NCBI GenBank assembly: GCA_018818925.1
Contig: JAHJQZ010000131.1
Location: forward strand, 1-33,845
Length of the DNA: 33,845 nt
Direction of reading: 5' to 3'
Origin: Alphaproteobacteria bacterium
GTDB lineage: Bacteria; Pseudomonadota; Alphaproteobacteria; Rhizobiales; Devosiaceae
The notes beneath the pieces were generated by a model. That model was given only the letters and a program-made list of their open reading frames with translations, had not been told where the DNA came from and searched no databases. Positions 1 to 33,845 of the stretch are shown here, one piece after another; position 1 is the first letter of the stretch, and the number at the start of each line of letters is the position of its first letter. A program made the position numbers and the translations under genes.

Positions 1-456
1 CTCGAAGACGATCAGCGCGCCCGGAACGATCCAGCCGCCGTCACGGGCCGAGGCGAGCGCCTTTTCGCCAAGACCCTTGCCATAGGGCGGATCGAGAAAC
101 ACAAGATCGAACGGCTTGAAGCGCTCGATGGGACCGAGCGAAGTGGCGTCGCGCTTCAACAGTCGCGTCGTGCCGCCGAGCCCGAAGGTCTCGATGTGGT
201 CGCGGATGAGGGCGCGGGCGGCAATGCCGGAATCGACGAACATGGCAAAGCTGGCGCCGCGCGACAGGGCCTCGAGGCCGAGCGCGCCGGTGCCGGCGAA
301 CAGGTCCAGAACCCTGGCACCGCCGAGATCGGGGCCGAGCCGGCTCGCCAGCATGTTGAAGACCGATTCCCGCACCCTGTCGGCGGTCGGACGGATCGAC
401 TCGTCGGGCGGCGAGGCGAGCGGGCGTCCGCGAAATCGGCCGGCGACAATGCGCAT
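1..456 (-). CDS. rsmD: 16S rRNA (guanine(966)-N(2))-methyltransferase RsmD, partial (C-terminus beyond window)
   Basis: The first 152 codons are present; the 3' end runs off the left edge of the window. RsmD methylates N2 of G966 in 16S rRNA using S-adenosylmethionine. The N-terminus MRIVAGRFRGRPL is typical of the family. An SAM-binding motif I, VLDLFAGTGALGLEAL, follows at about residues 49-64, and the catalytic N-methyltransferase motif DPPYGKG lies near residue 128. The ATG at 456 shares one base with the rluB stop codon (TGATG), so the two rRNA-modifying enzymes are translationally coupled. The frame is open to the window edge. Family assignment is secure. Confidence 0.93.
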   Translation of the reverse strand, partial: MRIVAGRFRGRPLASPPDESIRPTADRVRESVFNMLASRLGPDLGGARVLDLFAGTGALGLEALSRGASFAMFVDSGIAARALIRDHIETFGLGGTTRLLKRDATSLGPIERFKPFDLVFLDPPYGKGLGEKALASARDGGWIVPGALIVFE

Positions 457-2180
457 CAGGATTTGGGTCTGGTTCCGCCCGGCTTGCCACCGGGCCTGCC
501 ACCAGCAGGCTTGCCACCGGGTCTGCCACCAGTAGGCTTGCCACCGGGCCTGCCACCAGCAGGCTTGCCACCGGGTCTGCCACCAGCAGGCTTGCCACCG
601 GGTCTGCCACCAGCAGGCCTGCCACCGGGTCTGTCACCAGCGGGTCTGCTACCAGCAGGCCTGCCGCCGGTTTTGCCGCCAGCGGGTCGGTCAGCACCTG
701 GCCTGCCACCGCCGGGTCCACCCCGCGGCCGTGCCGGGCTGGCCCTGTCTCGCGGTCCACTTGCGCCACCACTGCGTGGGCCAGACGAGTTGCGCGGGCC
801 GGCAGAGCTGCGCGGGCCGTCACCCGTGCGTGGCCCGGATTTCCACGCCTTGCGCGGCGCGTCGCTGCGCGGTCCGTCATTGGCGCCCGGACGCGGACGG
901 TCGGATCGGGCGCCGGATTTGTCCCCGTCCCGGGGCGGGCCGCGCCGCGTGTCCCTGTCGCCGCGTTCGCCACGCGGCACATCGGGCCGGGTACTCGGCC
1001 TGCCGGCGGAACGCGACGGGCCGCGCCGCGCCTCCTCGGCGCCTCGTTCGCCACGCGGGCGATCGGGGCGGTCGGATCGGGCGCCGGGTCGGCCGCCGTC
1101 CCGCGGAGGACCGCGCCGCGTATCGTCTTTGCCGCGCTCGGCACGCGGGCGGCCGGTATCCTCGACGAGCTTGCTGCCGTCGTCGAACAGAATCCGGCGC
1201 TTGATCGTCGGAACCTCTTCATGACGGTCGGGAAACTTGCCGGCGGCGCGCTGTTTGGCAAAATGCGGCTCGCCGGTGCGCGGCTTCGGCCTGGCCACTG
1301 GCTTGCCGGGGCGCTCGGTTCGCTGGCGCAGGCGGGCATTGGGATCGCGCGGATTCTTCGAGGGCGCCTTTGGCGGCTCGGCCGGCGGATCGTCGGGAAA
1401 GGCACTGTCGAAGTCGACGCCGGCCTCCTTGGCGAGGCGGTCTCCGAGCTGGTCGCGCAAGACCTTGGCCTTGACCACGGACACGGCGCCGATGGGCAGG
1501 TCGCCGAGCTGGAATGGGCCGTAGGAAACGCGGATCAGGCGATTGACCTCGAGCCCGAGGGCGCCGAGCACGTTCTTGACCTCGCGGTTCTTGCCTTCGC
1601 GCAGCGACACGAGCAGCCAGACATTGCCGCCCTGCACGCGTTCGAGAATGGCCTCGATGGGACCGTAGACGACGCCGTCGACGGTCATGCCTTTTTTCAG
1701 AATGTCGAGCCGGCCCTGGTCGATCGAGCCGAAGGCGCGGACGCGGTATTTTCTCAGCCAGCCGGTGGCGGGCAGTTCGAGCACGCGCTTCAGCCCGCCG
1801 TCATTGGTCAAAAGCAGCAGGCCCTCGGTATTGATGTCGAGCCGCCCGACAGTCAGGACGCGCGGCAGGCCCTCGGCTTCGAGCCGTTGAAAGATCGTCT
1901 CGCGGCCTTCGGGGTCCTTTTCGGTGACCACCAGCCCGACCGGCTTGTGATAGAGCCAGAGCCTTGTGCCGTGGCGGGCGGCAAGCGGCTTGCCGTCGAT
2001 GGCGACAGCCTGGTCCTCGCCGACATTGACCGCCGGCGAGCGGACGACGCTGCCATCGACGGCGACGCGGCCGTCCTCGATCCATTTTTCGGCGTCGCGG
2101 CGCGAGCACAGGCCCGCGCGGGCGATCACCTTGGCGAGCCGTTCGCCCCTGGGCGCCGGCTTGTCACTGGCTTCGGCCAT
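456..2180 (-). CDS. rluB: 23S rRNA pseudouridine synthase, RluB family, with long basic repeat tail
   Basis: 574 residues, about twice the length of E. coli RluB. It should convert uridine 2605 of 23S rRNA to pseudouridine. An S4 RNA-binding domain occupies roughly residues 12-60 (KVIARAGLCSRRDAEKWIEDG), followed by the RsuA/RluB/E/F catalytic core with the active-site motif GRLDINTEGLLLLTNDGG near residue 115. After about residue 260 the protein becomes a low-complexity Arg/Gly/Pro/Lys tail of about 300 residues, ending in near-identical 9-residue repeats (PAGGRPGGK). Long basic tails are common on RluB of Rhizobiales and probably bind RNA or ribosomes nonspecifically; that role is inference. 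The gene is followed at once by rsmD. Confidence 0.93.
   Translation of the reverse strand: MAEASDKPAPRGERLAKVIARAGLCSRRDAEKWIEDGRVAVDGSVVRSPAVNVGEDQAVAIDGKPLAARHGTRLWLYHKPVGLVVTEKDPEGRETIFQRLEAEGLPRVLTVGRLDINTEGLLLLTNDGGLKRVLELPATGWLRKYRVRAFGSIDQGRLDILKKGMTVDGVVYGPIEAILERVQGGNVWLLVSLREGKNREVKNVLGALGLEVNRLIRVSYGPFQLGDLPIGAVSVVKAKVLRDQLGDRLAKEAGVDFDSAFPDDPPAEPPKAPSKNPRDPNARLRQRTERPGKPVARPKPRTGEPHFAKQRAAGKFPDRHEEVPTIKRRILFDDGSKLVEDTGRPRAERGKDDTRRGPPRDGGRPGARSDRPDRPRGERGAEEARRGPSRSAGRPSTRPDVPRGERGDRDTRRGPPRDGDKSGARSDRPRPGANDGPRSDAPRKAWKSGPRTGDGPRSSAGPRNSSGPRSGGASGPRDRASPARPRGGPGGGRPGADRPAGGKTGGRPAGSRPAGDRPGGRPAGGRPGGKPAGGRPGGKPAGGRPGGKPTGGRPGGKPAGGRPGGKPGGTRPKS
481..690. repeat. 27-bp tandem repeat inside rluB tail
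   Basis: Five near-perfect 27-bp units begin at 481, 508, 535, 562 and 589, followed by degenerate copies to about 690. On the minus strand they encode the nine-residue unit PAGGRPGGK. Copies differ by single substitutions (for example AGTAG for AGCAG at 531-535), so the array probably changes length by slippage or unequal recombination without breaking the reading frame. Confidence 0.9.
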
Positions 2181-2207
2181 TTGTTCTTCGTTTCCCAGAA
2201 GCGCCGG

Positions 2208-2819
2208 CTAGTTGGTACTGGCGAGTTGCTGACGGATTTCAGGCGGACAGGCCGGATCGTCGATGGACACCAAGTCGCCATTGGGGGCGAGGCAGATGGC
2301 CTCCTGTCCGCCCACCTTCGTTGTGAAGTAGGACTCGTCGGGCACCCATAGCGGCGCCTCGGCATCGGTGATCAGGCGCAGGCGGCCGGACTCGATATTG
2401 CGGGTGAGCTGGGCGATTTCGGCATTGGTCAGCTTGCGGCCTGAATCGGCGCGGCCGTCGAAGACGATGATCTTGCGGATGCGCACCAGGTCCGCGTCGG
2501 TGAGACCGGTGGAATCGATCTTGGGCGTGTCGCTGTCCTCGGGCAGGGCGGAATAGTCGGGCGCCTCGCCCGGCGGCGACACCGCGGCGCCGGATTTCGG
2601 CAGGGCCAGAAGGCCGCGCGGCGATTCGATGGGCGCCTTGGTCTCGCGGTCGATGACGCCGAGACCCTTGAGGGTTTCCCGTCCGACCTCGCGCTCGAAC
2701 GTGCCGATGTCGACAAGAGCGTTGGTGCCTTCAATGGTGGTGCAGGCCGGCAAAGCGGCGGCGAGCGCCAGCGCGGCGCCGGCCATCGCGAAACGTTGCA
2801 TGCGGGAGAATCTGAACAT
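2208..2819 (-). CDS. small lipoprotein of unknown function
   Basis: 203 residues. The N-terminus is a lipoprotein signal: basic start, hydrophobic stretch AMAGAALALAAA and lipobox LPAC with the lipidated cysteine at residue 26, so the mature protein should be anchored to a membrane facing the periplasm. I chose the ATG at 2819 because the signal peptide starts there and a purine-rich AGGGG precedes it; an upstream in-frame start at 2903 adds 28 residues unlike a signal sequence. The mature part has no domain I recognise; it contains acidic, Pro-rich and Asp-rich segments. It lies between lspA (signal peptidase II, which would process it) and rluB. A distant link to the DUF3035/BamF lipoproteins often found beside lspA is possible but not supported by a clear motif. 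Confidence 0.72.
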   Translation of the reverse strand: MFRFSRMQRFAMAGAALALAAALPACTTIEGTNALVDIGTFEREVGRETLKGLGVIDRETKAPIESPRGLLALPKSGAAVSPPGEAPDYSALPEDSDTPKIDSTGLTDADLVRIRKIIVFDGRADSGRKLTNAEIAQLTRNIESGRLRLITDAEAPLWVPDESYFTTKVGGQEAICLAPNGDLVSIDDPACPPEIRQQLASTN

Positions 2820-3008
2820 CACTACGCCCCTGAACTGCTGCCTGACGCCTGCTGCATGCCTTCTAGTCGAACCGGAATGCATACTCCAGTGCCTCGTGGT
2901 CACGCCGACCTGGCGCGAAAAGGCGCTGCGCCCTTCCGCGCGATGCCCCAGCGATGCCGCTTATAGCACCAAACCGCCGGATCAAGCCACACGCCGGCTT
3001 CCACGGCG

Positions 3009-3572
3009 TTAAGCAGGGGCGCGTCTTTGGGGCAAAACCATGTCGATGAGCAACAAAATCACCCCGATCGTGATGGCGGTGTCGCTGATGTTGAAAACGT
3101 AGAAGGACAAGGACTGCCAATGGAAATAGAAAAAGTCCGGCACGGCGCCGTAGATCAGCCGGTCGACGAAATGCGAGGCGGCGCCGCCGAGGCAGACGGC
3201 GAGGCCGAACCGGGTCAGCGCCGTGTCCGATTTGAGCCACCACCAGCCGAGAACGCCGGAAGCGACGGCCATGAGCGCCAGAAGCGCCAGTGCCGGCACG
3301 CCCTGCAGCAGGCCGTAGGAAATGCCGGGATTCCACACGAGCACATAGGAAAAGAACGGCATCACCGCCTCGATGGGGCAGAGCGCCGTCGTTTCCGGCG
3401 GCGGACAGGGCAGGCTCCAGCCGAGGAGGTCGAGCTGGACGAACTTGTGGCCGCGATCGAGGACGAAGGCCATGAGGCCGGAAAAAGCGCTGGCCCAGTA
3501 GGCCGGGCCGGCAGCACTCCCTCTTCCTTTGGGGGAGAGGGTTGGGGTGAGGGGGCCTTCCTGATTGCTCAA
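3009..3572 (-). CDS. lspA: lipoprotein signal peptidase (signal peptidase II), N-terminus from a repeat element
   Basis: LspA cleaves signal peptides from diacylglyceryl-prolipoproteins in the inner membrane. The product shows four hydrophobic segments and the family aspartates: D39/K43 in VLDRGHKF, then WNPGISYG, and the catalytic pair D137 (HFVDRLIYGAVPDFF) and D164 (FNISDTAITIG). It is a divergent member, with HFVDR instead of the usual NLIDR, and a longer CPPPETTALCP loop. The start is unusual. The first ATG in frame (3473) would remove half of the first membrane helix. The only upstream candidate before an in-frame stop (TAG, 3573-3575) is a TTG at 3572, inside a palindromic repeat. With that start, about 18 N-terminal residues are repeat-encoded. 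Family call is firm; the start is not. Confidence 0.85.
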   Translation of the reverse strand: MSNQEGPLTPTLSPKGRGSAAGPAYWASAFSGLMAFVLDRGHKFVQLDLLGWSLPCPPPETTALCPIEAVMPFFSYVLVWNPGISYGLLQGVPALALLALMAVASGVLGWWWLKSDTALTRFGLAVCLGGAASHFVDRLIYGAVPDFFYFHWQSLSFYVFNISDTAITIGVILLLIDMVLPQRRAPA

Positions 3573-3624
3573 CTAGGCCCCCTCACCCGGACCTTTGGTC
3601 CGACCTCTCCCCCAAGGGAGAGGT
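3521..3624. repeat. palindromic repeat, composite copy 1 (lspA-ileS junction)
   Basis: Two inverted units. The left unit, read on the minus strand, ends with GGGTGAGGGGGCC at 3545-3557. The right unit, 3576-3624, starts with the exact reverse complement GGCCCCCTCACCC at 3576-3588 and ends ACCTCTCCCCCAAGGGAGAGGT. The 13-bp inner stem encloses an 18-nt loop (3558-3575), and the outer GGGGGAGAGG (3531-3540) also pairs with 3604-3613. The lspA TTG start lies in the loop. The same unit recurs at 5211-5343 and 25853-25980. Confidence 0.9.
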
Positions 3625-3656
3625 AAATACCGACGCGGTTCGAACGCCAATAACAC

Positions 3657-6600
3657 CTAGAGCCCCGCCGCGGCGCGTTCGCGCATGGCAGTCGCGTCGC
3701 GGGGCGAGAGGTCGGGATAGTCGGGGTCGGACCCCACATCCTCGCTGACCTTCCACGAGCGGGCGCAGCGCCTGCCTCCGGCGCGGGCGAAGACCACCGA
3801 GACGCCGGGCACGTCGTCGAGTCGGAAGGCCTCGGACGGACCCTCGTTCTGGATCACTTCGATACCCGAGGTGATGCAGATTTCGGCGAAGTCCTGTCCG
3901 TGCAAGGCGACGACGAGGTCGGCATCGGCGATGTGGACCTTCGGCGCCGCTTCGAGCGAGGAACCGATGGTCTTGTCGCGCCGCTCGATCTCGAGCGCGC
4001 CGGTGACGACGCGGCGCACCCTGCGGATCAAGGCCCATTTGGCCTCGAGGTCGTCGTCCTTCCAGTCCGCCGGCACCTCGGGAAACAGTTCGAGATGCAC
4101 CGACACGTCGTCGCCGGGATTGCGTTCGAGCCAGGCTTCCTCGGCGGTGAAGCTCAGCACCGGTGCCAGCCAGACCACGAGATGGTTGAACAGCCTGTCG
4201 AGCACGGTCAGGGCGGCCCGGCGCCTGACGCTCGAAATCGGGTCGCAATAAAGCGCGTCCTTGCGAATGTCGAAATAGAAGGCCGACAGATCGATGTTCA
4301 TGAAGGTCGACAAAGCCGAGATAGCGCGTTTGTAGTCGTAATTGTCGTAGGTCTCGCGCACCACGGCGTCGAGCCCGGCGAGCCGGGAGAGCATCAGCCG
4401 TTCGAGTTCCGGCATGTCGGCGGGCGCGACCGCATCCTCGGGCCGGAAATGGGCGAGATTGCCCAGCATCCAGCGGATCGAGTTGCGAAGCTTTCTATAG
4501 TTCTCGACGACGTTCTTGAGGATTTCATCGCCGATGCGATGGTCCTCGGAATAGTCGATCGTCGCCACCCACAGCCTCAGGATATCGGCGCCGTACTGCT
4601 TGATGATGTCCTGCGGAGCGATGGTGTTGCCCAGCGATTTCGACATCTTCATGCCGTCCTTGTCCATGGTGAAGCCATGGGTCAGGACACTGTCATAGGG
4701 CGCGAAACCGTTGGTGCCGCAGCTTTCGAGCAGCGAGGAATGGAACCAGCCGCGATGCTGGTCGGAACCTTCCAGATACATCGAGGCCGGGAATTTCAGA
4801 TGCGGCCATTTCTGCTTGTTGCGCAGGCAGAAGGCATGAGTCGAACCGGAATCGAACCAGACATCGAGAATATCGCGGACCTGCGTCCATGCATCGGGAT
4901 CGTCAACGAGTCCCGTCAGGAACCGCTCCTTGGCCCCATCGGCGAACCAGGCATCGGCGCCTTCGGCTTCGAAAGCGGTGACGATACGCTGGCGCAATTC
5001 CTCGGAGCGCTTGAAATCCGGTCCCGGGATGATCTCGCCGGTCGTCTCGTTGCGGAACACCGCGATCGGCACGCCCCAGGCGCGCTGGCGCGAAAGCACC
5101 CAGTCGGGCCGTTCGGCGATCATCGAATGCAGGCGGTTCTGCCCGGCGGGCGGCACGAAACGCGTCTTGTCGATGGCGGCAAGGGCGCGGGTGCGGAGGG
5201 TGTCGGGCAAGGCCCCCTCACCCATCCCCTGCTGCGCAGGGGACGACCTCTCCCCCGAAGGGAGAGGTGAAGCTGTGGCGTCGCCATTCCTTACCTCTCC
5301 CTTCGGGGGAGAGGTCGGTGCGGCAGCGCCGGGTGAGGGGGCCTTCAAAGCCGCGCCGGATGAGGCATCGAAAACCACGCCGCCCAAATCCTTGTCCATA
5401 TGGACGAACCATTGCGGCGTGTTGCGGAAGATGATCGGCTTCTTGGAGCGCCAGGAATGCGGGTACTGATGCTTCAGCCGCCCGCGCGCGAACAGCGCAT
5501 TGGCATCGATGAGAGCCTGGATGACACGCTTGTTGGCGTCGCCCTTGTTGCCCTTGTCGTCGATGACCCGCGCCGCGCCGCCCTCGGCATTGGCGTCGAA
5601 GCCGGGCGCGTCCTTGGTGTAAAAGCCGGCATCGTCGACCGGGAACGGGATGGCAGTGTCGAACGGGCGTCCCAAGAGCGTAAAGGTTGCCTGTTGTGCG
5701 TCAAAGACAATCGGATTGCCGTGGACACGTTCGACCGAGTTTGCACGCAATTTGCTGGATGCGAATTTCGTCCAGATCTCATAGTCGTCGGCGCCGTGGC
5801 TCGGCGCCGTATGGACGAAGCCAGTGCCGGCATCATCGGTGACGTGTTCTCCATCGAGCAGCGGGATGGCGAAGTCATAGCCGCCGCCGAGACCCTTGAG
5901 GGGGTGGTCGCAAAGGATATGCGCGAGTTCATCGGCGGAAACGTTTCTGATCTTGCGGAGTTTGATCTTTGCTTTCTGCTCACTTGCCTCTGTCAGCGCC
6001 TGCGCGAAAACCAGCTTCTCCCCTGGCTGGGGACCAAATTCGTTCTCGGCAGATTCAACCTCGTAGAGGCCGTATGCGATCCTGGAGGAGAAGGAGATTG
6101 CTCGGTTACCGGGGATCGTCCAAGGAGTCGTCGTCCAAATCACCACCGATGCATCAAGCATTTCAGCTCGTTCATCGGGTGGCGACATTGAAGGTGAATT
6201 GTCGCGGCTAACGTCGAACACGTCGGCGGCTTCCCTCACCGGGAACTTCACCCAGATCGTATCGCTCTCGTAGTCCTGATATTCGATCTCGGCCTCGGCC
6301 AGCGCCGTGCGCTCGACCACCGACCACATCACCGGTTTCGAGCCGCGATAGAGCTGGCCGGTCATGGCGAACTTGTGCAGTTCGCCGACGATCACCGCCT
6401 CGGCGTCGTAGCTCATGGTCAGATACGGATTGTCCCAGTCGCCGATCACCCCGAGGCGCTTGAACTCCTGGCGCTGCACGTCGACCCAATGCTCGGCGAA
6501 GGTCCGGCATTCCTTGCGGAACTCATTGATCGGCACCTCGTCCTTGTTCTTGCCCTTGGCGCGGTACTGCTCCTCGATCTTCCATTCGATCGGCAATCCG

Positions 6601-6920
6601 TGACAATCCCAGCCCGGCACATAGGCGGAATTGTTGCCGAGCATCTGCTTGGACCGGACGACGAGGTCCTTCAAAATCTTGTTGAGGGCATGGCCGATAT
6701 GGATGTTGCCATTGGCATAGGGCGGGCCGTCGTGAAGGGTGAATTTCGGCTTGTCGGCCGATTGCTCGCGCAGACGTTCGAACAGATTCATGTCTTCCCA
6801 GCGCTTCAGCCAGTCGGGCTCGCGGGCGGGCAGGCCGGCGCGCATGGGAAATTCGGTCTTGGGCAGGAAAAGCGTGGCGGAATAGTCGGTTTCCGTCGCT
6901 TCTTGTGCGGTCTCGGTCAT
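3657..6920 (-). CDS. ileS: isoleucyl-tRNA synthetase with in-frame repeat insertion
   Basis: 1087 residues, roughly 100 longer than I expect for alphaproteobacterial IleRS. It charges tRNA-Ile in the cytoplasm. Class I signatures are intact: HIGH at residues 74-77 ([11 protein letters not shown]) and KMSKS at 758-762. The CP1 editing domain lies between ([11 protein letters not shown], then [12 protein letters not shown]), followed by the anticodon-binding helices and a C-terminal RRCARSW remnant of the zinc motif. Residues about 526-570 are encoded by a palindromic repeat (5211-5343) placed between [11 protein letters not shown] and [14 protein letters not shown], a surface connection just after CP1 in related enzymes. 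Parts of CP1 (about 5680-6215) use codons unlike the rest. The frame is unbroken, so the enzyme is presumably functional. Confidence 0.97.
5211..5343. repeat. palindromic repeat, composite copy 2, inserted in ileS coding sequence
   Basis: The left unit, 5211-5268, is GGCCCCCTCACCC, a spacer holding its own small hairpin (cccctgctgcgcagggg), then ACCTCTCCCCCGAAGGGAGAGGT (5246-5268). The right unit is inverted: ACCTCTCCCTTCGGGGGAGAGGT at 5293-5315, ending GGGTGAGGGGGCC at 5331-5343. The two units are arranged opposite to copies 1 and 3, with CCTCACC ends outward. The 133 bp contain no stop in the ileS frame and keep it open. Confidence 0.93.
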
Positions 6921-7007
6921 CTTGAATACCGGTGATTGGGCAGTTTTCTCGGGAAATCCGGCGTTGCTTTACCAGCCACGCCCTCGTGAGGGAAGATTTT
7001 TACCGGG

Positions 7008-8006
7008 TCAGGCGCCCTCCGGCCCCTGACCCCTGCTAATGAAGCCAAGGTGCCGGTCGAGGTCGGATATCGGTCTGGCGGCGGTCACGATCTCGCGCGC
7101 CCTTTGTTTGTCGCGGTTCATCTGGGCGATCAGATCGCCGACGCCGTTGAACTGGTGGTTTTCCCTGAGGTGGCAAACCAGCGCCACTTCGATATGGGCG
7201 CCGTAGATGTCCTCGTCGAAATCGAGGATATGCGCCTCGAAGGGCGGCTGGGTATTGTCGAACATCGGCTTGCCATAGCCGGCGACGCCGTCGAACCGGC
7301 GGTTGCCGAGCTTGACGCGCACGGCATAGACACCTTCTGCCAGCCGCGAATTGGCCGGCAGCGAGAAATTGGCGGTCGGGAAACCGAGGGTGCGGCCGCG
7401 CTGGTCGCCCATGATCACCGTGCCCTCGATGATCCAGTGATAGCCGAACAGGGTATTGGCGCTCGTGACATCGCCCGCCTCCAGCGCCTCGCGGATCAGC
7501 GAGGAGGAAATCGTCTCGCCCGCTTCCCCGATCAGGTCGAGCTGATGCACCTCGAAGCCATGGCGGTTGCCGGCGTCGCGCAGAAAGGCCGGCGTGCCGG
7601 CGCGGGCGCGGCCGAAATGGAAATCGGCGCCGACGACCACCGCCGAGGCCTCGAGTGCCTCGACGAAATAGGTCTTGACGAATTCCTCGGCCTCGACCGC
7701 CGCCAGCGTGCGCGAAAACGGCATGATGGCGATGGCGGAAAAGCCGAAGGCGGCGGCCAGGCGCGCCTTCTGCTCGCCGTCGGTCAGCCGGAACATGAAG
7801 GGTTCCGGGGCAAAGACATCGCGCGGATGCGGCTCGAAGGTCAGCATGATCAGCGGACGGCCGGTTCTGTCCGAAAGGGCGCGGGCGGCGCGGAACACAT
7901 GCTGATGGCCGCGATGGCAGCCGTCGAAATTGCCGATGGCGACGACGCCGCCGCGCAGGGTGGGCGGCACGCTGTCCAGGGATCGCAACAGGCTGAAAGC
8001 GGTCAC
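7008..8006 (-). CDS. ribF: bifunctional riboflavin kinase / FAD synthetase
   Basis: 332 residues, a normal length. RibF phosphorylates riboflavin to FMN and then adenylylates FMN to FAD. The N-terminal FAD synthetase half carries the nucleotidyltransferase signature VVAIGNFDGCHRGHQ at residues about 21-35 and SSSLIREALEAGD near 170. The C-terminal kinase half has GTVIMGDQRGRTLGFPTANF at about 195-214, followed by the YAVRV strand. The start at 8006 gives the expected N-terminus. It lies between the HAD hydrolase gene (144 bp upstream) and ileS (87 bp downstream), on the same strand. Confidence 0.96.
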   Translation of the reverse strand: MTAFSLLRSLDSVPPTLRGGVVAIGNFDGCHRGHQHVFRAARALSDRTGRPLIMLTFEPHPRDVFAPEPFMFRLTDGEQKARLAAAFGFSAIAIMPFSRTLAAVEAEEFVKTYFVEALEASAVVVGADFHFGRARAGTPAFLRDAGNRHGFEVHQLDLIGEAGETISSSLIREALEAGDVTSANTLFGYHWIIEGTVIMGDQRGRTLGFPTANFSLPANSRLAEGVYAVRVKLGNRRFDGVAGYGKPMFDNTQPPFEAHILDFDEDIYGAHIEVALVCHLRENHQFNGVGDLIAQMNRDKQRAREIVTAARPISDLDRHLGFISRGQGPEGA

Positions 8007-8150
8007 TTCGGGCTTTCCGTCGGGGGGTGTTCGGATCGGGCCGCGAACCTGCCGCGCCGGAGACGAAATTGCAAGCGTGGCGCGGCGACGCGGCAGGCGG
8101 GGGCGATCGAGCGAACGGCGGCGCCCGGATGCGCTAGCGCGCGCCCGGGT

Positions 8151-9017
8151 TCACCACACCAGCCGCGGCATGTGGCCGACCAGATTGGCGCGGCTGGGAG
8201 CGACAGTATTGACCACCCGCGCCTCGTCGGCGCCTTCATGGGCATTGAGCTCCTCGGCGTGCAGCGAGCCGGTGATGAACAGGAAATCGAGGCCGTAGCG
8301 GGCGGCGCCGAGCGCGTCGGTGCGCACGGCGTCGCCGATGGCGAGGATGCGCTTGCGGTCGATGGTCCTGCCGGCGAGCGTTTCGAGCTCGTGAAAGGCC
8401 AGTTCGTAGATCGGCGGGTGCGGCTTTCCACCCATTTCGACATGGCCGCCCTTGTCGGCATAGACTTTGGCGAGGGCGCCGGCGCAATAGACGATCTGGT
8501 CGCCCCATTCGACCGTGATGTCGGGATTGGCGCAGATGAGCGGCAGACGGCGGTCGAGCCAGTCGGCAATCCGCTCCGCATAGTCGTCTGGCGTCTCCTG
8601 CGCCTCGGCGTCGAGGCCGGTCACGACGACGGCCGCGGCGTCTTCCGGCGGACCGATGGCGATGCCGAGCCCGGCAAAGATCGGGTGATCGACACGAGGG
8701 CCGACATGATGGACGATCTTGCCGGCATATTTGCGAACCAGCTCGCGGGTCACGTCGCCGGACGAGACGACGCGATCGTAGATGTCGTTGTTTATGCCCA
8801 TGCCGAGCAGCATTTCTACGATCGGGCCGGACGGCCGCGAGGCATTGGTGATCAGGACGACGTGCCTGCCTTCGTCGCGGAAGCGCCTGAGGGCCGACAC
8901 GGCCCGGGGATGGGGTTCTACTCCATTGTGGACGACACCCCAGATGTCGCAGAACATGGCATCATAGCGCGGGGCAAGCGCCGAGAGGCCGGCAGTGACG
9001 AGTTGGCCCTTGGTCAT
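8151..9017 (-). CDS. HAD-superfamily hydrolase, subfamily IIA (TIGR01459-like)
   Basis: 288 residues. The nucleophile motif DIWGVVHNG near residue 24 is the DxD-type motif I of subfamily IIA phosphatases. VVLITNASRPSG near 55 is motif II, with the CAP domain after it. GGKPHPPIYELA supplies the motif III lysine, and ILAIGDAVRTDALGA the motif IV acidic residue. The family includes NagD-like and p-nitrophenyl-type phosphatases and is widespread in Rhizobiales next to ribF; the physiological substrate cannot be told. The last 144 bases before ribF hold no gene. ATG at 9017 gives the standard N-terminus. Confidence 0.88.
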   Translation of the reverse strand: MTKGQLVTAGLSALAPRYDAMFCDIWGVVHNGVEPHPRAVSALRRFRDEGRHVVLITNASRPSGPIVEMLLGMGINNDIYDRVVSSGDVTRELVRKYAGKIVHHVGPRVDHPIFAGLGIAIGPPEDAAAVVVTGLDAEAQETPDDYAERIADWLDRRLPLICANPDITVEWGDQIVYCAGALAKVYADKGGHVEMGGKPHPPIYELAFHELETLAGRTIDRKRILAIGDAVRTDALGAARYGLDFLFITGSLHAEELNAHEGADEARVVNTVAPSRANLVGHMPRLVW

Positions 9018-9038
9018 TGGCTGCGTTTTTTTCCTGGA

Positions 9039-10268
9039 TTATCCGATTTTCGCCTGGGCGGCCGGAACATCGCGGCGCACCATGAGATCGGCGCGGATCT
9101 GCGCCGCCGCCGCGATGTGCGGACCCTGGGCATATTTGATTCCGTCCTCGAGGGCCGAGAGAATCTGCTGCTCGGTCCTGACGTTCTCGACCACCAGATC
9201 GATGGCGAAGCGCTCGATATAGGCGGCGATATCGGCCGAATGGAAGTCGGTGAGCGCCGAGGGATCGTTGGCGAACTGCTCGGCATCGATCCTGATCGAG
9301 GTGACGCCCATGCCGGCCAGTTCGTTGAAATCGAGGCGCAATGTCTGGGCGCCGGTCAGGGCAAACCCGATGCCCTTGGCATGGAACTCGGCAATGGCGG
9401 CGCGCTCGCTCGCCATGATGTTGCGCCAGTCCGGCTCCCGCATGCGCAGAACCAGACTGGTCGACACGACCCGGCTGGCGTCGAACAGGCCGACAAGCTC
9501 GTCGACGCTGTCGCGATGGGCGAGAATGGCGCGCGAGATCGGCACGAACAGGAGGGCGGGCTGGCCATTGGTGCGGGCGCGACGAACGATGGTCACCGCT
9601 TCCTCGATGCCGGCGCGCTCGATGCGGCGCACGACGTCCTGTCCGCCGCGACGCGGCATGAAGTCGGGTGCATCGGCCAGATCGCCGTCTTCCAGCTTGA
9701 GGCGCGGCACGAGATCGTAGCCGGAATGGCGCCGTTGCGGTAGCGTGATGATCGGCTGCATGTAATAGACCAGCCGGCCTTCGTCGAGCGCCAGGCGCAG
9801 CATTTCGAGCGGAATGACCGGCTCGGGCTCGCGCTGGGGTTCGGCCGGCGCGGCATGCTTGTGCGCCGGGGGGGCCACCGGAACCGGCCCGGCTTCGGCC
9901 GCCTGGGATTCGAGATCCGATACGGCCTCGGCGACCTGACGCACCACCGTGCCGAGCACACTGAGATCGGCCTCGAGCACGTCGAGCCGGGGACCGGCGC
10001 TGAGATCGGTCAGCGAATTGATGCGCTGGGACAGGACCTGCCCGGCCTGCGCGTCGGTCGACAGGAGCCGCGACAGATCCTCGATGGCCTTTTCCATGCG
10101 CTTTTCGGCCCGCCACCTGAGGGTGCGCTCCATGGTCTGAAGGCAAAGGGCGAGCGCCACCGCCGCCGTCAATGCCGATTCGATCACGGTGAAGGTCAGC
10201 CCGAAATAGGCCGTGGCGCCCGCTGCGCCGGCAATAACCAAAATGAAAAGGTAGACGAGAAGCTGCAA
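9039..10268 (-). CDS. membrane protein with degenerate EAL domain (TipF-like architecture)
   Basis: 409 residues. Two N-terminal membrane helices (about 3-21 and 26-46) are followed by a predicted coiled coil (50-125), a Pro/Ala linker (about 125-150) and a C-terminal EAL-type domain (155-400). The catalytic motifs of c-di-GMP phosphodiesterases are lost: the EAL tripeptide position reads YDLVPRL, and the DDFGTG loop reads LTGAQTLRLDF, so it should not hydrolyse c-di-GMP but may bind it. The order of parts is that of Caulobacter TipF, a c-di-GMP-binding polar organiser of flagella; equivalence is inference from architecture only. It starts 173 bp from, and divergent to, the NtrC-type regulator, and ends 21 bp before the HAD gene. 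Confidence 0.82.
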   Translation of the reverse strand: MQLLVYLFILVIAGAAGATAYFGLTFTVIESALTAAVALALCLQTMERTLRWRAEKRMEKAIEDLSRLLSTDAQAGQVLSQRINSLTDLSAGPRLDVLEADLSVLGTVVRQVAEAVSDLESQAAEAGPVPVAPPAHKHAAPAEPQREPEPVIPLEMLRLALDEGRLVYYMQPIITLPQRRHSGYDLVPRLKLEDGDLADAPDFMPRRGGQDVVRRIERAGIEEAVTIVRRARTNGQPALLFVPISRAILAHRDSVDELVGLFDASRVVSTSLVLRMREPDWRNIMASERAAIAEFHAKGIGFALTGAQTLRLDFNELAGMGVTSIRIDAEQFANDPSALTDFHSADIAAYIERFAIDLVVENVRTEQQILSALEDGIKYAQGPHIAAAAQIRADLMVRRDVPAAQAKIG

Positions 10269-10441
10269 AACGAGGTGTCTTTTCCGGTCTCGAGGAATCG
10301 GCGACCCGTCTTAGCATTCCCTGACCGGGGGCAAAAGCGTGCCGGCGGCGACAAACCGGCAAAACACTTTGTTTACCCTGATCGTGAAACAATCGGTGCG
10401 TGCAGAATGCCACTTGTGGCTCCAGAACCGGAGGCCCATCG

Positions 10442-11848
10442 ATGTCCGCCGCGGCTTCGCCAGGCACACCCTTGCGCCTGCTCGTGATCGATACCGGCCG
10501 GGACCTGGCCGAAACGCTCTCGACCAGCCCCGAACGCTATCGCGTCGACCGCGCCGCCGACGGGCGCAGCGGCGCCTCGGCGCTGCAGGCTGCCGCCTAT
10601 GACGTCATCCTTGCTGATCTCGCAGCGCTCGCCGACCTGTCCTTTGGCGACGAACACGCGGTGACGCGGCTGGCCCGGCTCGGCGGCACGGCGCTGCTGC
10701 TGGTCGTTTCGACCACCGATTCGGTTTCGGCGGCGGTCGAGGCGCTGCAGGCCGGCGCGCATGACTGCCTTGCTCGTCCGGTTTCCCTTTCCGATCTCGA
10801 CGCCCGCATCGCCGTGCTGCGGCTGCGCCACGACCGCCGGGGGATACCGCCGCCGATGGCGCGCAGGCCGCAGCCCGGACCGGGCCGGGTGATCGCAGAG
10901 GCGCCGACGATGATCGCGGTGCTCGACCAGTTGGCCCGAATTGCCGGCTCGCCGGCACCGGTGTTTCTGAGCGGGGAAAGCGGTACCGGCAAGCGGCTCG
11001 CCGCCGAAACCCTGCACGCGCTCGGCCCGCAGGCCGGCAAGCCCTTGGTCGCCGTCAATTGCGCCATGACGCTGCCGCGCGCCGAATCACCGGGCATTGA
11101 CGCCGGCCTCGCCCTCCTCGCCGGCGGCGACGGCGCCCGCGCCTTGATCGGGGCCGGCGGCGGTTTGCTTTACCTCAACGAGATCGGCGCCCTCGGCCCG
11201 TCGGCGCAGGCGCGGCTGCTCAACCTGGTGGCGCCGGACGGCGCGACCGTCGTCGTCGACGGCAGGCCGGTGCCGCTCATGCTGCGCATCGTGTGCGCAA
11301 CCCAGCAGAGCCCGGCGGCGCTGATCGGCAACAGGACGCTGCGCGAGGATCTGTTCTACAGGCTCAACGTGCTGCCGATCCACCTGCCGCCGCTCCGGCA
11401 GCGTCCGCAGGATATCGCGCCGCTCGCCGCGCATTTCCTCACAAGCTTCGCGCGCGTCGGCGGCAAGCGGCTCGCCGATTTCACCCCCGGCGCCCTCGCC
11501 TATCTTGACGCGCACGAATGGCCGGGCAATGTGCGCCAGCTCGAATTCCTCATGCGCCGCGTCGTGGCGATGTTCGAGGGCGTGACGGTCACGCCGCAAA
11601 TGCTGGCGGCGGCCGACACCGAAGGCCAGGCGCGGCGCGGACCATCCTCGCTTGCGGCGCTTCAAGCCGGCGACGAGGTCTTGCCGATGTGGCGGCAGGA
11701 ACAGCGCATCATCGAAGCGGCCATCGCCCGCTACGGTGGCAATGTCGCCCGGGCGGCGGCGGCGCTCGAAATCAGCCCCTCGACGATCTATCGCAAGAAG
11801 CAGGCCTGGGAAGAGCGCCAGGACGATCGGCTGTCCGGCGCGGCATAG
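10442..11848 (+). CDS. NtrC-family response regulator, degenerate (no GAFTGA)
   Basis: 468 residues. I chose ATG 10442 because GGAGG lies 8 bp upstream (10430-10434). The receiver domain (11-125) keeps the phospho-acceptor D59 but has D17-T18 where two acidic metal ligands are usual, and LARP in place of the T-K-P lysine. An AAA+ domain follows with Walker A GESGTGK at 178-184, a Walker B-like GGLLYLNEIG, and EDLFYRLNVLPIHLPPLRQR. The GAFTGA loop that contacts sigma-54 is missing; that region is shortened to Gly/Ala-rich sequence. A Fis-type helix-turn-helix closes the protein (NVARAAAALEISPSTIYRKK). It is probably a DNA-binding regulator that does not activate sigma-54; this is inference. 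It converges on the DUF427 gene. Confidence 0.88.
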   Translation: MSAAASPGTPLRLLVIDTGRDLAETLSTSPERYRVDRAADGRSGASALQAAAYDVILADLAALADLSFGDEHAVTRLARLGGTALLLVVSTTDSVSAAVEALQAGAHDCLARPVSLSDLDARIAVLRLRHDRRGIPPPMARRPQPGPGRVIAEAPTMIAVLDQLARIAGSPAPVFLSGESGTGKRLAAETLHALGPQAGKPLVAVNCAMTLPRAESPGIDAGLALLAGGDGARALIGAGGGLLYLNEIGALGPSAQARLLNLVAPDGATVVVDGRPVPLMLRIVCATQQSPAALIGNRTLREDLFYRLNVLPIHLPPLRQRPQDIAPLAAHFLTSFARVGGKRLADFTPGALAYLDAHEWPGNVRQLEFLMRRVVAMFEGVTVTPQMLAAADTEGQARRGPSSLAALQAGDEVLPMWRQEQRIIEAAIARYGGNVARAAAALEISPSTIYRKKQAWEERQDDRLSGAA

Positions 11849-11866
11849 GCGCCCGAACCGGGTCCG

Positions 11867-12223
11867 CTAGTCTGCCTCCACCTGCACATCAATGCCCCGG
11901 AAGGCGACGTGATCGCGGATCGCCTCGAGCTCGGGGCATGGATCGGAATAAAACCAGGCGGCGTTTTCGATAAGGTCCTCGCCCTTGCGCAGATGATGAT
12001 AGGAGGCGTGGCCCTTGAACGGGCAGGTGCTGGTATGCGCCGAATGGACGAGAATGTCGGCATCCACGGCTTCGCGCGGGACATAGTAGACAATCGGGTG
12101 GTCGCCCTCGGCCAGGGCCAGCGCCGCGTCGGTGTCGACGATGGTCCTGCCGGCGAAACGGACGCGAACCCGTCCGGAATGGCGTCTGACGGTGATGCCG
12201 CGATCAAGGCATTGGCGTGTCAT
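11867..12223 (-). CDS. DUF427 domain protein
   Basis: 118 residues from the ATG at 12223. The family hallmarks are visible: VYYVPREAVDADILVHSAH, then CPFKGHASYH near residue 70 and AAWFYSDPCPELEAIRDHVAF near the C-terminus. DUF427 proteins form a small beta-barrel fold and have no agreed function. It ends 18 bp from the end of the convergent NtrC-type regulator and starts about 100 bp from the divergent groES promoter. The ribosome binding site is weak, so a slightly longer N-terminus cannot be excluded. Confidence 0.88.
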   Translation of the reverse strand: MTRQCLDRGITVRRHSGRVRVRFAGRTIVDTDAALALAEGDHPIVYYVPREAVDADILVHSAHTSTCPFKGHASYHHLRKGEDLIENAAWFYSDPCPELEAIRDHVAFRGIDVQVEAD

Positions 12224-12318
12224 TGCTCGTTCGCATTCATGCTGTCCCGATTGCCGCGAGCTTGCCACGGGTTGCCCGCGTCGGCAAACCAATCCGATTT
12301 GAGCTCTTCAACGCGCCC

Positions 12319-12347
12319 TTGACAGTTCGAGCGCCCCTTCCTATATC
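12319..12347 (+). promoter_or_regulatory. groESL promoter
   Basis: TTGACA (12319-12324), 17-bp spacer, TATATC (12342-12347). The wider context CTTGAC ... CCTATAT also suits the heat-shock (RpoH) promoters of alphaproteobacteria. Transcription would start a few bases before the CIRCE element. Confidence 0.8.
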
Positions 12348-12358
12348 CCCGGCGACAG

Positions 12359-12385
12359 TTAGCACTCTATCTTGATGAGTGCTAA
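12359..12385 (+). promoter_or_regulatory. CIRCE operator (HrcA binding site)
   Basis: A perfect inverted repeat, TTAGCACTC-N9-GAGTGCTAA, matching the CIRCE consensus in all 18 arm positions. It lies just after the predicted groESL transcription start and 43 bp before the groES ATG. HrcA is known to repress groESL through this element; hrcA itself is not in the window. Confidence 0.97.
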
Positions 12386-12427
12386 CATGGCCTATTCACA
12401 GTTCATTCGAAACGCCAAGGAGCGACC

Positions 12428-14424
<1,997 letters not shown>

Positions 14425-14474
14425 TCGTCGCATCCGAACGCCGATCCGTTTCTTCCCAGTCTCGGATCTGAAGG

Positions 14475-14503
14475 AACGCCGGTGCGAAAGCGCCGGCGTT
14501 TTT
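14475..14503 (+). terminator. Rho-independent terminator of groESL
   Basis: An 11-bp stem, AACGCCGGTGC / GCGCCGGCGTT (one G-T pair), encloses a GAAA tetraloop and runs into five T residues (14499-14503). It lies 51 bp after the groEL stop. Confidence 0.92.
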
Positions 14504-14547
14504 GCTTGCGGCCGGTTTTTTTGCAGGGCGGCCTGTCGGCGGTGGAA

Positions 14548-14566
14548 ACAATTCGAGACAATTGTC
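14548..14566 (+). promoter_or_regulatory. possible operator upstream of the response regulator
   Basis: ACAATT occurs twice 10 bp apart (14548 and 14558), and the second copy sits in the palindrome GACAATTGTC (14557-14566). OmpR-family regulators bind direct repeats of this spacing, so this may be an autoregulatory site for the gene that starts 39 bp downstream. No experimental consensus for this regulator is known to me. Confidence 0.35.
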
Positions 14567-14604
14567 CTCTGGCCGAAAAACCGCCGACATGGCAATCATC
14601 GATC

Positions 14605-15312
14605 ATGACCAAGGTGCTCGTTGTCGAAGACGACGCGGAAATTCGTGCTCTTGTCGCGCGCTATCTCTCGGCCAATGACATCGTCGTCGCCGAGGCGGCC
14701 CATGCGCGCGAGATGGATGTTGCCCTGCGCGATTCCCGCATCGACCTGATCGTGCTCGACATCATGCTGCCCGGAGAGGACGGCCTGTCCATCTGCCGGC
14801 GCATCCGCGCGGTGTCCAGCGTTCCAATCATCATCCTCACCGCGCTCAAGGACGACGTCGAACGGGTGATCGGGCTGGAAATGGGCGCGGACGACTATGT
14901 CACCAAGCCGTTCAATCCGCGCGAGCTGTTGGCGCGCATCCGCGCCGTACTTCGCCGCCAGGCGTTCGGCGGCACCCTGGCCCAGCCGCTCGGCCAGGAA
15001 TACCAGTTCGCCGGCTGGCAGCTCGACATAAGGACGCGCCGCCTGCACGACCCGAACGGCACGCGCGTTGCCCTGACCGGAGCGGAATTCGACCTACTGG
15101 CGGTGTTCTGCGAGCGGCCCGGGCGCGTGCTGTCGCGCGACCAGCTCATCGATCTGACACAGGGTCGGCAGCCCCACCCCTCGGAACGCTCCGTCGATAT
15201 TCTCGTCAGCCGGCTTCGCCAGAAAATGGAGCGCAACCCGCGCGATCCCGAGTTCTTCCAGACCGTCAGGTCGAGCGGTTACGTTTTCACGCCCGAGGTT
15301 GTGGCAAAGTGA
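14605..15312 (+). CDS. two-component response regulator, OmpR family
   Basis: 235 residues. The receiver domain has the acidic pair D9-D10 (VVEDDAE), phospho-acceptor D52 (VLDIMLPGEDG), T79 and K101 (VTKPFNP). A winged-helix DNA-binding domain follows (about 130-233: ALTGAEFDLLAVF ... SVDILVSRLRQKME). I used the ATG at 14605; the in-frame extension upstream starts inside the groEL terminator. The stop overlaps the GTG start of the kinase gene by 4 bases (GTGA), so the two are one translational unit. The domain set is that of OmpR/RstA-type regulators; the signal and targets are unknown. Confidence 0.94.
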   Translation: MTKVLVVEDDAEIRALVARYLSANDIVVAEAAHAREMDVALRDSRIDLIVLDIMLPGEDGLSICRRIRAVSSVPIIILTALKDDVERVIGLEMGADDYVTKPFNPRELLARIRAVLRRQAFGGTLAQPLGQEYQFAGWQLDIRTRRLHDPNGTRVALTGAEFDLLAVFCERPGRVLSRDQLIDLTQGRQPHPSERSVDILVSRLRQKMERNPRDPEFFQTVRSSGYVFTPEVVAK

Positions 15313-16718
15313 GCCTGTCGTCGCGCCGCACCGGACCGGTCCGCTTCCTGCCCCGGCGCGTCGGAGCCCAGATTGCCGCCCTCGTCGTCATGGCGGCGCT
15401 GTTCACCTATATCGGCAATGACCTTTTGATCCGCAGTTTCGATCCGCGTCCCAACGGCGGCGGTTCGATGATGAATGGAAACGTCCTGTTCGCCGCGCTG
15501 CCGGTCATGGCGGAGGCGGCGCCGGCGAAGCGGCAGGCGGTCGTCGATCTCGTCAATCTCATGGCGCCCAACCTCAATCTGTCATTCGAAGCCGAGATGC
15601 CTGTTCCCGAAAACGCGCGACCTCTACACGGTCGGGCCGAACCCGAGCGCCAGAATCAGGGCGCTCCTCCGGGCGAGGCTCGGAACGACGCGGCGCCCGG
15701 CATGGATATCGATCGGTTTGCCGGCTTGCGGCTCTATTCGCTCGGCACCTCTACGCTCGACGGCGATAGCTTCGACCAGATCCTTGTCGTATTCCCAGAC
15801 GGGTCGGGCCTTCATGCCTACATGCCACTGCCGCCGCAGCCGCCATCGGGGTGGTGGTTTTCGCCGCAATTCATGATGGGCAACTGGCTGGTCCTTCTCG
15901 TCTTCGTTCTGCCACTGGCGCTGGTCTGGGCCGTGCTCAGCGTCTCGCGGCCCTTGCGGCGGTTCGCGCGTGCCGCCGAGGATTTCAGCTTTGATGGCGC
16001 CTACACGCCGTTGCCCGAAACCGGACCCGAGGAAATCCGGGTCGCGGCACGGGCGCTCAACGCCATGCGCAGCCGAATCGCCGTCATGGCCGCCGACCGC
16101 ACGCGCCTTTTGTCGGCCGTCGGACACGATCTCAGAACGCCGGTGACCCGCATGCGCTTGCGGGCCGAGTTCATCCCGGATGCCGAAATTCGCGCCGGGC
16201 AGTTGCGCGACCTGGCTCGTATGGAAACCATGATCGACGCCACCCTGTCCTACCTGCGCGACGGGCAGGCGCAAGGCGCGCGCGCGCCCACCGACCTGGT
16301 CAGCCTGTTGCAGGCAATGATCGACGATTTCGCCGATCTTGGCGCCGACATTTCCCTTTCCGCCCCCGAGCGGCTCATATGCACCATCGATCCGGATGCG
16401 TTCGGTCGCATGATCGACAATCTCGTCCAGAACGGACTGAAATTCGGCAGCCGCGTCGAGATGCGCCTTCTCGCCGCCGCCGACGATTCGATCGAAATCC
16501 GCGTCGAAGACGACGGGCCGGGCATTCGGGAAGCCGAGCGCGCCGAAATGCTCAAGCCGTTCGTGACCGGTGACGCATCGCGCAGCGGCAATCGCGACGG
16601 ATTCGGCCTGGGCCTGTCAATCGCCGAGGCCGTTGCGCGGGCGCATGGCGGCACGCTCACCCTCGGCGACAGCGCCCTCGGCGGCCTCATGGCGCGCATC
16701 GTTCTGCCCCGAAGCTAG
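15309..16718 (+). CDS. two-component sensor histidine kinase, EnvZ-like
   Basis: 469 residues with a GTG start overlapping the regulator stop. The first membrane helix is at about 18-40, the periplasmic sensor region at 41-190 with no recognised fold and many Pro/Ala, and the second helix at about 195-215 (VLLVFVLPLALVWAVLSV). A HAMP linker follows (SRPLRRFARAAEDF), then HisKA with phospho-acceptor H273 (AVGHDLRTPVTRMRL), N box MIDNLVQNGLKFG, G1 VEDDGPGI and G2 GFGLGLSIAEAVARAHGG. All kinase motifs are intact, so it should be active. It pairs with the preceding regulator. The input signal cannot be inferred. Confidence 0.94.
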   Translation: MSLSSRRTGPVRFLPRRVGAQIAALVVMAALFTYIGNDLLIRSFDPRPNGGGSMMNGNVLFAALPVMAEAAPAKRQAVVDLVNLMAPNLNLSFEAEMPVPENARPLHGRAEPERQNQGAPPGEARNDAAPGMDIDRFAGLRLYSLGTSTLDGDSFDQILVVFPDGSGLHAYMPLPPQPPSGWWFSPQFMMGNWLVLLVFVLPLALVWAVLSVSRPLRRFARAAEDFSFDGAYTPLPETGPEEIRVAARALNAMRSRIAVMAADRTRLLSAVGHDLRTPVTRMRLRAEFIPDAEIRAGQLRDLARMETMIDATLSYLRDGQAQGARAPTDLVSLLQAMIDDFADLGADISLSAPERLICTIDPDAFGRMIDNLVQNGLKFGSRVEMRLLAAADDSIEIRVEDDGPGIREAERAEMLKPFVTGDASRSGNRDGFGLGLSIAEAVARAHGGTLTLGDSALGGLMARIVLPRS

Positions 16719-16855
16719 CGCGGGGTGCGTCGTGACGGACGCGGCCGGCTTGCGCCGATCCAGCCGATGAATTTTGTAGATTTTTGTATCCGATTGTTTC
16801 GCTTACCCTCGCAGAAACCCCCGGCAAGAAACCTCGCCGCATGCGAAACACGACG

Positions 16856-16870
16856 TTAAGAGTCCGTTAA
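16856..16870 (+). promoter_or_regulatory. candidate CtrA binding box upstream of the EF-hand gene
   Basis: TTAA-N7-TTAA exactly (TTAAGAGTCCGTTAA), the full CtrA consensus spacing in alphaproteobacteria, 57 bp before the EF-hand start codon. The same bases can be read as an 11-bp-period direct repeat of GTTAAG, which would also suit the OmpR-type regulator encoded just upstream. Confidence 0.5.
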
Positions 16871-16927
16871 GCCTCCCGGCGCTTGAGCTTGTAGGCGCTC
16901 CTTCAGCGACGATGAATGGAGGCTCCC

Positions 16928-17689
16928 ATGTCAGGGATCAGTGCTCTCGGAGGCATGCCACAAAGCATGACGCGATCTTTCGCACCTCCCAGTTTCAGTA
17001 GCCTCGACAGCGATTCGAACGGCGGCATCACGCTCGAGGAATTGCAGTCGAACGCTCCGGGCGGCGTATCCAAGTCCGGAAGCAACGATCGTACCGCCGA
17101 AATGTTCTCCAGGATGGACAGCGACGGCGACGGCAGCGTGACCAGTGCCGAAAAGGACGATTTCGATGCCGCACTGGCGGAACGCATGAGCGAAATGCAG
17201 TTCGCCACCCAGCTCATGGCGTCGGCCGGCGGGCAGGGCGGACCAGGAGGTTCAGGCGGCCCCGGCGGACCCGGTGGCGGTTCTGCTTCGAGCGACATAT
17301 TGAGCGCGCTCGACAGCAATTCCGACGGTTCGATATCGTCGGAGGAACTCTCAGCCGCGGACGTGGTCGGCGATCTTGATGCCGACGAAACCGAGGCGCT
17401 GTTCAGCGCACTCGACACGGACGGATCCGGTTCGTTGAGCGAGGAGGAAATCTCCACGTTCCTCGAAGAGAACAGACCGGACGCCCCACCGATGGGCGCT
17501 GGGGGTCCCCCGCCGCCGCCGCCGCAAGGCAGCGGTGAGGAAGCCGAAAGCGAGGACACCGAAACCGTGTCCAGCTCCGCCGCACTCGATGTGCTCAGCG
17601 CGGCGCTTTCCGCCTACGCGGCCAATCAGAGTACGAGCTCTGGCGACTTCTGGTCGACCATTCTCGGGACGCTGGACGAAGCGGCGTAG
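16928..17689 (+). CDS. EF-hand calcium-binding protein
   Basis: 253 residues from the ATG at 16928, preceded by ATGGAGG. Four EF-hand loops are visible: DSDSNGGITLEE (about 27-38), DSDGDGSVTSAE (about 65-76), DSNSDGSISSEE and DTDGSGSLSEEE (two in the second half). Each has acidic residues at loop positions 1, 3 and 5 and a Glu at position 12. A Gly/Pro-rich linker (GGPGGSGGPGGPGG) separates the two pairs, and a poly-Pro stretch (PPPPPP) follows the fourth. There is no N-terminal signal peptide. The Ser/Ala-rich C-terminus could be a type I secretion signal, as proposed for rhizobial calsymin; that is speculation. Composition is very acidic. It follows the two-component pair by 209 bp. Confidence 0.88.
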   Translation: MSGISALGGMPQSMTRSFAPPSFSSLDSDSNGGITLEELQSNAPGGVSKSGSNDRTAEMFSRMDSDGDGSVTSAEKDDFDAALAERMSEMQFATQLMASAGGQGGPGGSGGPGGPGGGSASSDILSALDSNSDGSISSEELSAADVVGDLDADETEALFSALDTDGSGSLSEEEISTFLEENRPDAPPMGAGGPPPPPPQGSGEEAESEDTETVSSSAALDVLSAALSAYAANQSTSSGDFWSTILGTLDEAA

Positions 17690-17770
17690 GCCGACAATAG
17701 CGATCCATCCCGCCGTTTCAGCCAAACCGACGGCTTGCGGACGAGGTGGACATCGTGTGCTGCGTATTTC

Positions 17771-17796
17771 GGGGCGCTTCGGCGCCCCCTTTTTTT
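17771..17796 (+). terminator. Rho-independent terminator after the EF-hand gene
   Basis: A 7-bp stem, GGGGCGC / GCGCCCC, with a TTCG tetraloop is followed by C and seven T residues. It is 82 bp downstream of the EF-hand stop codon. Confidence 0.9.
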
Positions 17797-17850
17797 GGCG
17801 CAACGGCAGGTCCGGCCAGGTGGCGTCGACGCGGTCCGGAACAAGCGGGA

Positions 17851-17879
17851 TTGACGCCCCTTCGCGCAAATACTGTTAT
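17851..17879 (+). promoter_or_regulatory. promoter candidate for the Sel1-repeat gene
   Basis: TTGACG (17851-17856), 17-bp spacer, TGTTAT (17874-17879), a fair match to the housekeeping consensus. It would give a leader of about 115 nt before the ATG at 18002. Confidence 0.5.
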
Positions 17880-18001
17880 AGGCTCTCCATGGGGGGAGTG
17901 GCTCCGGGCTTCCCGGCTGGGCGCAGCGAGTCGTGGCTTTGATGCGCATCGGTGACTGTGGTGGCGTCGCGGCGGAGCGTCAGTCGCAAGGAGGATCGCG
18001 A

Positions 18002-19789
18002 ATGAAAGCCCTATTGATCGCACCGCTTCTCGTGCCGCTTCTGCTGTCCGAGGCCATCGCGGCAGGTAGCCTCGCCAACAAGATTCAGGAGATCCAGACA
18101 CATCTGACCGAAACCGCCGACGGCCAGGCGGCGCCGGCGACGGACGCCGGCGACACTGGCGGAACGCCGGCCGAAACGGCAGACGACGCGCCTCCGCAGG
18201 ACGATGCATCCCCGGCTCAGGATAACGCGCCTCCGCAGGACGATGCATCCCCGGCCCAGGATGACGCGGCGGCCGACGACGATGCCACGCCGGCCGCCGA
18301 CCCGGTACCGGCGATGAGTGTCGAGGACCTGATCCGGGAAGGCGATGAAATCCGCGCCGACGCCTGGTACGAGGAGGACTATCAGGAAGCCGCGTCGCTG
18401 TACCAGCAGGCGGCCGACATGGGCAGCGCCGAGGCGATGTGGCGCCTTGGACTCATGCATGAAAGCGGCGAAGGGTTCGAATCGAGCGACGCGGAAGCGG
18501 TCAATTGGTACCAGCGCGCCGCCGACGGCGGCAGCACTACGGGCATGACCTATCTCGCCGACATGCTGCGCAACGGCTATGGCGTGGCCGAGGACGATGT
18601 CGCTGCGGTCGGGTGGTACCAGAAGGCCGCCGATCTCGGCAATGCCGAGGCGGCGCGCAAGCTCGGGCTGATGTACGATGCCGGCGAGGGCGTGGCGCTC
18701 GACGATTTCAAGGCGGCGCTGCTGTTCCGGCAGGCCAGCGACGGCGGCGACATGCTGGCGACGCGCTTCCTTGCCGAGATGTATCACGACGGCGAAGGCC
18801 TGGCGCAGGACTATGTGCAGGCGGCCTCGCTCTATCTCAAGGCCAGCGAGATGGGCGACGAGATCGCCACGCGCTGGCTCGGCGACATGTACTACCTCGG
18901 CCAGGGCGTCGCCCAGGACTACCGCCGGGCGGCGCAGTATTTCGAAACCGCCGCCGATGCCGGCGACGCCGTTTCCATGCGCTGGCTCGGCGAAATGTAC
19001 GATGCCGGCGAGGGCGTCGACGAAGACGATGTCCGCGCCGTCTCCTATTTCCGCTCTGCGGTGGAGGCCGGCGACACCATCGCCGCCCGCGACCTCGGCA
19101 TCATGCTCGAATTCGGCCTCGGCGCCGAGCAGGATTATGCCGAAGCGCTCAAGAATTACCAGATCGCCGTCGACGACGGCGATGCCGTGGCGCTGCGCCG
19201 TCTCGGGCTGATGTACGACCTTGCCAAGGGCGTCGACGAGGACAATCCGCGCGCCATCGAGCTCTACAAGCAGGCGCGCGAGGGCGGCGACATCATCGCC
19301 ACCAGCATACTCGGACAGATGTACGAGGACGGCGAAGGCGTCACGGCGGACCTTTTGCAGGCGGCTGTCTATTACCGCGAGGCGGCGCAGGCCGAAGACA
19401 CCGACGGCATGCGGCGGCTCGGCATCCTGCAATTCGAGGGGCGGGGCCTGGCCAAGGACCCGGAAGAGGCGGTGCAATGGTTCCTGAAGGCGGCCGACAA
19501 GGGCGACCTCGAATCGCATTGGTGGCTGGCCGTTGCCTATCTTTATGGCGATGGTGTCTCCGAGGATGCGGTGCTCGCGGCGGACTATGCCTATTACGCC
19601 ATCGTCGGCGGGCACCAGTATGCGCTCGATTCCCTGATCAATATCGGCGAATACAATACCAGCCGTGGATTCCGCGCCCGGCTGCAGGAGAACATGCAGG
19701 CCGATGGATTCTACGAGGGCAAGATCGACGCGAGCTTCGGGCCGAAGACCCGCGAGGCGCTCAACGCCGCCTTCGCCAGCGCCCAGTAG
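18002..19789 (+). CDS. secreted Sel1-repeat protein with C-terminal peptidoglycan-binding domain
   Basis: 595 residues. ATG 18002 has GGAGG 8 bp upstream and starts a signal peptide (MKALLIAPLLVPLLLSEAIA), so the protein is exported. A short acidic Pro/Asp/Ala region (about 40-105) contains a duplicated 13-residue unit. About twelve Sel1-type repeats of 36 residues follow (roughly 115-545), with the pattern A-x-x-L-G-x-M-Y-x-x-G-x-G-V. The end (QADGFYEGKIDASFGPKTRE) is a peptidoglycan_binding_1-type domain. Sel1 arrays bind proteins; together with the wall-binding end this suggests a periplasmic scaffold at the cell wall. The periplasmic part of PodJ has a similar order, but this protein lacks the coiled coil and membrane anchor. 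Single gene, with a hairpin after it. Confidence 0.9.
   Translation: MKALLIAPLLVPLLLSEAIAAGSLANKIQEIQTHLTETADGQAAPATDAGDTGGTPAETADDAPPQDDASPAQDNAPPQDDASPAQDDAAADDDATPAADPVPAMSVEDLIREGDEIRADAWYEEDYQEAASLYQQAADMGSAEAMWRLGLMHESGEGFESSDAEAVNWYQRAADGGSTTGMTYLADMLRNGYGVAEDDVAAVGWYQKAADLGNAEAARKLGLMYDAGEGVALDDFKAALLFRQASDGGDMLATRFLAEMYHDGEGLAQDYVQAASLYLKASEMGDEIATRWLGDMYYLGQGVAQDYRRAAQYFETAADAGDAVSMRWLGEMYDAGEGVDEDDVRAVSYFRSAVEAGDTIAARDLGIMLEFGLGAEQDYAEALKNYQIAVDDGDAVALRRLGLMYDLAKGVDEDNPRAIELYKQAREGGDIIATSILGQMYEDGEGVTADLLQAAVYYREAAQAEDTDGMRRLGILQFEGRGLAKDPEEAVQWFLKAADKGDLESHWWLAVAYLYGDGVSEDAVLAADYAYYAIVGGHQYALDSLINIGEYNTSRGFRARLQENMQADGFYEGKIDASFGPKTREALNAAFASAQ
18188..18265 (+). repeat. 39-bp tandem duplication in the Sel1 gene
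   Basis: Two adjacent 39-bp copies (18188-18226 and 18227-18265) differing at only two or three bases. They encode the 13-residue unit APPQDDASPAQD(N/D) in the acidic linker before the Sel1 repeats. Confidence 0.9.
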
Positions 19790-19834
19790 GGGGCGGTGCC
19801 GAAGGCGATCGGCGAGCCGATCCGGGCCGATCAC

Positions 19835-19881
19835 ATCCGCGCTCAAAATGAGTTGATTGCCTCCATTTGAGCGCGGATTTC
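19835..19881 (+). terminator. hairpin after the Sel1 gene, probable terminator
   Basis: A perfect 13-bp inverted repeat, ATCCGCGCTCAAA (19835-19847) and TTTGAGCGCGGAT (19866-19878), around an 18-nt loop. Only a short T-rich stretch (TTTCTGTG) follows, so termination may be weak. It lies 46 bp beyond the stop codon. Confidence 0.6.
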
Positions 19882-19946
19882 TGTGTAACGCATTGTTCTC
19901 ACTAAACTATTTTGGATCATCCGCATTTTCGCCACAATTCGGCCGG

Positions 19947-19976
19947 TGATCCGGGACGTGGCGCGGCGCGTAATTC
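19947..19976 (+). promoter_or_regulatory. possible ECF (RpoE/ECF11-like) promoter of the fasciclin gene
   Basis: TGATCC (19947-19952), 18-bp spacer, TAATTC (19971-19976). The Rhodobacter RpoE-ChrR promoter consensus, as I recall it, is TGATCC-N18-TAAGA, and a fasciclin gene belongs to that regulon. The -35 and spacing match exactly; the -10 matches partly. Confidence 0.35.
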
Positions 19977-20030
19977 TTCGTGTTCGGGTGCGGCGAGCGC
20001 ACCCCGTCGAAACCCAACACGGAGCATGAA

Positions 20031-20525
20031 ATGAATCTCTTCAAGGCCTTTGCCATTGCCGCGACCCTGGCGGTCAGCCCGGTCGCCATCGCATCCGCGA
20101 ATGCCGCCAATGTCGTCGAGACCGCGCAGGAGGCCGGGGCGTTCGGCACACTTCTGGCCGCGGCCGAGGCCGCCGGCCTGGCGGAAGCGTTGGCGACCAC
20201 GGACAACATCACCGTCTTCGCGCCGACCGACGAGGCCTTCGCCGCCCTGCCCGAAGGCACGGTCGAGACGCTGCTGAAGCCGGAAAACAAGGATCAGCTC
20301 GCGGCGATCCTGAAGCTGCACGTTCTCGGCGCCAAGGTGATGTCAACCGATCTCGCCGAAGGCGCGGCCGAGGTGGAAACGCTCAATCCCGACGCCATGC
20401 TGACCGTCACCAAGTCGATGGACGGCGTGACTGTCGCCGCTTCGAACCAGGCCAAGGTGGTGACCCCCGACATCGCCGCGGACAATGGCGTCATCCACGT
20501 CATCGATACGGTTCTTCTCCCCTAA
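20031..20525 (+). CDS. secreted fasciclin (FAS1) domain protein
   Basis: 164 residues. A signal peptide (MNLFKAFAIAATLAVSPVAIASANA) is cleaved near residue 25. One FAS1 domain fills the rest: VVETAQEAGAFGTLLAAAEAAGL, the H1 box ITVFAPTDEAFAALPEGTV and the H2-like box NGVIHVIDTVLLP at the very C-terminus. Bacterial single-FAS1 secreted proteins are often stress-induced and linked to adhesion; the exact role is unknown. GGAGC lies upstream of the ATG. Single gene with its own terminator. Confidence 0.95.
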   Translation: MNLFKAFAIAATLAVSPVAIASANAANVVETAQEAGAFGTLLAAAEAAGLAEALATTDNITVFAPTDEAFAALPEGTVETLLKPENKDQLAAILKLHVLGAKVMSTDLAEGAAEVETLNPDAMLTVTKSMDGVTVAASNQAKVVTPDIAADNGVIHVIDTVLLP

Positions 20526-20552
20526 AACACGTTCTGAAAACCCGTCTCGAAC

Positions 20553-20597
20553 GGGCCTTCGCTCGCCACAAGGCGGGCGGAGGCCCTTCTCGTTTTC
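20553..20597. terminator. bidirectional terminator between the fasciclin and TSUP genes
   Basis: A 15-bp stem (20553-20567 with 20572-20586, two G-T pairs) and an ACAA loop, with a T-rich run on the plus strand (TTCTCGTTTT) and GTTTT-containing sequence on the minus strand. It lies between convergent genes and overlaps the stop codon of the TSUP gene. Confidence 0.75.
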
Positions 20598-21342
20598 AGC
20601 TGAACAAAAGCCGCAGCGCCATGGCGATCGAGACGACGACGACCAGCGGCCTGATGATACTGGCGCCGAAGCGGATGCCGGTCAGTGCGCCGAGATAGCC
20701 GCCGGCGAGCTGGCCGGCGGCCATGGTGAGCGCCACCGACCAGACCACGTCTCCGGCCGGGATGAACAATGCCAGCGCCGCATAATTCGAGGTTGCGTTC
20801 AGCAGCTTGGTGTGGCCGGCGGCGCGGGTGACGCCAAGGCCGAACAGGGAGACGAAGGCGAGGGTGAAGAACGAGCCAGTGCCCGGACCGAACAATCCGT
20901 CGTAAAAGCCGATGAGAAAGCCGGTGATGGGAACGAAAACGGCAAAGCCGAGGCGGGCGGCACGGTCGGAATCGGTCAGTCTCGGCGAAACGAGGAAATA
21001 GAGCGCGATCAGCACCAGGGCGGCGGGCACGACCGACGCGAGCAGCGATGTGTCGACCTGCTTGACCGACAGCGCCCCGAGATAGGCGCCGGCAAAGGTG
21101 GCGGCGATCGGCAAAACCATCTGCCGCAGCGCGAAAAAGCCCTTGCGGCCGAAGGTCAGCGCCGCGATCGTCGTGCCGACGACGGATTGCATCTTGTTGG
21201 TGGCGAGCGTCGCGATCGGCGGCAGCCCGGCGGACAGCAGCGCCGGAACGGAGATGAGACCGCCGCCGCCGGCGATGGCGTCGATGAAGCCGGCGACAAG
21301 CCCGACGCCGCCGAGGGTGGCAAGGGTGAGCGGGTCGATCAC
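20596..21342 (-). CDS. TSUP-family membrane transporter (TauE/SafE, sulfite exporter-like)
   Basis: 248 residues and about seven or eight hydrophobic segments, typical for TSUP. The duplicated family pattern is visible: GLVAGFIDAIAGGGGLISVP near residue 14 and GFLIGFYDGLFGPGTGSFF near residue 155. Members export sulfoacetate, sulfite or related anions; the substrate here is unknown. The start is a GTG directly abutting the hisG stop codon (TAG-GTG), so translation is coupled to the histidine genes. Whether this has a metabolic meaning is unclear. Confidence 0.92.
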   Translation of the reverse strand: MIDPLTLATLGGVGLVAGFIDAIAGGGGLISVPALLSAGLPPIATLATNKMQSVVGTTIAALTFGRKGFFALRQMVLPIAATFAGAYLGALSVKQVDTSLLASVVPAALVLIALYFLVSPRLTDSDRAARLGFAVFVPITGFLIGFYDGLFGPGTGSFFTLAFVSLFGLGVTRAAGHTKLLNATSNYAALALFIPAGDVVWSVALTMAAGQLAGGYLGALTGIRFGASIIRPLVVVVSIAMALRLLFS

Positions 21343-22047
21343 CTAATCGCCATCCACCCCGAAGGCGCCGAGCAGGCTCTTGCGCAGGACAAGCGCCTCC
21401 GCATCCCAAACAATGGTTTTCGACACGATGAGATTGGCCTCGGACTTGAGGATCAATCCATCCTCGACAATGCGCAAGCCGTTGGCGGCAAGGGTCGAGC
21501 CGGTCGAGGTGATGTCGACGATGAGGTCGGCGGCGCCGGCAGCCGGAGCCGCCTCGGTGGCGCCGAGACTTTCCACGATCCGGTATTCGGCGATGCCGAA
21601 GCGGGCGAAATAGCGCCGCGTCAGGTTGAGATACTTGGTGGCGACGCGAAGCCAGCGGCCATGGCCGGCGCGGAAGTCGGATGCGACATCGGCGAGGTCG
21701 CGCATCGAGGTGACATCGATCCAGGCATCGGGCACGGCGATGACGACATCGGCGCCGCCGAAACCGAGCGGTCTGGCGAAGCGAGCCGATTGCGGACCCT
21801 GTTCGGAGGCCTCGTGGATGAGGTCGGCGCCGGTGACGCCGGCATGGACGGTGCCGCGGATCAGTTCGCGGGCGATCTCGCTCGCCGGCAGGAAGCGGAC
21901 GACGACGCCCGGCAGCGCCGGGATGTCGCCCTGATAGGAGCGGGCGCCGCCCGGTCGTTCGATGGCTAGCCCGGCCTTTGCGAAGACCTTGCGCGTCGCT
22001 TCTTCGAGCCGGCCTTTGGAGGGGACAGCGAGAATGAGCCCGCTCAT
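21343..22047 (-). CDS. hisG: ATP phosphoribosyltransferase, short form
   Basis: 234 residues, the short form that lacks the regulatory C-terminal domain and needs HisZ. It catalyses the first step of histidine synthesis, ATP plus PRPP to phosphoribosyl-ATP. The start MSGLILAVPSKGRLEE and the PRPP-loop region LIVDITSTGSTLAANGLRI (about 168-186) are intact. The ATG overlaps the hisZ stop by 4 bases (ATGA), as expected for two subunits of one complex. Confidence 0.96.
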   Translation of the reverse strand: MSGLILAVPSKGRLEEATRKVFAKAGLAIERPGGARSYQGDIPALPGVVVRFLPASEIARELIRGTVHAGVTGADLIHEASEQGPQSARFARPLGFGGADVVIAVPDAWIDVTSMRDLADVASDFRAGHGRWLRVATKYLNLTRRYFARFGIAEYRIVESLGATEAAPAAGAADLIVDITSTGSTLAANGLRIVEDGLILKSEANLIVSKTIVWDAEALVLRKSLLGAFGVDGD

Positions 22048-23117
22048 TTGCCGCCCTCCTTTTCCAGCCGGTCGACCCAGAGGGCGCAGCCGGAAGCGGC
22101 GATCTCGCGCCCGGCGCCGAGCCGCTGCAAGAGCCGGTCGTATTCGCCGCCCGAGGCGAGCACGGCGCCATCCTCACCGGTCATTTCGAAGACGAGGCCG
22201 GTGTAATAGTCGAGGCGCGGCGCGAAACCGGCGTCGAAGACGATCTCGGCGCCAGGCAGGCATTGCCCGAGCGTTTCGAAATGGCGGCGGATGGCGGCGC
22301 GCGCGACCTCGAAGCCGGCGGGAGGCGTTTCGATGAGGCCGCCGATCGTTGCGAGGGCCGTCTCGACCGGACCGGCGACGCCGAGATAGTCGGTGAGAAG
22401 CTGGATGGTCTCGCCCGGCACGTAGGCGGCGGCCAGCGCCTGCTTTTCGAGATAGCGGGCGGCGATCTCGGCCGGAGCGCGCGAGGTGTCGAAGGGCAGG
22501 CCGGCGGCGGCCATGCGCCCGGCCACGTCGGTTTCGATTTCGGCAAGCGGGGGCGTGCGGATATTGCCTTCGGCGCCGTGCGGATCGGAAAGCCGCTCCA
22601 GAAGCGCGTCGAGCGAACCGGCATGGCCGAAGCGGTGACGCAGGCGCGGACGCCAGACATCGGGCATCTCGGCCCCGGCGAGCACGGCTTCGAACAGCGC
22701 GACGCTGCCGATGCGCACGCGCGGTGCCGTGACGCCATAGGTCATGAGCACGTCGCGGGCGAAATGGATCACCCGGTCGAGGGCGGCGGCGGGATCGGGC
22801 TGGCCGATCAGTTCGAGCCCGGTCTGGTCGAATTCGGCCGGGCCGTCCGGGCGCTGGCGAAACAGCGTGCCGAGATAGGAATAGGCGGCTTCGCCTACGC
22901 CGTTTTCCAGATAATGGCGGGCGATGGGCAGGGTGAAATCGGGCCTCAGGCAGTATTCCTCGCCGTCGACACCCGAGGTCAGCACCAGGCGGCGGCGGAA
23001 CTCCTCGCCGGCCAGGTCGAAATAGGGGTCGGCCGACATCAGGATCGGCGGATCGATGCGGGTCAGGCCGGGGGTGGAGACAAGGGCCTCGAGGGCGGCG
23101 CGGGGGGAAGATATCAT
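22044..23117 (-). CDS. hisZ: ATP phosphoribosyltransferase regulatory subunit
   Basis: 357 residues. HisZ is a HisRS paralogue without charging activity that joins short HisG to make the active, histidine-sensitive enzyme. HisRS-like motif 2 region (AAYSYLGTLFRQRP) and a motif 3-like segment (LASGGEYDRLLQRLG) are seen. I chose ATG 23117, which starts MISSPRAALEALV; the upstream extension to 23189 is translated repeat sequence. The ribosome binding site GGAAGGGGG lies at the edge of the repeat in the hisS-hisZ gap. Confidence 0.94.
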   Translation of the reverse strand: MISSPRAALEALVSTPGLTRIDPPILMSADPYFDLAGEEFRRRLVLTSGVDGEEYCLRPDFTLPIARHYLENGVGEAAYSYLGTLFRQRPDGPAEFDQTGLELIGQPDPAAALDRVIHFARDVLMTYGVTAPRVRIGSVALFEAVLAGAEMPDVWRPRLRHRFGHAGSLDALLERLSDPHGAEGNIRTPPLAEIETDVAGRMAAAGLPFDTSRAPAEIAARYLEKQALAAAYVPGETIQLLTDYLGVAGPVETALATIGGLIETPPAGFEVARAAIRRHFETLGQCLPGAEIVFDAGFAPRLDYYTGLVFEMTGEDGAVLASGGEYDRLLQRLGAGREIAASGCALWVDRLEKEGGK

Positions 23118-23122
23118 TTCGA

Positions 23123-23360
23123 CCCCCTTCCCTCCCCTTGAGGGGGAGGGTGGCCCGGCGTAGCCGGGTCGGGTGGGGTGGGGCCGCAAATATCGGCGCC
23201 GATACCCCCACCTAGGCTCACGACGGACTTGGCAAACGCCAAGCCCTGTTCGCCAACCCCTGCCATTCGGCCATAGGTCTCAAGGCCTTCTCCCCTCCAA
23301 TCATGCCACTGGCATGATTGACCCTTCGGGACGGCTCGAAGCCCCACAAGGGGGAGGGAA
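23123..23360. repeat. palindromic repeat region between hisS and hisZ (second family)
   Basis: CCCTCCCCTTGAGGGGGAGGG (23130-23150) is followed by GGCCCGGCGTAGCCGGGTC, a nested palindrome. About 190 bp further, GCCCCACAAGGGGGAGGGAAG (23341-23361) repeats the G-rich arm. Between them AATCATGCCA-C-TGGCATGATT (23299-23319) is a perfect palindrome with 10-bp arms. The block fills almost the whole 283-bp gap. It resembles, but is not identical to, the family at 3521, 5211 and 25853. Confidence 0.75.
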
Positions 23361-23400
23361 GCGGAGGCAAACACGGGGGCCTGTGCCAAACCTACGAACA

Positions 23401-24990
23401 TCAGCCGCGCTTCTTCACTTGCGCCGCGACGGCGGGAAGTTCGGAAATCCTTGCGACTAGCTCGTCGCGCCGGCATTCGAACTGGCCGGGGCGTTCGGAC
23501 TTCCACTGTTCGTTGTCGGTGATCGCCCTGGAGGCCTGCTTGCCGGCGATCAGGTCCTTGATCTGGATGATCCCCTGCTCGCGCTCCTGCGTACCCTCGA
23601 TGATGACCGCCGGTGAATTGCGCTGGTCGGCATAAGCGAACTGGCGCCCGACATTCTTGGGATTGCCGAGATACATTTCGGCGCGGATGCCGGCGGCCCT
23701 AAGCTCGGCGACCATTTTCTGGTATCCGGCCTTCTGGTCCTTGTCCATGACGCAGACGACAACCGGGCCGGTGGGCTGTTCGTTGCCGAGCAGGCCAGTG
23801 AGCTTCAGCGCATGGGCGAGACGCGAGACGCCGATGGAAAAGCCCGTCGCCGGCACCGGTTCCTTGCGGAAGCGCGAGACGAGCCCGTCATAGCGGCCAC
23901 CGCCACCGACCGAACCGAAGACGACCTGCTGGCCCTTGTCGTTGGTGACCGGGAAGGTCAGTTCGATCTCGAAGACCGGGCCGGTGTAGTATTCGAGGCC
24001 GCGGACGACGGAGGGGTCTATGCGGATGCGGCCATCTCCGTAACCAGCTGCCTCAATCATCGACTCCATCGCGCGAAATTCGCACACGCCTTCCAAAAAG
24101 ACTGCGTCAGAGCCGTATGCGTTCTCGAACGCACTCAGCAAGTCGGATTCAAAAAAGCCGCCTCCGTCCGGTTTTAGCCTCAGAATCGGATTGAAGGCTG
24201 CGCGTGAGGACTCCGTGACCGCATAGTCCTCAGATCGAATAGTGAGGAACCACAGAATGCGACTTACTTGGTCCCAGTCTAGGCCCGCGCCGGGGGAGAA
24301 ATCACCGCTTTCGTCAGTTCTCCCTTGTTCAAGTAGCGCTTTTACACCAGGCACACCAAGTCGATCATACTTGTCGAGCACTCGCATTACAGCTAGCCGC
24401 TTTGCGTCAAGTTGCGGTGTGGTCCCATTCGGACCACCAAGCCCGATCCATGACATCAAGCCGTCCAGCACCTTCCGGTTGTTCACCCGGACGACATACT
24501 TCCCCGCCAGCCCCAGCGCGTCCATCGTATCGGCCATCATCATGCACATCTCGGCGTCCGCTTCCGGACCCGCCGCGCCGACGGTGTCGGCGTCGAACTG
24601 CATGAACTGGCGGAAACGGCCGGGGCCGGGCTTTTCGTTGCGGAAGACGTAGCCCTGCCGGTAGGTGCGGTAGGGCTTCGGGAGCGTCTCGAAATTCTCA
24701 GCGAAATGGCGGGCGAGCGGCGCCGTCAAGTCGTAGCGGAGGCTCATCCAAGCCTCGTCGTCGTCCTGCAACGAGAACACGCCCTGATTGGGCCGGTCCG
24801 CGTCGGGCAGGAATTTGCCGAGCGTCTCGGTATATTCGAAGAACGGAGTTTCGACCGGATCGAAGCCGTAGCGCTCGTAGACCTCGCGGATTTTCGCGAT
24901 CATTTCATTGGTCGCCGCGATATCGGCGGAAGTACGGTCCTCGAAACCGCGCGGCAGGCGCGGCGCGATCAGCCCTTGTTTGCTGGCCAT
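23401..24990 (-). CDS. hisS: histidyl-tRNA synthetase, alphaproteobacterial type
   Basis: 529 residues, a class II synthetase longer than E. coli HisRS. Motif 1 lies in the N-terminal part, motif 2 is [19 protein letters not shown] with [13 protein letters not shown], the histidine-binding segment is [14 protein letters not shown], and motif 3 is [15 protein letters not shown]-terminal anticodon-binding domain follows (about 425-525). This divergent type goes with tRNA-His lacking G-1, and such a tRNA is encoded at 32339-32415. Residues about 185-318, mostly the insertion domain, are encoded by lower-GC DNA with codons such as CTA, AGA, GTA and AAA that the flanks avoid (24040-24430). The gene heads hisS-hisZ-hisG. 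Confidence 0.97.
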
Positions 24991-25103
24991 CTGGCTTGTC
25001 CATTCAAGAAGGGGGCGCCGCGCGCGCCCCGGAATTCCGGCGTCTTGTTAGCGGATTGGCGCATCACCGGCAAGCAGCAGCGCCGGGCGCGGCCGAATAC
25101 CCG

Positions 25104-25131
25104 CCTCCCGCCCGGTGTCACGGGCGGGAGG
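25104..25131. other. perfect hairpin upstream of hisS
   Basis: CCTCCCGCCCG (25104-25114) and CGGGCGGGAGG (25121-25131) form an 11-bp perfect stem with a 6-nt loop. It lies 30 bp past the stop of the possible small gene at 25161 and 114 bp before hisS. No T-run follows on either strand, so it may be a processing or Rho-assisted signal rather than a classic terminator. Confidence 0.5.
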
Positions 25132-25160
25132 ACAGGCGCAAGGCAGGTCGTGGCCGGGGG

Positions 25161-25415
25161 TTACCAGGGCCTGCTCAACATGTTGACCGCCACGTCGTGC
25201 AGGGACGGCTCCGGCAGACGCGGAAGGCCGATGTCTTCCCTGAGACGCGGCGACAGTTGCAGAGGTGGCATTTTTCGCTTCCTAGCATGGCGAAGGTCGC
25301 GCATGTCGCGCGGCGAAATCGCAAAGCCCAGCCGCAAGTTCCAGCGGAAGACATCGAATGCCACGATCCTGCGGATCGAGAATCCATCCTCGAGGGACGC
25401 AAAGCGTACACTCAT
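25161..25415 (-). CDS. possible small DUF1127-like protein
   Basis: 84 residues from the ATG at 25415, or 36 residues from an internal ATG at 25271, which has AGGAAG 7 bp upstream. The segment LSPRLREDIGLPRL matches the core of DUF1127 (L-x-x-R-L-L-x-D-I-G-L-x-R), and the part before it is Arg/Lys-rich (RDMRDLRHARKRK), as in that family. DUF1127 proteins are small, basic, abundant in Rhizobiales and partly act in RNA-linked regulation. The rest is not recognised and composition is lower in GC than its neighbours. A shadow or decayed gene is possible. Confidence 0.35.
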   Translation of the reverse strand: MSVRFASLEDGFSIRRIVAFDVFRWNLRLGFAISPRDMRDLRHARKRKMPPLQLSPRLREDIGLPRLPEPSLHDVAVNMLSRPW

Positions 25416-26021
25416 CGTTGATTTCCGGACATGCTTGTTGGGCATGTGCCGGCTCCGGATATTTGGGGGGAATCCGGCGCGGCAACGGCTATGGGGCGCC
25501 GTTCAGTGCCGGTGTTGGTTCTGGATTTTGGGGGTCAGGTCCCGAGACCTAGCGGAGCGTTTTCAGCTCCGGGGCACAATGCCTGAAGAACCGATTCCAA
25601 AATCGAAGAGCGGTCAGACGTTCGGTCATATATGCCCTCCTCTTGGTTTGGAATGGTCGGGACGGTGCTTGCTATCCGTGTTCGGGGCGACGAGCAAGAT
25701 CGCATCCGTGGAAAATACAAGTGACCGGCTTACTGTTGCCGAAAAGACACAGACAAATTCGCAACAGTCATGGACGGCATCGCCGGGACAAATGCAAGAA
25801 CAAGTCTAGACGCATTCGCGTCTTGACGGAAACCGCGCGCTTGGCACCTTTCACCTCTCCCTTGGGGGAGAGGTCGGGCCGGAGCGCAGCGGAGGTCCGG
25901 GTGAGGGGGCCTTCGCAATGTTTGCAGAAAGGCCCCCTCACCCGCCGCTTCGCGTCGACCTCTCCCCCAAAGGGAGAGGTGAAGGAAGCGCCCGCTTCCA
26001 TCAAATCTCGGGATCAACCGT
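25416..26021. other. intergenic region, no clear gene
   Basis: About 600 bp. The part from 25416 to 25850 shows no convincing gene on either strand; short open frames lack recognisable content. It has lower GC than the surroundings and may be the remnant of a lost gene. The part from 25853 to 25980 is the third copy of the palindromic repeat. Confidence 0.6.
25853..25980. repeat. palindromic repeat, composite copy 3
   Basis: The left unit, inverted: ACCTCTCCCTTGGGGGAGAGGT (25853-25874) to GGGTGAGGGGGCC (25899-25911). The right unit: GGCCCCCTCACCC (25931-25943) to ACCTCTCCCCCAAAGGGAGAGGT (25958-25980). The arrangement equals copy 1. It lies 41 bp downstream of the protease stop codon, where its fold could act as a transcript 3' end. 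Confidence 0.92.
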
Positions 26022-27503
26022 CTAATTCATCGCTGCCGCTACCGCCGCCGCCGCGTCGGCGAGGCCGATGCCGAATTGGTCGTCGCGTCCTGGCGGGCCG
26101 AGATCGTGCGAGACTTCGGCGAAAATGGCGAGGATGTCGTCGCGGCCGAGGGCCGGATCGCGTTCGAGCATCAGGGCGATGACGCCCGAGACATGCGCCG
26201 TCGCAATGGAGGTGCCGGACAACAGATCGAACCGGGCTTCAGGCATGGGGCTCAGCACGTCGACGCCGGGTGCCGACACCGCGACATAGGCGCCGCGATT
26301 GGCTTCCGCATACAGCCTGTCGCCGGCATCGGTGGCGGTGACGGCGATGGCGTCGCGATGGGCGCCGGGCCAGGCCGGCGGCGCGTCCGGGCCATTGTTG
26401 CCGGCGGCGGCGACGATGATGACGCCCTGCTCGGCGGCGCGATCAAGCATGGTCATGACAAGCGGATCGCGCGGTCCGGCGAAGCTGAGATTGATCAGGC
26501 GGGCGCCCTCGGCGACGGCGACATCGATGGCGGCGGCGATTTCGAAGCTGCCCGACAAGGCCTGGCCGGTTTCGTCGGCATCGAAGGCCCGCACCGAGAC
26601 GAGCGAGGCGCCGGGGGCGATGCCATCGAGGCTTTCGCTCGCCAGCATCAGCCCGGCCAGCGCCGTGCCATGGTCCCGGCTCACGACCGGCGCATCGGCC
26701 ATGACGTCGAACAGGGCGATATGCGCATGGGCGAAGGCTGGCTGCTCGACATCGACGCCGGTATCGATCAGGCCGATGACGATTCCGGCGCCGTCGCCGG
26801 TCTCCTGCGCCACAAGGGCGTTGAGCTTCTTGGGCGCGTATTGCAGGCCCTTCATGTCGGGCGGCGCGGCGGATTGTGCTCCCATGAACAGATATTGCGG
26901 CTGGGCGACGATAAGGCCGGGCACCTCGGCAAGGCGTTCGATCATTTCGATGACGCCGACGCCCTCGGGCAGGCGATAGCGGGCGACAACAATGCCGCCG
27001 AGCGTCAGTTCGCGCCTGCCGATCAGGACGAGGCCGAAACGCTCCGCGATCTCCTTGTCGATCAGCCGGTCGAGCGGCACGCCCGGGCGCGGTTCGAGGA
27101 TCAGCACTAGGCTATTGGGATCGTATTGCGCATCAAGGATAACCGGCCGGCCGTCGAACACCGACGGGCGGGCAGGCGGCGTTGGAACGTCGCGAAATTC
27201 GGGACGCGGCAGCGGCAGGGGCACGTCGGCAAAAAGCACGGTCGGGGCAACGACACGCGTGACGGGCGGCTTCCGCGTCGTCGGCGCGGTCGTTTGCGGC
27301 GTTTGCTCCGCCTCGCGAGCGTCCTCGATGGCCTGCTGGGCGGCGAGTCTGGCCGCCTGGGTCACGAAAGTGCCGACGACCCTGCCGAAATTGACGCCGC
27401 CACCCTGGTTGGTCTTGCCGCCGGTCCTGTTGTCCTCCGCCAGGGTGGGCAGGCTTAAAAGGACCGAGACGAAGAGGGCAAGAGCAAGGGATTTTCCGAT
27501 CAT
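26022..27503 (-). CDS. exported S8-family (subtilisin-like) serine protease
   Basis: 493 residues. A signal peptide (MIGKSLALALFVSVLLSLPTLA) is followed by a Pro-rich region (65-125) and an I9-like propeptide segment (about 131-206, ending VAQPQYLF). The peptidase domain has the full triad: D247 in GLIDTGVD, H278 in RDHGTALAG and S432 in LSGTSIATAHVSG, plus the oxyanion Asn in AAAGNNG (about 369). It should be an active periplasmic or secreted endopeptidase. Its ATG is 13 bp after the anti-sigma stop codon, on the same strand, so it is the third gene of the sigma/anti-sigma operon. It may degrade the anti-sigma factor's periplasmic part or be an effector of the response; both are inference. 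Confidence 0.94.
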   Translation of the reverse strand: MIGKSLALALFVSVLLSLPTLAEDNRTGGKTNQGGGVNFGRVVGTFVTQAARLAAQQAIEDAREAEQTPQTTAPTTRKPPVTRVVAPTVLFADVPLPLPRPEFRDVPTPPARPSVFDGRPVILDAQYDPNSLVLILEPRPGVPLDRLIDKEIAERFGLVLIGRRELTLGGIVVARYRLPEGVGVIEMIERLAEVPGLIVAQPQYLFMGAQSAAPPDMKGLQYAPKKLNALVAQETGDGAGIVIGLIDTGVDVEQPAFAHAHIALFDVMADAPVVSRDHGTALAGLMLASESLDGIAPGASLVSVRAFDADETGQALSGSFEIAAAIDVAVAEGARLINLSFAGPRDPLVMTMLDRAAEQGVIIVAAAGNNGPDAPPAWPGAHRDAIAVTATDAGDRLYAEANRGAYVAVSAPGVDVLSPMPEARFDLLSGTSIATAHVSGVIALMLERDPALGRDDILAIFAEVSHDLGPPGRDDQFGIGLADAAAAVAAAMN

Positions 27504-27516
27504 TGTTCCGCTTCCG

Positions 27517-28158
27517 TCAGCGCAACTGGAAGAATTGCGTCAATTGCTCCGATCGACCGAAGGCCGAGAGCGCGGCCCGGCCGTCCGCGCTGTCCCTGGC
27601 GCCGACGACGAACATGCCGCCGGGCTTGGGGCCGTCGAGGATGACGAGGTCGAGTTCGGCGAGGCGGGCGGCAATGGCGCTCATCTCGGCGCCGGCGGCG
27701 AATACGACCAGCGCCGTCGGCCCGGCAAAGGTTCCGGCCTGGCCGCTGGCGGTCTGGTATTCGGCCGGCGCCTTTTGGCCGGAATAAACGATGTAGCCGG
27801 CCTGAAGGGCGACGACGGCGCAAAGGGCCGCCGCGCCGGCCAGGGCATAGCGCGGCGACAGCATGTTCCAGATGCGTTCGACAAGGCCGGGCGCGCGGGC
27901 GGCGGAAGGCGCGGCGCCGATTTCGCTCATCAGTTTGTCGAGCACCTGCCGCGACGGCATGCCGAGCGTCTCGGCATCGCTGCGCGTCAGTTCCAGTTCC
28001 TCGGTGACGCGGGCCAGCAGGCCGGCCGCGTCGTCGGCGCGGGTCAGCCAGGACTCGACCGCCTGACGGTCGGCCTCGCCGAGCGTGCCGTTGACATAGA
28101 ACGGCAGCAGGAGTTCGGCCTCGTCCGCGGGCAATTTCGTCTCGATGTGTTCATTCAT
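27517..28158 (-). CDS. membrane-anchored anti-sigma factor
   Basis: 213 residues. The cytoplasmic N-terminus has the anti-sigma pattern AELLLPFYVNGTLGEADRQ (about 15-33) but no HxxxCxxC zinc motif. One membrane helix follows (about 110-130: YALAGAAALCAVVALQAGYIVY). The periplasmic part of about 80 residues has no domain I recognise. The ATG at 28158 overlaps the sigma-factor stop codon (ATGA). The topology is that of RseA-like factors, released when the periplasmic part is cut; the protease encoded 13 bp downstream is a natural candidate for cleaving it, which is speculation. Confidence 0.88.
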   Translation of the reverse strand: MNEHIETKLPADEAELLLPFYVNGTLGEADRQAVESWLTRADDAAGLLARVTEELELTRSDAETLGMPSRQVLDKLMSEIGAAPSAARAPGLVERIWNMLSPRYALAGAAALCAVVALQAGYIVYSGQKAPAEYQTASGQAGTFAGPTALVVFAAGAEMSAIAARLAELDLVILDGPKPGGMFVVGARDSADGRAALSAFGRSEQLTQFFQLR

Positions 28159-28718
28159 GGCCAACCTCTGTCGATCCCCGCGCGCCGGAAGTGCTCGGAC
28201 AATTGCTTGCGGGCGTGGAACATGCGGGTCTTCACCGTGTTCTCGGGGATATCGAGCATCTTGGCGATCTCGGCGACCGAACAGTCCTGGTAATAGACGA
28301 GATCGATGATTTCGCGATGCGCGTCCGAGAGCTTGTCGATGCATTTGCGCATCACGACGCCCTTGTCCTTTTTTGCCGTCAGCACGTCCTGGGTATCGCT
28401 TTCATCCTCTTGTTCGAAGCCCGCGTCGTCGTCGAGCGGCGCTTCGGTTTTCTTGCGCAAGACGCTGATGGCCTCGTTGCGGGCGATGGACAGAAGCCAG
28501 GTGGAAACCCGCGCCTGTCCTCCGTAGCTCGCCGCCTTCTGCCAGACCTTCAAAAAGGTCTCGGAGACAACGTCCTCAGCCAACGTCTCGTTTCGGGCGA
28601 GGCGCAGAACGAAGCGGTAGACGCGCACGCTGTGGGTCATGTAGAGGGCCCTCAGCGCGGCGCTGTCGCGCCTGGCTATGCGGGCCACAAGCTCCCTGTC
28701 GCGGACATCGGTCTGCAT
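28155..28718 (-). CDS. ECF-family RNA polymerase sigma factor
   Basis: 187 residues. Region 2 (about 25-92) contains the -10-recognition part AEDVVSETFLKVWQKAASY and STWLLSIARNEAISVLR. An acidic linker (DDDAGFEQEDESDTQD, about 96-112) follows, and region 4 (about 128-178) has the helix-turn-helix SVAEIAKMLDIPENTVKTRM. It should direct RNA polymerase to envelope or stress promoters once freed from the anti-sigma factor. The subgroup is uncertain. First gene of sigma/anti-sigma/protease. A likely promoter for the factor itself is at 28743-28769. Confidence 0.95.
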   Translation of the reverse strand: MQTDVRDRELVARIARRDSAALRALYMTHSVRVYRFVLRLARNETLAEDVVSETFLKVWQKAASYGGQARVSTWLLSIARNEAISVLRKKTEAPLDDDAGFEQEDESDTQDVLTAKKDKGVVMRKCIDKLSDAHREIIDLVYYQDCSVAEIAKMLDIPENTVKTRMFHARKQLSEHFRRAGIDRGWP

Positions 28719-28742
28719 CGATCGGCCTTGCCGTTACTGTTT

Positions 28743-28769
28743 GGACGCATGAACGGGAAAAAAGGTTCA
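28743..28769 (-). promoter_or_regulatory. ECF-type promoter of the sigma-factor gene (probable autoregulation)
   Basis: Read on the minus strand: TGAACC (28769-28764), 16-bp spacer with a T6 run, CGTCC (28747-28743). The AAC core at -35 and CGT(C) at -10 with 16-bp spacing are typical of ECF promoters. It is 24 bp upstream of the sigma gene start. Confidence 0.55.
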
Positions 28770-28815
28770 CCGGATTGTGCACGGCTTTTTGTGCAATGAA
28801 AACTGGCTCGCACGC

Positions 28816-28842
28816 AAAAGAAGAGGCCCGCCGAAGCGGGCC
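28816..28842 (-). terminator. Rho-independent terminator of tag
   Basis: On the minus strand, GGCCCGC-TTCG-GCGGGCC (28842-28825) is a 7-bp stem with a TTCG tetraloop. It is followed by TCTTCTTTT, a T-rich run. It lies 70 bp after the tag stop codon. Confidence 0.82.
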
Positions 28843-28912
28843 GAGTCGGAGTTGACTTGGGAGGAGCGGCAATCCGCTTTCGTCCATCGGACGCGGGCGG
28901 CGACGGAAAGGT

Positions 28913-29533
28913 TCAAACCGGTTTTGCCGGAACCGGCAGGACCAGGCGCGCCCGTGCTGCCAGAAGCGGCGCGCGACAGTGGCAGGTCTCGACATGGTCG
29001 TTGACCAGGCCCATGGCCTGCATGAAGGCATAGCAGGTGGTCGGCCCGACGAAACGCCAGCCGCGCTTCTTGAGGTCCTTCGACAGGGCGCGCGACGCCG
29101 GCGTTTCGGCAAGACGCGACAGTGTCTGCCAGGAGAACTCGGTCGGGCGTGCCTCCACTTCCGGCTCGAACCGCCAGAAAAAGGCGGCGAGCGAGCCGAA
29201 CTCGTCACGCAAGGCCAAGGCGCGGCCAGCATTGTTGATCGTGGCGAGAATCTTGCCGCGATGCCGGACGATGCCGGTATCGGTGAGAAGCCGGTCGACA
29301 TCGGCCTCGGTGTAGCGGGCGATCCTGGCGAAATCGAATCCGTCGAAGGCGCGGCGGAAATTCTCGCGCTTTCTGAGGATCGTCAGCCAGCTCAGCCCGG
29401 ACTGGAAGCCTTCGAGACAGATCTTTTCGAACAGGCGATGATCGTCGACCACCGGACGACCCCATTCCTCGTCGTGATAGGCGCGGTAGATCGGATCGGT
29501 TCCCGCCCAGGGGCAGCGGTCCTTCTCGGTCAT
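28913..29533 (-). CDS. tag: DNA-3-methyladenine glycosylase I
   Basis: 206 residues. Tag removes 3-methyladenine from alkylated DNA in base excision repair. The zinc ligands are in place: C7, H20, H180 and C184, with spacing as in E. coli Tag. The substrate-pocket segments RCPWAGTDPIYRAYHDEEWG, EGFQSGLSW and GPTTCYAFMQAMGLVNDH are intact. I chose ATG 29533 because it gives the family N-terminus MTEKDRCPW. It is divergent from the L,D-transpeptidase gene. Confidence 0.96.
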   Translation of the reverse strand: MTEKDRCPWAGTDPIYRAYHDEEWGRPVVDDHRLFEKICLEGFQSGLSWLTILRKRENFRRAFDGFDFARIARYTEADVDRLLTDTGIVRHRGKILATINNAGRALALRDEFGSLAAFFWRFEPEVEARPTEFSWQTLSRLAETPASRALSKDLKKRGWRFVGPTTCYAFMQAMGLVNDHVETCHCRAPLLAARARLVLPVPAKPV

Positions 29534-29664
29534 CGCGTGTCTCCGGCTTCTTTCAGGGCGCATGAATAGCACAGGTCGTGACAGGGAATGGCAGGAGCAG
29601 AATCGGCCCTGCTCGGCAGTCGGACAGACGTTTTGCGTTGCAGCTCACGACAAATTCAACGCGC

Positions 29665-29680
29665 TTAACCGGATGCTAAC
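29665..29680 (+). promoter_or_regulatory. weak CtrA-like site upstream of the L,D-transpeptidase gene
   Basis: TTAA-N7-CTAAC (29665-29680), one mismatch from the CtrA full site TTAA-N7-TTAAC. It is 105 bp before the ATG at 29785, in the gap between divergent genes. Confidence 0.25.
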
Positions 29681-29784
29681 CACTTCCATTCACGCAAAAT
29701 TGCCTGTTGCGAGCGATCCTGTCGACAAGGGGGCATGCCCCGCATTGCGCTTGCCGTGACGAGAGTTCGGAGTTTTTGTCGATC

Positions 29785-30405
29785 ATGGTGCATTGGAACC
29801 GCCACCGCCAGGCCGCAGCCCTGGCTGCTGCCATTCTGACGGCCGCCCTTGGAGTAGCCGAAGCTGCGACGCGCAGCCTGCCGGTGCCGCCGCCGGCTGG
29901 CGTGACAGTTTCGGCGAAAGGCCGCCCCAACGCGCTGACGCTCACGACCGAGTCCCAGCTGCCGCCATCGCTGCTGCGCCAGGTGGTGCCATACGCCACG
30001 GCGGAAAAACCGGGCACGATCATCGTCAATACCGGCGAAAAGCACCTCTATCTCGTGCTCGGCAAGGGTCTGGCCATGCGCTACGGCATTGGCGTCGCCC
30101 GCACCGGCTTCGAATGGTCGGGCTCACACGCCATAACCGCCAAAAGGACTTGGCCCGACTGGACGCCGCCTCCGGAAATGCTCGAGCGCCGCCCCGACAT
30201 CCCCACCTATATGGAAGGCGGGCTTGATAATCCCCTCGGGGCCCGCGCCCTTTACATTGGTTCGACGCTCTACCGTATCCACGGCACCAACGAACCCTGG
30301 ACCATCGGCGGAAACGTGTCGTCCGGCTGCATCCGGCTGACCAATGAGGATGTAAAGGACCTTTACGCCCGCGCTAAAATTGGCGCGAAGGTGATTGTCT
30401 TTTAG
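29785..30405 (+). CDS. L,D-transpeptidase (YkuD domain)
   Basis: 206 residues. The N-terminus MVHWNRHRQAAALAAAILTA is a signal peptide or anchor, so the enzyme acts on peptidoglycan in the periplasm, making 3-3 crosslinks or attaching proteins. The YkuD domain runs from about residue 76 to 206 with the catalytic H166 (YRIHGTNEPWTIGG) and C182 (SSGCIRLTNEDV). The size and the Rhizobiales context match the short L,D-transpeptidases common in that order. Upstream in-frame starts exist, but ATG 29785 is the one that places the hydrophobic segment near the N-terminus. Confidence 0.94.
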   Translation: MVHWNRHRQAAALAAAILTAALGVAEAATRSLPVPPPAGVTVSAKGRPNALTLTTESQLPPSLLRQVVPYATAEKPGTIIVNTGEKHLYLVLGKGLAMRYGIGVARTGFEWSGSHAITAKRTWPDWTPPPEMLERRPDIPTYMEGGLDNPLGARALYIGSTLYRIHGTNEPWTIGGNVSSGCIRLTNEDVKDLYARAKIGAKVIVF

Positions 30406-30458
30406 TTAGGGATTTGGCGCCAGACTCGCGCATGTCCTTGCAATCGGTTGGTCCGAAC

Positions 30459-32264
30459 ATGTTCGCTCGGCTGTTCAAGCGTTTCGCGCGCGACGATCGT
30501 GGCGTGTTCGCCGTCATTTTCGCCGTCATGGCCATCTCGCTGACGGCCATGGCCGGCGCCGTTGTCGATTACGTGCTGGTCGACCAGGTGCGCGCGCGTT
30601 CGCAGATTGCCCTCGATGCCGCGGCGCTGGCGCTGCAACCGGAGATCTATACCAAAGACAAGGCGCAGTTGCAGATAGCGGCGCAGGCACTGCTGAGCGA
30701 GCGCATCACCGATCCGGGCGTTTCCGCCATTGTCGACGCGGTCGATGTGAACACCGACAATGGCCAGCTGCTGCTCAGGGCCGAACTGAAGGTGCCGATG
30801 GCCTTCGTCGCCCTGGTCGGCATCGACCAAATGACCACCCAGATCATCTCGCAGGTGACGCGCAAGAAGCTGCATATCGAGGCGTCTTTCGTTCTCGACA
30901 ATTCCGGCTCGATGGGCGGCACCAAGATCGCCAGTCTCAAGACGGCCGCCATCAATGCAATAAACATCCTGTTCTACGGCACCAGTTCACCGGCCACCGG
31001 CGCGGTCAAGAACCCAAACACACATGTGGCCATCGTGCCCTTCACCTTTTTCGTCAATGCCGGCGCGAGCTTGAAGAATGAAACCTGGGTCGATCGGGCC
31101 GGCAACACCGCCTATGCCAACGACAATCTTGACAATGACAACGACGATTTGGTGCAGACGCTGCAGCAGATCGACCGGATCGCTTTGATCGAGTCGATGA
31201 CGGGACAGAGCTGGAAGGGCTGTTTCGAATCGCGGCCTTACCCCTATAGCGTCGACGACACGACGCCCTCAGCCGCCAATCCAGACACGCTTTTCCTGCC
31301 CGAATTCGCGCCCGACGAGCCGGGAAGCGCCGGCAGTCCCGATTCCGGCTTCAACAATTCCTATGTCAACGATTCGCCGAGTTCGTGCGATGTGACGCTC
31401 GGCACCTGCACCTGTTCCTACCAGACCACCAGACCGAGCTGGTGCCACTCGTCCTGGTGCACCACGACCACCAAGGTGTGCAGCTATGTCGACACCAACG
31501 GCACCAGCCAGTCGTGTTCGTGCGGTGGCAGTTCGATGAGCTGCACGCTGATCTATACGCCCACTGGGCTCTCCAATCGTGAGAAGCAGGAACGCATCTG
31601 CAAATACGCTGGCGCCAGCGTCGACCTGACCGCTTCGGGACATGAAGACTATACGCAAGGCCCGAATGCCGGCTGCCCGAATGCCAGCATCCAGCCGCTG
31701 ACCGACAACGTCTTGACGCTGACCACCAAGGTCAATGGAATGGTTGCCGATGGCGGCACCAACATCCACGAGGGTGTGGCCTGGGGTTTCCGCACGCTAT
31801 CACCAACCTTGCCCTTCACCGAAGGCAGGAATTACGGCACCGCCACGTCCAAGGTCATCATCATGATGACCGACGGCGAGAACACCTATTGGCACATCGA
31901 TCGGCGCAACGACCCCTGGGCCACGCCGAACATGAACGGCACCTACTATTACATGCCCTATGGCTACCAGTACAACGACCGCCTGACCATGCATCCGGGC
32001 AGCACGGCCTACCAGAATTCCGATGGAGACGCCCTGCAGCTCAAGATGAACACCCTGACGCTCGAGGCCTGCACCAATGCCAAGAATGCCGGCATCACCA
32101 TCTACACGATCGGTTTGCAGTCGCCGAACCAGACGACGACCAACATGCTGACATCCTGCGCCTCCGAGCCGTCCAAGGCCTACTTCCCGACCCAGGCCTC
32201 CGAGCTCAACACGGTTTTCACCTCCATCGCCGAACAGCTTTCGCAGCTGCGCATCGAGAAATAG
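30459..32264 (+). CDS. TadG-like pilus assembly protein with vWA domain and Cys-rich insert
   Basis: 601 residues from ATG 30459; 30432 (ATG) or 30414 (TTG) are also possible. The start FARDDRGVFAVIFAVMAISLTAMAGAVVDY is a TadE/TadG-type N-terminal membrane segment with the helical surface R-D-x-R-G. A vWA domain begins near residue 145 with the MIDAS motif LDNSGSMGG and later IIMMTDGENTYW. Between the MIDAS and the second vWA half lies a long insert. It contains nine Cys in residues 310-362, with CTC and CSC pairs, which I have not seen in typical TadG. The protein would sit in the inner membrane with the vWA part outside, helping Flp/tad pili or adhesion. No other tad gene is in the window. 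Confidence 0.85.
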   Translation: MFARLFKRFARDDRGVFAVIFAVMAISLTAMAGAVVDYVLVDQVRARSQIALDAAALALQPEIYTKDKAQLQIAAQALLSERITDPGVSAIVDAVDVNTDNGQLLLRAELKVPMAFVALVGIDQMTTQIISQVTRKKLHIEASFVLDNSGSMGGTKIASLKTAAINAINILFYGTSSPATGAVKNPNTHVAIVPFTFFVNAGASLKNETWVDRAGNTAYANDNLDNDNDDLVQTLQQIDRIALIESMTGQSWKGCFESRPYPYSVDDTTPSAANPDTLFLPEFAPDEPGSAGSPDSGFNNSYVNDSPSSCDVTLGTCTCSYQTTRPSWCHSSWCTTTTKVCSYVDTNGTSQSCSCGGSSMSCTLIYTPTGLSNREKQERICKYAGASVDLTASGHEDYTQGPNAGCPNASIQPLTDNVLTLTTKVNGMVADGGTNIHEGVAWGFRTLSPTLPFTEGRNYGTATSKVIIMMTDGENTYWHIDRRNDPWATPNMNGTYYYMPYGYQYNDRLTMHPGSTAYQNSDGDALQLKMNTLTLEACTNAKNAGITIYTIGLQSPNQTTTNMLTSCASEPSKAYFPTQASELNTVFTSIAEQLSQLRIEK

Positions 32265-32338
32265 CGCGTCGGCGGATAAGCGACTGGCGGCTCGACAGCG
32301 TGCCGGTCTGCATGACATTGCGTCTGATGGTTTGGGAG

Positions 32339-32415
32339 TGGTACCGCCTCTCCGGATTGAACGGAGGACCTCTAGATCCACAATCTAGCGCTCTAACCAA
32401 CTGAGCTAAGGCGGC
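32339..32415 (-). tRNA. tRNA-His (anticodon GTG), alphaproteobacterial type without G-1
   Basis: A 77-nt cloverleaf on the minus strand with encoded CCA (32341-32339). The acceptor GCCGCCT pairs with AGGCGGT, G1 opposite U72 as a wobble pair. The anticodon loop is TTGTGGA with stem CTAGA/TCTAG, and the T stem is CTCCG/CGGAG. The base before G1 is T, so no G-1 is encoded; the discriminator is A73, and T20a is present in the D loop (AGTTGGTTA). These are the identity features described for Caulobacter tRNA-His. Confidence 0.97.
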
Positions 32416-32509
32416 AGGTCACGAAACCGGCGGGAACATAGGGCGCGGCGCCGGCCCTTGCAAGGGGCGATTTCCGCCCTGTCCTGTCCACAACATATCG
32501 GTGCGCGGC

Positions 32510-32517
32510 TTAACCAT
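32510..32517 (+). promoter_or_regulatory. CtrA half-site upstream of the sensor kinase gene
   Basis: TTAACCAT (32510-32517), the 8-mer CtrA half-site, 133 bp before the ATG at 32651. Single 8-mers occur by chance, so support is limited. Confidence 0.3.
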
Positions 32518-32650
32518 CTCGACAGTTCCGCTGTCCGGAGGCAGGTTCGCATATGGACCCCCGGTGCCCTATCCGATATCTAAACAAGACGTGAACACTC
32601 GGGCCCATCTGTGCCGGAACAAGACGCTTTTTGCCATTGATGGACCTTTT

Positions 32651-33845
32651 ATGACGTCACCCTGGCTCAATTCAGACTCCGAACGACAGGCCGCCGCCCT
32701 GCTGGCGGACGATCGTCCGGCATGGATCTGGGCATCGGAAGACGAACGCCTTGTCTGGCGCAACCGTGCCGCGCTGGCCTATGAGGCGTCCCACCGGCGC
32801 GCCGCGGGCGAGCGACTGGTGCCGGTCGCCCGCCAGATTCCGCGAGCGATCCGGCTCGGTGTGCCCAACCGGCCGAGCCGGGCGCGGCTGCAGTTCACCC
32901 TTGGGCGCAAGCCGATCTCCGAAACCTGTACCTGCACGCCGCTTTTGATCGAGGGCGGACCGCCGGCTCTTCTGGTGGTGATGGCCGACAAGGTGTCGGA
33001 CGCCGAAATGGCACTGATCGCGTTCGATGCCGACAGCCTGCGCCCCTTTGCCGGCGGCGCGGCGCATTTCGTGCTGACCGGGGCCGACGGCAGCGTGCTC
33101 GCCAGCGGCGGCGACGGCAGAGCCCGCCTGACGGCGCGGCAGAAGCCGGCACTGGAATTGCCGGCCGGCGCCGGACAAAGCCGGTTTGCGATCTTTCCCG
33201 AAGCCGCGGCCGAGGCTGAAATCCCACCAGTGCCGGCACCGGCCGCCCCGCCTATCGAAGCGCTCGTTCCGGACGAGACCGCAATGGTGCTCCAGCAGGC
33301 GGCCGCGCGGACCGCCGGCGGCACGCAGGTGGCGCAAGCGGCCAGCGATACTGAAGACGGCGGCAGCAAGCTGTCCTCGCTACTCGACCGGCTCGACAGT
33401 AGCCAGGTGCTGTACCAGCCACTCGACGACAGCGACGACGGCATTCTGGCGCCGCCGCAGGCCGATGCGCCGCAGGCCGACGCCGTTGTCGAACCGCAAG
33501 GCAAACGCATTCCAGAGCCCGAACTAGCAAGTCCGCCCCTCACCGCGGCGGCAGCGGCGGAAATGGGCGCACCGACTGAGCCCAGGCCCGTGGCGCCGGC
33601 GGCATCCGAAAGGCGGGATGACGGGAACACCGACGAGGCCGAGACGGGCGGGGGCGAGGATTCCGTTCCGGTGCGGCTGTGGCGCGTCATCGGCCGCGGT
33701 TTTACGCCGCGCGGCGGCGAGTCGGTTTCCACCGAGGGCTTCGGTACGACCAGGAACCGAGACACCTCTTTTGCGGCGCATGCGGGAGACGACGGGCAGC
33801 AGGCCGGCCCGTTCGGCGACAGCCATGAGCGGACGTTCCGCAAAG
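32651..33845 (+). CDS. large sensor histidine kinase, PAS-type, N-terminal part (cut by window edge)
   Basis: 398 codons are present and the frame is open to the right edge. There is no signal peptide or membrane helix. The N-terminal part (ADDRPAWIWASEDERLVWRN, then RLQFTLGRKPISETCTCTPL) resembles the PAS-like N-terminus of the large cytoplasmic kinases of Rhizobiales, in which PAS, HisKA and HATPase domains follow a long Ala/Pro-rich linker. Such a linker is seen from about residue 200 on. PdhS and PleC/DivJ-like cell-cycle kinases are candidates. No kinase motif lies inside the window, so the call rests on the N-terminal resemblance alone. Confidence 0.55.
   Translation, partial: MTSPWLNSDSERQAAALLADDRPAWIWASEDERLVWRNRAALAYEASHRRAAGERLVPVARQIPRAIRLGVPNRPSRARLQFTLGRKPISETCTCTPLLIEGGPPALLVVMADKVSDAEMALIAFDADSLRPFAGGAAHFVLTGADGSVLASGGDGRARLTARQKPALELPAGAGQSRFAIFPEAAAEAEIPPVPAPAAPPIEALVPDETAMVLQQAAARTAGGTQVAQAASDTEDGGSKLSSLLDRLDSSQVLYQPLDDSDDGILAPPQADAPQADAVVEPQGKRIPEPELASPPLTAAAAAEMGAPTEPRPVAPAASERRDDGNTDEAETGGGEDSVPVRLWRVIGRGFTPRGGESVSTEGFGTTRNRDTSFAAHAGDDGQQAGPFGDSHERTFRK

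Follow-up and report, generated by a model that had tools for sequence, protein, structure and literature searches.

A palindromic element within ileS

The window, by which we mean the whole stretch of 33,845 nucleotides that was analysed, carries ileS, the gene of isoleucyl-tRNA synthetase (IleRS), which is a core and essential enzyme of protein synthesis. The gene is one open frame of 1087 amino acids, the translation of which contains both the HIGH and the KMSKS motifs, and its product matches the NCBIfam model TIGR00392 (isoleucine--tRNA ligase) above the cut-off. The predicted structure resembles that of solved bacterial IleRS, the best match being 8c9f with a TM-score of 0.87 by target length. 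In a protein search of the window's genome and 60 relatives, this ileS was the sole IleRS match within its own genome among the matches listed. A palindromic doublet interrupts the gene in frame, and two further doublets of its family lie in the same window. The features are as follows, with the evidence for each in brackets.

3657 to 6920, stop included, minus strand: ileS, isoleucyl-tRNA synthetase, 1087 aa (translation, TIGR00392, fold match)
5209 to 5345, no strand: palindromic tips-out doublet, in frame in ileS, residues 526-571 (sequence and fold)
5210 to 5223, minus strand: terminal tip AGGCCCCCTCACCC, the reverse of GGGTGAGGGGGCCT (tip pattern search)
5224 to 5243, no strand: small hairpin beside the tip, ATCCCCTGCTGCGCAGGGGA (sequence and fold)
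5244 to 5268, no strand: long arm 1, perfect complement of arm 2 and itself a CTCTCCC hairpin (inverted-repeat search)
5269 to 5292, no strand: spacer of 24 nt between the two units (inverted-repeat search)
5293 to 5317, no strand: long arm 2, 25 nt (inverted-repeat search)
5331 to 5344, plus strand: terminal tip GGGTGAGGGGGCCT (tip pattern search)
approximately 3490 to 3643, no strand: tips-in doublet of the element's family, directly 3' of ileS, with tips at 3545-3558 and 3575-3588 (tip search)
approximately 25844 to 25998, no strand: tips-in doublet of the element's family, with tips at 25899-25912 and 25930-25943 (tip search)

The element is 137 bp long, with terminal inverted repeats of 14 bp and two perfectly complementary arms of 25 nt. 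Its RNA fold has an energy of -116.9 kcal/mol, against -62.6 +/- 4.4 kcal/mol for 200 dinucleotide shuffles (z -12.4), none of which was as low. The original prediction had placed an in-frame palindromic repeat at 5211-5343, adding about 44 residues (526-570) to the enzyme, with copies elsewhere in the window. The repeat is indeed present, extended slightly to 5209-5345 and adding about 46 residues (526-571), and the copies correspond to the two doublets with tips between 3545 and 3588 and between 25899 and 25943. The loop of IleRS from WFVHMD to LRTRAL comprises 65 residues; since about 46 of these come from the element, the remainder is an extended host loop. An Rfam scan of the window returned only a tRNA. 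A coding bias of the element was considered but gained no support, as its three open frames equal those of its shuffles (mean 3.06) and of ordinary sequence. An ordinary 137-nt window of this GC-rich stretch has on average 3.25 open frames out of six, so that in-frame capture should be easy.

In the AlphaFold2 model of IleRS, which has a mean pLDDT of 79.6, the insert sits between the strand 503-507 and the helix 575-585, and the pLDDT is 28-39 over residues 531-570. Because the conserved stretches 194-215 and 487-502 also fall under 50, these values point weakly to a disordered insert peptide. Elsewhere in the protein, residues 389-413 (window 5682-5756) form a 25-residue insert that does not look repeat-like, and the protein of locus L035 has 42 residues at about that place.

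The repeat family in the draft genome

A search for the tip pattern, allowing at most one mismatch, gave 62 matches in the 3.18-Mb draft and none with the reversed control. One of these matches falls by chance within the catalytic domain of the threonyl-tRNA synthetase (ThrRS) gene. The loci fetched were parsed into 35 clusters, comprising 6 tips-out doublets, 22 tips-in doublets and 7 single matches, one of which is the ThrRS chance match. The tips-out copies have 14-bp tips, some with one mismatch, and no target-site duplication was seen by eye at any of the six. Three of them lie in frame in family-confirmed genes, namely ileS, cobN (TIGR02257) and pdhC (TIGR01349), the latter being the gene of the pyruvate dehydrogenase acetyltransferase, with the copy in a linker. 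The further in-frame copies that the original prediction proposed to look for in this genome are therefore those of cobN and pdhC. At the clusters outside these three genes, 17 frames of at least 40 residues on both sides were scanned against Pfam, and no other cluster was found within a recognised gene. Two of the 17 frames gave Pfam matches, one to ThrRS and one to the DUF7424 domain, which lies downstream of its element. Thus 3 of 6 tips-out copies are in genes, versus 0 of 28 other clusters with ThrRS left out (hypergeometric 0.003, calculated by hand and post hoc).

A Y1 transposase was considered as the mobiliser and rejected, there being one Y1_Tnp gene, on contig C98, and no tip match on that contig. 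C98 does not occur among the 40 element candidates scored of the 58 in the genome. Two other repetitive stretches of the window are noted here. Positions 438-695 hold a degenerate array of GC-rich 27-bp units with overlapping open frames, and positions 18505-19365 hold direct repeats of about 105 nt, several of them spaced 108 nt apart, within a long open frame.

Filled and empty loops in relatives

We compared 110 IleRS rows, made up of 30 loci from 61 genomes and 80 named loci of the 230 that encode a relative; seven genomes occur twice among them. Both loop anchors lie within one open frame in all 110 rows. The stretch from WF..MD to LR is only 8-10 residues long in 70 of the 110, and in the alignment the loop flanks of the solved IleRS structures 1ffy and 8c9e are 0 and 3 residues apart. 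Long loops without a repeat also occur in some relatives. In the protein search, loops of at least 20 residues were seen in 76 of 120 proteins, which is a biased sample and not a frequency, because the region searched with included the insert. The three proteins most similar to that of the window among the 52 aligned to it, P0002, P0003 and P0004 (85, 87 and 83% identical), lack the repeat, their loops being 24, 9 and 24 residues long. The element is thus absent from similar IleRS, an outcome that the original prediction had named as support for insertion, and it is a resident multi-copy repeat; both points support the proposal that it was inserted after the gene evolved. Some rows with a short loop are close neighbours of rows that bear an insert (for example L094 beside L092, L112 beside L097).

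After removal of 7 duplicate genomes and 3 fragments, 100 rows remained, 19 of which have a loop that was judged by eye to be repeat-coded. Among 26 inserts of at least 25 residues, the perfect stems in the loop DNA have a median length of 8.5 bp, versus 5.2 bp in windows of the same gene. Copies of the inserts were sought in the 18 host genomes other than the window's own, using joined queries. The match counts mix all joined inserts and 40 candidates were scored in most genomes, and we therefore took as evidence only those matches that fall in the query on the insert of the genome in question or on its unit. Among the matches listed, 12 of the 18 genomes have further copies of their own insert or its unit: Pelagibacterium lacus (G022), D. 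enhydra (G013), G037, five more Devosia (G061-G065), Ahrensia (G066), Rhizobiaceae ECS31B3 (G067), Tianweitania (G068) and Aurantimonas endophytica (G070), the last with 2 insert copies among the matches listed. For D. elaeis and D. oryzisoli the evidence comes in part from their unit within a relative's insert. The insert of P. lacus has further copies of 98-100% identity over 53-57 nt in its own genome, and it is at most 83% like the other inserts of the strict set defined below.

In the remaining six genomes there are no copies of the insert or hardly any. The insert of G012 is not clearly multi-copy among the matches listed, and Mesorhizobium J18 (G069) has one place, which matches a relative's unit. 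Aquibium carbonis (G071), Fulvimarina manganoxydans (G072), Paramesorhizobium deserti (G073) and Fulvimarina sp. NAT173 (G074) have 0-2 other pieces, G074 having been searched with the inserts of relatives. As these inserts are not clearly multi-copy, L123, L131, L145, L156, L034 and L144 were left out of the strict set, which has 13 rows, the window's own and the 12 multi-copy ones. By the terms of the original prediction, the same insert standing at the same place in distant relatives that lack the repeat would speak against it. Inserts do stand at the same place in distant relatives; those of 12 of the 18 genomes are multi-copy repeats there, and those of six are not clearly so. The recurrence of inserts at this loop is a new result that goes beyond the original prediction.

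Among the 13 strict inserts, 12 are connected with one another by matches with E-values up to 1e-4 (72-94% over 27-136 nt), some of them on opposite strands, and the Tianweitania insert stands alone. We therefore dropped the notion of unrelated repeat families in each lineage, and by the same token common descent is less sharply excluded. On sequence grounds, the majority of the 13 fall into a single broad superfamily of repeats with CTCCC hairpins. The strict inserts differ in the units that they hold, in the number of units, in strand and in reading phase; the CTCCC arm occurs on either strand and in each of the three phases (7, 9 and 4 of 20 arms). Outside the strict set, the Fulvimarina inserts of L131 and L156 are 88% alike. 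A unit read as PSSGP-GHLLP-GEK is common, in the same frame, to several lineages (L096, L099, L126, P0013, P0033, P0068, P0088 and others), and this frame is shared even though, by eye, none of the three frames of the L096 unit seems closed; a frame preference or shared descent may lie behind this. P0006, like P0014 of the Pelagibacterium type, has the unit of P0014 and an extra first unit, and the comparison of the two suggests that doublets at the loop may form stepwise.

A FastTree tree was made from the 100 rows with the loop left out. The 13 strict rows need 13 changes on this tree, 12 of them forced by branches of at least 95%, and the labels show the same scatter as shuffled ones (mean 12.5). 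For the wider set of 19 rows, 19 changes are needed, 17 of which are forced.

Along IleRS, repeat-like inserts gather at two loops, the one with residues 526-571 and another near residue 343. The latter belongs to the editing part, and the inserts of Aquibium sp. ELW1220, Nitratireductor arenosus and Tianweitania (L155, L150 and L154) there are repeat-coded. At other variable places the inserts are mostly not repeat-like, with L035 and L093 as possible exceptions. CobN was sought in 41 genomes, 37 of which gave a match, and 30 loci were read. At site 1, the place of this genome's element, 7 of the 30 loci have repeat-coded inserts; of the 25 loci parsed, these 7 have CTCCC-type hairpins with stems of 8-9 bp, versus 2-7 bp in the 18 others. 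By eye, another CobN loop, which precedes the LFYR motif, looks repeat-coded in several of the same genomes and in other genomes. Three stretches of this genome's CobN (L005:2-3136; contig C113:24817-27951 of G000) look repeat-coded, and in the family's other genomes (L212-L223) repeat-coded inserts are seen at the same loops, one of them, in L218, of 135 residues. The PdhC linker with the element is, as we assume from the domain order, the one after the lipoyl domain. It is long and mostly Ala/Pro-rich in the 30 loci read. The linkers of L198 and L199 look coded by another repeat, and peptides of L199 such as LRQAQDEG and HPELVEG presumably belong to another repeat family.

Explanations and known palindromic elements

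The most probable reading, in our judgement, is that a doublet of a resident repeat family in ileS is translated as a flexible extension, at a loop that tolerates inserts and has likely been filled many times independently. The frame kept in all 110 rows makes translation of the element likely. A resident repeat would spread and land at many genomic sites, and selection would remove the insertions that break essential genes, so that those left within genes would keep the frame and lie in flexible loops. Candidates for such loops are the IleRS loop between strand and helix (after residue 509), the two CobN loops and the PdhC linker. If no other insertions survive in essential genes, a small number of loops will be filled repeatedly. 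The peptide would be mostly neutral, since unit type, number, orientation and phase vary among lineages and yet the gene stays in frame. Tolerance of inserts and preferred insertion at the loop both fit the recurrence. As these free-living relatives have filled loops next to empty ones, and repeats that recur in each genome, a hotspot and common descent become directly testable against each other, and the system suggests a way for mobile non-coding DNA to become part of conserved proteins in bacteria other than Rickettsia.

A further-reaching version, in which fixed acceptor loops (two in IleRS, and those of CobN and PdhC) repeatedly take up the palindromic mobile DNA of each lineage and the hairpin or the peptide is useful, seems doubtful to us; if true, such loops would be a standing route from mobile DNA to protein. 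It is unlikely that the insert is kept for a function, either through an mRNA hairpin that slows ribosomes at a domain boundary or through a peptide that alters the enzyme. The very stable hairpin (-116.9 kcal/mol), the recurrence at one place in two genes and the unit that several lineages read in one and the same frame would fit a function, but most IleRS rows do without an insert and the inserts have no one peptide in common.

We regard as quite unlikely that one ancient insertion in the loop was inherited and then diverged, was lost or was overwritten by conversion with resident repeats. The filling of the same loop in many lineages, the similarity among 12 of the 13 strict inserts and between those of the two Fulvimarina, and the long non-repeat loops of some relatives would all be accounted for in this way. 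However, the loop is short in 70 of 110 rows, including close neighbours of bearers, and orientation and phase differ among the inserts. Furthermore, 13 changes for 13 rows make a single old insertion unlikely, in a count that does not tell gains from losses. Removal of the insert from the mRNA, or its skipping by the ribosome, would retain the ancestral form of an enzyme generally known as essential and would fit the strong hairpin, but it does not require the frame and the stop-free reading that are kept in 110 of 110 rows, and we consider it very improbable. The same holds for a repeat misjoined into ileS during assembly, since, even in a draft of 177 contigs with 4.6% contamination, ileS stays in frame on either side of the copy, which lies 5 kb inside a 33.8-kb contig, and similar loops occur in P0006 and P0007, from contigs of 3.86 and 3.89 Mb.

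In-frame palindromic elements are already known, from Rickettsia and as intragenic REPs. Parallel capture at one IleRS loop, and at CobN, across Rhizobiales appears to be new, and in the open-licence literature we recognised no report of repeat inserts in Rhizobiales IleRS or CobN. The Rickettsia palindromic elements (RPE) are described as repeats of 100-150 bp that lie between genes and, in frame, within conserved genes at solvent-exposed places, and RPE-7 is listed in a Rickettsia isoleucyl-tRNA synthetase (PMC3767692). That paper, on Rickettsia japonica, weighs a hotspot against a common origin for elements at one gene position; its authors call hotspots not negligible and favour a common origin for RPE-4, RPE-6 and RPE-7 (PMC3767692). 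An RPE-bearing guanylate kinase is reported to be active with a changed substrate affinity (PMC2229807). Our element shares with RPE and with the Wolbachia palindromic elements the size of the palindrome (137 bp), a stable stem-loop (z -12.4) and inverted termini (14-bp tips), and with RPE the presence of copies both between genes and in frame, here in ileS, cobN and pdhC. In contrast to RPE, it belongs to another alphaproteobacterial order, it is GC-rich, and the inserts are spread over many free-living genera in which filled loops stand next to empty ones. By eye, neither strand of 5209-5345 contains the ATGAC motif of RPE-4/6/7. The likeness to RPE raised in the original prediction therefore stands for the way the element works and not for membership.

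REPs and REP dimers have been described within open reading frames, including those of tRNA synthetases in three species, and the recB genes of two Xanthomonas have different REPs at about one site (PMC3733652). The present element resembles such intragenic REPs (GTAG/CGTC) in lying inside reading frames, a tRNA synthetase included, and in forming inverted doublets (6 tips-out and 22 tips-in among 35 clusters). It differs in the extent of the recurrence, which covers 13 genomes for one gene and, for a second, 7 of 30 loci. In the copies printed, no GTAG/CGTC end tag was seen by eye; the ends are AGGCCCCCTCACCC, with no common tag before the CTCTCCC hairpin. As for a REP/REPIN system with a RAYT, no repeat tip flanks the one Y1 transposase gene found (contig C98). 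Since the tags tested, those of RPE-4/6/7 and GTAG/CGTC, both failed, we class the element as working like these repeats and not as a member of them. ERIC and the 107-bp form of Correia/NEMIS are likewise short, have terminal inverted repeats and are read as protein when in frame (PMC2229807, PMC10969869). The 14-bp terminal inverted repeats recall MITEs; no target-site duplication was seen by eye at the six tips-out copies, and no matching transposase was found. The inserts of D. equisanguinis, D. oryzisoli and Rhizobiaceae ECS31B3 look like what we take to be rhizobial RIME or 'CCCTCATCC...CTTCTCCCC' repeats.
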